A DNA stretch of 64,000 bases from Halalkalirubrum salinum (lineage in GTDB: Archaea > Halobacteriota > Halobacteria > Halobacteriales > Haloferacaceae). Under the pieces are notes generated by a model. That model searched no databases, had not been told where the DNA came from, and saw only the letters and a program-made list of their open reading frames with translations. Location: positions 1 to 64,000 of the forward strand of contig NZ_SRSG01000017.1 of assembly GCF_005543295.1 (NCBI RefSeq). The letters run 5' to 3'. Positions within the stretch are counted from its first letter, which is position 1. Every line of letters begins with the position of its first letter. Of this stretch, positions 1 to 64,000 are shown one piece after another. The position numbers and the translations under genes were made by a program.

Positions 1-107
1 TCGCTATAGTTCGGTCAAGTTCTTCTACAGCCAGTACCCCTCAGTAAAATTTCACAAATAGGGTCTCCAGATTCACACTTCGCTTGGAAGTACGCCCCCA
101 CCACAAG

Positions 108-115
108 AATTATAT
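108..115 (+). promoter_or_regulatory. TATA-like box for the first small gene
   Basis: The sequence AATTATAT lies 24-31 bases before the ATG at 139, in a locally AT-rich patch preceded by a purine-rich stretch that could be the BRE. This spacing places transcription start at or next to the ATG, so the mRNA is probably leaderless. The first hundred bases of the window otherwise show no gene I can support. Confidence 0.5.
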
Positions 116-138
116 CTCTTATACGTATCTGACCCTCC

Positions 139-396
139 ATGTCCCTGTATACCGCTGGGGATCGGGTGAGAATCGAGATCCCCGATCCGAGCGATCCCGA
201 TTTCACCAGGCTCCACGGTGCTTCGGGAACGCTTTATCATATTTCCGATACCTCCGACACGGAAATCGACGACAGTCTCCACCGGGTAATGCTTGACACC
301 GGTGCAGTAGTCGATGTCTTCGAAGAAGACCTCCGGCCGTGGTCAGCTGTCGACGAAACCACTTGGTACGTCGATCGGTACCTTTTGCAAAACTAA
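139..396 (+). CDS. Small haloarchaeal hypothetical protein (85 aa)
   Basis: I do not recognise a named family. The protein starts MSLYTAGDRVRIEIPDP and resembles a short beta-barrel (SH3/KOW-like) fold: a GDRVRI strand near residues 7-12, a G-x-x-GT turn near residue 30, then a DxGxxVDVFEEDLRP strand and acidic tail. It has no signal peptide or membrane segment. The start is favoured by the well-placed TATA-like box 24-31 bases upstream. It converges with the amidohydrolase gene, and an inverted-repeat element begins one base after its stop. Coding potential is supported by acidic composition; the function is unknown. Confidence 0.7.
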   Translation: MSLYTAGDRVRIEIPDPSDPDFTRLHGASGTLYHISDTSDTEIDDSLHRVMLDTGAVVDVFEEDLRPWSAVDETTWYVDRYLLQN

Positions 397-509
397 CTAT
401 AGTAGCGTTTGCAATTATTTTCCCACTTCGATTCAGGAACTACCGGTTCACGTTCTCTCAGACTGTATTTCGAGGTGGCTCTTGCAAAGAGTTGCAAACG
501 TTACTATAG
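397..509. repeat. Inverted-repeat element E1 (18-base arms, 113 bases overall)
   Basis: The left arm at 397-414 (CTATAGTAGCGTTTGCAA) is matched at 17 of 18 positions by the reverse complement of the right arm at 492-509. The arms are separated by 77 bases. Two further TTGCAAA copies lie just outside or inside the arms (385-391 and 482-488). The element fills much of the gap between two convergent genes. It could be a small non-autonomous mobile element, a paired operator or a long hairpin. The rest of the gap (510-618) shows nothing I can name. Confidence 0.6.
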
Positions 510-618
510 CGTCGTCATCAACGCTGCCCACTCTCTCGGTGTTGTGCGTGACTGCCAGACCCAACGCGTTCCGCCTCGTGGCGGTGTGGCAGCCGCAAGC
601 TACTGGGTAGCTCAGACG

Positions 619-1770
619 TTACACGACTCGATCGCCGGCTTTGTACACATGCGTTGGCTCTTGCCACGCAGTCACGTCTTCGTGCGGGTCCGCAGAGAGC
701 ACAACCAGATCCGCAGCGTAGCCCTCCTGGACCTTTCCGAGGCTGTCTTCTCCGAGCAACGTTGCCCCGTTGACCGTTGCGGCTTCGAGTGCATCGCTTG
801 GAGACAGCCCCTGTTCAACCATGGACGCCATCTCAGTTGGAATGTCGGCGAAGAAATTGAACGGTGTGCCGGCGTCGGTTCCCATTGCGATTGTGACCCC
901 GGCGTCGATCGCGTGCTCGAACGCTGATTCCATCCGCTCACCAGCATCCTCGGCCTTTTCGACCGCTGACACTGGAATTCCGGCCTCAACCCCGTTGTCG
1001 ACGATGCCATGAAGCGCGCTCACCGTCGGCACCCAAAACGTCCCGCGATCGGACATCAATTCGGCCGCTTCGCGATCCATGAACGTGCCGTGCTCAACGC
1101 TCGAGATCCCCGCCTTGACGGCGTTTTTGATCCCTTCAGCGCCGTGGGCGTGCGCTGCGGTCGGGACACCAATCGGCTCGGCTGCAGCGGTCAGCGCCTC
1201 GATCTCTTCGCGAGTGAGTTCGGGTGCGCCCGTAACCGCGCCCTCGGTCAGGACCCCACCGGTGGCCATGCACTTGAGTACGTCTGCACCAGCTTTGAGC
1301 TGTTCGCGGGCGGCAGTCCGGACAGCTGTCGGTCCGTCCGCCTCCCGACCAAACCAGTGGCCGTGTCCCCCAGTCATCACAATATTCCGTCCGCAGGCAT
1401 GGACTCGTGGACCAGGCAGAATTCCCGAAGCAACAGCCTCCCGTGCGGCGAGTGCGACATCGTCGGGCGCTCCGAGATCTCGGACTGTCGTCACGCCGGC
1501 TTCGATCGCGGCACCGAGATTCGCTGCCGCTCGGTAGCTCGCTTCGGCGGCACTATCATCTCGAACCGTCGCGACATTGGGCCGACCGTCCATCATCAGG
1601 TGAACGTGCGCATCGATCAATCCGGGGGCGACGACCGAGCCAGAGACATCCGTCTCAGTGTCGCCGTCGAGATCCAGTCCTACCTCAACGATCTGGTCAC
1701 CCTCAATGGCGACATCAGCGCGTCTGGTCCCATCTACGTCCGCGATGTGTCCGCCACGTAGTACGTGCAT
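619..1770 (-). CDS. Metal-dependent amidohydrolase (imidazolonepropionase/prolidase-like)
   Basis: The 383-aa protein belongs to the amidohydrolase superfamily (TIM-barrel metallohydrolases acting on amide or cyclic C-N bonds). After a short beta-sandwich N-terminus it shows DAHVHL (metal-binding HxH), a central Lys in the ADVLKCMATGG segment, HAHG, VEHGTF and TDAGTP, the usual metal ligands in order. It is most like the imidazolonepropionase-related or Xaa-Pro dipeptidase-like subgroup, whose substrates are often unknown. The start at 1770 gives MHVLRGGHIAD, the normal N-terminus; a TTG nine codons upstream is less likely. It is a monocistronic unit, divergent from the dehydrogenase at 1902. 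Confidence 0.88.
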   Translation of the reverse strand: MHVLRGGHIADVDGTRRADVAIEGDQIVEVGLDLDGDTETDVSGSVVAPGLIDAHVHLMMDGRPNVATVRDDSAAEASYRAAANLGAAIEAGVTTVRDLGAPDDVALAAREAVASGILPGPRVHACGRNIVMTGGHGHWFGREADGPTAVRTAAREQLKAGADVLKCMATGGVLTEGAVTGAPELTREEIEALTAAAEPIGVPTAAHAHGAEGIKNAVKAGISSVEHGTFMDREAAELMSDRGTFWVPTVSALHGIVDNGVEAGIPVSAVEKAEDAGERMESAFEHAIDAGVTIAMGTDAGTPFNFFADIPTEMASMVEQGLSPSDALEAATVNGATLLGEDSLGKVQEGYAADLVVLSADPHEDVTAWQEPTHVYKAGDRVV

Positions 1771-1901
1771 GCCTACTCGATACGGGGCGATCAGCAAATA
1801 GCTGCGGATGCCGGCGGTTCGTCATGATTTGCGCGAACCGATCGCGTCCGCAACAATCAAAAGGAGTAACGCTGAGGTGGCTGGCGATCGAGCAACGCAG
1901 T

Positions 1902-2636
1902 ATGACAGCACTAGCAGACCAGTCGGTGTTGCTCACGGGCGCAAGCTCGGGCATCGGAGAGGCGACTGCACACGCACTAGCAGCCGACGGCGCAGATCTC
2001 TCGCTGCTTGCACGCCGCAAAGAGCGGCTCACGACGCTGGCAGACGAACTCGAAGCATCACACGATATCGAGACGCTTGTCGTGCCGACAGATATGCGTG
2101 AGGAGGCAGCCGTCGCGGAGGCAGTCGATCGAACCGCCGAGACCTTTGGTGGAATCGACGTCGTCATCTCGAACGCCGGACTCGGCCGCGGCTCGTCGGT
2201 CGAAGATCTGTCGACGGAAGAGTACCAGGCGATGATGGACACGAACGTCGACGGGAGCTTCTTTTTGACGCGTGCGGTGATCGAACATCTCAGACGCAGC
2301 GAGGGCAATCTCATCTTCGTCGGCAGCTTCGCCGGCAAGTATCCTCGGCCGTTCAATCCCGTCTACGCGGCCTCAAAATGGTGGGTTCGCGGCTTCGCGA
2401 TGAGTGTCGCCGGCCAGGTCGGCGAGGACGGGATTGGGGTGTCGGTTATCAATCCCACAGAGGTTCGTACGGAGTTTGGCTCCAAAGATGGGACTGCCTT
2501 TGAGGATCGATTCGAGCCCGGTGAAGTGACCGAGCCCGAGGAGGTCGCCGAGGCGATCGCCTTTGCAGCCGCTCAGGACAACTCAACAGTCAACGAACTC
2601 GATCTATACCGGCGAGATAAATTCAGCGGCTGGTAG
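1902..2636 (+). CDS. Short-chain dehydrogenase/reductase (SDR)
   Basis: The 244-aa protein is a classical SDR, an NAD(P)-dependent oxidoreductase with one Rossmann domain. Visible motifs in order: the GASSGIG cofactor loop (about residues 11-17), SNAGLG (the NAG motif), a catalytic Ser in FVGSFAG and the YAASK active-site Tyr/Lys, followed by INPTEV. An Arg pair after the second strand (LARRKER) suggests preference for NADPH. The ATG at 1902 is the last sensible start before the fold, and the preceding reading frame overlaps the divergent gene. The substrate cannot be told. It converges with psmA, with four bases between the stops. Confidence 0.9.
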   Translation: MTALADQSVLLTGASSGIGEATAHALAADGADLSLLARRKERLTTLADELEASHDIETLVVPTDMREEAAVAEAVDRTAETFGGIDVVISNAGLGRGSSVEDLSTEEYQAMMDTNVDGSFFLTRAVIEHLRRSEGNLIFVGSFAGKYPRPFNPVYAASKWWVRGFAMSVAGQVGEDGIGVSVINPTEVRTEFGSKDGTAFEDRFEPGEVTEPEEVAEAIAFAAAQDNSTVNELDLYRRDKFSGW

Positions 2637-2640
2637 CCGA

Positions 2641-3429
2641 TTACTCTTCGTCCGACTCGTCGCCATTGGTTTCGTCGTCTGCGTCAGCTTCGTCTTCGTC
2701 TTCGTCTTCATCGCTGATCCCGATCGACTCAAACGCCGCCTCGATTTCATCGACGGTTAAGACGTGGTAGCCGTCATCATCTGTAATCGTCGCGACACTG
2801 ATCTCTTCAGGTTGGAGCTCGTCGTTGGCGACTCTGAGCGATCGGATCGCCAGTTCGACGCCGTCATCAACGGTCGTGTCTTCGGTCCACTCCTCTTCGA
2901 GGAACGACTGGACTTCCGAACTACTACCGCCGATGACAGTCGCTTTCCACTCGTTCGGGGTTCCGGATGGATCCGCACCGAAGAGCCGCGGGGTGCCGTT
3001 GTCAATACCGGCGACGAGCAGCGCAGCACCGTACGGTCTGGTTCCGCCGCGCTGGGTGTTCTCCTGGATGTGATCGGTGACGTATTTGGTCAGCGTTTCG
3101 ACCCCGACCGGCTCGCCGTAGCGGAGCCGGTTCATCTGCGACATCCGACGGGCGAAGTCGATCAACTGGCGGGCATCGGCGACATGCCCGGCGCTTGCGG
3201 TGCCAATATGATCGTCGAGTTTGTGGAGCTTCTCGATGCTTTCGGAGACCATGAGCGACGAGGCGGCCCGGCTCTGTGCGGCGAGCACGACGCCGTCTGC
3301 GGCACGGATGCCAACCGACGGTGCGCCGCGAGAGACCGCCTCGCGGGCGTATTCGACCTGGTAGATCCGGCCGTCAGGAGAAAACAGCGACGTGCCGCGA
3401 TCGTACGCCTGCTGGTCGTTGCCCCTCAT
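2641..3429 (-). CDS. psmA: Proteasome subunit alpha
   Basis: This 262-aa protein is an alpha-type subunit of the 20S proteasome; alpha rings gate the chamber and dock PAN/AAA ATPases. The N-terminal alpha signature is present (DRGTSLFSPDGRIYQVEYA), followed by the Ntn-hydrolase fold without a catalytic N-terminal Thr. The C-terminus is an Asp/Glu-rich tail of about 35 residues, common in haloarchaeal alpha subunits. The start at 3429 (MRGNDQQAYDRG) is used because the upstream extension does not resemble the family. Haloarchaea often carry two alpha paralogues and the sequence does not say which this is. Confidence 0.93.
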   Translation of the reverse strand: MRGNDQQAYDRGTSLFSPDGRIYQVEYAREAVSRGAPSVGIRAADGVVLAAQSRAASSLMVSESIEKLHKLDDHIGTASAGHVADARQLIDFARRMSQMNRLRYGEPVGVETLTKYVTDHIQENTQRGGTRPYGAALLVAGIDNGTPRLFGADPSGTPNEWKATVIGGSSSEVQSFLEEEWTEDTTVDDGVELAIRSLRVANDELQPEEISVATITDDDGYHVLTVDEIEAAFESIGISDEDEDEDEADADDETNGDESDEE

Positions 3430-3575
3430 TGGGCACCTCCACACGCGAGACCGACTGCGTACTGGTTCATCGATTCTGGATATGATTCGCTCATTCAAAA
3501 ACCCTTGTTAAGCGGTCGGATTGTCGATCGCCCGACGGCGGGCGAATTCTTGGTTACGCATCTGCGGCCGCCCGC

Positions 3576-3660
3576 GGTGGGATTGGGATTCGAACCGATC
3601 CGAGACGATCATCCTCACATTCGCTCGGATGCTGCGACTCGTAGGCTTCGAATCTCGCCA
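3576..3660 (-). repeat. tRNA-like repeat A (distal copy)
   Basis: On the minus strand this 85-base unit ends in a T-arm-like segment (GGTTCGAATCCCA) followed by TCCCACC and a G at 3575, matching the 3' end of the neighbouring tRNA-Ser up to its discriminator base; homology stops there. The 5' part differs from the tRNA but is nearly identical to copy B. An internal pairing ATCCGAG/CTCGGAT and an outer pairing GATTCGAA/TTCGAATC are visible. No anticodon arm can be recognised, so it is not a functional tRNA. No protein gene lies between 3430 and 3989. Confidence 0.7.
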
Positions 3661-3723
3661 CAATTTACCGGCTCACGAACTGGCAAGCACAAACAGTGCT
3701 CGCCGTTATGTTCGCCTCACAAT

Positions 3724-3808
3724 CGGTGGGACTGGGATTCGAACCGATCCGAGACGATCATCCTCGCAGTCGCTCGGATGCTGCGACTCGTAGGCTTCGA
3801 ATCCATCC
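3724..3808 (-). repeat. tRNA-like repeat B (proximal copy)
   Basis: This is the second copy of the unit at 3576-3660; about 75 of 80 aligned bases agree. Its 3' portion matches tRNA-Ser(TGA) from the T-loop through the acceptor stem and discriminator G. Its 5' end GGATGGA can pair with five of seven acceptor positions, and a nine-base outer pairing GGATTCGAA/TTCGAATCC is possible instead. It lies 36 bases downstream of the tRNA on the same strand, so the three could share one transcript. Confidence 0.7.
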
Positions 3809-3844
3809 GTGAAACCGCGCGGCGCGTCAGTGCGCCGCGCTTTA

Positions 3845-3927
3845 CGGTGGGACTGGGATTCGAACCCAGGAGGCCGAAGGCCACCTGCTTTCAAGGCAGG
3901 CGCAATAGTCCACTCTGCCATCCCACC
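3845..3927 (-). tRNA. trnS: tRNA-Ser (anticodon TGA)
   Basis: On the minus strand the sequence folds as a class II tRNA of 83 bases. It has a seven-pair acceptor GGTGGGA/TCCCACC, T8, a D-arm starting GGCAGAGTGG, an anticodon arm CTGCCTTGAAAGCAG with anticodon TGA, and a long variable arm (GGCCTTCGGCC core). The T-arm is CTGGG-TTCGAAT-CCCAG and the discriminator is G, as expected for serine. CCA is not encoded. The two tRNA-like repeats lie downstream. Confidence 0.95.
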
Positions 3928-3989
3928 GCGCAAGAACACATACTCAATCGCGAGGTTAATGCGTATCGATCGACAGCGACGGAAATCAC

Positions 3990-4772
3990 TCAGGAAGAAC
4001 TCTCATCCACCGACGATCGATCGATGACAATCGATCGCTCCCCGTCGGTCTCGGCGACAACCAGGCCGTAGTCATATACGAACGACGCGGTGTAGGTGGG
4101 AACGATCCGTTCGGCCGTAAATCGCGCTCGAAGCTGTGGAATGAGCGTCTCGAGATCTGCGCCCCGCTCGACAACCGGCTGCATCGCGAGAAAGTCGGTG
4201 TCAAGTTCCGCGTCCGATGCTCGCTGGGAGAGCGTTTCGAGCGCGGGCGCGTCGTAGCCGTCGGTGAAGTCGATCGGCTCGGTGAATCCCGCGTAGTATA
4301 CCCGACCGTCAAGCGACGGGCCGAGGACGACCTCGTTCGTCCGCAGGCGCATCGCCGCGGTGTCGATAACCGATCGAACCATGAGCGGCGCGGTCCCTGG
4401 AACCGCTGCGACTGATTGTGCACCTTCCTCGCGAAGCAGATGGGTGACGGTGTTCCCAACGCGTGCGGCGTACGTCGAACCCACCTGTGGCTCGAACCGA
4501 ACCGAGCCAACGTCGTCGATCGTGTCCGCGACGATCGCACGCAGTTCGGCTTCGGGTGCAATATCCTGCTGGTGCGCCGCTGGAATTGACTCCTCAGGCC
4601 GATAGTTGACCAGCAGTTCCCCACCCGATCGGTGGATCGCCGAGATCGTATCTCGAAACATTGCCTCGTACAGTTCGGCTGTCTCGGCCTCTGTGAGTGG
4701 GGTGGTCTCGGCAAGCTCCGACAAGACGAGTCCCTCGCGCGGCGGCTCCGCAAGGACTGCGACAACGGTCAT
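3990..4772 (-). CDS. Haloarchaeal conserved protein, possibly DUF2064/glycosyltransferase-A-like
   Basis: The 260-aa protein begins MTVVAVLAEPPREGLVL and contains LTEAETAELYEAM and GGELLVNYRP, a pattern I associate with nucleotide-sugar-transferase-like DUF2064 proteins; that assignment is weak. Later segments include VGNTVTHLL and VVLGPSLDGRVYYAG. No signal peptide or membrane helix is visible. The ATG at 4772 gives the hydrophobic first strand directly; an ATG eight codons upstream is possible. It is divergent from the small membrane protein at 4839, with a shared 66-base promoter gap. The substrate is unknown. Confidence 0.65.
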   Translation of the reverse strand: MTVVAVLAEPPREGLVLSELAETTPLTEAETAELYEAMFRDTISAIHRSGGELLVNYRPEESIPAAHQQDIAPEAELRAIVADTIDDVGSVRFEPQVGSTYAARVGNTVTHLLREEGAQSVAAVPGTAPLMVRSVIDTAAMRLRTNEVVLGPSLDGRVYYAGFTEPIDFTDGYDAPALETLSQRASDAELDTDFLAMQPVVERGADLETLIPQLRARFTAERIVPTYTASFVYDYGLVVAETDGERSIVIDRSSVDESSS

Positions 4773-4838
4773 ACCAACAGTCCGACTGGGATCCATTTGA
4801 ACCCAGTGTTTTAGCCAGTTGCCGTTGAATCTCAATGT

Positions 4839-5033
4839 ATGACCGATCGATCGACACTCGCAATCGCGTGGGTCGCCGTCCTCACTGCCGCGCTGTTCGT
4901 CGTCGCCGCAGTCGGCGGAGCGACTGAACTCGTTGGTAGCGCCGAAGCGATCGCTGTCGCCGCGATCGTGCTCGTGTTTACACTTGGGGTCCTGAGGAAG
5001 GCTCGCGGCGTGCGGTCGACGCCATACTGGTGA
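4839..5033 (+). CDS. Small two-helix membrane protein (64 aa)
   Basis: A 64-residue protein with two hydrophobic segments (about residues 8-28 and 35-52) separated by a short acidic loop, ending in basic residues (RKARGVRSTPYW). It is probably an integral membrane protein of unknown role. The start at 4839 fits the divergent promoter gap; another ATG four bases upstream is out of frame. It stands alone and converges with the uracil-DNA glycosylase-like gene. Confidence 0.6.
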   Translation: MTDRSTLAIAWVAVLTAALFVVAAVGGATELVGSAEAIAVAAIVLVFTLGVLRKARGVRSTPYW

Positions 5034-5081
5034 GTCCGCCCACGGCAGCAACAGAGCGTTGCCAGTGGACCGCTGTCTCGG

Positions 5082-5717
5082 CTATCGGCTCTGTCTACCC
5101 TTCGTTTGGCGGTAGTCACGGCTAAACACGTTTTCGAGAACGTGTGTGACGAACGCGTTAGTCTCTTCGTCGGTTTGCGCTGTCAGGTTGATCATCGGCA
5201 GTAGCTCGAATCCACGGCCACGGAGGGTCGTCGCATGCAGCTCCTCGATCGACAGCGAGCCCGGCCGATAGGTCGTGTAGTCGATCGCAAGCGCATCAAG
5301 CGCGCGCTGACCGATCGGAACGATGAGCTGGGGGTTAATCATCCGAATCTCGCTGTTCAAAAACGGCTCACAGGTGTCGATCTCCGTGTCAGTTGGTTCG
5401 CGATCAGGGTGGCGACACCGCGTGAGATACGTCAAAAAGGCGTTTTGGATGTCTGGCTCTGCGGCATCGGGCTCTGATCTGACGAAGCCCAGGTCCCTGA
5501 GAATCTCTTGGAGCCGCCGCCCTGCCTGGTCACCAGTGAACGGTACGCCCGTCTGCTCGGCACCTTCGGAGGGGCTCACACCCACAAAGAGAAACTCCGC
5601 GCCCACGTCACCGTAGCCGTGGACGATCCGCTCGCGGGCCGCACACAGCTTCGAACAGTTCGTGCAGTTCTCGTCCATGCTGAAGGGGTTCGAGAACGTC
5701 CGCTGATTTGCGTCCAC
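5082..5717 (-). CDS. Uracil-DNA glycosylase superfamily protein
   Basis: The 211-aa protein resembles the family 4/5 uracil-DNA glycosylases, Fe-S proteins that excise uracil from DNA. A Cys-rich N-terminus (CTNCSKLC, about residues 18-25) precedes the motif FVGVSPSEGAEQTGVPF (compare GEAPG-x-x-E-x-x-x-G-x-PF). NAFLTYLTRCRHP and IVPIGQRALDAL follow, with a third Cys (TCEPF) between them. In place of the standard GEAPG the first loop reads GVSPSEG. This is a divergent active site, so uracil specificity is inferred rather than shown. Confidence 0.8.
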   Translation of the reverse strand: MDANQRTFSNPFSMDENCTNCSKLCAARERIVHGYGDVGAEFLFVGVSPSEGAEQTGVPFTGDQAGRRLQEILRDLGFVRSEPDAAEPDIQNAFLTYLTRCRHPDREPTDTEIDTCEPFLNSEIRMINPQLIVPIGQRALDALAIDYTTYRPGSLSIEELHATTLRGRGFELLPMINLTAQTDEETNAFVTHVLENVFSRDYRQTKGRQSR

Positions 5718-5851
5718 ACGATCGCTACTGGGGGAAGCGTCAAAACGTCGTCGGCTTTCTGTTCGATTGACTCGGTGTATTATGCGGAGGCGAAGCCTGT
5801 CTCATGATGATTGATACCAATCAGCGTGTCTGGATCGGTAGCTGGCCACAA

Positions 5852-5859
5852 AACTTATA
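5852..5859 (+). promoter_or_regulatory. TATA-like box for the 52-aa zinc protein
   Basis: ACTTATAC lies 25-32 bases before the ATG at 5884, the right distance for a leaderless haloarchaeal transcript, and is preceded by an A-rich BRE-like stretch (CCACAAA). Confidence 0.5.
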
Positions 5860-5883
5860 CAATCGTTTATGATTGACTCAACT

Positions 5884-6042
5884 ATGCCGGAATGTCAGAA
5901 CTGCGGCGCATTCGTCACCCAGGCATACGCCCGCGTGTTCACACCTGATGGCATGGACCGCCCCCGGGTCTGCCCTCACTGCGAGGATCTCGTTCGTGAC
6001 GGCGCGGGGGTCAGAAAAGCGCGATCGACGCGTAATAACTAG
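5884..6042 (+). CDS. Small zinc-ribbon protein (52 aa, DUF7563-like)
   Basis: The translated protein begins MPECQNCGAFVTQAYARVF and contains CPHC near residue 34. The CxxC pair at each end makes a zinc ribbon typical of very short haloarchaeal proteins (DUF7563, by memory). Function is unknown; such proteins are often suspected to bind nucleic acid or protein partners. The start is fixed by the TATA-like box. The stop overlaps the stop of the convergent HTH gene by four bases. Confidence 0.75.
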   Translation: MPECQNCGAFVTQAYARVFTPDGMDRPRVCPHCEDLVRDGAGVRKARSTRNN

Positions 6043-6239
6043 CTCGCATCATTCGAGAGGACGTAGGAATCTGCGTCCTTCGAAACGACACCCCGCTTTT
6101 GCAGGGTCTTCAGAATGCTGTACAGAGAGATCTTTTTCATATCGAGCTGTTCGTGAAGCTCTGTGATCGTCGCCTTTTCAGTCGTCGACAAATACAGACA
6201 GACGAGCTTTGCCCGAGGTGACTGCAGGCCAGTAGGCAT
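6039..6239 (-). CDS. Small winged-helix DNA-binding protein
   Basis: A 66-aa protein with one winged helix-turn-helix: VCLYLSTTEKATITELHEQL (helices 1-2) and KKISLYSILKTLQKRGVV (recognition helix), then a short wing (DADSYVL). It resembles the TrmB/MarR-like single-domain regulators common in haloarchaea. The start at 6239 (MPTGLQSPRAKL) is preferred; an ATG 16 codons upstream adds an unlikely Lys-rich extension. The target is unknown. Confidence 0.7.
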   Translation of the reverse strand: MPTGLQSPRAKLVCLYLSTTEKATITELHEQLDMKKISLYSILKTLQKRGVVSKDADSYVLSNDAS

Positions 6240-6539
6240 TGTGGGCTTCGATTTGACTTCCGGAATCATCTTCTTAGTACATTGCAATACTTCGACGATA
6301 ATAAAACTGCTCTACGACGATCGACGAAATTCTGTTCGGTTGCCCCAACCGCTCAGGCGAGTAGTTTCGGCTAACTTGGTCGTTTATGTACAGACCTGAG
6401 CCGGGCGATCGGCGCTGTTTTGACATCATATTTCGACCGCTGACGAATATACTGATATTCCGTGATAGTCACAAAAAAATTGATTCTAAGAATATAAGAA
6501 CTACCATCGCGGTTGAGTGTGCGGCCAACGGCGTCGCAG
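6240..6539. other. Gene-free AT-rich interval
   Basis: No gene is supported in these 300 bases. The left part is the promoter side of the HTH gene. The right part, downstream of the UbiA gene, holds two small hairpins (6445-6460, GAATAT/ATATTC; 6483-6493, a perfect 11-base palindrome) and a T-run on the minus strand, listed separately as a terminator. Confidence 0.5.
6473..6493 (-). terminator. Hairpin plus T-run ending the sdh-ubiA operon
   Basis: Read on the minus strand, the palindrome ATTCTTAGAAT is followed three bases later by seven T residues, 47-67 bases after the UbiA stop codon. T-runs are the main archaeal intrinsic termination signal. This fits the end of the sdhCDBA-ubiA transcript, though the hairpin is short. 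Confidence 0.5.
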
Positions 6540-7451
6540 TCAACCAAACAGTACGACGCTAGACGACAACAGGAACGTCGTGACAAATACGAGCATTGCC
6601 GCAACCGTCGGTACGGGCGATCGCTGGCGAGTATAGCTCGTGTATCCCCAGAAAAATACCGGCAGCGACAAAAGTATGCCAATGGTTACAGCCGCCTCAA
6701 TCGCTCCAGACAGCCATCCCAGCGCGGTCGAACCAAGGATGCCGATCAGCCCAATGGCGTACGCGGACCGGAGCCACGACTTTGACCATCGCGTCGCCAG
6801 CGTTCGTTTGCCGACAACTGCGTCTGCTTTGCGGTCCGGCCACGTCGTTGCTAGGAGATTACAGAAGACAGCAAATCCAAACGGGAGAAACGTTGCAACA
6901 ATCGCCAGCGTGACCTGTCCCTCAGTTGCGACGGCAGCGCCGTACACCGGCAACATGATTCCACCAAGAAGCGCGTTGTCTAACTCACCAAACCCGTGCC
7001 ACGCGAGCGGGTATGGCCCGACTGAATACGCCCACCCAAGTACACCCATTGCGACAAGTAGTCCGCCGCTTGCAAGCGCGAGCACCCCTGTCAAAACGGC
7101 GATCGAAGCCACCAACACTCCTGTCAGGCCAGTAGCGACGGCAGCCCCTCGAGCTGTCTGCGGGGACACACCGAGTTCGGGGATCGCACCACTGCCACCA
7201 GAAAACGGAGTCCGCTGAGTCAGCCGATCGGTTCTGGCATCAGCGTACTCGTTCGCGTAGTGGACGCCCAAGGCGACCGGTGCAAAGATCACGAACCCGA
7301 TCGCAAGTCGTTTGATCGAAACAGCACCGCCGTGAGCAACCGCCGTGAAGACTCCCATTGCGTACACTGCGATCATCAATAGCAACTGATCGGGACGGGC
7401 CATCAGCCCCAGCGCGTACAACCGCGTTTTCGCTAGGCGATGACAGGCCAT
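6540..7451 (-). CDS. UbiA-family membrane prenyltransferase
   Basis: The 303-aa integral membrane protein has about eight to nine hydrophobic segments and the first Asp-rich motif NEYADARTD, where Mg-diphosphate binds. It is followed by TPFSGGSGAIPELG, which resembles MenA (1,4-dihydroxy-2-naphthoate prenyltransferase). A second motif, TWPDRKAD (about residue 200), matches the DxxxD of the family. Haloarchaeal membranes use menaquinone, so a quinone-related role next to succinate dehydrogenase is sensible but inferred. The start at 7451 follows the sdhA stop by 37 bases, so it is probably co-transcribed. Confidence 0.85.
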   Translation of the reverse strand: MACHRLAKTRLYALGLMARPDQLLLMIAVYAMGVFTAVAHGGAVSIKRLAIGFVIFAPVALGVHYANEYADARTDRLTQRTPFSGGSGAIPELGVSPQTARGAAVATGLTGVLVASIAVLTGVLALASGGLLVAMGVLGWAYSVGPYPLAWHGFGELDNALLGGIMLPVYGAAVATEGQVTLAIVATFLPFGFAVFCNLLATTWPDRKADAVVGKRTLATRWSKSWLRSAYAIGLIGILGSTALGWLSGAIEAAVTIGILLSLPVFFWGYTSYTRQRSPVPTVAAMLVFVTTFLLSSSVVLFG

Positions 7452-7488
7452 TAATCCAGTCGCACAGAAACAAAAACGTGTCTTTGGC

Positions 7489-9336
7489 TCAGTAGCTTCG
7501 GGTCTTCGGTTCGTAGGTTTTGTCCTCGCCCTCAAGCATCACCGGACGGTACCAAAGTTCCGGAGTGCCGTCGTTCCACGAGAGCATCGTGTGTTTGAGC
7601 CACTCGTCGTCTTTTCGCTCCGGCGCCTCTGCGCGCCAGTGCGCGCCACGGAATTCCTCGCGCGCGAGCGCACCGATCGTGATCGCCTCTGCGAGATCCA
7701 GCAGGTTCCGCGTTTCGATCGTCTGCAAAAGGTCGGTGTTGAACGTGCGTGAGGGGTCCGAAACTGCGACGTCCTTGTAGCGATCGCGCGCCTCGCGGAT
7801 GTCGCGAAGCGCTTGCTTGAGGCCTTCTTCCTCCCGGAAGACGTTGACGTAGCGGGTCATTGACTGTTGGAGGTCCGAGCGAACCTCTGAGTGGTGAATC
7901 CCCTCGCTGCTCAGTAGCTCGTCAATGTTCCTGCGCTCGGCTTCAACGGCGCGTTCGACGATCGACGTCTCATCGACGCTGCCGCCCTCAGCGACGGTCC
8001 CACCGTCAGCGACAGCATCGGCATCACCGAACGAGCCGGGCTCACCAAGAGCCACCGGGCTATCGATTTCGGCTGTTTCGTACTCACCGCGCTGGCCGGT
8101 TTCGATCTTCGCCGGCTCCATCTCCGCGCCCGCTGCGTGTTTCCCTGCGCGCTTGCCGAAGACAATGAGTTCTGGCAGCGCGTTCCCGCCGAGACGGTTT
8201 GCGCCGTGGACAGATGCACACGCACACTCACCAGCCGCGTACAGGCCGTTGACACACGTCTCGCCATTCTCGTTGGTCTCGATCCCACCCATCGCGTAGT
8301 GCTGGCCGGGCTTGACGGGCATCGGTTCTTTGAGACCATCGACGCCCTCGAAATCCTCTGCGAGATGAAGAATGTTTTCGAGGCGATCGAGGATCCGTTC
8401 TTCGCCGAGGTGACGCATGTCGAGGTGGACGTATTCGTCGTCGATACCTCTTCCTTCGTTGACTTCTGTCAACTCGGCGCGAGAGACGACGTCTCGAGAC
8501 GCGAGTTCGCCGTCGTTGTTCGCGTAGCCGTGTTCGAACATGAAGCGCTCGCCCTCGGCGTTGTACAGGATACCACCCTCTCCACGGACACCTTCGGAGA
8601 TCAACACGCCAGTCGACGGCAGTGAAGTTGGGTGGAACTGAATGAACTCCATGTCCTCTAGTGGGACGCCCGCGCGGTAGGCCATCGCCTGGCCATCGCC
8701 GGTGCACGACACCGCATTTGTCGTGTGATCAAAGGCCTGTCCTGGACCCCCAGTCGCGAGGATAACGCCATTTCGAGCGCGGAATCCAGAAATTTCGCCT
8801 GTCTGGACATCGTAGGCGACGACGCCGTGACAGGTCCGATCCTCGGGGCGCTCCTCGTCGGTCACCGCGAGGTTCAGCACGTGCCACTCGTCGTACACCT
8901 GCACACCGCTTTTGACCAACTGTTCATACATCGTGTGCAACAGTTGGTGGCCAGTTTCAGCGCCAGCGTAGGTCGTTCGGGGGAACGAGAGCCCGCCGAA
9001 CGGTCGCTGGGAAACCCGGCCGTCCTCCTCGCGGGAGAACGCCATCCCCCAGTGTTCGAGCTGGATAACCTCGTTTGGGCTGTTCTTACAGAGGGTCTCG
9101 ATCGCCGGCGCGTCGCCGAGATAATCTGAGCCCTTCATTGTGTCGTAGGCGTGGTCCTCCCATGAGTCGCCCTCTCGAAGGGCGGCGTTGATGCCACCTT
9201 CTGCCGCACCGGTGTGGCTTCGAACCGGGTGGACTTTCGAGACGATCGCCACGTCTGCGCCCTCGTTCTTTGCCGCGATCGCCGCCCGGAGACCCGCGCC
9301 GCCGGCGCCGACCACGATCACGTCGTGTTCGTACAT
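7489..9336 (-). CDS. sdhA: Succinate dehydrogenase flavoprotein subunit
   Basis: The 615-aa catalytic subunit of complex II oxidises succinate to fumarate with covalently bound FAD. The dinucleotide-binding loop VVGAGGAGLRAA starts at residue 8. RSHTGAAEGG carries the His expected to bind FAD. FHPTSLP, the HYAMGGIETN segment and CASVHGANRLGGNAL are hallmark active-site blocks. An acidic insertion rich in Gly, Asp and Ser near residues 420-470 is unlike bacterial enzymes. It is the last sdh gene, 49 bases after sdhB. Confidence 0.97.
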   Translation of the reverse strand: MYEHDVIVVGAGGAGLRAAIAAKNEGADVAIVSKVHPVRSHTGAAEGGINAALREGDSWEDHAYDTMKGSDYLGDAPAIETLCKNSPNEVIQLEHWGMAFSREEDGRVSQRPFGGLSFPRTTYAGAETGHQLLHTMYEQLVKSGVQVYDEWHVLNLAVTDEERPEDRTCHGVVAYDVQTGEISGFRARNGVILATGGPGQAFDHTTNAVSCTGDGQAMAYRAGVPLEDMEFIQFHPTSLPSTGVLISEGVRGEGGILYNAEGERFMFEHGYANNDGELASRDVVSRAELTEVNEGRGIDDEYVHLDMRHLGEERILDRLENILHLAEDFEGVDGLKEPMPVKPGQHYAMGGIETNENGETCVNGLYAAGECACASVHGANRLGGNALPELIVFGKRAGKHAAGAEMEPAKIETGQRGEYETAEIDSPVALGEPGSFGDADAVADGGTVAEGGSVDETSIVERAVEAERRNIDELLSSEGIHHSEVRSDLQQSMTRYVNVFREEEGLKQALRDIREARDRYKDVAVSDPSRTFNTDLLQTIETRNLLDLAEAITIGALAREEFRGAHWRAEAPERKDDEWLKHTMLSWNDGTPELWYRPVMLEGEDKTYEPKTRSY

Positions 9337-9385
9337 AATTGTGGTATATGTTCCCTTAGTGTTGTATGCTCTTGAGCCTTGATCC

Positions 9386-10267
9386 TCACCAGAACTTCAG
9401 GTTGCTTTTGACCGCTTCGCGTTTGAGTTCCTGAATGTGTTCGGTCAGTGGAATGTCCTTCGGACACACCTCCGTACAGGAGAACTGCGTCTGACAGCGC
9501 CAGACACCGTGTTCCTGTTCGATGATCTTGAGTCGTTCTTGTTTTCTGGCCTCGCCTTCGCGCTCGTCCATCGCAAAGCGGTACGCTTTGTTGATCGCCG
9601 CCGGGCCGAGATACTGGTTATCGCCCGCCGCGATATTACACGATGACATACAGGCGCCACACCAGATACAGCGTGTTGACATCTTGATTTTCTCGCGGTT
9701 CGCCCGACTCTGGCGCTGTTCTTCAAGTTCACCGTCTGGAAGCTCATCGGGGTCGAAATATGGCTCAACAGCGTGCATCTGCTCGTAGAAGTGATCCATG
9801 TCGACCACGAGGTCTTTGACCACATCCTGATGCGGAAGCGGTTCGATTCGGACTGGTTCATCGAGCTCTGAAAGCTGTGTCTTACAACCGAGCCGCTGGG
9901 ATCCGTTGATAAAGAAGGCGTCCGAGCCACAGATCGCCTGTCGACAAGAGTGTCGGAAGGTGAGCGATGGATCGTAGTGATCCCGCGCGTACATCAACGA
10001 ATCCAATACCGTCATCCCTTTTTCAAATGGAACGTGGAACTCGTCGAACCGCGGCTCCTGTTTTGCTTCGACCTCCGGATCGTACCGGAAGACTTTGATC
10101 CGAACGGTGTCCTCGTTTGCCTTCGCGCGCTCTTCGGCCTCGCGCTGTTTCTCCTGTTGCCCGGCGCGATCGGCTTTTGCGGTGTCGCGGCGCTGTTTCC
10201 CCGGCGAGGACGCTGCCTCGTCGGTCGTCGATTCAACCTCTTCTCTTTTTGGAACTTGCGTGCTCAT
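9386..10267 (-). CDS. sdhB: Succinate dehydrogenase iron-sulfur subunit
   Basis: The 293-aa subunit passes electrons from FAD to quinone through three clusters. The [2Fe-2S] ligands sit in CRQAICGSD and a later Cys (RLGCKTQ). The ferredoxin-like part shows CIWCGACMSSC and CTEVCPKDIP for the [4Fe-4S] and [3Fe-4S] clusters. A charged N-terminal extension of about 50 residues (Lys/Glu/Arg-rich, likely coiled) precedes the core and is longer than in bacteria. The start at 10267 follows the sdhD stop by two bases. Confidence 0.96.
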   Translation of the reverse strand: MSTQVPKREEVESTTDEAASSPGKQRRDTAKADRAGQQEKQREAEERAKANEDTVRIKVFRYDPEVEAKQEPRFDEFHVPFEKGMTVLDSLMYARDHYDPSLTFRHSCRQAICGSDAFFINGSQRLGCKTQLSELDEPVRIEPLPHQDVVKDLVVDMDHFYEQMHAVEPYFDPDELPDGELEEQRQSRANREKIKMSTRCIWCGACMSSCNIAAGDNQYLGPAAINKAYRFAMDEREGEARKQERLKIIEQEHGVWRCQTQFSCTEVCPKDIPLTEHIQELKREAVKSNLKFW

Positions 10268-10269
10268 GA

Positions 10270-10641
10270 TTACAGAATCGAGATGCCGGCCCACGCGTTC
10301 GCGGTTCGAACGCCCTGGACGATCAAGATCGCGCTGGCGACCACAAGCGTCCACTTAACGATGGTCTGTTTGGTACCGGTCAATCCTTGATTAATCAACG
10401 CGTTGTAAACGCCGTTGACGCCGTGGAACGTCGCTGTGATCAAAAACAGGATCATGAGCGAGTAGTATGTCCACGACTCCATGCGGGCGCTCGACAGCGC
10501 GAACGTCACCTCGTCAGCGTGGTAGACGAAATGCAGCAAGAAGAAGTGAAACGACAACACGACCGCAAGAAATGCCGCCGTAATTCGCTGCCAGAGCCAC
10601 CGACGACCGCCAGGTCTGAACGAAGAGTAGCGCTCAGCCAT
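10270..10641 (-). CDS. sdhD: Succinate dehydrogenase membrane anchor subunit D
   Basis: The 123-aa protein has three membrane helices (about residues 18-42, 58-80 and 92-115) with His residues in SFHFFLLHFVYH and ATFHGVNGVYN suited to heme or quinone contact. Its place between sdhC and sdhB in a tightly packed operon (two bases to each neighbour) identifies it as the second anchor. Confidence 0.92.
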   Translation of the reverse strand: MAERYSSFRPGGRRWLWQRITAAFLAVVLSFHFFLLHFVYHADEVTFALSSARMESWTYYSLMILFLITATFHGVNGVYNALINQGLTGTKQTIVKWTLVVASAILIVQGVRTANAWAGISIL

Positions 10642-10643
10642 AG

Positions 10644-11036
10644 TCAGAACGCCCCCGCGATAAACGTTGGAACCGATGCGACCGTGATCGCTCCGGTCAA
10701 GATTAGCGACGCGTAGAAGCTTTTGTCCTGTGATTCCAGCCCGATACCGAGATCGATCATTAGCAGTCGGAGCCCGTTGAGAATGTGAAACACCGCAACA
10801 GCGAGCAATCCGACCTCAAGGATTCGGACTACGAGCAGCCCTTCGAGCGTCTGGATCGTCCCCGTATACGCTGCTGCGCCCGATAGCGCCGTTGACAGCA
10901 CGGCAATGTGGGTGAATAGGTAGCCGACAAGCACCCAGCCGGTGAACTTGTGGAACACCCAGGCCCACATTCCTGCGGAGAACTCCCGCCAGCGGCCGAA
11001 GTCCTCAATGAGGCCTCGATTGTACGACTGACTCAT
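10644..11036 (-). CDS. sdhC: Succinate dehydrogenase cytochrome b subunit C
   Basis: The 130-aa anchor subunit holds the family pattern [15 protein letters not shown] in the first helix and [10 protein letters not shown] in the second, where His residues bind heme b. Three hydrophobic helices are visible. It is the first gene of sdhCDBA. The 93 bases before its ATG at 11036 separate it from the AspA-like gene and should hold the promoter. Confidence 0.94.
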
Positions 11037-11129
11037 ATCGTATGTGGTTCGGTACCGGGGTGGTATAGAAGTTACGTAGTCGGCCGTCCACGCGTCAGCA
11101 CCCAGCCGGTCAGCTGAAGCGATCGATCC

Positions 11130-12155
11130 TCACGTCTCGTTGCCGTTTGGCGGAGTTTGGCGGCTCTCGACGACGCGCCGGGTTTTTTCGCTGAGTTCGA
11201 CGAGATGACACAGCGGGTTTCCCGGGTAGACCACCGGATTTTCCAACAACCCAACCAACAGCCCGGTAAATGGGGCCTCGACGGTCACGTTGTCGTCTTT
11301 GAACGGATTTGTGATAGTGCATATCCGATCGCCATCGTGGACCAGCGAGCCCCGACCGTAGTGCATATCAACGATTCCGCCAACGTCTGCCCGAATCCAC
11401 GTCTTTTCGCGATCGTCCGTAATGATCGTCCGCCAACCGGGCCATCGAACAGTCGATTGTTCGATCATGTTGTACTCCGCGAAGACACTTTCGGCGCCAG
11501 CGAGTGCGTCGTCGATAAGGCCGCGCTGGAAGCGGTGGGCTTCACCCATTTCGATCGTAATCGTCGGGATTCCCGCACGTGTTGCCTCACCGCGGAGCGT
11601 TCCGTCCGGACCCTCCCCGTCTAGCACGACGTTCGAGCCGTACGCAAGCGCGAGCCGATGAACCGACTTATTAGCCATATTGCCACGGACGTGAAGCATA
11701 TTCGTCCGTCCTCGCGTGGAGGTGTGAAAGTCGAGCCCGAAGTCACAGGGCTCGATGAAGTTGGAAAAGATCCGATGCGCCATTCGTTTTGCGCTTGTCG
11801 ATCCCTCGCGACCGGGAAACGATCTATTCAGGTCGCGATCGTAAATCGGCAGGTATCGCTGTTGGGCCAAAAATCCGGGCACATTCAACACGGGCAGACA
11901 GACGAGCGTGCCGGCAAGCCCCGAGAGATCCCACTCGTGGGCGATCTCGCGGACTACCTCGATACCGTTGAGTTCGTCGCCGTGGGTAGCCGCCGTGAGA
12001 AATGCCGTCGGCCCCGGCTTCTCGCCGTTGATGATTGTGACCGGAATTCGGACGGGATCGCCGAGATACGTCTCGCTGATCCCATAGCGGATGTTCTGGG
12101 TTTCGCCCGGAGAGACCTTGCCGCCGTTGTAGGTGAAGGCCTCGGAGTCGCTCAT
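11130..12155 (-). CDS. Succinylglutamate desuccinylase/aspartoacylase family hydrolase
   Basis: The 341-aa zinc carboxypeptidase-like protein has ATHGDELNG (zinc-binding His and Glu near residues 58 and 61), RDLNRSFPG (substrate Arg/Asn), the zinc His in LDFHTSTRG and a catalytic Glu in ITIEMGEA. The last 90 residues form a beta-barrel-like domain with YGRGSLVHDGDRI. The family removes acyl groups from amino acids, but haloarchaeal members have unknown substrates. It is a single gene, divergent from thioredoxin. Confidence 0.88.
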   Translation of the reverse strand: MSDSEAFTYNGGKVSPGETQNIRYGISETYLGDPVRIPVTIINGEKPGPTAFLTAATHGDELNGIEVVREIAHEWDLSGLAGTLVCLPVLNVPGFLAQQRYLPIYDRDLNRSFPGREGSTSAKRMAHRIFSNFIEPCDFGLDFHTSTRGRTNMLHVRGNMANKSVHRLALAYGSNVVLDGEGPDGTLRGEATRAGIPTITIEMGEAHRFQRGLIDDALAGAESVFAEYNMIEQSTVRWPGWRTIITDDREKTWIRADVGGIVDMHYGRGSLVHDGDRICTITNPFKDDNVTVEAPFTGLLVGLLENPVVYPGNPLCHLVELSEKTRRVVESRQTPPNGNET

Positions 12156-12317
12156 ACTCCGACCAGTCGCTATTCACAGATATAAACCCCGGCACATTGA
12201 TCGGTCTGTCCATATTCGTGACTGTTCCCGGTAGTATGACTTGCTTTACTTGAGATGTTGTGACGGTCAGGATTCTGGTAACGCGCTGTGCATAAGGTGG
12301 ACACAGCCGTCAAAGGA

Positions 12318-12325
12318 TTATATAC
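12318..12325 (+). promoter_or_regulatory. TATA-like box for thioredoxin
   Basis: TTATATAC, preceded by a BRE-like CAAAGGA, lies 21-28 bases before the ATG at 12346. Transcription should begin at or very near the start codon. Confidence 0.5.
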
Positions 12326-12345
12326 TCGTGTGTGTAAGTGGGTGT

Positions 12346-12675
12346 ATGAGCACAGCAACTGTCTCGGAGCCGATCCACGTCGAAGATGAAGCCCAGTTTG
12401 AAGAGTTGATCAACGAGCACGAGATCGTCCTCGTCGATTACCATGCGGAGTGGTGTGGCCCGTGTAAGATGCTCGAGCCGACGATCGAGGAGATTGCCGC
12501 CGACTCAGATGCAACCGTCCTCAAGGTCGATATCGACGAACTCCGTGGGCTTGCAGAAACACAGGGTATCCGGAGTGTGCCGACGCTCGAATTCTACGCA
12601 AATGGCGAACTGAAAGACAGCGTTGTCGGTGTCCAGGATAAAGACGACTTGCTGTCGGCGATCGACTCACTGTAA
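12346..12675 (+). CDS. trxA: Thioredoxin
   Basis: A 109-aa thioredoxin, the cytoplasmic disulfide reductant. The active site WCGPCK is near residue 37, followed by the conserved VDIDEL strand and the cis-Pro in RSVPTLEF. The N-terminal ten residues are an acidic lead-in. The ATG at 12346 is chosen because of the TATA box and because upstream residues do not resemble thioredoxin. Confidence 0.95.
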   Translation: MSTATVSEPIHVEDEAQFEELINEHEIVLVDYHAEWCGPCKMLEPTIEEIAADSDATVLKVDIDELRGLAETQGIRSVPTLEFYANGELKDSVVGVQDKDDLLSAIDSL

Positions 12676-12734
12676 TCGAACACTGGCGCTGTTCGGATGC
12701 GGACGCTGTTACAGACGATCGGTGAGAGAGCGAT

Positions 12735-12875
12735 TCACACGAGCCGTGCAAAGACGACTTTGTGTCCGGTCTCGTTCCGGTGCCTATCGGCAGCGGTAGT
12801 TGCACTGTCTTCGCTTCGCTCTAGGGATTCAAACGTGCATTGTCGACAGACGACGTGATATTCGGTGGGCGTCAT
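12735..12875 (-). CDS. Very small CxxC/His protein (46 aa)
   Basis: The frame translates to MTPTEYHVVCRQCTFE followed by an acidic middle, then ADRHRNETGHKVVF. CxxC followed by His-x5-His is a single zinc-finger-like arrangement, and the HxxxTGH pattern is typical of short haloarchaeal zinc proteins. Function is unknown. It lies between thioredoxin and the helicase, transcribed toward thioredoxin. Support comes from composition, motif spacing and a clean start and stop. Confidence 0.65.
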   Translation of the reverse strand: MTPTEYHVVCRQCTFESLERSEDSATTAADRHRNETGHKVVFARLV

Positions 12876-12981
12876 TGTCTCGGCATTTAACAGTTATTTG
12901 TATAGTTATGATCCGCATATCGGACGGTACTCACAGTATACTTCGGCAGAACTGGATCGCTACTGGCGTGATCTGAACGTC

Positions 12982-15339
12982 TCAGTGTCTATCAGAGTCT
13001 TCCGCAGGTTGTTGATCCCAAAACCGATCGAGCCCGAGAGAGAGCATATCGGCGCTCACAGGTTGGAAGGCATCTTGTTCGTGCGCTGGTAGGTACGATC
13101 GGACACTGTTCCACGACTGGCGGGCGTACCGCGCGTCAACCAATACCCGAACGCCGCGATCGTCACGTCCTCGAATCACCCGACCGATCGCCTGTCTCGC
13201 CTTGCGGACCGCTGGAACGACGAGGGAGGTCTCAAAGCCGTTGCCGAATCGCCGATCGTAGGCGGTCTGGACCGCCTTGGTCCGGGGGCTCGCGGTGTTG
13301 ACAATCGGGACGCCACAGACAACGGCCGCGGCCAGCCGATCGCCACTGTAGTCGACGCCTTCTGTCAGCGTCCCTCGAAGACTCGTGACGAGGACCTTCC
13401 CATCCCCGGCAAAAAACGATCGTTTTAACCGATCGGTCTCAGCGTCGTCGCTCGATTCGTCCAGAAGCACGGGCTTGTCAACACGCGCTTCGAGGACGTC
13501 TGCCATCCATTTGGCTTCTCGATAGCTCGGCATCCCCACGAGCACATTCCCGGGCGATTGCGCGACAGCCACGGCCGCGTCGGCGTGTGCCTGTCGTGTT
13601 GGCGTGTCTTCCCCAGGATCGCCGCGGTTTGCGTACGTGTACTTCGGGGCGTCGACGGCGAAGCTCTCGCGGTTCGATTCGGGGAAGCCAAGGCCGTACG
13701 TCCGTCGTTCGATCGGTCGATCGGCCTCTCTGAGGTGTTCAAGCCCCGAGACCTGTTCGAACACGTCAAGCGGCGCGAGCGTTGCGCTCATGAGGATGCC
13801 GCCGCCGAACGCTGACAGCCGCTCGCCGATCGCATCGCCCGGGACACAGTTGTACAACACCAACCGGGCGTTGTACGCCCGCTGCCAGGATTCGGGCGGC
13901 TCACTCCGATCCCAGGTCCGTTCGAGTTGGATCTCCCGAAAGTACGACTCGTGATCTGCACGGTACCACGCGCCGAGGGTCCGTCCGACGCTCGGAGCGG
14001 ATCGATCGACATCGTCATCTTCCAGTTCGTCGAGGATCCGTCCAACGACCGTTCCAACGATCTCTGCGCGCGACCACACCGCATCAGTATAGCCCTGTGC
14101 GTTAGCCCATTCGGTTATTTCGTCTGGCTCTGGGACCGTTGGATCGCGAAGGGGAATTTCTGTGTCTGGGAGGGCTTCGAGATCGGCTTTCCAGCCGCGG
14201 TGTTCTGCATCCAGATAGGCGTTTACCCGCCGATCGAACTCTGATCGGAGGTCACGGACGAAGGATCGATATCGCTTGAGTTCGTCGATCGAGACGTCGC
14301 TTTCGGCCAGTTCGCTCCGGATTAACTCGACATCTGTTCCGTCGAGCTGATTGCCCTCGAACGACAGCGGCTGGATCACGCGAGTCAGTTCGTTCTCGGC
14401 GGTCCGGAGGCTGCGATCGGCAATTGCGTCGCTCACGAGGTCTCTCACCCGCGGTTCGAGCATGTGTGCTTCGTCGCAGATGAGGAATGTCTCTTCGTCG
14501 ATGAGCGAGCCAGTGAACGACGACGCTGTCAGTGGATCAAAGATGTGATAGTAATTTCCGATTACTACCTCGACGTGCGGCAAGATTGCACCCATGATCG
14601 AGTGTGGACACATGCCGTAGCTGGCGGCCAGTCCGACGAGTTCCTCGGTGCCGATGTGTCCGCGATCAGTGAGATCAAACGGGACAGCCTGAATCGGCTC
14701 GCCATCCTCAGGCAGTTCGTCCAGATACGTCGCGTAGAACGGACAGTACTCTGTTGCACCCGTCTCGTCACCGTGCGCTGGAGTCGACGGCAGAAACGGT
14801 GTCTTTTCGCCCGCGGTTTCGAGGACGGCAGGACCCGCAGTGCCAGTATCGGCCAGTCCAGTTTGTGCACGGCGGGCAGTCTCCGCCAGCGCGCCTGTTG
14901 TGGTGGGCCCGTCTTCACCGGTTAGATTTCGCGTTCGCTCGCGGAGTCCCTCACAGCGATCGTACACGTTCGATCTGTCGATTCCACCTGCGCTCTCGCG
15001 GCTGTACGGACAGACGTCGGCCTTTCCGACGAGTGTCAGTCCCGATATCAGGCTGTGCGGATCGGGGAGCGTCTCGTTGATCTGACGGAGGTCTGTCTCG
15101 AACTGCCGGAGCTGTTGTTTGACGCTCGTGGCGACGACAACCCGCTCGTAGGGCGAGTCTGGATCGCGAACCCGATCGATCCCGGCAGTCAGCGCCAACA
15201 TCGTTTTGCCGGTTCCACACGCGCCCTCGATGACAGTGTATCCACCCGATTCGGCTGTTTCGATCGCGGTCACGATCCCATCAGCCTGCTCTCTATACGG
15301 CTCTGGATGGCCGAATAGCTCTTGCCACTGCGTTACCAT
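12982..15339 (-). CDS. XPD/DinG-type ATP-dependent DNA helicase with Fe-S domain
   Basis: The 785-aa superfamily 2 helicase shows Walker A GACGTGKT (residues 39-46), DEAH box CDEAHML (288-294) and a C-terminal motif VI QAIGRVIRGRDD. Four cysteines at about 109, 129, 199 and 244 lie between Walker A and DEAH, the arrangement that binds the [4Fe-4S] cluster in XPD/Rad3 and DinG. Such enzymes unwind DNA 5' to 3' in repair or replication restart. The Cys spacing is wider than in short archaeal XPD. It is a single gene with a 277-base upstream gap carrying inverted-repeat element E2. Confidence 0.92.
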   Translation of the reverse strand: MVTQWQELFGHPEPYREQADGIVTAIETAESGGYTVIEGACGTGKTMLALTAGIDRVRDPDSPYERVVVATSVKQQLRQFETDLRQINETLPDPHSLISGLTLVGKADVCPYSRESAGGIDRSNVYDRCEGLRERTRNLTGEDGPTTTGALAETARRAQTGLADTGTAGPAVLETAGEKTPFLPSTPAHGDETGATEYCPFYATYLDELPEDGEPIQAVPFDLTDRGHIGTEELVGLAASYGMCPHSIMGAILPHVEVVIGNYYHIFDPLTASSFTGSLIDEETFLICDEAHMLEPRVRDLVSDAIADRSLRTAENELTRVIQPLSFEGNQLDGTDVELIRSELAESDVSIDELKRYRSFVRDLRSEFDRRVNAYLDAEHRGWKADLEALPDTEIPLRDPTVPEPDEITEWANAQGYTDAVWSRAEIVGTVVGRILDELEDDDVDRSAPSVGRTLGAWYRADHESYFREIQLERTWDRSEPPESWQRAYNARLVLYNCVPGDAIGERLSAFGGGILMSATLAPLDVFEQVSGLEHLREADRPIERRTYGLGFPESNRESFAVDAPKYTYANRGDPGEDTPTRQAHADAAVAVAQSPGNVLVGMPSYREAKWMADVLEARVDKPVLLDESSDDAETDRLKRSFFAGDGKVLVTSLRGTLTEGVDYSGDRLAAAVVCGVPIVNTASPRTKAVQTAYDRRFGNGFETSLVVPAVRKARQAIGRVIRGRDDRGVRVLVDARYARQSWNSVRSYLPAHEQDAFQPVSADMLSLGLDRFWDQQPAEDSDRH

Positions 15340-15482
15340 CGGCGCTGTCCCTTCCTGTGGCTTGGCATGGTCCGTTTGGATCTGTTGTTCGTCCGCACTG
15401 GTGTCCCCATTTCGTTCTTGTTGGTACTCGGTTCGTCACCGCGGAAAAATCCTCACATCGAGTTCGGTCTCGGCTGTTTGTC

Positions 15483-15583
15483 ATAGGGATTATCGTAGCC
15501 ATCCGGAGACTTCGATCCCCCTCTTTTGACCCCGTGTCTCGATCTCTCAGCAGAAAATTATGACTTTCTATGATAATCCCTAT
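15483..15583. repeat. Inverted-repeat element E2 (16-base arms, 101 bases overall)
   Basis: The arm at 15483-15498 (ATAGGGATTATCGTAG) matches the reverse complement of 15568-15583 at 15 of 16 positions, with 69 bases between. It lies in the 277-base gap between the PAC2 gene end and the helicase start, where I support no protein gene. Internal short motifs (CTTCGAT and TCTCTCAG) occur in the same order and similar positions as in element E1 at 397-509. Confidence 0.6.
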
Positions 15584-15616
15584 CAGTACAAGTTGGATCG
15601 GCATCGACCGACCAGA

Positions 15617-16357
15617 TCACTGGTACATCCGCAGCGGCTGCACTCGGGTACTCTCTTCGTCGGCTTGTTGCATCTGCTGGGCGAGTTGCTCGCGGGCCTC
15701 ACGAATTTCTTCGGCGCGATCGACCAGATGGTCGGTCGGAACGGAAATATCAGCGAGCGGTTCGATGCCCTGTTTGAGTAGGCGGCTTGCGGCCTCCGGG
15801 TCGGGGAACCGTGGATCCGATTCGACGACAAGTCCGATCGCCGGCTGATCATGTTCAAGCGCATGCGCCAACAGTGCACCCGTTGGTCCCGAAACCAGTC
15901 CACGCTCGCCCGGAGCGGGAATATCGAGCGACTCCAGACGATCGATACCACGGTTAACGCCAACTCCGTGGACACGTGCGGGTTCAGATCCCTTTTCACG
16001 TGGAATCCCGGAGAGGTACACCGGTAAGATAGATTCCTCAGCGAACCATCCCGAAACGCAGTCTGCGAACGTGATCGCCGCCTGCGGAGAGACTGGAATA
16101 TCACTTTGTAGCGCGACTAGATCGCGCTCGGAGTCAACGTACAGTCTAACCGGCGTCACAAGCCGATTGTTGTCCTCGTGATACGTAACTGCCTTCGGGA
16201 TACCCTCACAGTGGACGTTTGCGTAATGGTCCATCTCGAAGGTCGAGATCAGGTGATCGGCCGTAATCTTCCCAACGAGACCAACACCAGGAAGGCCCTC
16301 GATGAGCGTTGGTTCAGTGAGCGATACATCATTATTAACCACCTCAATTTCTGCCAT
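15617..16357 (-). CDS. PAC2-family (proteasome assembly chaperone-like) protein
   Basis: The 246-aa protein has the PAC2 pattern: LIEGLPGVGLVGKI near residue 18, then YVDSERDLVALQSD, a central LSGIPR strand, GPTGALLAHALE and ALGLVVES-like strands. Residues after about 200 form an amphipathic helix rich in Glu/Arg/Gln, likely a coiled coil, ending VQPLRMYQ. Eukaryotic PAC2 helps assemble proteasome alpha rings; whether archaeal homologues do so is inference, though a proteasome alpha gene lies elsewhere in this window. Confidence 0.85.
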   Translation of the reverse strand: MAEIEVVNNDVSLTEPTLIEGLPGVGLVGKITADHLISTFEMDHYANVHCEGIPKAVTYHEDNNRLVTPVRLYVDSERDLVALQSDIPVSPQAAITFADCVSGWFAEESILPVYLSGIPREKGSEPARVHGVGVNRGIDRLESLDIPAPGERGLVSGPTGALLAHALEHDQPAIGLVVESDPRFPDPEAASRLLKQGIEPLADISVPTDHLVDRAEEIREAREQLAQQMQQADEESTRVQPLRMYQ

Positions 16358-16488
16358 GTCCGGACGGTTCGCAGGGCACGAAGGTAAAACGAGGTGTCGA
16401 ATGGTTCGAGCGTGAGAAAGTCACATACAGGAGTGGATGTCCCCCGGAGACGAAGTCGACCCGAAACGGCCAAGCGATCGGGACAAAA

Positions 16489-17406
16489 ATGGCACGTATG
16501 AATCCGTTAGAGCGGTACGCCCCGCTCGTTGACGACCCCGAGGCCTTTCGTGCAGCGTGTCAACGGCCGCTGCCGTCGGTTGTTCGTGTCAACACGATCA
16601 AGGCGACGGCCGATCGGGTGGCTGCGGCTTTTGATACCGAGGGCGTTGGGTACGAGCCGATCGAGTGGCACGACGGGCTGTTTGCGCTTGCCGAGCGCGG
16701 GCCGGGGACGACGTGGCCGTACTTTCACGGCTGGGTCCACGGCCAAGAGGAGGTGTCGGCGCTCCCAGCGGTGGTGCTCGATCCGGATCCGGGCGACCGC
16801 GTGTGGGATGCGTGTGCGGCCCCGGGAAGTAAGACCACGCAACTGTCGGCGCAGATGGGCGACCAGGGACTGGTCGTCGGGAACGACAGCAATCTCGGTC
16901 GGCTCTCGGCGCTGCGACACAACGCCGAGCGGCTGGGCGTGACCAACCTCGCGGTGACAAATCAGGACGCGCGAAACTTCTCGCTGAAGCCGTTCGACTT
17001 CGAGGCGTTCGACGCCGCGCTCGTCGACGTGCCCTGTTCGTGTGAGGGGACCTGTCGAAAGAACCCAACTGCACTGGAGGAGTGGACGATCGACCACGTC
17101 CGATCGGTCACCGGCGTCCAGAAGTCGATTCTCTCGCGGGCGATTCAGGCGACGAAGCCTGGCGGCACAGTGGTCTACTCGACGTGTACGTTCGCCCCAG
17201 AGGAGAACGAAGCCGTGGTCGATCACGCCCTCCAGACCGAGGACTGTCGGATCGTACCGTTCGATCTGCCGATCGACACCGTACCCGGTGTGACCGAGTG
17301 GGACGGAGCGACGTTCGATTCGGCCGTGACAGAGACTCACCGGATCTACCCCCACCTCAACGATACCGGCGGCTTCTACTGTGCAAAGCTGGAGGTGACC
17401 GCATGA
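16489..17406 (+). CDS. RsmB/NOP-type RNA (cytosine-5) methyltransferase
   Basis: The 305-aa protein has an N-terminal RNA-binding lead (ERYAPLVDD), then the SAM-binding motif WDACAAPGSKTTQ. Motif IV VDVPCSCEGTCRKNP and motif VI STCTFAPEEN carry the two cysteines used by RNA m5C methyltransferases. It modifies tRNA or rRNA. It lacks a C-terminal PUA domain, which appears to be encoded by the following gene. Its stop overlaps the ATG of the first 12-codon ORF (ATGA), within a triple repeat of ribosome-binding sites. Confidence 0.93.
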   Translation: MARMNPLERYAPLVDDPEAFRAACQRPLPSVVRVNTIKATADRVAAAFDTEGVGYEPIEWHDGLFALAERGPGTTWPYFHGWVHGQEEVSALPAVVLDPDPGDRVWDACAAPGSKTTQLSAQMGDQGLVVGNDSNLGRLSALRHNAERLGVTNLAVTNQDARNFSLKPFDFEAFDAALVDVPCSCEGTCRKNPTALEEWTIDHVRSVTGVQKSILSRAIQATKPGGTVVYSTCTFAPEENEAVVDHALQTEDCRIVPFDLPIDTVPGVTEWDGATFDSAVTETHRIYPHLNDTGGFYCAKLEVTA

Positions 17407-17475
17407 GAACCGATCGTGCGAGACTGGAGGTGACAGCATGAGAACCGATCGATCGAATCAGGAGGTAGCCACATG
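17391..17475 (+). repeat. Three Shine-Dalgarno-ATGA cassettes with 35-base period
   Basis: GGAGGT occurs at 17391, 17426 and 17461, each six bases before an ATGA (ATG at 17403, 17438 and 17473). The first two units are 25/26 identical over the shared core from GGAGGT to ACCGATCG; the third is diverged but keeps spacing and motifs. The unit includes the codons for the last residues of the methyltransferase (LEVTA), so the gene end itself has been duplicated. Confidence 0.85.
17403..17441 (+). CDS. 12-codon ORF 1 between coupled genes
   Basis: The ORF reads MRTDRARLEVTA, starts inside the methyltransferase stop (ATGA) and ends inside the ATG of the next mini-ORF. It has its own GGAGGT six bases upstream. 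Its last five residues repeat the methyltransferase C-terminus. It may be translated as part of termination-reinitiation coupling, or be a by-product of tandem duplication; a stable peptide is doubtful. Confidence 0.35.
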   Translation: MRTDRARLEVTA

Positions 17476-17476
17476 A
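17438..17476 (+). CDS. 12-codon ORF 2 between coupled genes
   Basis: The ORF reads MRTDRSNQEVAT, overlaps ORF 1 by ATGA and overlaps the ATG of the PUA-like gene by ATGA, again with GGAGGT six bases upstream. The first five residues equal those of ORF 1. It is the middle link in a chain of three -1 overlaps. Confidence 0.35.
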   Translation: MRTDRSNQEVAT

Positions 17477-18039
17477 CCGACGAGCGTCGCGTCCCCGAGG
17501 ACGATCGCCTCGCGGACAACGTCGGCCAGCGGTTCGATCGACTGCCGGCAACTCCTGCGGACCGAACTGTCTCTGGGCGAGCCTCCCGCGAAGAGGTGAT
17601 CGAGTGGTGGGTCGAGCAGTACGGCGTCGACCCGGCGATTTTCGAGGGGTATTCGTTCTGGGAAAAGGGCGCAGGGAAGGTGTGGATCTGCGCTGAAAAA
17701 GAGACTTCTCAGGCGCTTCCGAGTCCGATCGAAATCGAAGCCCTCGGAATGACGTTCATGCGGACCCGCCAGCGCCACTGGAAACCGACCACGGCAGCGG
17801 TTCAACGGTTCGGCCACCACGCGAAAAAGAACGTGCTCGTTCTCGAAGGCGCAGAAGCCGCTGCGTTCGCCCGCGGCGAAGACATCCCGTACGAATCGTG
17901 GGACGGCGACTGGGGATACCTCGTGGTTGCCCACGAACTCGCCGGCGACGTCGAACCGATCGGCGTCGGCCTCTACCTGTACGACGAGCTCCGATCGACG
18001 GTGCCAAAGGGGAGACAGGAGTCCCTGGCCGACCTCTGA
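17473..18039 (+). CDS. PUA-like partner of the methyltransferase (DUF7122-like)
   Basis: The 188-aa protein contains FEGYSFWEKGAGKVWI, then LGMTFMRTRQRHWKPTTAAVQRFG and a C-terminal segment with KKNVLVLEG and YLVVAHELAG. This looks like the C-terminal RNA-binding (PUA-like) domain of RsmF/NOP2-type methyltransferases, here as a separate polypeptide. Genes of this kind commonly follow RsmB-type genes in haloarchaea (from memory, DUF7122). The start is the third ATGA of the cassette series. It probably helps bind or position RNA; that is inference. Confidence 0.75.
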   Translation: MTDERRVPEDDRLADNVGQRFDRLPATPADRTVSGRASREEVIEWWVEQYGVDPAIFEGYSFWEKGAGKVWICAEKETSQALPSPIEIEALGMTFMRTRQRHWKPTTAAVQRFGHHAKKNVLVLEGAEAAAFARGEDIPYESWDGDWGYLVVAHELAGDVEPIGVGLYLYDELRSTVPKGRQESLADL

Positions 18040-18045
18040 GCGAGG

Positions 18046-19560
18046 TTAGGACTCCGATCGCCGCTCGATCGTCCCGCCAGACAACCCATCCCACGCCACG
18101 CGGTAGCCGAGCCGCGAGAGGACCGCGCTCACGTCGGTAGCCCCAGTCGCTTCGACAATTGATTCGACCTCCTCGTACGCCATGCCTGTCTCGATTCGCT
18201 CGTCGATCGACGTGAGGGCACTGGGCCGAATGAGCATCTGGCCAATCTGCTCGTGCTCGGGGAACGATCGTGACGCGATCGCCTCGGTTGCGACCCCGTA
18301 CTCCGCAGCCAATGATTCGAGCGAAATCACATCGACCTCAGGTGTGATTTCGGCCGGAAGCGAATCGACAGTGGCGTCGAGCAATTCGTCCTCGTACGCC
18401 GAGAGCACGTCGACGACGTCCTTGACGCGAACAGTTCCGCTGTAAGGAATTGCCCGGTGATCGAGTCCCTCGATCTCCTCGCTCACGCCAAGGCTCTCGT
18501 CCACGGCGACGAGCAGTTCGACATCCTCAACGTCTGCGAGTTGGTTGAGCTTTTTTTCGACGTACTCCGGCGTCCAAAAACCCATGACCTCGAAATACAC
18601 ACGAAAGCCGGTGTGGATGTACTCGAAGGCAAAATCAGGGATCATCACACTCGTCCCGGTTTCGAGTGGCTCGGGCTCTCTGTGCAGTTCCCAGTCGAGA
18701 CCCAGAGCCTGAAATCGCGCTGCGAAATCAGCCTCCACACCGCTGTCGTACGTCGGCTTGGCGATCGGCTCGGTTCCCGGCACCGATACGTCTGTCGCGG
18801 ACAGGCGCATCGTTCGCTCGCGGCCGCGGTCGTCGATCGTCGCGACAAGTTCCCACTCGACCGCAGAGCCGGCGATCGATCTGAGCAGCCGCGCAAAGGC
18901 GGTGCCGTAGCGCCGTGTGCGCCTGAAGATCGCGTCTGGCCCGGTGATGACGACGATACGACCCGAATCGGTCCGTTCGATCTCGTACATGAGCCGCAGG
19001 CGACCCATCGCAGATACCAGCGCCTTCGGGTCGTCCGTCCGAACGCGGACCTCGGTCGCGTCAAAAAGCGCGGTCTGTGCGAGCGAGAGGTTGTACTGGG
19101 AGCACAGTGTCTTCGGCGTCCACCGTGGCTCGAAGTTTGTCAGGAGCTGGTTGCAATCCCGATCGGCGTACAGCGCCTCCTCAACTGTCTCGGGCGGAAC
19201 CGCGAGCCGATCGGCTGCGGCGTCGATCGCCTGTGTTCGCTCCGCGTCAGACGTGACGCCGCCGATCGATTCGGCCGTCTCGAAGGTGGTCCGTCGGACC
19301 CGCTCGGGCGGAATCGGCGCGGCAGTTTCGAACGTCGCGTCGCGCTCGCAAAGCGCCGCGAATCCGCGAACGAGTTTGAAGTCGTCTGCATCTTGTTCAA
19401 GCGCGGAAAGCGCCTCATCAAGCGCTGATCGCGGCGAGCCAACATGCTCGTCGAACGTCTGGAGGACCCGATCGGCGAGGTGGTGTCTCGACTCGTTGAC
19501 AAACTCTGGGCGGTACCCACCGCCCGATCGAGACACCCTGAGCAGCGCCTTCGGTAACAC
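18046..19560 (-). CDS. bax1: DUF790 protein, Bax1-like nuclease partner of XPB
   Basis: The 504-aa protein matches DUF790, the family of archaeal Bax1, a nuclease that binds XPB. The N-terminus LPKALLRVSRSGGGYRPEF is typical. IPDFAFEY (about 307) and FEVMGFW (about 323) followed by Lys in EYVEKK (about 336) fit a PD-(D/E)xK nuclease core. The start is taken as GTG at 19560, since it gives the family N-terminus and in-frame upstream residues do not. It lies just downstream of xpb, same strand, 74 bases apart, so it is probably one operon. Confidence 0.85.
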   Translation of the reverse strand: MLPKALLRVSRSGGGYRPEFVNESRHHLADRVLQTFDEHVGSPRSALDEALSALEQDADDFKLVRGFAALCERDATFETAAPIPPERVRRTTFETAESIGGVTSDAERTQAIDAAADRLAVPPETVEEALYADRDCNQLLTNFEPRWTPKTLCSQYNLSLAQTALFDATEVRVRTDDPKALVSAMGRLRLMYEIERTDSGRIVVITGPDAIFRRTRRYGTAFARLLRSIAGSAVEWELVATIDDRGRERTMRLSATDVSVPGTEPIAKPTYDSGVEADFAARFQALGLDWELHREPEPLETGTSVMIPDFAFEYIHTGFRVYFEVMGFWTPEYVEKKLNQLADVEDVELLVAVDESLGVSEEIEGLDHRAIPYSGTVRVKDVVDVLSAYEDELLDATVDSLPAEITPEVDVISLESLAAEYGVATEAIASRSFPEHEQIGQMLIRPSALTSIDERIETGMAYEEVESIVEATGATDVSAVLSRLGYRVAWDGLSGGTIERRSES

Positions 19561-19634
19561 GCGAACTGGTACACAGGGACGGAAAATAAGAGTTGAGATG
19601 CGCAGTTGCACCATTTGCGAGCTGAATGGTACGC

Positions 19635-20987
19635 TCAGCGTCGTCGCCCAGCAACCCGCTCTTCGGCGGTCTCAGCGCTGACCACCTCGTACAGAATCGC
19701 CCGTCCACCGTCGGATTTCGGCCGGAGGATCCGTCCGAGCCGCTGGGTGAACTCCCGTTCGCTGCCACTACCAGAGAGAATGACGCCCACATTCGCATCC
19801 GGGACGTCGACACCCTCATCGAGCACGTTCGCCGCAATTACGCGGCTGTAGGTTCCCTCGCGGAAGCGCGAGAGGATTTCCGATCGCTCTGCGGCCGACG
19901 TCTCAGCGGTGATCGCTGGCAGGAGGAATCGCGATGAGAGCCGGTAGACGAGGTCAGTATGCGCGGTGAAGACGATGATGCGATCGTCTCGATGGCGATC
20001 GAGAATTCGCCCGAGCTGGACGGCCTTCTCCTCGGCGTTCATCATGATCTCGCGGGCTCGTTGTTTGGCGAGCATTGCCTCACGAGCGCGAGGGTCGTTC
20101 CCCGATCGCTTGACGAGTTCCATGTAGTCGCTACCGCTGGTAAACTGGATGTTTGCCTGGCGGACGTACTCAACAAACGTTCCCTGGGCGTCTTCGTACG
20201 CCGCGCGCTCCTCGGGGCTAAGTTCGACTTCAATCCGGCGGATATCGTATGCAGCAAGATGCTCGCCAGCGAGCGAATCGACGTCCACATCGTACACTTT
20301 CGGACCTACCAGCTCGCGGATTACCTCGTGGGCACCGTCGGGCCGTTCGAACGTTGCAGTGAGACCGAGGCGGTTCGGCGCCGCGGCGAGACGAGCGATG
20401 TCTCGGTAGCCCTCCGCGCCGAGATGGTGGACCTCATCAAAGACGAGTAGTCCGAACTCGCCACCGATCTCGTCTGCGCGGAGGTACACGCTATCGTACG
20501 TCGCAACAGTCAGGTCGCCGAGCCGTTGTTCGCCCCCACCCAGCCGCCCGATCGACACAACCTCGCCGAACTCAGACTGCAACTCGCGTTCCCACTGTTC
20601 GACGAGCGCGATCGTTGGTACGACCACGAGCGTGGGCGTTCCGAGCGCCGCGATCGCTGCGATCGCGATCACCGTTTTGCCGCTGCCAGTCGGCAACTCG
20701 AGGACGCCGCGGTTCGATCGCGCCTCCCACGCGTCGAGTGCCGCACGCTGGTACTCCCGGAGCGCGTACGTCGTCGACAACGAGAGCGATCGCGCTGGTG
20801 CGACCCGATCGTCGATTCCAACGTCGAGTTCGCCGAGAATCGTCCGGATCGCTGCATAGCGGTACGCCGGTGCTCGCAGCGTCTCCGTCCGAGGGTCGAG
20901 CTCCGCACCGGGTAGCGACGGGAGCCGATCGGGGTCGGCTGCCTCGACAACGACGGCTCCGTCGGCGAACCGGATGGTAGCGGTCAC
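19635..20987 (-). CDS. xpb: XPB-type DNA repair helicase
   Basis: The 450-aa superfamily 2 helicase shows Walker A LPTGSGKT (about 98-105), DEVHHLG (about 184-190), a TATFERPDG segment (motif III with the Arg-x-Asp-like XPB element) and QRLGRILRPK (motif VI). An N-terminal domain of about 70 residues resembles the damage-recognition domain of archaeal XPB. It works as a DNA translocase in nucleotide excision repair, with Bax1 as the likely nuclease partner. ATG at 20987 is a natural start, divergent from the esterase. Confidence 0.93.
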   Translation of the reverse strand: MTATIRFADGAVVVEAADPDRLPSLPGAELDPRTETLRAPAYRYAAIRTILGELDVGIDDRVAPARSLSLSTTYALREYQRAALDAWEARSNRGVLELPTGSGKTVIAIAAIAALGTPTLVVVPTIALVEQWERELQSEFGEVVSIGRLGGGEQRLGDLTVATYDSVYLRADEIGGEFGLLVFDEVHHLGAEGYRDIARLAAAPNRLGLTATFERPDGAHEVIRELVGPKVYDVDVDSLAGEHLAAYDIRRIEVELSPEERAAYEDAQGTFVEYVRQANIQFTSGSDYMELVKRSGNDPRAREAMLAKQRAREIMMNAEEKAVQLGRILDRHRDDRIIVFTAHTDLVYRLSSRFLLPAITAETSAAERSEILSRFREGTYSRVIAANVLDEGVDVPDANVGVILSGSGSEREFTQRLGRILRPKSDGGRAILYEVVSAETAEERVAGRRR

Positions 20988-21008
20988 ATCGACGCGTGCG
21001 GGCGCACT

Positions 21009-21017
21009 GGATATATG
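21009..21017 (+). promoter_or_regulatory. TATA-like box for the esterase
   Basis: GGATATATG lies 24-32 bases before the ATG at 21041. A GGAGGT also directly abuts that ATG with no spacer, too close for normal Shine-Dalgarno pairing, so leaderless translation is the better explanation. Confidence 0.5.
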
Positions 21018-21040
21018 TGCTCCGGGATCGACGCGGAGGT

Positions 21041-21985
21041 ATGGAGCGATCGCTCGATCCGGAACTCGCAGAGATCATCTCGACGACTGAAGCGGCAGGG
21101 ATTCCACCGTGGCATGCCCTGAGCGTCGATGCGGCACGAGGGCTCGAAGGGAGGGTGTTCGCACCCGAGGTGGAGCCGACAGAGCACCTCAGATCAGTCC
21201 GTGATCTGGCGTTCGAGGGCCCCGACGGCGAGGTGCCTGTCCGGATCTATCGACCAGAGCGGGAGGATCCAGCCCCAACCATCGTCTACTTTCACGGCGG
21301 GGGCTGGACGCTCGGCACGTTGGATTCGATCGACACCGTCTGTCGCCGACTCGCTTCGGCCGCCGATAGCGTCGTCATCTCCGTTGACTACCGGCTCGCA
21401 CCCGAACATCCGTTTCCGGCGCCGCTCAACGACGCGGTCGCGGCGATCGAGTGGGCCGATCGACACGCCAGCACTGTCGGCGGCGATCCCGATCGGCTTG
21501 CAGTAGCAGGGACGAGCGCCGGCGGAAACCTCGCGGCAGCAACCTGTTTGCACGCCCGTGAATTCGATGGACCCACGATCGACGCGCAAGTGCTATTATA
21601 TCCGATCACCGGCAGGGTTCGCTCGACGCGCTCCTACGAGCGAAACGCTGACGGCCCGCTGTTGACCCGCGCGGATATGACGTGGTTCTTCGAACAGTAC
21701 TGCCGGGATCCGGTCGACAGCTACAACCCGTTTGTCTCACCACTGGACGCATCGGACCTCTCAAAGCTGCCGCCAGCAGTTGTCGTCACGGCTGGCTTCG
21801 ATCCACTCAGAGACGACGGGAAACAGTATGCCGATCGGCTCGATGCGGCAGCCGTCCCGGTTACCTACCTCGACTACCCAACAATGGTGCACGGCTTTCT
21901 TAGCCTCGCCCAGAACGTCGAGACCGCCGCGGACGCGTTCGACGAGGTGGTCCAGGCGTTCGATTCGGCGATCGAAATCGAATAG
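21041..21985 (+). CDS. HSL-family alpha/beta hydrolase (esterase)
   Basis: The 314-aa protein is a hormone-sensitive-lipase-type carboxylesterase. The oxyanion-hole motif YFHGGGWTLG and the nucleophile motif AGTSAGGNLA are present, as is the acid in GFDPLRDDG and the His in MVHGFLSL. VSVDYRLAPEHPFP is a further HSL hallmark. No signal peptide is visible, so it is cytoplasmic. The start is chosen from the TATA box. Substrate unknown; short-chain esters are the family norm. Confidence 0.93.
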   Translation: MERSLDPELAEIISTTEAAGIPPWHALSVDAARGLEGRVFAPEVEPTEHLRSVRDLAFEGPDGEVPVRIYRPEREDPAPTIVYFHGGGWTLGTLDSIDTVCRRLASAADSVVISVDYRLAPEHPFPAPLNDAVAAIEWADRHASTVGGDPDRLAVAGTSAGGNLAAATCLHAREFDGPTIDAQVLLYPITGRVRSTRSYERNADGPLLTRADMTWFFEQYCRDPVDSYNPFVSPLDASDLSKLPPAVVVTAGFDPLRDDGKQYADRLDAAAVPVTYLDYPTMVHGFLSLAQNVETAADAFDEVVQAFDSAIEIE

Positions 21986-22021
21986 TGAATAGCCACGGTG
22001 AGTCGATCGCTGTTGATCAGA

Positions 22022-23164
22022 TCAGGCGCGGATCTCTTCTTCGACCAGTTCCGCAGCCTGCTTTATTGCCCGAACAGAGCTGAGATAGCCCGCGCCGACG
22101 GACGCTTTCATCGCTTTGGCCGGCGCACCGGTGAGCACCGTCGGACCGACCTGCGCGACGGCACCGGTCCCGACTGAGACGATCCATCCTGGTACCGAGA
22201 AGCGATACGGCTCCATTCGAGGTTCGAAGCCACCCGCTCCCTCGAGATCGTGCTCCACGAGCGCGGTAATGTTTTCAGCGACTGTCCCGGCCTCACGGAT
22301 CGCCGCCGAAGCGCTTGCGGGTACCGGTTCACCGTCTGTGTCGACCGCCTTGGCTGCGTCGCCGAGGACAAACGTCGATCGATCGAGCCGGAGGTCATTC
22401 CGGACGATCGGGCGCTCGCCCGACAGCGCGTCTGGGCCGCCAATGCCGCCGGTCCAAACGAACAGGTCATACGGAAGATCGCCGCCGTCAGTTTCGATAA
22501 CATTTGGGCCGGCCCGCTCGACAGCGGTCTCGGTTCGTACATCGATTCCGCACTCGATCAGTTCGTCGTGAACCGCCGTCTGGAAGTTCGCCGGGAAACT
22601 CGGTGCGACCGAGTCTTGCATTTCGAGCATGACAATATTGATGCGATCGCTGGCACCTTCCTCATCCACCAGCGCGGCAAGTTCGCCAGCAACCTGGATT
22701 CCCGAAAGCCCGGCACCGCCAACGACGATCGTCCCCGCAGTTCCGCGCTCAATGAGGTCGAGCGCCTCGCCGCGGATTCGATCGGCCTCTTCGAGGCTCT
22801 TCAGGCCGATCGAGTGCTCCTCGACGCCTTCGAGGCCGTAGTACGCGGTTTCTGAGCCGAGACAGATCGCCGCATAATCGTACTCTATCGTTGAACCGTC
22901 GGCAAACGAAACGACTCGGTCCGTGGTGTCGACATCAGACACCGTTCCGAGTCTGACCGCTGCACGGTCGAAGAGATCTTCGAGTGGAACCTGGATCGCC
23001 TCGGCGATCGATGGCCGTCTGATCGCGCGGTGGACCTCGTGTTGAACAAGATGATTCGGTGACTGATCGATGACGGTGAGTTGGACAGACTCCGGCAGCG
23101 ATCGCTCAAGCTGCCTGGTCAGGGTAACGCCGGCATATCCCGCCCCTAAAACGATGACATCCAT
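22022..23164 (-). CDS. NAD(P)/FAD-dependent oxidoreductase, NDH-2-like
   Basis: The 380-aa flavoprotein begins MDVIVLGAGYAGVTL (FAD Rossmann loop) and has a second loop IVVGGAGLSGIQVAGE for NAD(P)H and the late FAD block TFVLGDAA. This is the type II NADH dehydrogenase/sulfide-quinone reductase fold. No redox-active CxxC pair is visible, which argues against disulfide reductases. The C-terminal portion (about residues 310-365) is moderately hydrophobic and may contact the membrane. It probably feeds electrons to menaquinone. The ATG at 23164 gives the standard N-terminus. Confidence 0.88.
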   Translation of the reverse strand: MDVIVLGAGYAGVTLTRQLERSLPESVQLTVIDQSPNHLVQHEVHRAIRRPSIAEAIQVPLEDLFDRAAVRLGTVSDVDTTDRVVSFADGSTIEYDYAAICLGSETAYYGLEGVEEHSIGLKSLEEADRIRGEALDLIERGTAGTIVVGGAGLSGIQVAGELAALVDEEGASDRINIVMLEMQDSVAPSFPANFQTAVHDELIECGIDVRTETAVERAGPNVIETDGGDLPYDLFVWTGGIGGPDALSGERPIVRNDLRLDRSTFVLGDAAKAVDTDGEPVPASASAAIREAGTVAENITALVEHDLEGAGGFEPRMEPYRFSVPGWIVSVGTGAVAQVGPTVLTGAPAKAMKASVGAGYLSSVRAIKQAAELVEEEIRA

Positions 23165-23224
23165 ACGTAACGATAGGCAGTCGAGCATCTTGAGGGCACG
23201 GGAAACGCGGCGGAATAGCGAGAA

Positions 23225-23779
23225 TCAGCTTACGCTTGGCAGATCTTTGAAGGCTGCCTCAGCGCCGATTTTATCGAGTTGTTCGTCCATTTCGGCTCTG
23301 ACAGCGTTGAGATCATCGAGGAGTGTTTGATACTCCTCGCCATGATCGTTGTCTGCCATCTCCAGGGCCGCTTTCTTTGAGGCGAGGCGAAAGTACGTTT
23401 GGCCGCGGCTGTCGTAGGCAATTCGCTCTAAGAGCGCCTCGACAAGGCCCGTGAGCTCGTGTTGATCGACCGGTTTCACTTTGTAATCGTCGAACGGCAT
23501 ATCGATGATGTCGACATCGGGTTCGACAGCCGTGAGCATCGCTACTTTAATCGAGCAATCTCGTTCGCGGATCTTCGCGAGCAGTTCGTCACCCGAAATC
23601 CCCGGCATACGCCGATCGAGCAGCGCAACGTCGAGGTCTTCGTCAACGCGTTCTAAGGCTTCAGAGGCGCTCGTCGCGGTTCGAACAGTGTACGACGACG
23701 AAAGGAACGCGGTATAGAGATTCGCTAAGTCGGGCTCGTCGTCGACGACGAGTACCGTCGGATCTGACGGTCGGGTCAT
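23225..23779 (-). CDS. HalX-domain response regulator
   Basis: The 184-aa protein has a receiver domain (VLVVDDEPDL; phospho-acceptor Asp in VALLDRRMPG; Thr in AMLTAVE; Lys in YKVKPV). A C-terminal helical HalX domain (about residues 115-180, including YFRLASKKAALE and EYQTLLDDL) follows, found in haloarchaea. No DNA-binding domain is visible. The start at 23779 is the ATG just before the receiver; the ORF extends upstream through AT-rich non-coding-looking sequence. The cognate kinase is unknown; a histidine kinase lies 5 kb away. Confidence 0.88.
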   Translation of the reverse strand: MTRPSDPTVLVVDDEPDLANLYTAFLSSSYTVRTATSASEALERVDEDLDVALLDRRMPGISGDELLAKIRERDCSIKVAMLTAVEPDVDIIDMPFDDYKVKPVDQHELTGLVEALLERIAYDSRGQTYFRLASKKAALEMADNDHGEEYQTLLDDLNAVRAEMDEQLDKIGAEAAFKDLPSVS

Positions 23780-23958
23780 ATCTGTGAGCGAATACACAAT
23801 CGTCGTATCGATAGCTGTGCCATATGTCAATACACTTCGATTCATGAAATAAAAAGACCGCGGCCGCGTTATCAAATCTGGGATTTTGAAACCCCGTTTT
23901 TTCCAGCCTCGAATTTTAGTGTGAATAATTATATTAATCGGCGGGTACTGCAACCACC

Positions 23959-25845
23959 GTGGCCGTGTACCGATCTGTATTGGTGCAATCGACTACAGGA
24001 CTGTCGCCAATAACGCCTGAGATCGCCATCGTGTTCGCGATCGCGGCGATCACGTTGGTGTTGTTTGTGCTCGAACCGCTACCGATCGACGTGACTGCGA
24101 TTGGGCTGCTCGTCGTATTGATGCTTCTCGAACCGGTTACCGGCGTCGATACGGCTGCTGGGCTCTCAGGATTTTCGAGTGTTGCGACGATCACCGTGCT
24201 TGCGATGTTCATTTTGAGCGAAGGAATCAGACAATCAGGAATGATAAACTACCTCGGACAGTGGATCGTCCGCTCATTCGGTGACAGCCCGTTTGGACAG
24301 CTCGCGGCCGTCCTGGGCCTTTCAGGCGGGACCGCAGGATTCATCAACAATACGCCAGTCGTTGCGGTGATGATTCCGATGATCATCGAGGTGGCCGATC
24401 GGACCGGTGTCTCCCCGTCGCGACTGTTGATGCCGGCGTCTTTCGCCGCGATGCTCGGCGGCATGTTGACTGTCATTGGTACGTCGACGAATATCCTCGC
24501 GTCGGATCTGACCGCCCGCATCGGGGCGGACCTCGGCATCGAGTCCCTATCGGCATTTTCGATGTTCGAGTTTACCGGACTGGGAATTATTGTGCTTCTG
24601 ACAGGTGTAGTTTACCTGCTTATCGCCTCGCCGTACCTCGTTCCAGAGCGCATCAAGGTCGACGAAACACTCACCGACGAGTTCGAGATGACAGAGTACC
24701 TCACTGAGGTCGTCGTTACCGAAGCGTCGCCGTTCGTTGGTCAGACGATCGATCAGGCGTTTTCGACGCTGGATATGGACGCAGACATCGTCCAACTGGT
24801 CCGAAACAGACGCGCGTTCAGTGAACCCCTCGCCCCAAAGGAGATCCACGCGGAGGACATCCTCGTCCTTCGGACAGATCGCGACAGCCTCATGCGGCTC
24901 ATCGAAGCCGAGGGCCTCAAACTCGCACCTGACGCGGACGTAACCGACAAACAGCTGGCCGTCGAAGACGAACGGATCGACGAAACACCGAGCCAGCGGC
25001 TCGTCGAGATCGTGATCTCCCCCGAATCGACGATCGTCGGATCGACACTCGAATCAATCCGGTTTCGGCAGCGCTACGACGCAACCGTGCTCGCGATCCG
25101 ACGCGGCGGCGCGATCATCCACGCGCGAATGGACGAACGGGTGCTTCGCGGGGGCGACACGCTGTTAGTGCAAGCGACCGAGTCGACGGTCAAGCGCTTT
25201 GTGGCCGATCGGGGCTTCATCGTCGCACAGGATCTCACACCCCCGGAGTACCGCTACGATCGCATCCCGATCGCACTCGGGATTGTCGCGTTAGTCGTCG
25301 CATTGCCTGCAATGGAGGTGCTACCGATCGTCGTCTCCGCGCTGGCTGGAATCGTCGCCATGGTTGCGACCGGCTGTGTCAAGACCAACGAGATGTACGA
25401 ATCCGTCGATTGGAGTGTGATTTTCTTGCTCGCAGGATTGATTCCTCTTGGGGTTGCGCTCGAGCGGAGTGGAGGCGCAGAGTGGCTCGCAACCGCGATT
25501 GTCTCGCTCTCATCTGGGCTCGCGCCGATCGTCGTCTTGGGGCTGTTTTACCTCGTGACCGCGCTTTTGACCAACGTGTTGAGCAACAACGCGAGCGTCG
25601 TCGTGATGATCCCGGTGGCCGTTGAAGCGGCGCTACAGCTCAGCGCAAACCCATTCGCGTTCGTGATGGCGGTGACGTTCGCCGCGTCGACGCCGTTTTT
25701 GACGCCGATCGGCTACCAGACGAATCTGATGGTCTACGGACCCGGCGGCTACACCTTCTCGGACTACGCTCGTCTCGGTGCGCCGCTACAGCTGTTGTTG
25801 ACTGTCGTGACGACACTCGGGATCGCGTTCTTTTGGGGAGTGTGA
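23959..25845 (+). CDS. SLC13-type permease with two TrkA-C domains
   Basis: The 628-aa membrane protein has an N-terminal set of helices (IAIVFAIAAITLVLFVLEPL, LSGFSSVATITVLAMFIL), NNTPVVAVMIPMI and IGTSTNILASDL hairpin signatures of the divalent anion:Na symporter group. Two cytosolic TrkA-C domains follow at roughly residues 245-325 and 340-420, then a second helical half with NVLSNNASVVVMIPVA. It may import sulfate or other anions, regulated by a small ligand on TrkA-C; the substrate is inferred from family. The start is GTG, with an in-frame GTG two codons later. Confidence 0.85.
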   Translation: MAVYRSVLVQSTTGLSPITPEIAIVFAIAAITLVLFVLEPLPIDVTAIGLLVVLMLLEPVTGVDTAAGLSGFSSVATITVLAMFILSEGIRQSGMINYLGQWIVRSFGDSPFGQLAAVLGLSGGTAGFINNTPVVAVMIPMIIEVADRTGVSPSRLLMPASFAAMLGGMLTVIGTSTNILASDLTARIGADLGIESLSAFSMFEFTGLGIIVLLTGVVYLLIASPYLVPERIKVDETLTDEFEMTEYLTEVVVTEASPFVGQTIDQAFSTLDMDADIVQLVRNRRAFSEPLAPKEIHAEDILVLRTDRDSLMRLIEAEGLKLAPDADVTDKQLAVEDERIDETPSQRLVEIVISPESTIVGSTLESIRFRQRYDATVLAIRRGGAIIHARMDERVLRGGDTLLVQATESTVKRFVADRGFIVAQDLTPPEYRYDRIPIALGIVALVVALPAMEVLPIVVSALAGIVAMVATGCVKTNEMYESVDWSVIFLLAGLIPLGVALERSGGAEWLATAIVSLSSGLAPIVVLGLFYLVTALLTNVLSNNASVVVMIPVAVEAALQLSANPFAFVMAVTFAASTPFLTPIGYQTNLMVYGPGGYTFSDYARLGAPLQLLLTVVTTLGIAFFWGV

Positions 25846-25856
25846 AGGCACCCGCC

Positions 25857-26102
25857 TCACTCGTGGGCAGCGTCCCACTCTTCGGGTTTCCGGATATTCC
25901 CGCAGGTGTTACACTCGATGCGGCCCATCGTGTCCATCGCGTTGTCGAAGCTCTCACAGTTCGAACAAAAGTATCCCCAGGGATCGTCACCAGATTCAGA
26001 CACATACACGGCGTAAAATAGTCCATCAGCACCGCGTTCGGCGTCCGATCGATCGATGAATACCGACTCTCCGGTTTCGGTGGTCGCAGCTTCTCGAGTC
26101 AT
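25857..26102 (-). CDS. Small zinc-ribbon protein (81 aa, DUF5816-like)
   Basis: The protein contains YFCSNCESFDNAMDTMGRIECNTCGN, two CxxC pairs forming a zinc ribbon, and ends KPEEWDAAHE. The N-terminal half resembles a small beta sheet (SVFIDRSDAERGADGLFYAVY). I associate this pattern with DUF5816; function is unknown. It converges with the permease, 11 bases between the stops. Confidence 0.75.
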   Translation of the reverse strand: MTREAATTETGESVFIDRSDAERGADGLFYAVYVSESGDDPWGYFCSNCESFDNAMDTMGRIECNTCGNIRKPEEWDAAHE

Positions 26103-26182
26103 GTCTGGAGTGAACGGACGGGACCGATTTATACGTTCGTGCGGATACGTCGGCTGATTTTTTATGCGGTGGCGTGCGCGTC

Positions 26183-26548
26183 TCAGGTGCGGAAGCTCTC
26201 ACCACAGCCGCATTCGGCTTCCACGTTCGGATTTTCGACAGTAAAGCCCGCCGCCTGTAGTCCATCTTCGAACTCAAGCGTACTGCCGCCAATGTAGTTC
26301 AAACTCGCCGGGTCGACAAAGATCCGGAGCCCGTGGTGCTCGGTTACGGTGTCGTTTTCTTCTGGTTCGTTGTCAAAGCGCATCCCGTAGGACAGCCCAG
26401 CACAGCCACCTTGCTGAACGAATAGCCGCAATCCTCCGACATCCGTGTCCATTCCCTCTGTGTCCATAAGCGCCAGCGCCTTCTCAGCAGCCGCGGGCGT
26501 TACTTCGACGCGGGACCGCGCCGATCCGTCGATCGATTCGGTACTCAT
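26183..26548 (-). CDS. HesB/IscA-type iron-sulfur cluster assembly protein
   Basis: The 121-aa protein has the A-type carrier pattern: VEVTPAAAEKALALM, QQGGCAGLSYGMRF (first Cys) and the C-terminal CGCGESF pair. These three cysteines bind a Fe-S cluster for delivery to apoproteins. The Fe-S clients in this window include SdhB and the XPD-like helicase. It is a single gene with its own upstream gap. Confidence 0.93.
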   Translation of the reverse strand: MSTESIDGSARSRVEVTPAAAEKALALMDTEGMDTDVGGLRLFVQQGGCAGLSYGMRFDNEPEENDTVTEHHGLRIFVDPASLNYIGGSTLEFEDGLQAAGFTVENPNVEAECGCGESFRT

Positions 26549-26617
26549 ACCCCACGATAGCGATCGAACGGTGTTAACTGTGACGCCGTCGACGGCGCAA
26601 AATGAAACTGTTTGTCG

Positions 26618-27886
26618 TTACTCGAATCGCTTTCGGACGCTTTCGGCGTGTGCCTCCAACCCTTCGGCTTCTGCGAGGAGTGTTATTGTTTCTTCGAGTT
26701 CAGCCAGCGATTCCTCCTCGAGGCGCTGGACAGTGGTCGATCGCAGGAATGTGTCAACCGAAAGGCCACCGAAACGCTTCGCGCCGCCGTTCGTCGGCAG
26801 AACGTGGTTCGTCCCAGAGGCGTAATCGCCGGCGGCAATCGGCGTGAACGGGCCGAGAAACGCGCTCCCCGCGGAGTCGATCCGATCAAGCAATGCCTCG
26901 TCGTCTGCCGCCTGGATCGAGAGGTGCTCGGCAGCGTACTCCTCAGCAAAGAGCACCGCTTCGGACATCGATCGGGCGGTCAAGATCCCGCTCGCGTCGT
27001 TGTCGAGCGCTTCACGAATGATCGACTCACGCCCGCGCTGGGCGGCCTGGCGATCGACCGCCTCGGCGATCGCTTCTGCAAGCGCGTCGTCGGCAGTCAC
27101 CGCCACCACGGAGGCATTCGGATCGTGTTCGGCCTGCGCGAGGAGGTCTGCAGCCACGAGCGCCGGATCAGCCGTCTCGTCGGCGAGCACGAGCGCTTCC
27201 GAGGGACCGGCAAGGAAGTCGATCTCGACATCGCCGCGGACCTCAGCCTTTGCGGCGGTGACCCACTTGTTGCCGGGGCCGACGATCTTCTGGGCGGCCG
27301 TAACGGTTTCAGTCCCGTACGCCAGGGCCGCGATCGCCTGTGCTCCGCCAACCTGATACACCGCATCCGCCCCCGCGACGTGGATCGCCGCCAGCGTCAC
27401 CGGGTTGATTGGTTCGCCGGGAGGGGTAGCCACAGCGACGTGCTCCACGCCGGCGACTTTCGCGGGGATGACGCCCATGAGGACGCTCGAGGGATACGCG
27501 GCGGTCCCACCGGGGACGTAGACGCCGGCGCGCTCGATCGGCCGGTACCGACGCCCGAGCTCACGGCCGTCAAAATCCTCACGCCAATCAGTCGGTCGCT
27601 GGCGTTCGTGAAAACCACGGATGTTCTCGGCAGCGGTCTCGATCGCGTCACGGATGTCAGCGTCAACCGCATCGTAGGCTCGCTCAGCCGCATCGGTCAC
27701 GTCGATATTGCCGACCTCGACGCCGTCGAACTCCTTAGAAAACTCTCGGACGGCAACGTCACCCTCTCGACGGACGCGACCAACAATGTCGCGGACATCC
27801 CCCCGAACCGCGTCGATACCGGCATCACGCTCGAACAGCGCGGCCCGCTCGTCCGGCGAAAGGTCCCCGATGGCTCGTACGTTCAT
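26618..27886 (-). CDS. hisD: Histidinol dehydrogenase
   Basis: The 422-aa enzyme performs the last two steps of histidine biosynthesis, histidinol to histidine with two NAD. Blocks include YVPGGTAAYPSSVLMGVIPA, VAGPGNKWVTAAK-like GPGNKWV, FLAGPSEALVLAD and AEHLSIQA (Glu and His near the zinc site). NHVLPTNGGA completes the pattern. Its length is normal for the family. It stands apart from other his genes here. Confidence 0.96.
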   Translation of the reverse strand: MNVRAIGDLSPDERAALFERDAGIDAVRGDVRDIVGRVRREGDVAVREFSKEFDGVEVGNIDVTDAAERAYDAVDADIRDAIETAAENIRGFHERQRPTDWREDFDGRELGRRYRPIERAGVYVPGGTAAYPSSVLMGVIPAKVAGVEHVAVATPPGEPINPVTLAAIHVAGADAVYQVGGAQAIAALAYGTETVTAAQKIVGPGNKWVTAAKAEVRGDVEIDFLAGPSEALVLADETADPALVAADLLAQAEHDPNASVVAVTADDALAEAIAEAVDRQAAQRGRESIIREALDNDASGILTARSMSEAVLFAEEYAAEHLSIQAADDEALLDRIDSAGSAFLGPFTPIAAGDYASGTNHVLPTNGGAKRFGGLSVDTFLRSTTVQRLEEESLAELEETITLLAEAEGLEAHAESVRKRFE

Positions 27887-27943
27887 ACATTTTGTTGGGC
27901 GAGCGATCGAAAAACGGTTTGCATCGGGCGGGCGCTGCGAGCC

Positions 27944-28153
27944 TCACTCGATTGATCGAACGCCGAACAGGTCCAAGAGCCCCCAGAGGAATAGATATAC
28001 GATAATAGCGAACGCCGCGAACACAACTGGCGCGGCCAGGATTAGCGATATCCGGTACGGCAGAAGAATCCGCGTCGTCCCCCGAATCAGAAAGCTCGCA
28101 AGGAGTAGCCCGAACGCGGCGATCGCGAGCAAGACGAAGCGGTTCCGATTCAT
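27944..28153 (-). CDS. Small two-helix membrane protein (69 aa)
   Basis: MNRNRFVLLAIAAFGLLLA starts the first membrane helix; a second spans RISLILAAPVVFAAFAIIVY and continues to the Asp near the C-terminus. It is probably a cytoplasmic membrane protein of unknown role. It lies between hisD and the MscS gene on the same strand, with gaps of 57 and 75 bases. Confidence 0.6.
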   Translation of the reverse strand: MNRNRFVLLAIAAFGLLLASFLIRGTTRILLPYRISLILAAPVVFAAFAIIVYLFLWGLLDLFGVRSIE

Positions 28154-28228
28154 ACCGTAGCTCGTGTCGGCGTCAGTGATGAACGTTGCGTAGGCAGGCA
28201 GACGTGGCTGTGAGTGGCCACAGCGTGA

Positions 28229-28777
28229 CTATTCACTCCGCTCTGTGGCACGTTTGGTCCACTTTGCTTCAACATCCCGGTTTGCAAGCACCGTTGTATC
28301 GCCGTTTTCGAGCGTAAATCGGCTCTTTCGCAGGCCGATTTCGGCGACCGTTCCATCAACGCTACCGGTGGTGACTGAATCGCCGACGTTGAAGTCCGGA
28401 TCTTTAAGCAGGTAAATTCCGGCGACGGTGTCTTCGATCATCTCCGAAAGCGCATACGAGACGCCTAACGCGACGAATCCGACGGCTGTGCCGAGGCTCG
28501 CTGCGATCTGTCCAAGTCCGAGAATGTCCAACAGCACAAGCCCGGCCGCAAACCAGAGGAAGATCGTCACGACGACGACCGCAAAGTCGGCAATGAGCCG
28601 CTGTTCAGCCGGGAACGCCCCGGTGATGACACTCCGGACAAGCCGGCGGATAATTCTGATGCCGATGTACGCGATGACCGCAAAAACGATCGCTGTGACG
28701 AAGGACGGAATCGCAGTGATAAATCGGTTGACCACGGAGTCGATCACTGGCACAAGAGGTACTGACGATCGCCACAT
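28229..28777 (-). CDS. Small-conductance mechanosensitive channel (MscS family)
   Basis: The 182-aa protein contains three N-terminal helices. TM3 is glycine/alanine-rich (LGTAVGFVALGVSYALSEMIEDTVAG), as in the MscS pore. A short beta domain with FNVGDSVTTGSVDGTVAEIGLRKSRF follows. It is shorter than E. coli MscS (286 aa) and lacks most of the C-terminal cytoplasmic domain, a form common in haloarchaea. It would relieve turgor on osmotic downshift. Confidence 0.88.
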   Translation of the reverse strand: MWRSSVPLVPVIDSVVNRFITAIPSFVTAIVFAVIAYIGIRIIRRLVRSVITGAFPAEQRLIADFAVVVVTIFLWFAAGLVLLDILGLGQIAASLGTAVGFVALGVSYALSEMIEDTVAGIYLLKDPDFNVGDSVTTGSVDGTVAEIGLRKSRFTLENGDTTVLANRDVEAKWTKRATERSE

Positions 28778-28909
28778 ATTGGGTAATCGGATGGGGCCGT
28801 CCTGAAAGTATCGGCTGAAAAGAGTTTGAAGCCCGGTGATGACTGGTGGACTGTCACACGAATCAGAACAGTAATATTCACAGCGGGTGCCTACTGAGTT
28901 GATACGATC

Positions 28910-30025
28910 GTGTCTCCAACTCGACCAGCGTGGCTTGTCATGGCTGTGGGTGTGCTAACAGCCATGTTCACTGTCTGGAGCCACCTGACAGACCCGACAG
29001 CAGAGGTCGTAAGTGTCCTGGTTCGATCGCTCTTGCCGCTTTGTTTGTCTGCCATCCTCATCGGCGTCGGCTGGTGGATGCACCGTGAGGCCTTCGATCG
29101 AGTCGTCGGACGACGAATTGTGCTGTGGCTGTGCGTCGGCGGTGCCTTCATCGCGGGGTTCGAATTCGCGACAATCTTGTTCCAACAGGCAGAGGGAGTT
29201 ACTCTCACAAATCGGCTGGAAACTGTACACAACGGCTTTGTCCGCGGGGCGTTGATCGGCGCAGGGTTTGGGCTCTACGATGGGCAACGGCGGGTGAGCC
29301 AATCCCAAGAGCGCCAGCTTCGCAGACAGAACAATCGCCTCGACCAGTTTGCCGCAACTGTCTCTCACGACCTTCGAAACCCCCTCAACGTGGCGAGCGG
29401 GTACCTCGATCTGTTGGAAACTGATCTCGAAAGAACCTGCGGAGACCACGAACAGTTCGACGAATCGATTACTGAGATACGGACCGCCCACAATCGGATG
29501 ACCGAGATCATCGACGACGCGATCACGATCGCAAGAGAGGGAACAGCAGTGATAGCGCCCGAGTCGGTCGACCTGGAAACAGCCGTCGAAGCCGCATGGC
29601 GGTCAATCGTTGCCCCAGATGCGACCGTACGCGTACAGACCGCTGGAACGATAGCTGCCGACCGCGATCGGCTTGTGAGACTACTCGAAAACGCACTGCG
29701 AAACGCTGTCGAACACGGTGGTGAGGACGTGACGGTTCAGATTGGGATGCTCACTACAGAGCGCGGGTTTTACATAGAGGACGACGGCGTCGGGATCGAC
29801 CCCGAGATCGGATCTGACGTGTTCGACCAAGGCGAGACGACGGCAGCAGACGGCAACGGATTGGGCCTCGCGATCGTGCGCACGATCGCGGATGCACACG
29901 GCTGGTCGATACGGATTGCAGACGGAACTGCCGGCGGTGCGCGGTTCGAGTTTCTCACTGACGCTGCCGAGGAAGAGACAGTTATCGAGCCGGAACGGAT
30001 TTATTCGTCCGCAGAAAGCTACTGA
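28910..30025 (+). CDS. Membrane sensor histidine kinase
   Basis: The 371-aa protein has four hydrophobic segments in the first 120 residues (7TM/4TM-type sensor), then a HisKA helix with VSHDLRNPLNVASGY. An HATPase domain follows with NALRNAVEHGG (N box), EDDGVGIDPE (G1) and NGLGLAIVRTIADAHG (G2). It would autophosphorylate the H-box His and signal to a response regulator. The start is GTG at 28910. The stop is followed after two bases by the GTG of the DUF5804-like gene, so they are likely co-transcribed. Confidence 0.88.
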   Translation: MSPTRPAWLVMAVGVLTAMFTVWSHLTDPTAEVVSVLVRSLLPLCLSAILIGVGWWMHREAFDRVVGRRIVLWLCVGGAFIAGFEFATILFQQAEGVTLTNRLETVHNGFVRGALIGAGFGLYDGQRRVSQSQERQLRRQNNRLDQFAATVSHDLRNPLNVASGYLDLLETDLERTCGDHEQFDESITEIRTAHNRMTEIIDDAITIAREGTAVIAPESVDLETAVEAAWRSIVAPDATVRVQTAGTIAADRDRLVRLLENALRNAVEHGGEDVTVQIGMLTTERGFYIEDDGVGIDPEIGSDVFDQGETTAADGNGLGLAIVRTIADAHGWSIRIADGTAGGARFEFLTDAAEEETVIEPERIYSSAESY

Positions 30026-30027
30026 AC

Positions 30028-30486
30028 GTGACTCGTGTGTGTTTCGTCGGCTCCGAAGACAGCTCACTCAGAGCAGAATTGCTCTCACGAGAGACCTCAC
30101 GAGCGGCACTTTCGACGTATACGCTCGCAGAGCCATTCGCGAACTCGATTGCGATCGACACCGTCAGTCTGGGCACGGCCGTCTCACTGTGTAATGATCT
30201 AAACTGGTATCTCGTCCGGTTCGTCGACACGGTGTTGATTCGCGAACCGAGTGTCTCGACAGCCGAGTGGCTCTCGCGGGAGCTCGCAAGCGACGTCAGG
30301 AACCGCGAGCTGCCGCCCGAAGAGACTGATCGCTATCTCACCGTGTACGGCGTCGTCGACGAGCAGCTGGTCGAACCGATGTACGTCACCCGCCGGGATG
30401 GGACGGTTCCCGAGTACGACCTCCAGGAGGTCGATCGAACAGTCGTTGTTCGCGTGACTGCAGACGAATTTTCGAACGCCGAGTGA
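30028..30486 (+). CDS. Haloarchaeal conserved protein (DUF5804-like)
   Basis: A 152-aa cytoplasmic protein starting (GTG) MTRVCFVGSEDSSLRAELLSRET. It contains SLCNDLNWYLVRFVDTVL and VSTAEWLSRELA, then two beta strands near the C-terminus. I match it from memory to DUF5804; no catalytic motif is evident. It sits two bases after the histidine kinase stop, suggesting translational coupling rather than a shown functional link. Confidence 0.75.
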   Translation: MTRVCFVGSEDSSLRAELLSRETSRAALSTYTLAEPFANSIAIDTVSLGTAVSLCNDLNWYLVRFVDTVLIREPSVSTAEWLSRELASDVRNRELPPEETDRYLTVYGVVDEQLVEPMYVTRRDGTVPEYDLQEVDRTVVVRVTADEFSNAE

Positions 30487-30522
30487 TCGATTGGGCCGGT
30501 TTGGCGTCGAAGACCCCCTCGG

Positions 30523-31440
30523 TCAGTCAAACATCCCGGTCGACATGTATCGCTCACCGCTGTCCCAAAACACTGTAATGACGAGCGGATCGTCGATCGG
30601 ATCGGTATCACCGTGGTCCGAAGCGAGCCGTTCGGCGACGCGCTTGGCGGCGAGGTTCGATGCGCCGCTGGATTGGCCGGCGAGAATGCCCTCGCTCTCA
30701 GCGAGTCGGCGACACTCCGCCTCAGCCGCTTCGAGACTGACCGTTTCGATCGAGTCGATGAGTGTCGTGTCAGTGTTCGCGCTGATGAATCCCGGTCCCA
30801 TCCCCTGAAACGAATCGCCAGTCACTTCTCGCCCAGAAAGCACCGCCGACTCCTCGGGTTCAACGGCAACGATTGTTATCTCTGGGAATGCGTCGCGGAG
30901 CCGGCGGCTGGTGCCGGTGATCGTCCCGCCCGTTCCAACGCCGGCGACAAAGGCATCGATGGTCCGATCGCCGACCTGTTCGAGAATCTCTTCGCCAGTC
31001 GTCCGGTAGTGGGCCTTGGGATTGGCGGGGTTTTCGAACTGTTTGAGCTGGACCATCCCTTCAGCTTCAAGCTCGTCTGCGCGATCTTTTGCGTCAGAGA
31101 TGGTTCCCTCGACGAGTTCGAGTTCCGCTCCGTAGGCTTGCATGATCGCCCGGCGCTCTGGGGACTTCGATGCCGGCATGACGATCGTCGCGTCGTAGCC
31201 CTTCGCCGCGGCGACCATCGAGATCCCAATGCCGGTGTTGCCACTCGTGGGTTCGACGATCGTATCGCCGGGTTCGAGCTCGCCAGCCGCCTCTGCGGCC
31301 TCGATCATCGACAGCGCGGGCCGGTCTTTGGCCGAGCCGCCGGGGTTTTTCGACTCGATCTTCGCGGCGACAGTCGTCCCGTCCGGCGAGTCGACCCGTA
31401 CCAGCGGCGAGCCGATCGTGTCGAGGATGTTCTCGTGCAT
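30523..31440 (-). CDS. cysK: Cysteine synthase family (PLP-dependent)
   Basis: The 305-aa enzyme is a fold-type II PLP protein. NPGGSAKDR holds the PLP lysine, EPTSGNTGIG is the phosphate/substrate loop, GVGTGGTITGTSRRL binds the PLP phosphate and SSGASNLAA lies near the pyridine nitrogen. It should make cysteine from O-acetylserine (or O-phosphoserine) and sulfide; cystathionine beta-synthase activity cannot be excluded. Its length and motifs are complete. Confidence 0.93.
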   Translation of the reverse strand: MHENILDTIGSPLVRVDSPDGTTVAAKIESKNPGGSAKDRPALSMIEAAEAAGELEPGDTIVEPTSGNTGIGISMVAAAKGYDATIVMPASKSPERRAIMQAYGAELELVEGTISDAKDRADELEAEGMVQLKQFENPANPKAHYRTTGEEILEQVGDRTIDAFVAGVGTGGTITGTSRRLRDAFPEITIVAVEPEESAVLSGREVTGDSFQGMGPGFISANTDTTLIDSIETVSLEAAEAECRRLAESEGILAGQSSGASNLAAKRVAERLASDHGDTDPIDDPLVITVFWDSGERYMSTGMFD

Positions 31441-31582
31441 GTGCGATCGATTGGTCGGTCAACGATAAAACAGCTACTGGAACCGGCGTGTCATCCAGCC
31501 GATCCGATCGCAGTACTCGATTGCGGTGGGAGCCATCGCTGTCAGCGCGTGAGTTATCACCCTCGAAGGCGTGGGCATGGGT

Positions 31583-31963
31583 ATGCAACTGAAAACGATG
31601 CAGCCGACAGACGACTGGGACAATTCGGGAGACGAACAGGCGATCGAGGCGCTCAGCGCTGATGGACTCGTCTTTCACGTCTGGGGTGGCGACTGGTGTG
31701 GCGACTGCCAGCGCCAACTACCGGCGTTCGCCGCAGCACTGGATGCCGCGGGTGTCGCCGACGAGAACGTCAACCACTATCCGGTGGAAAAGAACGACGA
31801 CGGCGGCAAATCCGGGCCGAAGGTCGACGAGTATGGGATCGAATTGATTCCAACCGTCATCGTCGAGCGTGACGGCGAGGAGGTCGTCCGCTTCGTCGAA
31901 GAGGAATCTGAGCCGATCGCGATTTACCTCGCAAACCAACTCACCACGGAAGCGTCAGCCTGA
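31583..31963 (+). CDS. Thioredoxin-fold protein with WCGDC motif
   Basis: The 126-aa protein has FHVWGGDWCGDCQRQLPAF, a CxxC active site with Gly-Asp between the cysteines rather than Gly-Pro. GIELIPTVIVERDGEE supplies the cis-Pro. It probably acts as a disulfide reductase or a thiol-handling protein. Start choice is uncertain: ATG at 31577 or 31583, or GTG at 31571; 31583 gives MQLKTMQPTDDWD. It is followed closely by a lipoprotein gene. Confidence 0.82.
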   Translation: MQLKTMQPTDDWDNSGDEQAIEALSADGLVFHVWGGDWCGDCQRQLPAFAAALDAAGVADENVNHYPVEKNDDGGKSGPKVDEYGIELIPTVIVERDGEEVVRFVEEESEPIAIYLANQLTTEASA

Positions 31964-31973
31964 TCGACCCCGT

Positions 31974-32585
31974 ATGGGCCGACACACGAGGCGGTCCGTG
32001 CTCGCAGCTGGACTGGCTGGGGCGATCGCCGGCTGTGTGGGCGGATCAGACGACAGCCCACAGGAGTCCGAGGAAGCGAGCGACGGCACAACGAACGAGA
32101 ACGGGTCCGAACAGTCCGACTCCGACCAGGATACGACTGACGCTGAAACAAACGAGAGCGCCGACGAGGACGCCAGCGAGCCGGTCCACGAGGACTACGA
32201 GACGACAGTCGTCGAGGTTCGCTCAGCGGACGATGAGGTACTCGGACGCGTCACTGCGGCGATCGCGGACACGGGCGACCTCCGCTATCTCGGGTTGAGT
32301 GATACCGAGTCATTACCCGAGGATCGCGGGATGTTGTTCGTCTACGATTCGGTTTCCGATCGAACGTTCGTGATGCGGGAGATGGATTTTCCGATCGACA
32401 TCGTCTACGCAGGCGACGACGGTACAATTACGGAAATACACCACGCCAGATCCCCAGGGCCCGACGAGGACGGCAACGAGCTTCGATATCCAGGGACAGG
32501 ACAGTACGTACTCGAGGTCAATCGTGATTGGACGACCGATCGCGGGATCGAAGCCGGCGATCGTCTCGAATTCGACCTGCCGTGA
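31974..32585 (+). CDS. Secreted DUF192 lipoprotein
   Basis: The 203-aa protein starts MGRHTRRSVLAAGLAGAIAG and then CVGG: a twin-arginine motif, hydrophobic core and lipobox Cys, so it is a Tat-exported lipoprotein. An acidic, Ser/Thr/Glu-rich linker of about 55 residues follows. The DUF192 domain has RYLGLSDTESLPEDRGMLFVY, FVMREMDFPIDIVYAG and GQYVLEVNRDWTTDRGIEAGD. The domain's function is unknown. It begins ten bases after the thioredoxin-fold gene. Confidence 0.9.
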   Translation: MGRHTRRSVLAAGLAGAIAGCVGGSDDSPQESEEASDGTTNENGSEQSDSDQDTTDAETNESADEDASEPVHEDYETTVVEVRSADDEVLGRVTAAIADTGDLRYLGLSDTESLPEDRGMLFVYDSVSDRTFVMREMDFPIDIVYAGDDGTITEIHHARSPGPDEDGNELRYPGTGQYVLEVNRDWTTDRGIEAGDRLEFDLP

Positions 32586-32621
32586 CGTCTGGGGCTTAGC
32601 CGATCAAGCGTGGATAAAAGT

Positions 32622-33878
32622 TCAGGGCCAGGTGCCGCCCTGTTCGTAGGCGTTTGCGACCCGCTCGATCGCGACCACGTACGCCGCAGTCCGGAGGTTC
32701 GGCGCGTCAGTTTTTTCGTAGGACGTCGTCAGCGCGTCGAACGCATCGACGATCACGCGTTCGAGTTCTTCGTTGACGCGTTCTTCAGTCCACGCGAATC
32801 GCTGTCTGTTTTGGACCCACTCGAAGTACGAGACTGTTACACCGCCCGCGTTCGCGAGGATGTCGGGTACGACGTGAACGCCAGCGTCGGTCAACACGTC
32901 ATCGGCCTCGGGGGTTAACGGCCCGTTAGCGGCTTCAACGATCACGTCCGCACGGACATCTTCAGCGAGTTCACCGTCGATCGCGTTCTCTAGCGCTGCT
33001 GGGACGAGTAGATCGACATCCAGCGTCAGTAGTTCGTCGTTGGTGAGTTCCTCAGTCGCCTTCTCGTAGCCGGTAACGCTGCCTGTCTCAGTTTTGAACG
33101 ATTTGACGGCGCGCGCGTCGAAGCCGTCTGGGTTGTAGACAGCGCCGCTAGAGTCCGAGACTGCGACGACGTCGGCGCCCAGGTCGTCGATCAGTTTCGC
33201 TGCGACGGAGCCCGCGTTCCCATACCCCTGTACGGCGACGGTCGCCTCGGAGATGTCCTCCTCGAGGTACTCGAAGACCTCTCTTGCGGCGAGCATGACC
33301 GATCGCCCGGTCGCCTCGACACGGCCAGCAGAGCCACCCGAGTCGATCGCTTTGCCGGTGATGACCCCCGGCGCGGTCGTGTTTTCGAGCGTCTCGTAGG
33401 TGTCTTTGATCCAGTTCATCTCCCGCTGGCCGGTGTTGACGTCCGGCGCGGGAATGTCTCGATCCTCCCCAATAATCGGTCGTAGCTCGGTCGCAAACGC
33501 TCGAGTAACCCGCTCTAGCTCGGATTCAGAGTATTCGCTTGGATCGATGACGATCCCGCCCTTGCCGCCGCCGTACGGGATATCGACGATCGCACACTTG
33601 TACACCATCCATCCCGACAGTGCCTTCACTTCGTCGCGGGTTACGCCCGGATGGTACCGGATTCCACCCTTGTAGGGGCCGCGATCGCCGTTGAACTGCG
33701 ATCGGTACGCTCTGAACAGTTCGATCGAGCCGTCGTCCATCGCAACAGAAAGGTTTGTTTCGAGCACCCGCTCTGGGTGCTTGAGCCGGGTGAGCACGTC
33801 GTCACCGAGGTCGAGATACGCAGACGCTTCCTCGATCTGCTTGCCCAAGCTCTCGAACGGGTTTGCCTCGTCGCTCAT
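32622..33878 (-). CDS. gdhA: Glutamate dehydrogenase
   Basis: The 418-aa hexameric-type enzyme interconverts glutamate and 2-oxoglutarate with NAD(P). [11 protein letters not shown] and the catalytic Lys region [17 protein letters not shown] are followed by APDVNTG and the Rossmann segment [12 protein letters not shown]. It is a usual archaeal length. A palindrome lies 55-77 bases before the ATG. Beside its nitrogen role it could supply glutamate for the methylaspartate cycle, whose other candidate genes lie nearby. Confidence 0.95.
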
Positions 33879-33932
33879 GTGCGCTAGCTTTCTGCGGATC
33901 GAGATAACTGTGTCGACCTAATATCATGGGGT

Positions 33933-33955
33933 AAAATACATATAATTTGTATTTT
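33933..33955. promoter_or_regulatory. Palindrome between gdhA and the CitE-like gene
   Basis: AAAATACA (33933-33940) and TGTATTTT (33948-33955) form a perfect inverted repeat with a seven-base AT-only spacer. It lies 55-77 bases upstream of the gdhA start and 16-38 bases past the stop of the CitE-like gene. It could be an operator upstream of the gdhA promoter, for example for an Lrp/AsnC-type dimer, or part of a terminator for the upstream gene. Confidence 0.45.
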
Positions 33956-33970
33956 TTGGTTCTGGTCGCC

Positions 33971-34807
33971 TCACCGGGTGGTTGCTCGCTCAAGAATTCG
34001 TTCGGCCTGCGCAATGAGTGGCGCATCGATCATCTCGCCGTCGACCTCAAAGACCCCACGATCGTCCGCGGCCGCAGCATCTCGCGCGGCCACCACCCGC
34101 TTGGCCCACTCAACCCGTTCGGTGGCGGGCGTAAACGCGTCGTTGATGATCGGCACCTGTGCAGGATGGATCGCAAGTTTGCCGTCGTACCCAAGTGTGA
34201 CCGAGCGTTCGGCGTCCGATCGCAGCCCCTCGGTATCCTCGAAGTCGGTGTGGAGCGTGTCGATCGCGTCGACACCCGCCGCACTCGCACCGAGGACAAC
34301 GTGCTGGCGGGCGTACAACACTTCAGTCCCCTCGTCAGTTCGGGTCGCTCCGAGGTCCGCAGCGAGGTCCTCCGCACCGAAGACGATCGCCGACACGTGC
34401 TCTGCGGCCGCAATGTCGGCGGCAGCTAACACGCCTGCGGCGGTTTCAATCAGCGCGTAGATCGATAGCGATCGCCCCCGATCGGCGATCGCGTCTGCGA
34501 GTCCGGTGATATCGGTAGCTGCGGTCGTTTTCGATCGCATCACCCCGTCCGCAGCTGAACCAGCAGCGCAGATTGCATTGAGATCGGCGTCGTCATCGAG
34601 TCCCGACAGCCGAACGCAGACCTCGGCGTCCGGATCGAAGTCTGGCTCTGTCAACACCGATCGCACGGCCTCGCGAGCTTCGTGCTTTCGAGCCGGCGCG
34701 ACCGCATCCTCCAGATCAAAAACGAGCACGTCGGCGTCGGTCGTTGCCGCCTTGCGCATGAGGGTGGGTCGATCACCGGGGGAAAACAGAACGCTTCGTC
34801 GTGGCAT
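33971..34807 (-). CDS. HpcH/HpaI (CitE-like) CoA-ester lyase
   Basis: The 278-aa TIM-barrel lyase starts MPRRSVLFSPGDRP and has LVFDLEDAVAP (Mg ligands), a catalytic Arg region VCVRLSG, ALIETAAGVL, FGAEDLAADLG and GYDGKLAIHPAQVP. This pattern fits malyl-CoA/beta-methylmalyl-CoA or citramalyl-CoA lyases. Near a MaoC hydratase and propionyl-CoA genes, cleavage of methylmalyl-CoA to glyoxylate and propionyl-CoA is a reasonable inference. It is divergent from the MaoC gene with a 105-base gap. Confidence 0.88.
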   Translation of the reverse strand: MPRRSVLFSPGDRPTLMRKAATTDADVLVFDLEDAVAPARKHEAREAVRSVLTEPDFDPDAEVCVRLSGLDDDADLNAICAAGSAADGVMRSKTTAATDITGLADAIADRGRSLSIYALIETAAGVLAAADIAAAEHVSAIVFGAEDLAADLGATRTDEGTEVLYARQHVVLGASAAGVDAIDTLHTDFEDTEGLRSDAERSVTLGYDGKLAIHPAQVPIINDAFTPATERVEWAKRVVAARDAAAADDRGVFEVDGEMIDAPLIAQAERILERATTR

Positions 34808-34912
34808 GTCCGATTGCTCTCGCGGAACAGGCTTGAACGCTTGCCTCAAGGTCAGCTCGAATACGACCATGTGGACCGACACGGATATGCATCAGCCGAC
34901 CGATCGCCCGCC

Positions 34913-35416
34913 ATGCCCGGCAAATACTACGAGGAGTTCGCGGTTGGCGAAACGATCGAACACGCTCGTCGGCGGACCGTCTCCGAAAGCGACAACCAGC
35001 GCTTCTGTGACCTGACGATGAACCAACAGCCGTTGCACCTCGACGCGGACTTCGCTGCGGACACGCAGTTTGGCGAGCGCCTCGTCAACGGCATCTACAC
35101 CATGGCGCTCGCGGTCGGGGTGTCGATTCCCGAGACGACAGACGGAACGATCGTCGCGAATCTCTCGTACGACGATATTCAGCACCCTGCTCCCGTTTTT
35201 CACGGCGACACGATCCGCGCCCAATCGACAATTACCGACAAACGCGAAACGAGTGACGGCGAGCGAGGGATCGTGACGATGCACGTGGAGGTGTTTGTCG
35301 TCGATCGAACAGAACGCGATCGTCCCGATCAGGACGGCCCAACCAGCGGGGAAGTGCTGGTCTGTGCGTTCGATCGGACCGTACTGTCGTTGAAGCGTCC
35401 TCGGGCAGAGGACTGA
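34913..35416 (+). CDS. MaoC-like dehydratase/hydratase
   Basis: The 167-aa single hot-dog-fold protein begins MPGKYYEEFAVGETIEHARRRTV and has the hydratase motif QPLHLDADFA (Asp/His dyad region) and LVNGIYTMALAVG. It would add or remove water on an enoyl-CoA. The ATG at 34913 gives the family N-terminus. It sits divergent to the CitE-like lyase. It is much shorter than the two-domain mesaconyl-CoA hydratases as I remember them, so that identity is not claimed. Confidence 0.88.
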   Translation: MPGKYYEEFAVGETIEHARRRTVSESDNQRFCDLTMNQQPLHLDADFAADTQFGERLVNGIYTMALAVGVSIPETTDGTIVANLSYDDIQHPAPVFHGDTIRAQSTITDKRETSDGERGIVTMHVEVFVVDRTERDRPDQDGPTSGEVLVCAFDRTVLSLKRPRAED

Positions 35417-35739
35417 GATCCCTCAACCGTGACGCCGTCGACACGCGATCGCCCGCGAGCCGACCGGAGCCCCACGGATCGTCGCCCGGACTCGATCGAC
35501 TACTCGCGAGACAGGGAACTGCCCAGGCACGACGACGGTGAAAACTGAACAATGTCATACCGACCCGAAGTTCGGTAGCGGTGATGTCGCCACACAGCGA
35601 ATCCAGCTGCGAGAATCCCCCCTGACCACATTGCGATGCTACCAACAGTTGGATTGGCATTCGAAATAACTCGCCTGATTCGATGCATTTACCACCGTCA
35701 CAACCCAATTCTCCGATAGTAGTTTGCTACTGGTGCTGC
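35417..35739. other. Intergenic interval without a supported gene
   Basis: These 323 bases separate the MaoC and PccB-like stop codons, so no promoter is required. A minus-strand frame at 35500-35688 (62 codons) encodes one hydrophobic stretch (VGSIAMWSGGILAAGFAVW) but has a Ser/Arg-rich tail and no convincing promoter; I leave it unassigned. A hairpin AGTAG-TTTG-CTACT at 35718-35731 lies nine bases after the PccB stop and may help terminate transcription. Confidence 0.4.
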
Positions 35740-37488
35740 TCACAGCACCGTGCCGTGTTTCTTGTCGGGGATCGACTTCTCGATCGATCGGTAGAAGTCG
35801 AAGCGCTCGACCAACTCCCGCCGGAGGTCACTTGGCGGAACGATCTCGTCGATCACAACCTCGCTCGCCATCCGGTGAATGTCGATGTCCTCGCGATACG
35901 CTGCGCGGAGTTCGGCTTCCATCTGTGCGCGCTCTTCGGGATCGTCGATCGACTCCAGCTTGCGTGCGTAGACCGCGTTGATCGCGGCCTCGGGGCCCAT
36001 GATCGCGATCTCGCCGGATGGCAACCCGATCACGCTCTCTGGGTCGTACGCCGGACCACCCATTGCGTAGATGCCAGCGCCGTAGGCTTTCCGAACGATG
36101 ACGGTCTGTTTCGGCACCGTCGCCGAAGAAGTGGCGTAAATCATCTTTTTGCCCTTCTCGAGGATCGCGTCCTTCTCGACAGCAGAGCCGGCCATGAACC
36201 CCGGCGTGTCACAGAGGTACAAAAGCGGGATCTCGTAGGCGTCACACGTCCAGATGAACTCCGCAGCCTTCTCTGCAGCATCTGGGAAGATCGCCCCCGA
36301 GCGCGCTGTCGGCTGGTTTGCCACAACGCCGGTGGGTCGACCGTCGATCCTAACAAAGGCGGTTACAATCTCAGAACCGTAGTCGGGTTTGAGCTCGAAA
36401 ATCGAATTCGCGTCGGCAATTCGTTCGAGCAGTTCGAGCACGTCGTACGGACGGTTCGGCTCGGCTGGAACGATCGAGTCGATCCCCGCAGGATCGTGCT
36501 TCGGTGGCCGTGGCTTGCTGCGGGGCGGCGTCTGACCAGCCTGGTCCGGCAGGTACGTCAATAGTGTCGAAACGAGCTGTCTGGCGTGTTCCTCGTCACG
36601 AGCCACGAGATCTGCCGAACCAGAGTGTCTGGCGTGAACCTCGGGACCACCAAGGTCGGCCATGTCGATCTCCTCGCCGGTCACCATTTTCACCATCCGC
36701 GGGGACGCGATCGCCATGGCGCTCATGCCCTCGACCATGATCGTGAAGTCTGCAAACACCGGCGTGTACGCTGCGCCGGCGATACAGGGCCCATAGAGGA
36801 CACAAATCTGTGGCACTCGACCCGAAAGCATCGAGTGATTGTAGTAGTACTTGCCGATCCCCTCGCGGTTCGCAAAGAAGCCGGTCTGTTGGTCGATCCG
36901 TCCGCCGGAGGAGTCCATGAGGTACAACACCGGCTTGCCCGTTTTCAGCGCGCGCTGTTGCATCCGGAGGAACTTCTCGACACCCAGCCGTGCCATTGAA
37001 CCGGCTTTGACCGTGAAGTCGTTGGCCATGAAGTGAACGTCACGACCGTCAAACCGCGCCGCTCCCGTGAGCAGTCCATCACCGGGGAGCCGGTTGCCAT
37101 CATCGGCTTCATCGACCTCGGGGCTGTTTGGATGCCACTCGTCGAAGGCGGCGAATTTGCCGTCCTCAAACTTGATTCGGGAATCCTCGGCGTCGCCGAA
37201 CCACAGGTCCAGCCGATCGCGGACGAATAGTTTGCCCTGCTCGGGGAGGCGCGCTTTGTACTTTTGTGGCCCGCCGTCGAGGATATCGTCGATTTCCTCG
37301 CGGAGGGACTGTTCGCGATCGGTCGGGCCACGATCGTCAGAGAGTGGATACTGTGGCTCCGCAGCGGCGGCCGGCTTCTCATCGTCCCCAACGAATACGG
37401 ACACCTCGACGCCCAGGTGCGTTGCCACGGCGGAAGCGATCGCTTCGGCCTCCTCCGCTGTCGCCTCGTCACCGACGTGAACGTGCAT
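35740..37488 (-). CDS. pccB: Propionyl/acyl-CoA carboxylase carboxyltransferase subunit with N-terminal extension
   Basis: The 582-aa carboxyltransferase moves carboxyl from biotin to acyl-CoA. Crotonase-fold blocks include YLMDSSGGRIDQQ, GPCIAGAAYTPVF and, in the second half, CDTPGFMAGS and GAGIYAMGGPA. PccB-type subunits are usually about 515-525 residues; the first 65 residues here (MHVHVGDEATAEEAEAIASA onward) are extra and resemble a small biotin-carboxylase-associated subunit. The biotin carboxylase/BCCP subunit is not in the window. With the epimerase and mutase downstream it points to propionyl-CoA assimilation. Confidence 0.88.
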   Translation of the reverse strand: MHVHVGDEATAEEAEAIASAVATHLGVEVSVFVGDDEKPAAAAEPQYPLSDDRGPTDREQSLREEIDDILDGGPQKYKARLPEQGKLFVRDRLDLWFGDAEDSRIKFEDGKFAAFDEWHPNSPEVDEADDGNRLPGDGLLTGAARFDGRDVHFMANDFTVKAGSMARLGVEKFLRMQQRALKTGKPVLYLMDSSGGRIDQQTGFFANREGIGKYYYNHSMLSGRVPQICVLYGPCIAGAAYTPVFADFTIMVEGMSAMAIASPRMVKMVTGEEIDMADLGGPEVHARHSGSADLVARDEEHARQLVSTLLTYLPDQAGQTPPRSKPRPPKHDPAGIDSIVPAEPNRPYDVLELLERIADANSIFELKPDYGSEIVTAFVRIDGRPTGVVANQPTARSGAIFPDAAEKAAEFIWTCDAYEIPLLYLCDTPGFMAGSAVEKDAILEKGKKMIYATSSATVPKQTVIVRKAYGAGIYAMGGPAYDPESVIGLPSGEIAIMGPEAAINAVYARKLESIDDPEERAQMEAELRAAYREDIDIHRMASEVVIDEIVPPSDLRRELVERFDFYRSIEKSIPDKKHGTVL

Positions 37489-37545
37489 ACCCGAAGGTGC
37501 AGCGGGCAATTGTAAACAATTTTCTATGTGAAAAGCGCCGACCGG

Positions 37546-38391
37546 TTACCGAAGCGCGGCTTCGAGGCGATCGATCAACTCGGCGTTGCCGAGATGGACC
37601 GGTGTTCGATCGTGCACGCCGTCGGGTTCGCGATCGAGCAGCGATCTGACCCCATCAGAGGACGCGCCGCCGGCGGCCTCGATGATGTACGCCATGGGGT
37701 TCGCCTCGAACTGTAGCCGGAGTTTCCCATCGGGAGCGGTCGTCAACGCGGGATACGAGAAGATTCCGCCGTAGGTGAGGACCTGATTCACATCGCCGAC
37801 CATCGAACCGCCGTACCGGAGTTTGAGCTCGGTTTCGATCTCGTCGGCGAACGCGGCAAACCCATCAGTCCACTCGGGGACCCGCCCACCGAATGAGTAA
37901 ATCGTCGGCGGCGACGGCAGTTCCATATCCGACTCGGAGACAGTCCGATCGCCGTCGTCGACAACGTAGCCGGTAACGGTGTCGCCAATCGCGACGATCA
38001 TCGTGGTGATCGGGCCGTACAGGACGTACCCTGCGGCGACGAGGTCGCGGCCAGAGGCGGGCAGCGGCTCGTCGTAGATGCCCACAATCGTCCCGAGGGC
38101 GTTGTTCGATTTGAGGTTCGAGGAGCCGTCGAGTGGATCGACGGCCACTGAGAGCTCGCCGTCGCCCACGTCGATCGCCTCCGTTCGCTCTTCGCTGACG
38201 TAGATTCCGACGCCGTCGATCGCCTCGATGGCCTCCTTGAGGAGTTCGTCGGCGTACACGTCCGCCGCGAGTTGGTCTTCACCGCTCGGGTTCTCTCCGC
38301 CGGCCGCCAGCCGTCGGCCGGGTAACGCCGCCCGGATGTCGGGGGCGATCGCAGCGATCGCATCGAAGATCGCCTCACTATGGTCTGTCAT
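37546..38391 (-). CDS. fbp: Fructose-1,6-bisphosphatase class I
   Basis: The 281-aa protein is a sugar phosphatase of the FBPase/inositol monophosphatase fold. [17 protein letters not shown] and YVSEERTEA carry metal ligands, and [13 protein letters not shown] is the class I FBPase signature (DPLDGSSN). It hydrolyses fructose-1,6-bisphosphate in gluconeogenesis. Its start codon overlaps the stop of the aldolase gene by one base, so the two successive pathway enzymes are translated in tandem. Confidence 0.93.
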
Positions 38392-39215
38392 CAGTCGTCG
38401 GCTGCAGCCGCCGCGTCGGCAGTTTCGACGAGTTCGAGCGCTTCCTCCGCCGGCGCTTCCTCGAAGATGACCGCCTCCAACCCGTCGAGGATCGCCGTTG
38501 GATTGTCCCGCTGGAAGACGTTCCGACCCACTGCGAGGCCCTGCGCGCCGGCGTTCATTGCGTTCTCGACGAGTTCGAGGAACGCTCGATCGCCGATCTT
38601 CGATCCACCGCTCATAACGACCCCCATTTCACCAGCGACGTCGCAGACGTGTTGCATTGCGTCGGTCGAACCGGGATATTTGACCTTCGTCATGTCCGCA
38701 CCGAGTTCCAGTCCCAGCCGAGAGGCGTACGCGATCGTGCTGGCACTGGTGTCGTTTTTCAACCCCTGGCCGCGTGGATACGACCACAGGACGATCGGGA
38801 GATCGTGTTCGCGGGCGTCCTCATGTGCCTGTCGGAACTCTTCTGCCATCTCGACCTCGTGATTCGAACCACCGTAGACGGTGAACCCGAGACCCGAAGC
38901 GCCGATTTCGGCGGCGTACTCGACTGAACAGTTGACCGCGCTGTTCGGTTCGCCCATCCAGAGGTTCGAGGTTCCGTTGAGCTTGACCATCAGCGTGACG
39001 TCATCTTCGTACGACGGGTAGTATCCTTCGGCGATCCCCTTTTGTACCGCGACGCAGGTGACCGCGTCGTGTGCACCTAATTCAAAAATTCGGTGGGGGT
39101 CCATCGTCGGCGGATTCGGTTCGAAATCCACGGGGCCGTGTTCGAGTCCGTGGTCGTACGCGAGAATGAGCGATTTTCCGTTCCGTGTGATCTCAGAATC
39201 CTCAAGTGGGAGCAT
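38391..39215 (-). CDS. fba: Class I fructose-bisphosphate aldolase (archaeal/DhnA type)
   Basis: The 274-aa (beta/alpha)8 aldolase begins with [13 protein letters not shown]. The Schiff-base Lys lies in [11 protein letters not shown], and [10 protein letters not shown] and [10 protein letters not shown] bind phosphate. It condenses triose phosphates to fructose-1,6-bisphosphate. The related DhnA-type enzyme that makes an aminoshikimate precursor shares this fold, but the adjacent fbp gene favours the sugar role. The promoter has a TATA box at 39238-39247. Confidence 0.9.
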
Positions 39216-39237
39216 CAGTTCGGATTCGGGTTACAAG

Positions 39238-39247
39238 ATATAAAATA
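39238..39247 (-). promoter_or_regulatory. TATA-like box for the aldolase operon
   Basis: On the minus strand ATTTTATATC lies 23-32 bases before the ATG at 39215. This spacing implies a leaderless fba-fbp transcript. Confidence 0.5.
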
Positions 39248-39360
39248 ACTTGGGTCACTGCGAATCTCAGTCCTGTCAAAAAGTGACGTTTTAGAAGCCT
39301 AGGGAGGGATTTTCGTGAAACGATGAATGTTTATTTAGTACTACAACAGTAGTAAACAGC

Positions 39361-39981
39361 TCAGTCGTTTTCGTACGTATCCCGAGCTAGTTCGTGCCAC
39401 TTCCGGACGGTCGATCGATCGAGCGCGAGGACGTCCGCAACCCGATCGGGGTCCGCCGTCGCAAGGCTCCGGACGGAGGTGATGCCAGCCTCACCGAGCA
39501 GTGTTTCGGCCGCTGTGTCGATGGCATCCAGCGTCTCAAGTGGTGTCGGTCGACTCCGGGTGCGCCAGGCGGCCTCCGCTTCGAACGCATCGCCGCTGCC
39601 ATCAGTCTCGGCGGGTTCGGCCGTCTGAACGTTAGACTCAGTGACATCGGGGCGATCGTTGGCGCTGTCCGCTTGATCGGCCCATCCGCCTGAACTGGCG
39701 GCGACCCAAGCGGCTTCGTCCTTGCTCAACCCACGAATCTGTGCGGATCGTCGTTCGAGATCAGCCCCTGAACTGAACGACCACGCCAGCGAGTGCTCTC
39801 GACGAATCTTCGCCGCAACGCCTGGATGCACACCCGCGTCAACGAGCATCCGAAACGAAACCCGTTTTTCCCGGATCGCGTCAGCCCCGAACGGCGCGGT
39901 GTCGAGAACAGCAGCGGTTTTGGGGCCCACAAACTTCAGCGTCCTGGCGTCTGAGGTCCCCCCACTGGTTCGTTCAGTCAT
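39361..39981 (-). CDS. Helix-hairpin-helix protein (DUF7409-like)
   Basis: The 206-aa protein has two small domains joined by an acidic linker. The N-terminal part (LKFVGPKTAAVLD ... MLVDAGVHPGVAAKIRREHSLAW) resembles a helix-hairpin-helix unit found in haloarchaeal DUF7409. The C-terminal 60 residues (LDAIDTAAETLLGEAGITSVRSLATADP) form a second HhH-like pair. Such domains bind DNA without sequence preference. Its role is unknown. A small hairpin (39340-39353, ACTAC/GTAGT) lies just past its stop. Confidence 0.75.
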   Translation of the reverse strand: MTERTSGGTSDARTLKFVGPKTAAVLDTAPFGADAIREKRVSFRMLVDAGVHPGVAAKIRREHSLAWSFSSGADLERRSAQIRGLSKDEAAWVAASSGGWADQADSANDRPDVTESNVQTAEPAETDGSGDAFEAEAAWRTRSRPTPLETLDAIDTAAETLLGEAGITSVRSLATADPDRVADVLALDRSTVRKWHELARDTYEND

Positions 39982-40100
39982 GGGTGGTTATCTGCCTCAA
40001 TGCTCTCACGCAGCGAACTTGAGCGTTTCCGTCAGCCTATCGAAATTGAGATTGGCCGCCGCAGGGGGGTCAATGAAAGGTCAATCATGTACTTTCGGCA

Positions 40101-40108
40101 TATTTAGG
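40101..40108 (+). promoter_or_regulatory. TATA-like box for the 3-hydroxyacyl-CoA dehydrogenase
   Basis: TATTTAGG lies 25-32 bases before the ATG at 40133, supporting that ATG over any upstream in-frame extension and implying a leaderless mRNA. Confidence 0.5.
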
Positions 40109-40132
40109 TGCATTCCAGCGCGATTCCGTGCT

Positions 40133-40990
40133 ATGAGGGCGAGAACCGCAATCGAAACGATCGGCGTCGTCGGCGCGGGGACGATGGGCAACGGGATTGC
40201 ACAGGTCGCCGCCACCGCAGGCTACGATGTAGTGATGCGCGACATTGAGCAGGCGTTCGTCGATCGCGGCTTCGAGTCGATCGAGGACAGCCTCTCGCGG
40301 TTCGTTTCGAAGGACAAACTCACTGGCGAGGAAAAACGGGAGGCGATCGATCGGATCGAGGGAACAACCGATATCGAAGCCCTCGCAGGGTGCGATATCG
40401 TTATCGAGGCCGCCGTCGAGAAGATGGACGTCAAGCGATCGATCTTCGAGGAGTTGGACGCAGTCGTCGACGACGATGTCGTGTTGGCGACGAACACCAG
40501 CACCCTGTCAGTGACATCGATCGCCGCGGCAACCGATCGGCCCGAGTTGGTTGTGGGTATTCATTTCATGAATCCGGTTCCGATTATGGACGGCGTCGAG
40601 GTGGTCGTTGGCGAGCGAACCGCAGACGCAGTCGTCTCTTTGGCGCACGAGCTCTCCGCAGCGCTCGGTAAGGAAACCTGGGAGTCAGACGACAAGCCGG
40701 GATTCGTCACGAACCGGATCCTCATCCCGTGGATCAACGAAGGAATCCGCGCGTACGACGAGGGCGTCGCAACCAAGGAAGACATCGATCGAGGCATGAA
40801 ACTCGGCACAAACGTCCCAATGGGACCACTCGAGTTGGCCGACCACATCGGCCTCGACATCTGCTTGGACGCCTCCGAGACGCTCCACCGCGAACTCGGC
40901 GATCGCTACATGCCGGCGTACCTGCTCAAACGAAAGGTCGAGGCCGGCGATCTGGGCAAAAAGACCGGACGCGGCTTCTACGAGTACTAA
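40133..40990 (+). CDS. hbd: 3-hydroxyacyl-CoA dehydrogenase
   Basis: The 285-aa enzyme has the NAD loop IGVVGAGTMGNGIAQ, the ATNTSTLSVTSIA segment, the catalytic His in GIHFMNPVPIMDGVEVV and the Asn in GFVTNRILIP. The C-terminal domain has GTNVPMGPLELADHIGLD and YLLKRKVEAGDLGKKTGRGFYEY. It oxidises 3-hydroxyacyl-CoA (or reduces acetoacetyl-CoA). It is a single-domain form without a fused enoyl-CoA hydratase; one such hydratase is at 48756. Confidence 0.95.
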   Translation: MRARTAIETIGVVGAGTMGNGIAQVAATAGYDVVMRDIEQAFVDRGFESIEDSLSRFVSKDKLTGEEKREAIDRIEGTTDIEALAGCDIVIEAAVEKMDVKRSIFEELDAVVDDDVVLATNTSTLSVTSIAAATDRPELVVGIHFMNPVPIMDGVEVVVGERTADAVVSLAHELSAALGKETWESDDKPGFVTNRILIPWINEGIRAYDEGVATKEDIDRGMKLGTNVPMGPLELADHIGLDICLDASETLHRELGDRYMPAYLLKRKVEAGDLGKKTGRGFYEY

Positions 40991-41021
40991 CTCTGGCGGC
41001 GGACCATCGGCTGTGAGCCAG

Positions 41022-41432
41022 CTAGTGTTCGACGAACTCAATCAGTACCCCACCGGTCGATTTGGGATGTAAAAAGGCAACCTCATGGCCCCACGCGCCG
41101 GGGCGAGGCTCGGTATCGATCGGTTCGACACCCGCCTGAATCGCCGTCTCGATCGCCGCGTCAATGTCGTCGGTTGCGATTGCAACGTGGTGGATTCCCG
41201 GACCGTTTGAATCGAGATACCGGGCGATTGGATCCTCATCGCCGATCGGTTCGAGGAGTTCGAAGTAGCAGTTGTCCAATTCAAGAAATCCGACGCGCAT
41301 GCCGTCGAACGTCTCTTCGTGGACCAGCGGCGCATCGAGAAGTCCACCGAACAGGGCTGCGATCGCCTCGAAGTCGTCAGTTGCGATACCAATGTGGTCG
41401 ATTTGGGTTCTACTGGTGGAGTCTTGGGTCAT
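41022..41432 (-). CDS. mce: Methylmalonyl-CoA epimerase
   Basis: The 136-aa glyoxalase-fold (VOC) protein has metal ligands in [10 protein letters not shown] (His), LLEPIGDE (Glu), HHVAIATDD (His) and LIEFVEH (Glu), the epimerase pattern. It converts (S)- to (R)-methylmalonyl-CoA for the mutase. Its start overlaps the stop of the mutase gene by four bases (ATGA), a strong operon sign. Confidence 0.93.
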
Positions 41433-43102
41433 ACTTGCTGGTACTCGCCGAACTCGTCTCTGAGGACGTTGCTGATTTCCCCGACTGTTCCGTAGGCTTT
41501 GACCGCCTCGATGATCGGGGGCATGAGATTTTCGCCGTCACGAGCCGCCGATCTGACCGCCGAAAGCGCCGCATCGACACGCTCGCTGTCGCGGTCCGCC
41601 CGGAGCGTTTCGACGCGATCGATCTGCGCCTGTTCTTGTTCCTCGTCGACCTCCTCAAGATCAACTTGCGGGTCCTCATTCTCGACGGTGAACTCGTTGA
41701 CACCGACAATAATCCGCTCGCCGGATTCGATCTCCTGTTGGCGATCGAAGGCGACATCCTGGATCTGTCGTTGGACCCAGCCGTCTTCGACCGCGGACAG
41801 CATACCGCCGCGCTCGTCAATCTCCTCGATGATGTCGAACGCGTCGGATTCGAGGCGATCGGTGAGCGATTCGACGTAGTAGCTTCCTGCGAGGGGATCG
41901 ATCGTATCGGCTGCGCCTGATTCGTGGGCGAGGATCTGTTGGGTTCGAAGCGCGGTCCGGACAGACTGTTCGGTCGGTAGCGCCAGGGCTTCGTCCTTGC
42001 CGTTTGTGTGCAGCGACTGGGTCCCGCCAAGGACAGCCGCGAGCGCCTGGTAGGCGACCCGGACGACGTTGTTTTCGATCTGTTGAGCGGTCAATGTTGA
42101 GCCGCCGGTCTGGGTGTGGAACTTCAGCTGCTTGGATTTGGGATTCTGTGCGTCGAATCGATCGTCCATAATCTGCGCCCACATCCGCCGGGCGGCGCGG
42201 AACTTCGCGGCCTCCTCGAAGATGTTGTTGTGCGCGTTGAAAAAGAACGACAGCTGTGGGGCAAACGCGTCAACGTCCTGGCCGGCCTCGATCGCCGCCT
42301 GGACGTACTCGATTCCGTTCGCGAGGGTAAACGCGATCTCTTGGGCAGCTGTCGAACCGGCTTCGCGGATGTGGTACCCTGAGATCGAGATCGTGTTGAA
42401 CTTGGGCACTTCATCCGCACAGAACGCAAAAATGTCGGTGATGAGCCGCATGGAGGGCTCCGGCGGGTAGATGTAGAGGTTCCGCGCGATGTACTCTTTC
42501 ATGATGTCGTTTTGGATCGTCCCACGAAGCTCCGTGCGGTCGACACCCTGTTTGTCTCCCAGCGCGATGTACATCGCAAGCAGCACCGCCGCGGGCGCGT
42601 TGATCGTCATGCTGGTCGAGACCTCGTCGAGCGGAATTCCCTCGAAAACGGTCTCGAAGTCAGCCAGCGAATCGATCGCAACGCCGGATTTGCCGACCTC
42701 GCCGGCAGCCATCCCCGCGTCCGAATCGTAGCCCATCTGGGTCGGTAGATCGAACGCCATCGAAAGCCCCGAGGAGCCGTTGTCGATCAGATACCGAAAC
42801 CGCTCGTTGGTTTCGCGGGCGGTCCCCATGCCAGCGTACTGACGCATCGTCCACAGCCGACCGCGGTGCATCGTCGGGTAGACGCCGCGAGTGTACGGTT
42901 CCTTGCCCGGAAACCCGAGATCATCGTAAGAGCGGTTTGCGACGTCCGCGGGCGTGTAGAGCCGTTGTACCTCCGAGCCGCCGGTGTCGGTCGTAAACGA
43001 ATCCGCGCGCTCGCCGAAGCGATCGAGTGTCCCCGAGAGAGTGTCCGCTTCCCACTCGGTTTTTGCCTCGCGAATCCGGTCGAGTTCGTCGGGGTCGAAC
43101 AT
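41429..43102 (-). CDS. mcmA: Methylmalonyl-CoA mutase, catalytic (large) subunit
   Basis: The 557-aa protein is the substrate-binding TIM barrel of the B12-dependent mutase that makes succinyl-CoA. [26 protein letters not shown], the Tyr/Arg residues of the CoA tunnel and [14 protein letters not shown] are visible. It lacks the C-terminal cobalamin-binding domain; in archaea that is a separate small subunit, not found in this window. The start at 43102 gives [14 protein letters not shown], the usual N-terminus. Confidence 0.94.
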
Positions 43103-43205
43103 TGTTACAGAGGTGCCGCGGGGAGGACTTAAGCGTTGAACCACCGGCCAGCTTGGAGGATTCGCGGTCAGCCACGTTCAAGTCGATCGACGGACATGAT
43201 CGCAC

Positions 43206-43877
43206 ATGGACGTCTTAGCAGACGAAATCGTTCGATTTCTCCGTGCGACGGGTCCCGATCACGATCCGATCCAGACGGAGATGGCCGAGTACGCGATAGC
43301 GGAAGGCTTCCCCATTATCGGCCCGAACGCGGGCGCAGTCCTGCGCTTGCTGGCGCGGCTGACCGACGCTGAGCGGATCTTCGAGTTCGGCTCTGGATAC
43401 GGCTACTCGGCGTACTGGTTCCTGCAAGGCATGAACCCGAACGGCCACATCGTGTTGACAGAGTTCGACGAGGACGAACTGGCGATGGGCCGGGAATTTC
43501 TCGATCGCGCCGACTTGGCAGACAGAGCCTCTTTCGAGGCGGGCGACGCGATGGAGACGATCGAACGCTACGACGGCCCCTTCGACGTGGTACTCATCGA
43601 TCACCAGAAACACCGCTACGCCGACGCGTTCGAGCGGGTTCGCACGGACGTGCGGGTTGGTGGCGTCGTCGTCGCGGACAACATGATGGAAGGCCCTATC
43701 GACTTCGATCGGTTGCTGGCACACTTTGAAAATGATGAGCCATTACCAGCCGCCGAAAGCGATCGCGAGACTGCGGGAATCGGTCAGTACGTCGATACTG
43801 TCCGCGCGGACCCTGCCTTCGAGACGTTCCTGCTCCCGGTCGGGTCAGGAATCTCGATCAGCACGCGGATGGAATAG
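43206..43877 (+). CDS. O-methyltransferase family 3
   Basis: The 223-aa SAM-dependent methyltransferase has IFEFGSGYGYSAYWF (SAM loop), VLTEFDEDELAMG, a metal-binding Asp in VVLIDHQKHRYADAF and ADNMMEGP (Asn/Asp ligand). This is the catechol O-methyltransferase-like class. The substrate is unknown. It is a single gene facing the creatininase-family gene. Confidence 0.9.
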   Translation: MDVLADEIVRFLRATGPDHDPIQTEMAEYAIAEGFPIIGPNAGAVLRLLARLTDAERIFEFGSGYGYSAYWFLQGMNPNGHIVLTEFDEDELAMGREFLDRADLADRASFEAGDAMETIERYDGPFDVVLIDHQKHRYADAFERVRTDVRVGGVVVADNMMEGPIDFDRLLAHFENDEPLPAAESDRETAGIGQYVDTVRADPAFETFLLPVGSGISISTRME

Positions 43878-43901
43878 CCCACATGTATCGGGCCGAAGTG
43901 C

Positions 43902-44672
43902 TCACACGTGTGGATCGGGCATGAGATCCGCAAAGCGCTGTGCGTCGAGCCACTCGAGTAACCCCACGAGCTGCTCGGTCGCGGCTTCGAACAGCTCTTC
44001 GCCGATCTCGGGAGTGGCGTCAGTCTGATCGCCAAAGACGCCGTTTTCAGAGTTGTCGATCGCGTCGTAGAACGTCCGCGCCCCGTGGACCCGCCCTGAC
44101 TCGGCGTCGAACGTTCGCGTCCCGCCGTCGCGGGCTGCGTCGAGGCGATCGGTTCGAACCAGCTCCTCGGCGATGTGCATGATCATCGCAGTCTCTTTTG
44201 GGCCACCGTGGGGGCCGTTGTATTCGAAGACGTCGTTCACGAGATCCGGAATCGACTCGTCCCACATCCACTCGATCGCATACGCGGCTTCGTCGTCTCT
44301 GAGCCGGCGACCGACCTCTCGGAGGTGAACGATGTTGCCGCCGTGGGCGTTGACGTAGACGACGCGATCGATCCCGTGGTAGGTGAGATTTCGGGTGAGG
44401 CTCTCGACGTAGTCGCGAAACGCCGGTGCGTCAACCCACATCGTGCCGTTGAACTGGCGGTGATGGGGGCTGACGCCGACGTTGATCGTTGGGGTACAGA
44501 GGTAGCCGGTTCGGTCGGCCGCTTCACGGGCCAACGCCTCTGCGATGAGGTGGTCGGTCGCGAGCGGCAGGTGCGGGCCGTGTTGTTCAGTCGATCCGAG
44601 CGGGATGATCGCGAGAGACTCACTGCCGACGTAGTCATCGAGATCCGGCCAGGTCTGTGCTGCGAGGTACAT
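43902..44672 (-). CDS. Creatininase-family amidohydrolase (ArfB-type candidate)
   Basis: The 256-aa protein has IIPLGSTEQHGPHLPLATD (Glu, His and Asp metal ligands), NVGVSPHHRQFNGTMWV, VNAHGGNIVHL and a Glu in GPKETAMIMH. The family includes creatininase and the archaeal formamide hydrolase ArfB of riboflavin/F420 synthesis; haloarchaea need F420, so ArfB is a plausible role but not shown by context. The start at 44672 gives MYLAAQTWPDL. Confidence 0.88.
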   Translation of the reverse strand: MYLAAQTWPDLDDYVGSESLAIIPLGSTEQHGPHLPLATDHLIAEALAREAADRTGYLCTPTINVGVSPHHRQFNGTMWVDAPAFRDYVESLTRNLTYHGIDRVVYVNAHGGNIVHLREVGRRLRDDEAAYAIEWMWDESIPDLVNDVFEYNGPHGGPKETAMIMHIAEELVRTDRLDAARDGGTRTFDAESGRVHGARTFYDAIDNSENGVFGDQTDATPEIGEELFEAATEQLVGLLEWLDAQRFADLMPDPHV

Positions 44673-44797
44673 AGAGCGTAAACGGAAACGCCGAAAATGA
44701 AACCATGGGATTCGATCTGGACGTGGTCGAACGACCATGTGAGTTGATCGCTCCGTGGTTCGCCATGTTTTTGCCGGCGCACCACCGACATCTGCGC

Positions 44798-45196
44798 ATG
44801 TTTGGAGGCGGCGGAATGAACCCACGGAAGATGCAACAGATGATGAAACAGATGGGGATCGACGTCGACGACATCGACGCCGAACGGGTCGTTATCACGA
44901 CCGAAGACGGCGAAGAGCTCGTCTTCGAGGCCCCACAGGTCACCAAAATGAACGCCCAGGGGACCGAAACCTACCAGATCGTCGGTGAGCCCACGGTTCG
45001 CGACGCTGATGCCGCAGCGGTGACCGACGCCTCGGAGGATACTGACGATGGCTCGTCAGACGAGGCGACAGCGGCGATCCCCGACGAGGACATCCAAATC
45101 GTCGCGACACGAGCTGGCGTCTCCAAAGACGAGGCTCGTGAGGCGCTCGCGGCGGCTGGCGGCGACCTCGCAGCGGCGATCGCCAGCCTCGAGTGA
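44798..45196 (+). CDS. nac: Nascent polypeptide-associated complex protein
   Basis: The 132-aa archaeal NAC binds ribosomes and emerging chains. MFGGGGMNPRKMQQMMKQMG is the archaeal N-terminus. The NAC barrel follows (ERVVITTEDGEELVFEAP). After an acidic linker comes the C-terminal UBA domain (IQIVATRAGVSKDEAREALA, GGDLAAAIASL). Its stop overlaps the GTG of trmI. Confidence 0.95.
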   Translation: MFGGGGMNPRKMQQMMKQMGIDVDDIDAERVVITTEDGEELVFEAPQVTKMNAQGTETYQIVGEPTVRDADAAAVTDASEDTDDGSSDEATAAIPDEDIQIVATRAGVSKDEAREALAAAGGDLAAAIASLE

Positions 45197-45921
45197 TTCT
45201 CCTCGTCCACGGCGATCGCGAGTACGTACGCGCCCCCGGCGAGGAGCTACAGACGGACCTCGGCGTACTCACGGTTCCAGACGATCCTGAACCGGGAACA
45301 GTTCTAGAGACGCATCTAGGCGAGGAGTTTGTCGTCCGGCGGCTCCGCGGGCCTGATCTGTTCAACCACCTCGATCGAACCGGCGCGCCGATGATGCCGC
45401 GGGACATCGGACTGGTGATCGGCTTCACCGGCGCACAGGCGGGCGATCGCGTGCTCGATGCGGGGACGGGAACCGGGATTCTCTCCGCGTATCTCGGGCG
45501 GCTCGGTGCCGCGGTGACGACCTACGAAATCGACGCAGAGTTTGCCGAAAACGCCCGGCAGAACATGGAAACCGCCGGCGTCGCCGACGCGGTCTCGGTC
45601 AGAACTGGAAACGTTCTCGACGACCTCGATCGACTCCGCGAGGAGCCGCCGTTCGATCTTGTGACGCTCGACACTGGCGACGCGCCCGATATGGTCGAAC
45701 ACGTCCCCGATCTGCTGGTGCCAGGTGGGTACGTCGCCGTCTACTCGCCGTTCGTCGAATCGACGCGATCGGTTGTCGAGGCCGCCCGCGACGCGGGGCT
45801 TGCAGACGTTCGGACGCTCGAGACGATCCAGCGAGAGATGACGTTTGACGATCGTGGATCGCGGCCGTCGACGCGTGGGGTCGGGCACACGGGATACCTC
45901 ACGATCGCCAGAAACGAATAA
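45193..45921 (+). CDS. trmI: tRNA (adenine-N1)-methyltransferase TrmI
   Basis: The 242-aa class I methyltransferase has a short N-terminal barrel and LLVHGDREYVRA. It then has GLVIGFTGAQAGDRVLDAGTGTGILSAYL (SAM loop, as in TrmI) and LDTGDAPDMVEHVPDLLVPGG. It makes m1A at tRNA position 57/58. The start is GTG at 45193 within the nac stop (GTGA), so translation is coupled; the nac-trmI pairing may tie ribosome and tRNA functions. Confidence 0.92.
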   Translation: MILLVHGDREYVRAPGEELQTDLGVLTVPDDPEPGTVLETHLGEEFVVRRLRGPDLFNHLDRTGAPMMPRDIGLVIGFTGAQAGDRVLDAGTGTGILSAYLGRLGAAVTTYEIDAEFAENARQNMETAGVADAVSVRTGNVLDDLDRLREEPPFDLVTLDTGDAPDMVEHVPDLLVPGGYVAVYSPFVESTRSVVEAARDAGLADVRTLETIQREMTFDDRGSRPSTRGVGHTGYLTIARNE

Positions 45922-45938
45922 GCCAGGACAGCCAGCGG

Positions 45939-46541
45939 CTAGTTCACGTCTGTGGTCCCAACCGATCGAAACAACTCCAATAACTCAACTCTATCTTCAT
46001 CGGGAGTGATGAGCGAGGCGACTGCGTTGGGATCGGCGCCTTGTGGAACAGAGACGGGATACGCGCCGCCGCCGACGTAGTACTGTCCGCTACGCGTCCA
46101 CACCGCGAGCATTCCCTCGAGCGGGATCCGGATCGAATCCACGACGCAGCGTGCGCTGTACGTTACGAGTGTCCCATCCTTATCTCCGTCTCCGTCTCCG
46201 ATCGCGACCGATCGCGAGTCACGTTTGCGTATTGATTCGAAGCTGCGATCGGCAAGCCGCTCCTCGAATCCGTCGGCTGCGCCGTTTCTAACGACCCGCG
46301 AAAGGGCTGCAGACGGACGTGTGTTCGGCCTGATCTGGATCCTGGTGACAAAAACAAATCGCCAGGCTGTGTCGACGCCCGTGCGTTCGGTAAGGATCGG
46401 TCCCCGATCGGCATCCTCGAACACGAGGGTGTGCGCGCGGACGGTGACGACTTTCGCGTCGAAGGGCGTCTCGACACTCGAATCGACCCGTCGCCAGCCT
46501 TCGAGGCGATCGTCCGGGATCGCCGGCGGTGGGACCTCCAT
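45939..46541 (-). CDS. Haloarchaeal hypothetical protein (200 aa)
   Basis: I do not recognise this family. The protein is soluble, with no signal peptide and alternating beta strands: VVTVRAHTLVFEDADRG, TAWRFVFVTRIQIRP and LVTYSARCVVDSIRI, followed by MLAVWTRSGQYYVGGGAYP. It ends with an acidic helix. The layout suggests a single beta-rich domain. It converges with trmI, 17 bases apart, and lies 28 bases downstream of TFS on the same strand. Confidence 0.7.
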   Translation of the reverse strand: MEVPPPAIPDDRLEGWRRVDSSVETPFDAKVVTVRAHTLVFEDADRGPILTERTGVDTAWRFVFVTRIQIRPNTRPSAALSRVVRNGAADGFEERLADRSFESIRKRDSRSVAIGDGDGDKDGTLVTYSARCVVDSIRIPLEGMLAVWTRSGQYYVGGGAYPVSVPQGADPNAVASLITPDEDRVELLELFRSVGTTDVN

Positions 46542-46569
46542 GACGGGCTATTGATCGCAGCGAGGCTAC

Positions 46570-46902
46570 TTAGTGGTCGTCCTCGCGCCACTTGTGGTCG
46601 CACTCGACGCAGGTGAAAAAGCGTGTTTCGGACTCATCAGCCGATCTAATCTGTTTCATTTCGTAGCGGGCGCGATCGTGCCCACAGGACGGACAGATGA
46701 CGGTCGTCGTCGGGCCAATCTCCGAGTTGTCGACCTCGGACATATCGACGACGCCCTCGTCGGACGATTGGCTCTCCGTGGTCGCTTCCTGGAACTGTCG
46801 TTCCTTCTCGCTGTCTCTGGGCTTTTCGAAGCCACAGCTTTGACAGACCCACATTCCGCCATCGGTCTGCATCATCGAACCGCAGTCGTCGCAGAACTCC
46901 AT
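46570..46902 (-). CDS. tfs: Transcription factor S (RNA polymerase cleavage factor)
   Basis: The 110-aa protein has an N-terminal zinc ribbon (CDDC near residue 4 and CQSC) and a C-terminal TFIIS ribbon (CPSCGHDRA ... CVECDHKW). An acidic linker lies between. The C-terminal hairpin holds RSADESETRFF, where the acidic DE pair stimulates transcript cleavage. It rescues backtracked RNA polymerase. ATG at 46902 gives MEFCDDCGS. Confidence 0.95.
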   Translation of the reverse strand: MEFCDDCGSMMQTDGGMWVCQSCGFEKPRDSEKERQFQEATTESQSSDEGVVDMSEVDNSEIGPTTTVICPSCGHDRARYEMKQIRSADESETRFFTCVECDHKWREDDH

Positions 46903-46946
46903 AGCCGGATGCACGGCCGCGGTCGTACTTAACGGTCCGGATTTCT

Positions 46947-47204
46947 CTACGCGTCGCCGTCAGACTGGCCTGGTTCGCCGAGCGCTTCGATCGGCAAGAC
47001 ATTATTAAGATCAGAATACAGGCCCTCAGCACTCTCGAAGCGATCGGCGTCGATTTTTCCGATCAGCGTTCCGAGGTCTGCATCGCCGTCGGCAAACGTG
47101 ACGGTGGTGTCAGCGAACGAATCGGCCGCTTCGTCGGCGTCGATCGGATACGAGAGTGATTCGAGCTGTTGCTGCAGGCGACTGAGTTTGATAGTCTGGC
47201 TCAT
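46947..47204 (-). CDS. Small haloarchaeal protein (85 aa, DUF5789-like)
   Basis: The protein starts MSQTIKLSRLQQQLESLSYP and is predicted helical then acidic, with FADGDADLGTLIGKI and an SDLNNVLPIEALGEPG tail. I match it from memory to DUF5789; function is unknown. The ATG at 47204 is preferred over one 19 codons upstream. It lies upstream of tfs in the same direction, 44 bases apart. Confidence 0.75.
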   Translation of the reverse strand: MSQTIKLSRLQQQLESLSYPIDADEAADSFADTTVTFADGDADLGTLIGKIDADRFESAEGLYSDLNNVLPIEALGEPGQSDGDA

Positions 47205-47379
47205 CACTGTAGGATCGGCCTCCGAACGGATAAGTACGTACACCAATACACGCTTAATCATCGCTTACACGCCGTCTATCCGATTTTGACCTGCTCACAA
47301 ACAACCCGCAGCGCCAGTATCGATCCCCGGAAACAAAACACCCATACCGCCGAGCACCTAATGATTCGACAATGGTGAT

Positions 47380-48702
47380 GTGGTAGTGTCAGCGCCGACG
47401 CTGTTCGGCAGCGATCGCCGGGTCATCGTGTTGGCGCTGGCGCGGATGGTCGGTGCGATCGGGAACTCGTTTTTGATCGTCGTCCTCCCACTTTTCATCG
47501 TCAGCGATTCGGTCGACATCGGAACGCTGCTCGACGTGTCGATCGGGATTGGTGGATACGGCTTCAACATGACAGAGCCGATTCTGATCGGGTTCGTGCT
47601 CTCGCTGTTTGGTTTGTTGAACAGCGTCTCGCAGCCGTTTACTGGGCGGCTTTCGGATCGCCGCATGGAGCGAAAGCCGTTCATCCTTGTTGGGATTGCG
47701 CTGCTCGGCACGGGCAGCCTCGGCTTTGCGATCGCGAGCGATTACCTCTCGATCGTGTTGCTTCGGGCGATGCAAGGCCTCGGCGCGGCGTTCATCATCC
47801 CATCGACCGTCGCGTTGGTAAACGAGTACGCTGCCGACGCCACGGACCGCGGTGGGAATTTCGGGATCTACAACACCTTTCGACTGATCGGGTTTGGATT
47901 CGGTCCCGTGATCGCGGGCATTATTGTGGATGCAGGTCCGTACATGGTGCCCGGCGGCGTAACGATTTCCGGGTTCGATGCGTCGTTTCTGGCAGCGTTT
48001 CTCGGCGCATTCACGAGCTTCGTGCTCGTCTACACGTTCGTCTCAGACGCCGAAGATGTCGAAGAGCCAGCCTCTGATGACATCTCGATCCGCGTCTGGG
48101 GCGACGATCGGCTGTTCGATCCGGTGTTCGTCCTCGGACTTGCGACGGTCACGATGGGGATCTGTATTGCGCTGTTTGCAACGCTACAAAACGAGATCAA
48201 CGCGGCCTTACAACAGGGGCCGATCTTCTTTTCTGCACAATTCGGCGCGGTGGTGATCTCGAACGTCCTGTTTCAGATCCCCGTCGGCCGGGCCGCCGAT
48301 CGCTACGGCCGCCGTCCGTTCCTCGTGATCGGCTTTGTGATCCTCATCCCCTCAACGCTGTTGCAGGGGCTCGTGATGTCCCCACTTGTCATGCTCGCGG
48401 TTCGGTTGCTGCAGGGGGTCGCTGTCGCGTTCGTGTTCGCCCCGTCGTTGGCGCTTGCGGGCGATCTGGCGCGAGCGGGCGAGTCGGGGTCGACGCTGTC
48501 GATCCTCACCATGGGATTTGGACTTGGTGTTGCGATCGGTCCGCTCGCGGCAGGATTTCTGGTCGCATACGGGCTCGCCGTGCCGTTCGCATTCGGCGCG
48601 GTGCTCGCGGTTGTGGGATTCTTTGCAGTGTACACCCAGGTTGAAGAGACGCTCCCTCCGAGCACAGACGGTGAACAACCCGCCGCGACACCACAGGATT
48701 GA
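47380..48702 (+). CDS. Major facilitator superfamily transporter
   Basis: The 440-aa protein has twelve hydrophobic segments and the MFS motif A in GRLSDRRMERKP (between helices 2 and 3) and again GRAADRYGRRP after helix 8. LRAMQGLGAAFIIPSTVAL is a motif B-like helix with a buried Arg. Its substrate is unknown; drug or metabolite efflux is typical. The start is GTG at 47380 (or 47386). Confidence 0.9.
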   Translation: MVVSAPTLFGSDRRVIVLALARMVGAIGNSFLIVVLPLFIVSDSVDIGTLLDVSIGIGGYGFNMTEPILIGFVLSLFGLLNSVSQPFTGRLSDRRMERKPFILVGIALLGTGSLGFAIASDYLSIVLLRAMQGLGAAFIIPSTVALVNEYAADATDRGGNFGIYNTFRLIGFGFGPVIAGIIVDAGPYMVPGGVTISGFDASFLAAFLGAFTSFVLVYTFVSDAEDVEEPASDDISIRVWGDDRLFDPVFVLGLATVTMGICIALFATLQNEINAALQQGPIFFSAQFGAVVISNVLFQIPVGRAADRYGRRPFLVIGFVILIPSTLLQGLVMSPLVMLAVRLLQGVAVAFVFAPSLALAGDLARAGESGSTLSILTMGFGLGVAIGPLAAGFLVAYGLAVPFAFGAVLAVVGFFAVYTQVEETLPPSTDGEQPAATPQD

Positions 48703-48755
48703 TCGCGTCGATCGCCGATCGCCGCGAGGGTCACTTGAAACCTAGATCGTGAACA

Positions 48756-49526
48756 CTACTCGAAGGCAGGATCGCGATCCTCGAGAAACGCGGCCATTCC
48801 CTCTTGCTGATCGTCGGTCCCGAACAGCCCGCTCCAGGCGCGTTGTTCGAACGACAACCCCGCGTCCAGTGTCGTTTCAGTGGCCAGTGAGACGGCCTCC
48901 TTGGCCGCACGCAGCGCCACCTGCGGTTTGAATGCAAGCACATCGGCCATCTCGTTGACGTGGGTGGTAAGCTCCTCAGCCGGCATAACCTCACTAACGA
49001 GGCCGTACTCGGCGGCGGTCTCGGCATCGATTCGATCGCCGAAGAAGATCATCCGTCGAGCGCGCTCGTCGCCGACCAGCCGCGGAAGTCGCTGAGTACC
49101 GCCCCAACCGGGGATGATTCCCAGATCGATCTCGGTGTGTCCGAGGATGGCGTTTTCGGCGGCAATACGAATGTCACAGGCCAGCGTCAGTTCTAACCCG
49201 CCGCCGAAGGCGTAGCCGTTGATCGCGGCGATCGTCGGCGCGGGAAACGCCGACAGCGCGTCCATCACATGATGGCCGAGTTCGGCGTACGCCTGCGCCT
49301 CCGGGGTCGAGAGATCCTGCATGTACGAGATGTCTGCACCGGCGACGAACGATCGATCGCCCGCGCCAGTCAGAATCAACGCTCGAGTGTCGGGTTCAAC
49401 ATCGGCGAGTGCGTCGGCGATCGACTCGAGCGTCTCGACGTTCAACGCATTGAGCTTCTCGGGGCGAGTAATGGTGAGCGTCGTGACGCCGCGATCGGTC
49501 ATCTCTACGCTAATTGAGTCTGTCAT
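48756..49526 (-). CDS. Enoyl-CoA hydratase/isomerase
   Basis: The 256-aa crotonase-fold enzyme has FVAGADISYM (oxyanion loop), GYAFGGGLELTLACDIRIA (oxyanion Gly and a catalytic Glu region) and LGHTEIDLGIIPGWGGTQRLPRL (second Glu), the full hydratase signature. It hydrates enoyl-CoA in beta-oxidation and could work with the dehydrogenase at 40133. Single gene. Confidence 0.94.
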   Translation of the reverse strand: MTDSISVEMTDRGVTTLTITRPEKLNALNVETLESIADALADVEPDTRALILTGAGDRSFVAGADISYMQDLSTPEAQAYAELGHHVMDALSAFPAPTIAAINGYAFGGGLELTLACDIRIAAENAILGHTEIDLGIIPGWGGTQRLPRLVGDERARRMIFFGDRIDAETAAEYGLVSEVMPAEELTTHVNEMADVLAFKPQVALRAAKEAVSLATETTLDAGLSFEQRAWSGLFGTDDQQEGMAAFLEDRDPAFE

Positions 49527-49587
49527 GGATACGTCGCTGACTAGATTCGTCGATCGATCAAAAGAATTGCCGGTGACTGACTGAGTG

Positions 49588-49872
49588 TCAGTGCTGGTGG
49601 CCGGTTGCTTCCGCCAGCGTGACGCCGAACCGCTCTTCGAAGAGTTCTTCGGCGGTTTCGTTCATCTTGACGAGTTCCGGGGGTGTCTCTCCCTGCGAGT
49701 GGTGGGCGAGCGCGTGGGCGTGCTGGGCAAGCGCCTGCAGTACGATGTCGCTGATAACCTTCGAGGGCTCCTCGCCCTGTTCTGCGAGCGTGTCGACGAG
49801 GCCTGCGGGAAGTTCAACGGTGTCGCTGTCGCCTTCGGGGCCCTCGATGGTGTAGGTTTCGGTGTCTGCCAT
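49588..49872 (-). CDS. Small haloarchaeal protein (94 aa, DUF7545-like)
   Basis: The protein starts MADTETYTIEGPEGDSDTVE, with a helical core (LVDTLAEQGEEPSKVISDIV) and a tail with three His (HAHALAHHSQ). It is acidic and soluble. The assignment to DUF7545 is from memory. ATG at 49872 is the natural start; the frame runs on upstream but loses haloarchaeal composition. Confidence 0.75.
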   Translation of the reverse strand: MADTETYTIEGPEGDSDTVELPAGLVDTLAEQGEEPSKVISDIVLQALAQHAHALAHHSQGETPPELVKMNETAEELFEERFGVTLAEATGHQH

Positions 49873-49989
49873 ACCGGAAAGAGGAGAGGGCCACGTAAGG
49901 GTTTGTGGGATTCGGCACGCGAAACTGTTGGGCAAGGACGACACCCTCTGGCCTGAAGGAATTAAGACACTCTCGCTCCAAACGCCACC

Positions 49990-50532
49990 GTGGACGAACT
50001 CACCGTCAGCACGATCGTGTTTGCGCCCCCCGAGCGGATTTACGAGTTGCTCATCGACTTCCCGCGATACGATCGCTACACAGAGTACCTCGAGCGCGTC
50101 CGCCGCATGGAAGGGGACGGCGGACCGGGGACACGGTACGCGCTGCGATTCTCGTGGTGGAAAATCACCTACACGGCCCATTCGCAGGTAACAGACGTCG
50201 AGCCACCCGGCCGAATTGACTGGCGGATTACGAAAGACATCGACGCGAACGGCTGCTGGCGGATTGAACCACTCGACAGCGTGCCAGAAGATGCCCCTGC
50301 GGGGACTGAGACCGCAACGAGAGTAAGCTTGGAGGTCAATTTCGATCCCCACTCTGCGGACGCGGATTCGCTTGATCTCCCGCGATTCGTCAACGTCGGC
50401 TGGGTAGTTGAGAAGGCAACCCCGCTCATTAGACAGGAGGCAGAGCGGGTGTTCGAGCGGGCGATCGCCGACATCGAAGGCCAGCGGCGATCGATTGACC
50501 TCGAGGTGCAGACGGATTCCGATCGGCTGTGA
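49990..50532 (+). CDS. SRPBCC (polyketide cyclase/COQ10-like) protein
   Basis: The 180-aa protein begins (GTG) MDELTVSTIVFAPPERIYEL, the strand-helix opening of START/Bet v1 folds, with IDFPRYDRYTEYLERV and a beta sheet through FSWWKITYTAHSQV. The C-terminal helix (PLIRQEAERVFERAIADIE) closes the ligand cavity. Such proteins bind hydrophobic ligands, as COQ10 binds quinone. No partner is evident nearby. Confidence 0.85.
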   Translation: MDELTVSTIVFAPPERIYELLIDFPRYDRYTEYLERVRRMEGDGGPGTRYALRFSWWKITYTAHSQVTDVEPPGRIDWRITKDIDANGCWRIEPLDSVPEDAPAGTETATRVSLEVNFDPHSADADSLDLPRFVNVGWVVEKATPLIRQEAERVFERAIADIEGQRRSIDLEVQTDSDRL

Positions 50533-50559
50533 AGCCAGCGGATGCTGGCGCGTACTCAT

Positions 50560-51831
50560 TCAGCGTTCGATCGCGCTCGCGGCGCGGATGATCGTTTCCT
50601 CGCCGAATTTTGGGCCGATTAGCTGGAGTCCGACCGGTCGATTGTCAGCCGTACCAGCCGGAACCGAAATCGCGGGGAGATTCGCGAGATTCACGGGGAC
50701 TGTGTTTGCGTCCATGAGGTACAGCTGCAACGGGTCCGAGAGGCTTTCACCGAGCGCCGGCGGCAGTACCGGCATCGTCGGTGAGGCCAACACATCGACG
50801 GATTTGAACGCCTCGTCGAAGTCCTGTTTAACCCACGCTCGGGCGTCCTGGGCCTTCTTGTAGTACTTGTCGTGGTAGCCGGCCGACAGAGCGTACGTGC
50901 CGAGCAGAATCCGGCGTTTGACCTCTGGGCCGAAGCCTGCCTCTCGGGCAGCAGCGAACGACTCGTTCCAGTTGCCGTCTGAGCCGCCACTCGTGCCGTA
51001 GCGAACCCCGTCGAACCGCGCGAGGTTCGAAGATGCCTCCGACATCGCGATGACGTAGTACGCCTGGACGGCGTGTTCCAGCGAGTCCAGCGAAACCTCC
51101 TCGATCGTCGCGCCGGCTGCTTCGAGCGCATCGATTCGGTCCTCAAAGACATCGACGACGCGATCATCTGCGCCCTCGAGTAGATCAGTTATGACACCGA
51201 CAGTGAGCGTGTCTATTTTGTCGTCGACCGCGGCCGCGTACGCCGAGTCTGCGCCCCCGTCGTTGGTCGTCCCGTCGTTCCGATCGGGGCCGGAGATAAC
51301 GTCGAGCAGGCGCGCGGCGTCCTCAACCGTGTTCGCGAGTGGGCCGATCTGTTCGAGGCTGTTGGCGTAGGCAACGAGGCCGTATCGCGAAACCAGCCCG
51401 TAGGTCGGCTTGATTCCCACGACGCCGCAGAACGCTGCAGGGTTGCGAACTGAGCCGCCAGTGTCCGAACCGATCGCCACGTCTGCCTCACCAGCGGCGA
51501 CCGCAGCCGCCGAACCACCCGAGGAGCCGCCAGGGACGTGTCCTGGGGCGGCCGGGTTCTCTGTCGGCCCAAACGCGGAGGTTTCGGTCGTGCCGCCCAT
51601 CCCGAACTCGTCCATGTTCGTTTTGCCGACGATCGTCCCGCCGGCGGCTTTGATTTTTGAGACAACGGTTGCGTCATACGGCGGGACGTAGTCTTCGAGC
51701 ATCGCCGAGCCGCACGTGGTCGTGACACCGGCGGTTGAGATATTGTCCTTGACTGCAACGGTCAACTCCGACAGCGGACCATTGCCGTCAGGTTCGATCG
51801 TTTCCTCGGTGATGAAGGCGTTCGTGCTCAT
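50560..51831 (-). CDS. gatA: Aspartyl/glutamyl-tRNA amidotransferase subunit A
   Basis: The 423-aa amidase makes ammonia for converting mischarged Glu-tRNA(Gln) or Asp-tRNA(Asn). LTVAVKDNISTAGVTTTCGS holds the catalytic Lys. GGSSGGSAAAVAAGEADVAIGSDTGGSVRNPAAFCG holds the Ser-cisSer-Lys triad serines. LASPTMPVLPP lies near the end. Its start overlaps the gatC stop by four bases. gatB is not in the window, as is often the case in archaea. Confidence 0.95.
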   Translation of the reverse strand: MSTNAFITEETIEPDGNGPLSELTVAVKDNISTAGVTTTCGSAMLEDYVPPYDATVVSKIKAAGGTIVGKTNMDEFGMGGTTETSAFGPTENPAAPGHVPGGSSGGSAAAVAAGEADVAIGSDTGGSVRNPAAFCGVVGIKPTYGLVSRYGLVAYANSLEQIGPLANTVEDAARLLDVISGPDRNDGTTNDGGADSAYAAAVDDKIDTLTVGVITDLLEGADDRVVDVFEDRIDALEAAGATIEEVSLDSLEHAVQAYYVIAMSEASSNLARFDGVRYGTSGGSDGNWNESFAAAREAGFGPEVKRRILLGTYALSAGYHDKYYKKAQDARAWVKQDFDEAFKSVDVLASPTMPVLPPALGESLSDPLQLYLMDANTVPVNLANLPAISVPAGTADNRPVGLQLIGPKFGEETIIRAASAIER

Positions 51832-52106
51832 GAAACCGTCGGCCCCTTGAAGTAGCCGTCTTCGGTTTCTTCGGCGTTGGCCAGCGCTTCCTCCTGGGAG
51901 AGACTCGACTCAACCTCGTCGGGGCGCATGACATTGACTAGTTCCGTCTCGCTATCGACCGCGGGCACCTCGTCCAGCGCATCGAAGTACGAGAGGATTT
52001 CATCGAACTGTTCGGCGAATTCGGCGACATCCTCGTCGTCGAGTTCGATTCGGGCAAGCTCGGCGACGTGTTTGACCGCCTCACCGTCGACAGACGATTC
52101 GCTCAT
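51828..52106 (-). CDS. gatC: Aspartyl/glutamyl-tRNA amidotransferase subunit C
   Basis: The 92-aa subunit wraps around GatA/GatB to stabilise them. VKHVAELARIELDDEDVAEF, EILSYFDALDEV and the C-terminal FKGPTVS motif are diagnostic. The start at 52106 is preferred over one 18 codons upstream. Confidence 0.93.
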   Translation of the reverse strand: MSESSVDGEAVKHVAELARIELDDEDVAEFAEQFDEILSYFDALDEVPAVDSETELVNVMRPDEVESSLSQEEALANAEETEDGYFKGPTVS

Positions 52107-52363
52107 ACAGTGGAGCAACCGTGCGCGGCGAGTAAGGGTTTCGATCGACCAAAGATACATACGGAGTCAGTTTCCTTCTGCTAAAATCGCAAGGCGTGAT
52201 CGGACCGAACCGAACGATTAATCATCCCCGTTGCGTCGTTTAGTTTTCCAGAAAATATTTTTTGAAATTAACTGATAGTATTAAGTAGGTGGAAAACAAT
52301 GTTATTGATACACAGAACAGTGGAAAAGAGACGCATCTTTCCCACCTGTTCTTGGATTCATAC

Positions 52364-53344
52364 ATGAGTGAGAACGTCCAACGTTTCACCGATCAGCGTA
52401 CGACGGAGTACACGCGGAAAAACGAGAAAACGGAGTCCTCCGAAGATGTCCGATGTCCTGAATGCAACGGGCAGTTAGCTACCGACACCGAGCACGGCGA
52501 AACCGTCTGTCGGGACTGTGGCCTCGTCGTTCAAGAGGACGAGATCGACCACGGCCCCGAATGGCGTGCGTTCAACTCCAACGAGAAGGACAAAAAGAGC
52601 CGTGTCGGCGCGCCGACAACGGAGATGATGCACGACAAGGGGCTGTCGACCAACATCGGCTGGCAGGATAAAGACGCCTACGGTAAGTCGCTCTCGTCGC
52701 GACAACGCCAGAAGATGCAGCGGCTGCGGACGTGGAACGAACGGTTCCGCACCCGCGACTCCAAAGAGCGCAACCTCAAACAGGCCCTCGGTGAGGTCGA
52801 TCGCATGGCCTCGGCGCTCGGACTGCCAGATAACGTTCGTGAGACGGCGTCGGTGATTTACCGCCGCGCACTGGGCGACGATCTGTTGCCCGGTCGATCG
52901 ATCGAGGGCGTTGCCACGGCTGCGCTGTACGCGGCGGCCCGTCAGGCTGGGACGCCCCGAAGCCTCGACGAGTTGGCGAACGTCTCCCGGGTTGAAAAAG
53001 ACGAGATCGCTCGGACCTACCGCTACATCGTTCGTGAACTGAAACTGGAAATCAAACCTGCAGATCCGGGCAGCTACGTGCCGCGGTTCGCAAGCGATCT
53101 CGATCTCTCTGACGAGTCCGAGCGTCGCGCACGAACACTGCTTGAGACTGCAAAAGCCGAAGGGATCCACAGCGGCAAGTCGCCAGTTGGCCTCGCAGCC
53201 GCCGCGGTGTACGCCGCGTCACTGTTGACCAACGAGAAGGTCACCCAAAGTGAAGTCAGCGAGGTGGCAAACATCTCGGAAGTCACGATCCGCAACCGCT
53301 ACCACGAACTGCTCGAAGCCGAAGAGAACGTACAGGTCCAGTGA
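52364..53344 (+). CDS. tfb: Transcription initiation factor TFB
   Basis: The 326-aa archaeal TFIIB homologue has a zinc ribbon (CPEC and CRDC near residues 31-52), the B-reader/linker region around KDKKSRVGAPTTEMMHD and two cyclin repeats (about 130-220 and 225-315). It recruits RNA polymerase to TATA/TBP and contacts BRE. A TATA-like ATTAAGTA at 52278-52285 lies about 80 bases before the ATG, so this mRNA probably has a leader of about 50 bases. Haloarchaea usually carry several TFBs. Confidence 0.95.
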   Translation: MSENVQRFTDQRTTEYTRKNEKTESSEDVRCPECNGQLATDTEHGETVCRDCGLVVQEDEIDHGPEWRAFNSNEKDKKSRVGAPTTEMMHDKGLSTNIGWQDKDAYGKSLSSRQRQKMQRLRTWNERFRTRDSKERNLKQALGEVDRMASALGLPDNVRETASVIYRRALGDDLLPGRSIEGVATAALYAAARQAGTPRSLDELANVSRVEKDEIARTYRYIVRELKLEIKPADPGSYVPRFASDLDLSDESERRARTLLETAKAEGIHSGKSPVGLAAAAVYAASLLTNEKVTQSEVSEVANISEVTIRNRYHELLEAEENVQVQ

Positions 53345-53515
53345 ACATACGAGACGCATAACACGTCTACCTGATCGGTGGCCGCCCTGTTCCGCCGATC
53401 CCGCGATCGCACCACAACCCTTCCTCCTCCGGTCGGTGCCGGCTTGCCGACCGTATGGCCACTCGTCGATCGCCGCGTCCGAAATCGCTAACAACGATGT
53501 CACAGACCGTATGGT

Positions 53516-53992
53516 ATGGAGACGACGCGGCACTTCACCGCGACGACGTATATTGTCCACGGCGGCGCAACGGCACTGCATCACCACAATCGGCTCGGAA
53601 TCCGTATCCCGCCCGGCGGGCACGTCGATCGCGATGAACTGCCCCACGAGGCCGCGCTGCGAGAAGTACGCGAAGAGACCGGATTGAATGCAACACTCGT
53701 CGACGATACCGAGCCAGTCGACGCGCCAGCAGGCGAAACGCTTCCCGATCCCAGACACATGATGCTGTACGACATCAACGTCCACGAGGACGGAACGGTC
53801 GGCCACCAACACATCGACCACATCTACTTTGCAGCGGTCGACAGTCGTGAGATCGATCCCGCGCCGGGCGAGGCCGACCCATCGCTGTGGGAGTGGTACA
53901 CTCCCGAAGCGCTGCGATCGAGTACTATCGATGCCGACACCGTCGCGATCGGCTGTGAAGCGATCGACGTGGTCGGACGAGCGGTCCGCTGA
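53516..53992 (+). CDS. Nudix hydrolase
   Basis: The 158-aa protein has the Nudix box GGHVDRDELPHEAALREVREETGL (residues about 39-61, written in part: EAALREVREETG), which binds Mg and cleaves nucleoside diphosphate-linked compounds. RHMMLYDINVHEDG and IYFAAVDSREI are core strands. ATG at 53516 gives METTRHFTATTYIV. Substrate unknown. Confidence 0.9.
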   Translation: METTRHFTATTYIVHGGATALHHHNRLGIRIPPGGHVDRDELPHEAALREVREETGLNATLVDDTEPVDAPAGETLPDPRHMMLYDINVHEDGTVGHQHIDHIYFAAVDSREIDPAPGEADPSLWEWYTPEALRSSTIDADTVAIGCEAIDVVGRAVR

Positions 53993-54004
53993 TCGGCCTG
54001 CGAG

Positions 54005-54012
54005 TATTTATT
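54005..54012 (+). promoter_or_regulatory. TATA-like box for the LarA-like gene
   Basis: TATTTATT lies 24-31 bases before the ATG at 54036, implying a leaderless transcript and supporting this start rather than the long upstream in-frame extension inside the Nudix gene. Confidence 0.5.
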
Positions 54013-54035
54013 CTGTCAACCGTATCGGTTTGTAT

Positions 54036-55334
54036 ATGGAGTTTCCCGACCGGTCGACTGTCGCGAAATTGCTCGACTCGATCGAGTTGCCATCCTTTGT
54101 GCGAGTACGGTACGAACCAGCCGCCGAGCGCGTCGAATCCCCGGGCGATCGGGCCAAAGCAGAACTCAATCGACTCTCGTTTTCAGGGGTCGATCGCGGG
54201 GGAACTGTCGCGGTCGCCGTCGGGAGCCGAGGAATCGACGCGATCGACGAGGTGACCGCTGGCGTCGTTTCTGGACTCCGAGAGCGCGGCTTCGAGCCGA
54301 TACTCGTGCCGGCGATGGGGAGCCACGGCGGAGCGACCGCTGACGGACAACGAGAGGTCCTTGCGTCGCTTGGGATCACGGCCGATCGAGTCGATGTACC
54401 GATCGACGCCCGAATGACAGCCGACCCGCTCGGTAGCGTCACCGTCGGTGGACAGGAGATGCCGGTGTACGTTTCGACGGTCGCCGCGGCCGCAGATGCG
54501 ATTGTTGTTATCAACCGGGTGAAAGCACACACTAATTTTACGGGTCGAATCGAGAGTGGCCTGACGAAGATGGCCGTCGTCGGGCTGGGCAAACAGCGGG
54601 GCGCGAAGGCGTTTCACTCGACGGCGATCGCAGCGGGGTACGTCGAGACGTTGAAAGCTGCCTTCGAAGTCATTCGAGAAGAGACACCGATCGTCGGTGG
54701 AATCGCGCTCGTTGAGAACTTTTACGAAGAAATCGCTCTTGTTGAGGGTGTGCCAGCAGACGCCTTCCTCAATCGCGAACCCGAGCTGTTAACACAGGCG
54801 AACGAGGCGATGGCGACGTTGCCAATCGACAGTCTCGATCTGCTCGTCGTCGACGAGATGGGGAAAGACATCTCCGGTGCGGGAATGGACACGAACGTAA
54901 TCGGGCGGTATCGAGTCCTGAACGCGCCCGATCCGCAAGAGCCAGATATTGATCTTATCTATGTTCGCGGAGTGACCGAGGCGACCGAGGGAAACGGGAA
55001 CGGAATCGGCCTTGCCGATATCACGCGGCGGGCGGCAATTGAGGAGCTCTCACTCAAAAAGACGTACGCAAACGCAATCACGAGTGGCTCCCTATCGAAA
55101 GCGTCTGTACCGCTCGTAGCGCCCGACGACGAACTCGCGCTCGCGGTTGCGTGCTCTGCGCTCGGAGGATACGACCCCGAGACAGCGCGGATCGCGTGGA
55201 TTGAATCCACCGCCGAACTAAGCGACATGTGGGTCTCAGAGGCGCTACTCGGATCGCTTCCAGACGGCGCAACTGTCATGGAAAAAGCGACGCTCTCGTT
55301 CGAGGACGGCACGGCAATCTTCGAATCGACATGA
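54036..55334 (+). CDS. LarA-like (lactate racemase domain) protein
   Basis: The 432-aa protein has an N-terminal domain with VAVAVGSRGIDAIDEV and PAMGSHGGATADGQREVLASLG, similar to the LarA/DUF2088 half-domain. NRVKAHTNFTGRIESGLTKMAVVGLG follows, with His and Lys in plausible active-site positions. LarA racemases bind a nickel-pincer cofactor made by LarB, LarC and LarE, none of which is seen here. The exact reaction is uncertain; it could be another hydroxy-acid racemase or epimerase. Confidence 0.7.
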   Translation: MEFPDRSTVAKLLDSIELPSFVRVRYEPAAERVESPGDRAKAELNRLSFSGVDRGGTVAVAVGSRGIDAIDEVTAGVVSGLRERGFEPILVPAMGSHGGATADGQREVLASLGITADRVDVPIDARMTADPLGSVTVGGQEMPVYVSTVAAAADAIVVINRVKAHTNFTGRIESGLTKMAVVGLGKQRGAKAFHSTAIAAGYVETLKAAFEVIREETPIVGGIALVENFYEEIALVEGVPADAFLNREPELLTQANEAMATLPIDSLDLLVVDEMGKDISGAGMDTNVIGRYRVLNAPDPQEPDIDLIYVRGVTEATEGNGNGIGLADITRRAAIEELSLKKTYANAITSGSLSKASVPLVAPDDELALAVACSALGGYDPETARIAWIESTAELSDMWVSEALLGSLPDGATVMEKATLSFEDGTAIFEST

Positions 55335-55349
55335 CGATCGCAGGTCAGC

Positions 55350-56462
55350 TCATCCACACAACGATCGGATGTACTGGCCGACGTGATCGTCCATGCGACG
55401 TTTGAACCCGTTTTGGCGGGCGAGCCGATCGAGTTCACGGCTCACGTAGGTCCCGTACTGGACGGCCTTTTTATCCGCGGTGGCGATCCGATCGGGAAGT
55501 GTCCCTGCGGCGATCCGTCTGAGCGCAACTTTTCGCGCTGTCGGCGTCGCAAGGAGTGACGCCGGGAGCCGCAACGCCGCAGCCACGACGCGATCGTGGA
55601 GATAGGGGGTGACTGGTTCGACGCCGGCCGCACCCAACGCGAGCACGTCGCGTTCGAGCTGGTTGGGAAGGGTTCCGAGGATTTCGCGGACGGCTCCACG
55701 GACCGTGGTCGCCTCAACGCGGTGGTCGTCTGCCGGCTCGACGTGTTTCGCGTAGCCGCCGAACAGTTCGTCCGCACCCTGTCCGAGTGCAAGCCGATCG
55801 TACCCGTCGTCGGCTGCAGCCTCTGCGACGAGGAATAACGGGAGCGCAATCGCAATATCCATCGGATTCGTTCGGCCGATCGCCCGGGCGAGTCGCGGGA
55901 CCGCCTCAATGAGGTCGTCGTGAGAAAGCGAAACGACTCGAAGCTCGCGGTCCATGAGCGACGCTGCCTCTCTCGCTGCCTCAATGTCGTGTGAGCCTGG
56001 AAAGCCAGCGACGTAGCAGGGGGCGGCCTCGAATCCGGATGCGACGAGTGCCGAGTCGACCCCCCCGGAAAAGGCGACTGCGACCCTTTCGGGATCGATC
56101 GACCCGAGCGTCTCCTCGATCGCGACGGCGAGTCCGTCGATCCCAGCGCGCTCTGAGCGCACCTCGGGCTCAGGGAGCGACCATAGCTGCTCAACCCCAT
56201 TCTCGGCCGTCGCGATCGAGCCCGCAGGGAACGACACCGGATCTGAAAGTTCAGTCTGGTCGAACGCGATCGATGTTGATTCCGGCGACTCGACGCCGTC
56301 AGCGGCCTCGTAAAACAGCGGCTGTCGGCCGAGTACGTCGCGGACGATCGTCGGGCCGTACTCGGTGTGTTCGAGCCGCCCCCCAAACCCCGCGGTCCCC
56401 GGAAGCGGGTCGGCGTGATCAATCGACGTAACAACGGTCTGTTCAGTTGCGCCGCGGAGCAT
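55350..56462 (-). CDS. Asparagine synthase-like protein lacking a working glutaminase
   Basis: The 370-aa protein has a short N-terminal part with GYGP-like TEYGPTIVRDVLGRQPLFY, a remnant of the Ntn glutaminase fold, but no Cys at position 2. The ATP-pyrophosphatase half holds VAFSGGVDSALVA and LALGQGADELFGGYAKH. It should adenylate a carboxylate and attach an amine taken from free ammonia or another donor. Substrate unknown. It begins eight bases after the PHP gene stop on the same strand. Confidence 0.8.
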   Translation of the reverse strand: MLRGATEQTVVTSIDHADPLPGTAGFGGRLEHTEYGPTIVRDVLGRQPLFYEAADGVESPESTSIAFDQTELSDPVSFPAGSIATAENGVEQLWSLPEPEVRSERAGIDGLAVAIEETLGSIDPERVAVAFSGGVDSALVASGFEAAPCYVAGFPGSHDIEAAREAASLMDRELRVVSLSHDDLIEAVPRLARAIGRTNPMDIAIALPLFLVAEAAADDGYDRLALGQGADELFGGYAKHVEPADDHRVEATTVRGAVREILGTLPNQLERDVLALGAAGVEPVTPYLHDRVVAAALRLPASLLATPTARKVALRRIAAGTLPDRIATADKKAVQYGTYVSRELDRLARQNGFKRRMDDHVGQYIRSLCG

Positions 56463-56470
56463 CGACACAG

Positions 56471-57154
56471 TCACAGGAGATCGCTAATCGCCAGGCGAAT
56501 ACGCCGTTTTACACCGCCTGCGGCCTGTTGAAAACTGATGTGCCAGGGCGTTCGTTGCCCGATCACGCTCGTCCGGCCGGTCCGAATCGCCTCAAGAATC
56601 GCTTCCTCGGAACGATCGTCCACCCCGACTTCTGTAACCGCTTGCCCGACCATTTCGGAGATGTGGGCGTCGCTGCCGGCAGTCATGGGAAGACCATGTT
56701 CGATCGCAAACTGCTCGGCTTTGCGGTTCGCCAGTCCGGTCAACAGCCGTGAGTTGTACACTTCGATCGCGTCAGCGCTCGCCAACTGCCCGGTCGAAAT
56801 GTGTGGCGCGACGCCGTGGCGGGACTTTTGAAACGGGTGGGGAACGACCGCAATACCGCCTTGCTCGCGGATCCGATCGAGCGTTTCGTCGTAGGATAAT
56901 CCGGCGGGGACGCGCTCGGAGATCCCGAATGCGAGGACGTGACCCGCCGCGGAGGTGACTTCCATCCCGCGGATACCAACGAGCCCGTACTCCTCGGCGA
57001 GGTCAGCAGCAGCGAGGCTCGCGTCGATCTCGTCGTGATCAGTAACTGCGATCGCGTCAAGCCCGACAGCCTGTGCCTGCTCCAACAGCAGTTCGATCGG
57101 ATCCCGGCCGTCGTACGAGAGCGCGGAGTGAGTGTGGAGCTCGACGGTTAACAC
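56471..57154 (-). CDS. PHP-domain metal-dependent phosphoesterase
   Basis: The 227-aa protein begins (GTG) with ELHTHSALSYDG (PHP motif I), then DAIAVTDHDEID (motif II), GMEVTSAAGHVLAFG, AVVPHPF (motif III) and GSDAHI (motif IV). It would hydrolyse a phosphate ester with several metal ions; small-nucleotide or RNA substrates are known for relatives. The start is set at GTG 57154 because it aligns with motif I. Just upstream, a 24-base repeat encodes copies of the motif II segment. Confidence 0.87.
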   Translation of the reverse strand: MLTVELHTHSALSYDGRDPIELLLEQAQAVGLDAIAVTDHDEIDASLAAADLAEEYGLVGIRGMEVTSAAGHVLAFGISERVPAGLSYDETLDRIREQGGIAVVPHPFQKSRHGVAPHISTGQLASADAIEVYNSRLLTGLANRKAEQFAIEHGLPMTAGSDAHISEMVGQAVTEVGVDDRSEEAILEAIRTGRTSVIGQRTPWHISFQQAAGGVKRRIRLAISDLL

Positions 57155-57218
57155 AGCTCTCTGTAAGCGGGATGACCTCAAAAATCGCCCGATACGATTC
57201 GTCGTTGAGCGATCCCGC

Positions 57219-57327
57219 CAATCGCGTCGTGGTCTGTGATTGCAATCGCGTCGTGGTCTGTGATTGCAATCGCGTCGTGGTCTGTGATTGCAATCGCGTC
57301 GTGGTCTGTGATTGCAATCGCGTCGTG
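57219..57327 (-). repeat. 24-base tandem repeat, 4.5 copies, spelling a PHP motif
   Basis: Units start at 57219, 57243, 57267 and 57291, with a 13-base partial unit at 57315-57327; all copies are identical (24-mer split: CAATCGCGTCGTGG then TCTGTGATTG). In one minus-strand frame each unit encodes the eight residues AITDHDAI, the PHP motif II seen in the adjacent gene as AVTDHDEI. That frame opens directly after the stop of the 58-aa gene and closes before the PHP gene, so it is probably not translated as such. Confidence 0.9.
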
Positions 57328-57360
57328 AGAAATACTCTCGACCGAGTCAATTCGCGCCCT

Positions 57361-57537
57361 TCAAGCGCTACGGAGCGATGGTGCAACGATGAGCACAGTC
57401 ACGATCGCCGCAAGAATTACGCCAACACCGTACAGTTGGGTGAGGAGATCTGATTGTGTCATTTCGAGACCAATAACCACCGCACCAGCGATCGCAAGCA
57501 GGATGCCAACCGCACCCCAGATAGCGTTCTCGTTCAT
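57361..57537 (-). CDS. Small two-helix membrane protein (58 aa)
   Basis: The frame translates to MNENAIWGAVGILLAIAGAV, a hydrophilic stretch with LEMTQSDLLTQL, then a second helix (YGVGVILAAIVTVLIVAP) and RSA. It is probably a small membrane protein of unknown role. It is divergent from the CinA-like gene, with 71 bases for both promoters. It reads toward the repeat and the PHP gene, which may share its transcript. Confidence 0.65.
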   Translation of the reverse strand: MNENAIWGAVGILLAIAGAVVIGLEMTQSDLLTQLYGVGVILAAIVTVLIVAPSLRSA

Positions 57538-57608
57538 ATGCGGGTCTCACACTGCGGCGTTTGAATAATCAATCGGTTTAATCCCGTAGGACTCGTCAGG
57601 TTTGGCGT

Positions 57609-58316
57609 ATGCACGTGGCGATCGTGACGGTGGGAGACGAACTGCTCTCGGGTGACACGACGAACACGAACGCGACGTGGCTGTGTGCCCGCCTCGACGA
57701 GCGCGGGGTCATCGTCGAGCGCGTGACGACCGTTCCCGATCGGATCGAGGACATCTCTCGGGTTGTCAATGAGTACCGCGCGGACTACGATGCGGTGATC
57801 GTCACCGGTGGCGTCGGACCGACACACGACGACGTGACGATGGACGGCGTCGCCGCAGCGATCGGTCGAACAACAGCGCCCAACGAGGCGGCGCTGTCGT
57901 GGCTCACAGAACACGGCGGCTACAGCGCCGACGACCTTACCGAAGGGACCACAGATCTGCCCGCGGGCGCAGAGATGATCCCAAACGATGTAGGCGTCGC
58001 ACCGGGAGCGATCGTCGAAGACATCTACGTCCTACCGGGTGTCCCCGCGGAAATGAAAGCGATGTTCGAGCGAATAGAAGGTCACTTCGAGGGAAAACCA
58101 ACCTATTCAACGGTCGTCGCCATCGACGAGCCCGAAAGTACGCTCCTCGATCGGTTTACCGCGCTTCGCGAACAATTTCCAGTCGGCGTCGGAAGCTATC
58201 CGGGCGAGCACGTCCGGGTGAAACTCACCGGCGCAGATCCCGAAGTAGTCGAAGCGGCTGCCGCGTGGCTGGCGGAGCGATCGGACGTGCTCGAAGACGA
58301 ACCCACAGAAGAGTGA
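57609..58316 (+). CDS. CinA N-terminal/MoCF-type molybdopterin-binding protein
   Basis: The 235-aa protein starts MHVAIVTVGDELLSGDTTNT and has VIVTGGVGPTHDDVT, the MogA/MoaB/CinA ligand-binding loop, and YVLPGVPAEMKAMF. It lacks the C-terminal nicotinamide-nucleotide amidase domain of full-length CinA. Roles range from molybdenum cofactor chemistry to ADP-ribose pyrophosphatase; moaC lies 2.5 kb away. ATG at 57609 is clear. Confidence 0.88.
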   Translation: MHVAIVTVGDELLSGDTTNTNATWLCARLDERGVIVERVTTVPDRIEDISRVVNEYRADYDAVIVTGGVGPTHDDVTMDGVAAAIGRTTAPNEAALSWLTEHGGYSADDLTEGTTDLPAGAEMIPNDVGVAPGAIVEDIYVLPGVPAEMKAMFERIEGHFEGKPTYSTVVAIDEPESTLLDRFTALREQFPVGVGSYPGEHVRVKLTGADPEVVEAAAAWLAERSDVLEDEPTEE

Positions 58317-58376
58317 GACGATCGAGTAGCGTAATCAGCGGTACAAGACGATTCAGTGACGAAATCAGCGGTACAG
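58317..58376. repeat. 30-base tandem duplication at the end of the 37-aa gene
   Basis: Units 58317-58346 and 58347-58376 agree at about 24 of 30 positions, with the core AATCAGCGGTACA identical in both. The second unit contains the stop and last codons of the small gene at 58365; the first is a copy of that gene end immediately downstream of it. Confidence 0.6.
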
Positions 58377-58478
58377 GTAGGCGAGCCACGCGACGACACT
58401 AACGATTCCGACGAGCAGGATCGCTGCGGCGGTTGCCTCGGTCGGGAGCGGTCCCATCGGCGCTTCGAGCGGTATCAT
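58365..58478 (-). CDS. Tiny single-helix membrane protein (37 aa)
   Basis: The frame reads MIPLEAPMGPLPTEATAAAI then a hydrophobic helix (LLVGIVSVVAWLAYLYR) to the stop. The PLPTEATAAAILLVGIV pattern with a terminal aromatic/Arg is typical of very short haloarchaeal membrane proteins. Function unknown. It lies in the gap between two divergently placed genes, transcribed toward the CinA-like gene. Confidence 0.6.
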   Translation of the reverse strand: MIPLEAPMGPLPTEATAAAILLVGIVSVVAWLAYLYR

Positions 58479-58581
58479 GTGCGATCGTTGCACAAGCTCT
58501 GATTAAAATCATTCGAGTCAGTCGGCACCACAACGCGCCACTGGCCCCCAGACATTTTGGTCCTCGACGCAAACTACCAGT

Positions 58582-59700
58582 ATGAAGATTGGCGTCGTGC
58601 TCAACCCGATCGCCGGCATGGGCGGTCGAGTCGGGCTGAAGGGAACCGATGGGAAGGTTGAGGAGGCCCGGGAGCTGGGCGCAGAACCCCGATCACCCGA
58701 TCGCGGCCGGCGAGCGATGACAGCACTGTACGAGCGACTCCCCGATGCGGAGATATACGCTGTTGGCGGTCCGATGGGGGCGTCGATTGTGCGTGAGGCG
58801 GGCTACGACCCGACGATCGTGTATGAACCGACAGGCGCAGAAACCGACGCAGCAGATACGAAGGCCGCCGTCGAGGCGCTTGACGACGAGCGTGTCGAGT
58901 TAATTCTGTTCGTGGGCGGCGACGGGACGGCGACCGATGTCTCGACCACGCTCGCCGATCGCGACAGTACCACGCCGATATTGGGCGTGCCCGCCGGGGT
59001 AAAAGTGTACTCGTCGGTATTTGCGGTGTCTCCGGAGGATGCCGCCTCGATCGCCGCGACGTTCGATCGAACGGAAAAACGCGAAGTCATGGATATCGAC
59101 GAAGACGAGTACCGACAGGGGGAGGTCCACACCGAGCTTCGGGCGGTTGCGACGGTCCCGGTGGCAGACGACCTCCAGTCCTCGAAACAGCTTGGGGGTG
59201 GCACCGTGGAGGCGCTTGTCGCAGGCGTCGTCGATGATATCGAGCCGGGTGTAACCTACGTGCTGGCCCCCGGATCGACGGTTGGTGCGGTCAAGGAGGC
59301 GCTCGGGTTTACCGGATCGCCGATCGGCGTCGACGTGTGGCGAGCGATCCTGACAGACAAAAACGATCCTGCGGCACGCGACACCCAACGGGAGTGGGAG
59401 GGCGAAGTTATTGTCAAAGACGCTTCTGAGTCGGATATTTTGGACGCGCTGGGCGATCGGAACGTGATCGTGGTATCGCCAATCGGCGGTCAGGGATTTG
59501 TGTTCGGACGCGGCAACCCACAACTCTCGCCGACGGTGATCAGACAGTGTGATATCGAGATCATCGCCTCACGATCGAAACTCGACGGGCTTCGGACACT
59601 GCGGGTTGACACGGACGATCCAGAACTTGACGAAGCACTCCGCGGTTGGACGAAGGTTCGTGTCGGCAGGTTCGAACAACGGATGATGAAAATTACCTAG
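58582..59700 (+). CDS. ATP-NAD kinase-like protein
   Basis: The 372-aa protein begins MKIGVVLNPIAGMGGRVGLKG and has the NAD/diacylglycerol-kinase motif FVGGDGTATDVS (GGDGT), then GVPAGVKVYS and, in the C-terminal beta domain, GGGTVEALV and YVLAPGSTVGAVKEALG. It matches the archaeal COG3199-type group. It may phosphorylate NAD using ATP or polyphosphate; haloarchaea usually also have a shorter canonical NAD kinase. Confidence 0.88.
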   Translation: MKIGVVLNPIAGMGGRVGLKGTDGKVEEARELGAEPRSPDRGRRAMTALYERLPDAEIYAVGGPMGASIVREAGYDPTIVYEPTGAETDAADTKAAVEALDDERVELILFVGGDGTATDVSTTLADRDSTTPILGVPAGVKVYSSVFAVSPEDAASIAATFDRTEKREVMDIDEDEYRQGEVHTELRAVATVPVADDLQSSKQLGGGTVEALVAGVVDDIEPGVTYVLAPGSTVGAVKEALGFTGSPIGVDVWRAILTDKNDPAARDTQREWEGEVIVKDASESDILDALGDRNVIVVSPIGGQGFVFGRGNPQLSPTVIRQCDIEIIASRSKLDGLRTLRVDTDDPELDEALRGWTKVRVGRFEQRMMKIT

Positions 59701-59737
59701 CAATCAGACGCAGCGGGGGTTATTACATTATTGTCCC

Positions 59738-59821
59738 TTTGATATCTCGGCTTCTCCTTTGATATTACCGGGGATATACTTTGCATATAGACAAGATTAA
59801 GGTCACCCCCGCGATATCAAA
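59738..59821. promoter_or_regulatory. Three TTTGATATC sites upstream of the PhoU-like regulator
   Basis: TTTGATATC occurs at 59738-59746, TTTGATATT at 59758-59766 (exactly 20 bases later), and the inverted GATATCAAA at 59813-59821, five bases before the ATG at 59826. A TATA-like GGGATATAC sits between (59771-59779). The pattern suggests operator half-sites on both sides of the promoter; autoregulation by the SpoVT/AbrB-domain product is a natural guess. Confidence 0.55.
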
Positions 59822-59825
59822 TGGC

Positions 59826-60857
59826 ATGGAAACGCGGAAAGTCCAGCGGCTCGGCCCGTCGACGCTCGCGATGACGCTCCCTGCGGAGTGGGCTCGCGAG
59901 CACGGCGTCAACAAAGGCGATGAAGTCTCGATCCGTCTTGGTGGGAAGGGAACACTCACCGTCCTCCCGAAGTCGGCGGACACCGAAGAGTCAGAAGCGA
60001 TCATCAAGGCAGACAACCTCGACGCAGGGGCCCTAGAGCGGGCGATCGTCGCCCAGTACGTGCTCGGTCGGCGCGTGATTCACGTCCGAAAAGAAAGCGG
60101 CGCGCTCGAAAGCGAACATATCAATGCGGTCTACCAGGCAGAGACACAGCTCATGGGTCTCGGGGTAATTGAGGAAACGCCTGAAGACATTTCGATCCGA
60201 TGCTCGGTCGATCCCGAGGATTTCACCCTCAACAACCTTCTCGAGCGGCTCGAAAACACTGGTTCGACGATGCGCGGAGAGGCAATCAAGGCGATCGCCC
60301 ACTCGAATCCCGACCTCGCCCAGCGTGCGTTGAACCGCGAACGACAGGCGAACAAGATCTTTGTCCTGTTGTTGCGGCTCATCTTCACCGCTTACCAGAA
60401 TCCGAACCTCTGTCGAGCGGTGGGATTGGAGTCGAGCTTCCCGCTCATTGGGTACCGATCGGTGGCGAAGAACCTCGAACTAACCGCAGACAACGCCGAA
60501 GACATCGCAGATATCGTCCTCGAAGCGGAGGGCAACTCCCTGGATGTCGACGACTCGACAATCCGACGGATCCGTGACTTTACCGATCAGGTCGACGAGA
60601 TCACGGCCCTGGCGGTGCGGGCAGTGGTCGAACGCGACTACGATCTGACCGTCGAGTGTCGCTACCGGTTCAAAGCGATCTCCGACAAAGAAGACGAGCT
60701 ACTCAATGACCTCCCTGAGCTGTCGAACAACGAGCTACTGCAGGTCAGAGAGGTACTCGTGAGCCTCCAACAGACCGCCCAGTACGCGATGCGAAACGCC
60801 GAGATCGCAGCCAACCTCGCGCTGAACGAAGAGTCAGAACACGTCGAGATCATCTGA
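59826..60857 (+). CDS. PhoU-like regulator with AbrB/SpoVT DNA-binding domain
   Basis: The 343-aa protein has an N-terminal swapped-hairpin AbrB domain (METRKVQRLGPSTLAMTLPA, GVNKGDEVSIRLGG). Two PhoU-type three-helix bundles follow (about residues 120-215 and 225-335) with DLAQRALNRERQANK and VDEITALAVRAVVERDYD. Haloarchaeal proteins of this design control phosphate uptake genes. The start at 59826 is chosen because it begins the AbrB domain. Repeated sites in its promoter suggest regulation of its own expression. Confidence 0.9.
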   Translation: METRKVQRLGPSTLAMTLPAEWAREHGVNKGDEVSIRLGGKGTLTVLPKSADTEESEAIIKADNLDAGALERAIVAQYVLGRRVIHVRKESGALESEHINAVYQAETQLMGLGVIEETPEDISIRCSVDPEDFTLNNLLERLENTGSTMRGEAIKAIAHSNPDLAQRALNRERQANKIFVLLLRLIFTAYQNPNLCRAVGLESSFPLIGYRSVAKNLELTADNAEDIADIVLEAEGNSLDVDDSTIRRIRDFTDQVDEITALAVRAVVERDYDLTVECRYRFKAISDKEDELLNDLPELSNNELLQVREVLVSLQQTAQYAMRNAEIAANLALNEESEHVEII

Positions 60858-60880
60858 GCCGATCTGTACTAGTGGACGCA

Positions 60881-61357
60881 TCAGGTCGATCGTTTTACTT
60901 TTTCGAGCACTCGGACTGACTCGATCGCCGTCCCCGGATACTGGCCGTCAGCGTCTTTTTCTGCGGCTTTGACCATATCCCAGACGACGTTGAGTCCGGT
61001 CGTCACGCCTTCGAGGGCCTCCATTTCACAGCCCGTCTTACCGGTCGTCTCGACCGCGACAGTGGCGACGATTCGGTCGTCGTGGACATCAAACTCCGTG
61101 TCGACGTTCGTGATCGGGATCTGATGGCACATCGGAATCGTCTCCCAAGTGTGTTTAACCGCCTGGACCGCGCCGATCCGGGCCGTTGCGAGCACGTCAC
61201 CCTTTGCGAGATCGTTCTCGCGAATTGCGTCGATCGTCGACGCCGACAGGAGAATCTCGCCGGCGGCGACCGCCCGTCGAGTCGTGTCCGGCTTCGACCC
61301 AACGTCGACCATGTTGACGCTCCCCGAATCGTCAGTGTGCGTAAGTTCGTCACTCAT
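60881..61357 (-). CDS. moaC: Cyclic pyranopterin monophosphate synthase MoaC
   Basis: The 158-aa enzyme acts with MoaA to turn GTP into cyclic pyranopterin monophosphate in molybdenum cofactor synthesis. NMVDVGSKPDTTRRAVA, MCHQIPITNVD and GKTGCEMEALEGVTTGLNVVWDM (Lys and Glu residues of the site) are diagnostic. Its start overlaps the end of the nnr gene by eight bases. Confidence 0.95.
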   Translation of the reverse strand: MSDELTHTDDSGSVNMVDVGSKPDTTRRAVAAGEILLSASTIDAIRENDLAKGDVLATARIGAVQAVKHTWETIPMCHQIPITNVDTEFDVHDDRIVATVAVETTGKTGCEMEALEGVTTGLNVVWDMVKAAEKDADGQYPGTAIESVRVLEKVKRST

Positions 61358-62810
61358 CAGTGCGAAAAGCGTCCGGGACCCGATCGATTAAATCCGTCGC
61401 CACCAGTCCGGATCCGCGATCGTCGACAACAAGATCGCCCGCGCGACCGTTCACGTACGCCGCGATCGAGGCCGCCTCGACCGCCGGTTCGAGACAGAAC
61501 ATCGACGCCGAAACCCCAGCGAGCACGTCGCCGGTTCCGCCGACGGTCATCGACGGATTCCCCGTCCGGTTGACGCGAGTCGTCTCGCCATCTGAGACGA
61601 TATCATACGCACCTTTGAGGAGGATCGTGGCGTCGAGGCCGCGATCGGTCAGTTCACTCGCGAGATCGACGGCCGCATCCCGGCGCGAGCGCCAGGTGTC
61701 GCCGGGATCGTCGCCGCCCATCTTCTGGAACTCCCCGGCGTGTGGCGTACAGACGAGTTCGGAATCCGTGTCGAGGTCTGCAATGACAGCGAGTGCGTCA
61801 GCGTCGACGACTGCTTGGCCCGTATAGCTCGCAAGGAACGATCGCACAGCCGCCAGTGTGGTATCCCGTGCGCCCAACCCAGGACCAATAACCGTCACAT
61901 CGGCCGTCTCTGCGGTCGCCCGGACCGTCTCGAGCGCAGTCGGTGTCAGGTGGTCACCCGGATACGAGCGGACGATCAGATTCTCGGAGAATCCCTGGAT
62001 CGTGTCTGCGATCGCACTCGGAACCACGAGATATGCGAGATCCGCCCCGGCACGAAGCGCTGCCTGGGCGGTTAACGCTGGAGCACCGGTATACGGACCG
62101 CCACCGACGACGGCGACTGTGCCGTGATCGCCTTTGTGGCTGTGCGATCGGCGCGCCTCTCGCTGGATGTCGCCGGGGCCGACGAACGTTTCGGCGGCCG
62201 TCGGGATGCCGATGTCTGCGACGGTGACATCGGCGTCGATCGACGTGAGTCCGGGCTTCATGTCGTGAAAGGTCACGACGGCGTCAGCGTCGATCGCTCG
62301 GCCCGCGGCCTCGCCGGTGTCGGGATCGAGCCCGGTCGGAACGTCAACTGAGACGACCGTCGCGTCGGCGGCGTTGATCGCGCTGACGGCGCTCGCTTCC
62401 GGCTCACGTAGTTCGCCCGCGACGCCAGTACCCAGTATTGCATCGACGATGACGTCGGCATCATCAAGCGCGAGTGAGTCGATCGCGGTACTGTCGCGGA
62501 TCGTTCGCGTCGAGAGTTCGGCGCGATCGAGTGCCTCCCAGTTCTCGCGGGCGATGTCGGTCCCGATACGTTCTGGACGACCGAGGAGAACGGTTTCAAC
62601 ATCGTACGCCGAGAGAAACCGCGCGGCGACGAACGCGTCACCGCCGTTGTTGCCGCGACCACAGCAAAGGACGACCCACGATCCAGGTTCAGCGTGGTCT
62701 TTAATTGCCGTCGCGACAGCGTTGCCGCTCGATTCCATCAGCTGTTTCCGGGGAACCCCGAGCGCGGCCGCGTTCGCATCGACCGCAGCCATTCTGCCAG
62801 CACTGATCAT
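61350..62810 (-). CDS. nnr: Bifunctional NAD(P)H-hydrate repair enzyme
   Basis: The 486-aa fusion joins an epimerase (YjeF_N; residues about 1-210, with VVLCCGRGNNGGDAFVAARFL and VDVPTGLDPDTG) to an ADP/ATP-dependent dehydratase (residues 230-486, with HKGDHGTVAVVGGGPYTGAPALTAQA and GNPSMTVGGTGDVLAGV). It restores damaged NADH and NADPH. The start at 62810 gives MISAGRMAAVDANAAALG. It lies between aroA and moaC in one direction. Confidence 0.94.
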   Translation of the reverse strand: MISAGRMAAVDANAAALGVPRKQLMESSGNAVATAIKDHAEPGSWVVLCCGRGNNGGDAFVAARFLSAYDVETVLLGRPERIGTDIARENWEALDRAELSTRTIRDSTAIDSLALDDADVIVDAILGTGVAGELREPEASAVSAINAADATVVSVDVPTGLDPDTGEAAGRAIDADAVVTFHDMKPGLTSIDADVTVADIGIPTAAETFVGPGDIQREARRSHSHKGDHGTVAVVGGGPYTGAPALTAQAALRAGADLAYLVVPSAIADTIQGFSENLIVRSYPGDHLTPTALETVRATAETADVTVIGPGLGARDTTLAAVRSFLASYTGQAVVDADALAVIADLDTDSELVCTPHAGEFQKMGGDDPGDTWRSRRDAAVDLASELTDRGLDATILLKGAYDIVSDGETTRVNRTGNPSMTVGGTGDVLAGVSASMFCLEPAVEAASIAAYVNGRAGDLVVDDRGSGLVATDLIDRVPDAFRTDE

Positions 62811-62835
62811 ACACGCGGATTCGATGGGCAGGTGG

Positions 62836-64000
62836 TTAAGCGTACGTTGACTGCGACACGTCCACACCGAGGTCTTCGAGCACTGCAAAGAACGCAGGGA
62901 ACGAGACGTCAACGTGCTCGGCACCAGTGATAGTTGTGGGCCCCGTTGCGACGAGTCCGGCGATCGCGAGCGACATAATGATGCGGTGGTCGTGATAGCC
63001 GTCGACCGTCGCACCGTGGAGATCGCTTTCGCCGCCGTGGATTGTCAGCGAGTCCTCGGTTTCAGTGACCGATGCGCCCATCCGTTCGAGTTCGGTTGCC
63101 ATCGCGGCCACGCGATCGGTCTCTTTCAGACGAACGTGCGCACAGTTTTCGATGACCGTCTCGCCGTCGGCAACCGCGCCGAGCGCCGCGATCGTCGGCA
63201 AGAGATCGGGGGTGTTTCCCACGTCGACAGTCGTTCCAGACAACGAAGATCGCTCGATCGTAATCTCGCCTGCCTCGCGGTCCCAAGAGATCGACGCGCC
63301 CATCCGTTCGAGGATTTCCACAATCGCGCTGTCACCCTGTGCGCTCGGATACGCACCCTCGACGATGACTGCCTGGTCGGGCGCTGCGGCGATCGCCCCT
63401 GCGGCTAAAAGATACGACATCGACGAGAAATCGCCGGGAACGTGGTAGCTCCCGCCAGCCGGCTCGTAGGCCTGTCCGCCCGCCACTGAAAAGCCGTCCG
63501 CACCTGCAGATCGAACGCCACCAGCGCCGGTCGCCCCGATCGGCTCGGCGGTGATACCAAAGTCCGCCAGTACTTCGAGGGTGATGTCGACGTACGGCGC
63601 GGATTTGAGTTCGGTCGTCAATTCGATCTCGATCCCGTCTGCTGTGACGGCACCTGCCATGAGAAGCGCCGAGATGTATTGCGAGGAGACGTCGCCGGGG
63701 ATCGACACCTCGCCGCCTGCGAGCGGGCCCTTGATCGCGAGCGGTGCCTGGCCGTTCGCCCGAGTGCTCTCGGCGCGGACGCCGAGATCCGACAGCGCGT
63801 CCAACAGCGGCCCGTGCGGGCGCGATCGCAGGGACTCGTCGCCGGTGAGGACGGTGATTCCGTCGGCCAGCGCCGCGGCAGCCGTGACGAGCCGTGTTGT
63901 TGTCCCGCTGTTCGCACAGTCGATCACGTCCGCAGGGACGGCAGGCTCGCCCGCGAAGCCGTCGATCGAGAGCGGTCCCTCGTCCGTGCGATCGACCTGC
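62836..64000 (-). CDS. aroA: 3-phosphoshikimate 1-carboxyvinyltransferase (EPSP synthase), 5' end off window
   Basis: About 388 codons of the enzyme are present; the N-terminal part lies beyond 64000. It condenses shikimate-3-phosphate with phosphoenolpyruvate in aromatic amino acid synthesis. [45 protein letters not shown]-like [13 protein letters not shown], and [15 protein letters not shown] are the signature segments. Family length is about 430 residues. The stop is 25 bases before the nnr start, suggesting an aroA-nnr-moaC operon. Confidence 0.94.

Follow-up and report, generated by a model that had tools for sequence, protein, structure and literature searches.

Structure of the array and its neighbours

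A tandem array of 24-bp units lies in the gap between a small gene and an intact PHP-domain gene, all on the minus strand (Table 1). TRF detected 4.5 copies at a period of 24 with 100% matches, the copy number being that read from a draft assembly of 62 contigs, and the array was the strongest in the 64-kb window, which is the whole stretch of DNA that was analysed. The first-pass annotation had reported this repeat from the letters alone, and the TRF result confirms it as a real (DAIAITDH)n array when read on the minus strand. The unit is GACGCGATTGCAATCACAGACCAC, which translates as DAIAITDH, and the minus-strand frame reads ...SISH-DAIAITDH-DAIAITDH-DAIAITDH-DAIAITDH-DAI-GGIAQ.... With 4.5 copies of 24 bp, the array belongs among minisatellites, which have units of 10-100 bp in at least 2-4 head-to-tail copies.

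Table 1. Features at the array locus (positions in the 64-kb window)
Feature	Position	Strand	Remarks
PHP-domain gene	56471..57154	-	PF02811 and PF13263; GTG start at 57154; intact; 227 aa
PHP motif DAIAVTDHDEI	57026..57058	-	Within the neighbouring PHP gene; 26/33 identical to the array
Promoter-like block, 26 bp	57176..57201	-	Identical in the congener; between the array and the PHP gene
Minisatellite	57219..57327	-	Four 24-bp units plus 13 bp; all copies identical
Upstream flank, 33 bp	57328..57360	-	From the small-gene stop to the array; no significant PHP similarity
Small upstream gene, 58 aa, hydrophobic product	57361..57537	-	No Pfam match

A perfect 10-bp palindrome, GATTGCAATC, is present at every unit junction; its four occurrences all lie in the array, and none was found elsewhere in the 64-kb window. 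A CRISPR array was ruled out, as the units abut without unique spacers. A dispersed repeat or mobile element was also ruled out, as the region 57150-57400 matched one place in the whole genome, and a search of this genome revealed no further copies of the array with its flanks. No published report of the array was found at the title and abstract level.

The array has the same orientation as the PHP gene. The single distance of 150 bases previously given to that gene is better replaced by two values, 65 bp to the GTG start and about 160 bp to the PHP motif inside the gene. The promoter-like block between the array and the gene has a TATA-like, T-rich box about 27 nt upstream of the PHP start and, judged by its sequence, may be the promoter of the PHP gene. 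The array leaves the block undisturbed, the sequence being the same as in the congener.

The congener and Natronocalculus have the small gene in this position too. Counterparts of similar size also were seen by eye immediately before the PHP gene in several other haloarchaea, and the small gene is a conserved, uncharacterised neighbour of the PHP gene.

Other tandem duplications were observed in the window. Two copies of a 30-bp unit are present at 58316-58375, one of which covers the final codons of a 37-aa ORF on the minus strand together with its stop (MIPLEAPMGPLPTEATAAAILLVGIVSVVAWLAYLYR). The congener carries this duplication (5009-5068 of its stretch) with the same consensus, and so, in contrast to the 24-bp array, it is a conserved and older feature. 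At 17391-17476, a 35-bp unit in about 2.4 copies extends across the end of an apparent RNA methyltransferase gene (LEVTA-stop), and the unit also spans an ATGA overlapping the gene and the ribosome-binding-like sequence GGAGGTG. The gap between the RNA methyltransferase-like gene and the next one thus holds a tandem duplication of the former's end.

Similarity of the repeat unit to the PHP motif

Comparison of the array with the motif of the neighbouring PHP gene gave 22 identical bases of 27, and 26 of 33 over the longer segment. The first-pass annotation had counted 21 of 27; its close match to DAIAVTDHDEI stands with the count corrected. Its observation that the differences fall mostly at third codon positions also was upheld (five of seven over 33 bases). 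Outside the array, no site of the 64-kb window matched it better than the motif; the runner-up among unrelated sites reached 23/33, and two of 4000 random 24-mers from the window, tandemised likewise, attained 26/33 against the PHP gene (p ~5e-4). At the protein level, the array scored 49 against the PHP gene, whereas 400 null trials reached at most 37; a profile of 74 orthologues gave it 31.7 bits, and the highest of 5889 null trials gave 22.1.

The unit was then sought across 392 genomes of the order at up to three mismatches, and 22 matches were detected outside its own genome. All 22 were PHP genes, matched on the same strand, in frame and at the TDH motif, while the reversed control pattern gave zero matches in the same genomes. 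Likewise, a 27-base search of 171 family genomes gave seven outside matches, and all seven were orthologues of the neighbouring PHP gene. Because every near match was a PHP gene, the reversed control gave none and the scores lay beyond their nulls, a common ancestry of the repeat unit and the PHP TDH motif is well supported, as had been proposed. The strength of this support comes from the multi-genome test, since similarity to the neighbour taken alone gave only the window-level p-value above.

Comparison with related genomes

The species is sampled by one genome and its congeners by one, listed as Halophilic archaeon SHRA6; after it, the closest PHP orthologue is that of Natronocalculus amylovorans. 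In both relatives the small gene is followed by the PHP gene without an array. The PHP protein is 95% identical in amino acids to its counterpart in the congener. In the flank alignment, the small-gene stop and the 26-bp promoter-like block are 159 bp apart here but 28 bp apart in the congener; the array together with about 22 other bases is therefore an insertion of about 131 bp in this lineage. The 33-bp upstream flank mostly belongs to this insertion, and the downstream flank aligned with the native intergenic DNA of the congener.

Besides this array, no tandem PHP motif was found in the 171 family genomes, and none was found in viral contigs. Relatives that carried the repeat but lacked PHP similarity would, according to the first-pass annotation, have spoken against a PHP origin; no searched relative has the repeat. 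All units share one sequence, which differs from the PHP gene by about 20%, so amplification came later than capture.

Origin of the array

The array is probably a lineage-specific minisatellite whose seed was a copied piece, about 24-33 bp long, of the PHP TDH motif, most likely from the lineage's own gene. The earlier proposal that a PHP-gene fragment was amplified into a minisatellite is supported by the near matches, 22 of 22 of which are PHP genes. The motif at 57026-57058 is the likely source and slippage seed. It holds a 9-bp direct repeat, GACGCGATC/GACGAGATC, whose copies are identical at eight of nine positions and lie exactly 24 bp apart. This spacing equals the period of the array and offers a ready-made slippage substrate, which accounts for the unit length of 24 bp.

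Template switching during replication, or else illegitimate recombination, may have placed the motif fragment upstream over a short distance, and slippage primed by the fragment's own direct repeat (DAI...DEI, 24 bp apart) would then have multiplied it. The palindrome GATTGCAATC at the unit junctions could promote polymerase pausing and possibly aided amplification. We infer these copying and slippage steps from established models of slippage and short-homology recombination (PMC9879509, PMC2884548); the junctions at the array carry no diagnostic trace of the copying mechanism. Completion of a quasi-palindrome by templated correction was considered and rejected, as two changes fit no single correction event.

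An exact DAIAITDHDAI coding sequence was found only in the array, and the 392 genomes of the order contained no exact donor. The closing AI of DAIAITDHDAI is the start of the next unit, so the copied motif need have been only about 24 bases long. The closest PHP motifs differ from the unit at two to three of 24 bases and that of the neighbouring gene at five of 24. As the unit is identical to no known PHP motif, with two to three mismatches at best, the PHP gene of another haloarchaeon is a possible donor. The array and its own PHP gene share a GCA codon at position 4, which is rare (three of 79 orthologues) and points weakly to this lineage's own PHP gene, the most likely donor. The predominance of third-position differences fits a coding source followed by synonymous drift of the gene after copying; of 228 third positions compared between the own gene and that of the congener, 64 differ.

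The first-pass annotation had also raised the possibility of a second PHP gene remnant. It is unlikely that the array descends from a second PHP gene in tandem, or from a copy of part of the PHP 5' end, that decayed except for a motif which was then amplified. The motif does have the orientation of the PHP gene, and a weak resemblance to the PHP N-terminus was seen in the 12 in-frame codons that precede the array (IDSVE vs. VLSVE, p=0.046 uncorrected). However, no significant similarity to the PHP 5' end was found in the DNA of the upstream flank (p 0.26-0.97), nor any to the PHP gene in the downstream flank (p=0.90), which corresponds to native intergenic DNA of the congener. The PHP similarity thus stops at the unit edges, whereas in a pseudogene homology would extend into the flanks. 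Moreover, the congener and Natronocalculus, the two nearest relatives checked, have a single PHP gene at this place and no second one. A partial, decayed duplication is conceivable, but nothing in the evidence requires one, and capture of a short motif followed by slippage is preferred.

Function, translation and chance

The array is very probably a neutral mutational by-product and probably has no function. As it sits farther upstream than the conserved TATA-like promoter block, a function need not be invoked. Neutrality is the most economical reading of the sequence, with a regulatory role possible. It is improbable that the array is a functional upstream element, in which binding sites iterated at 24-bp spacing, with GATTGCAATC at each junction, would make copy number a dial for expression of the PHP gene or the small gene. 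Its position upstream of the promoter-like block and the four palindromes, all confined to the array, are in keeping with such an element, as is a transcript fold more stable than that of shuffled sequences (z=-2.77), although repeats alone inflate z. Against it, no copy was found elsewhere in the window or in the relatives searched, the promoter block of the congener is intact without an array, and 24 bp is a non-integral number of helical turns. A hairpin or RNA element was rejected, as the same fold value is expected of a palindromic repeat. It is quite improbable that the captured motif array now serves as a putative copy-number-variable regulatory element (an iterated palindromic site) of the PHP gene; if it did, the PHP gene would be tuned by repeats made of its own coding sequence.

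An unrelated minisatellite whose unit spells the PHP motif by chance is strongly disfavoured and very improbable. About 1/2000 tandemised 24-mers of like composition give 26/33 against the PHP gene, and GACGCGAT-type words are common in haloarchaea, but the near matches in the 392 genomes were in-frame PHP motifs in 22 of 22 cases and no other site, and the protein score was far outside the null.

The first-pass annotation had the repeat frame starting right after the stop of the small gene; the two do share a frame, but the array starts 33 bp past the stop. Translation of the array, e.g., by readthrough of the small gene's TGA into a PHP-motif repeat tail, is extremely unlikely, for although the shared frame is open through the array to a stop, such sharing is expected by chance in one of three cases, no ATG, GTG or TTG start lies in frame past the stop, and the small gene of the congener ends in TAA without an array.

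Relation to known repeats and significance

Prokaryotic satellites have units of 10-200 nt, and many correspond to coding segments (survey, PMC6749651). The array resembles prokaryotic minisatellites in its 24-bp unit and more than four perfect head-to-tail copies, but it did not expand within a gene: its unit copies a motif of the neighbouring gene and lies about 160 bp from it, in a non-coding gap. The perfect tandem repeats of archaeal Borgs are recently formed and include an intergenic array in one element that is absent from a close relative (PMC9879509). Like the array, they are recent, have perfect units and show partial repeats at their edges; unlike it, they are A-enriched, abundant and extrachromosomal, whereas a single array on a haloarchaeal contig was found here. 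Bacterial variable segments that arise by short-homology illegitimate recombination or replication slippage (PMC2884548) also are small insertion differences between relatives with short direct repeats as substrate, but here the source fragment is identifiable as a gene motif.

The array is therefore ordinary in kind as a minisatellite, and its source is unusually traceable. The seeds of minisatellites can rarely be traced; in this case one can identify the motif that served as source, the empty site of the congener and a built-in direct repeat of unit length. The array leaves the picture of PHP proteins and of haloarchaeal regulation unchanged. It could serve as a strain marker, and it provides a clean, small example of a conserved coding motif seeding a repeat in non-coding DNA.
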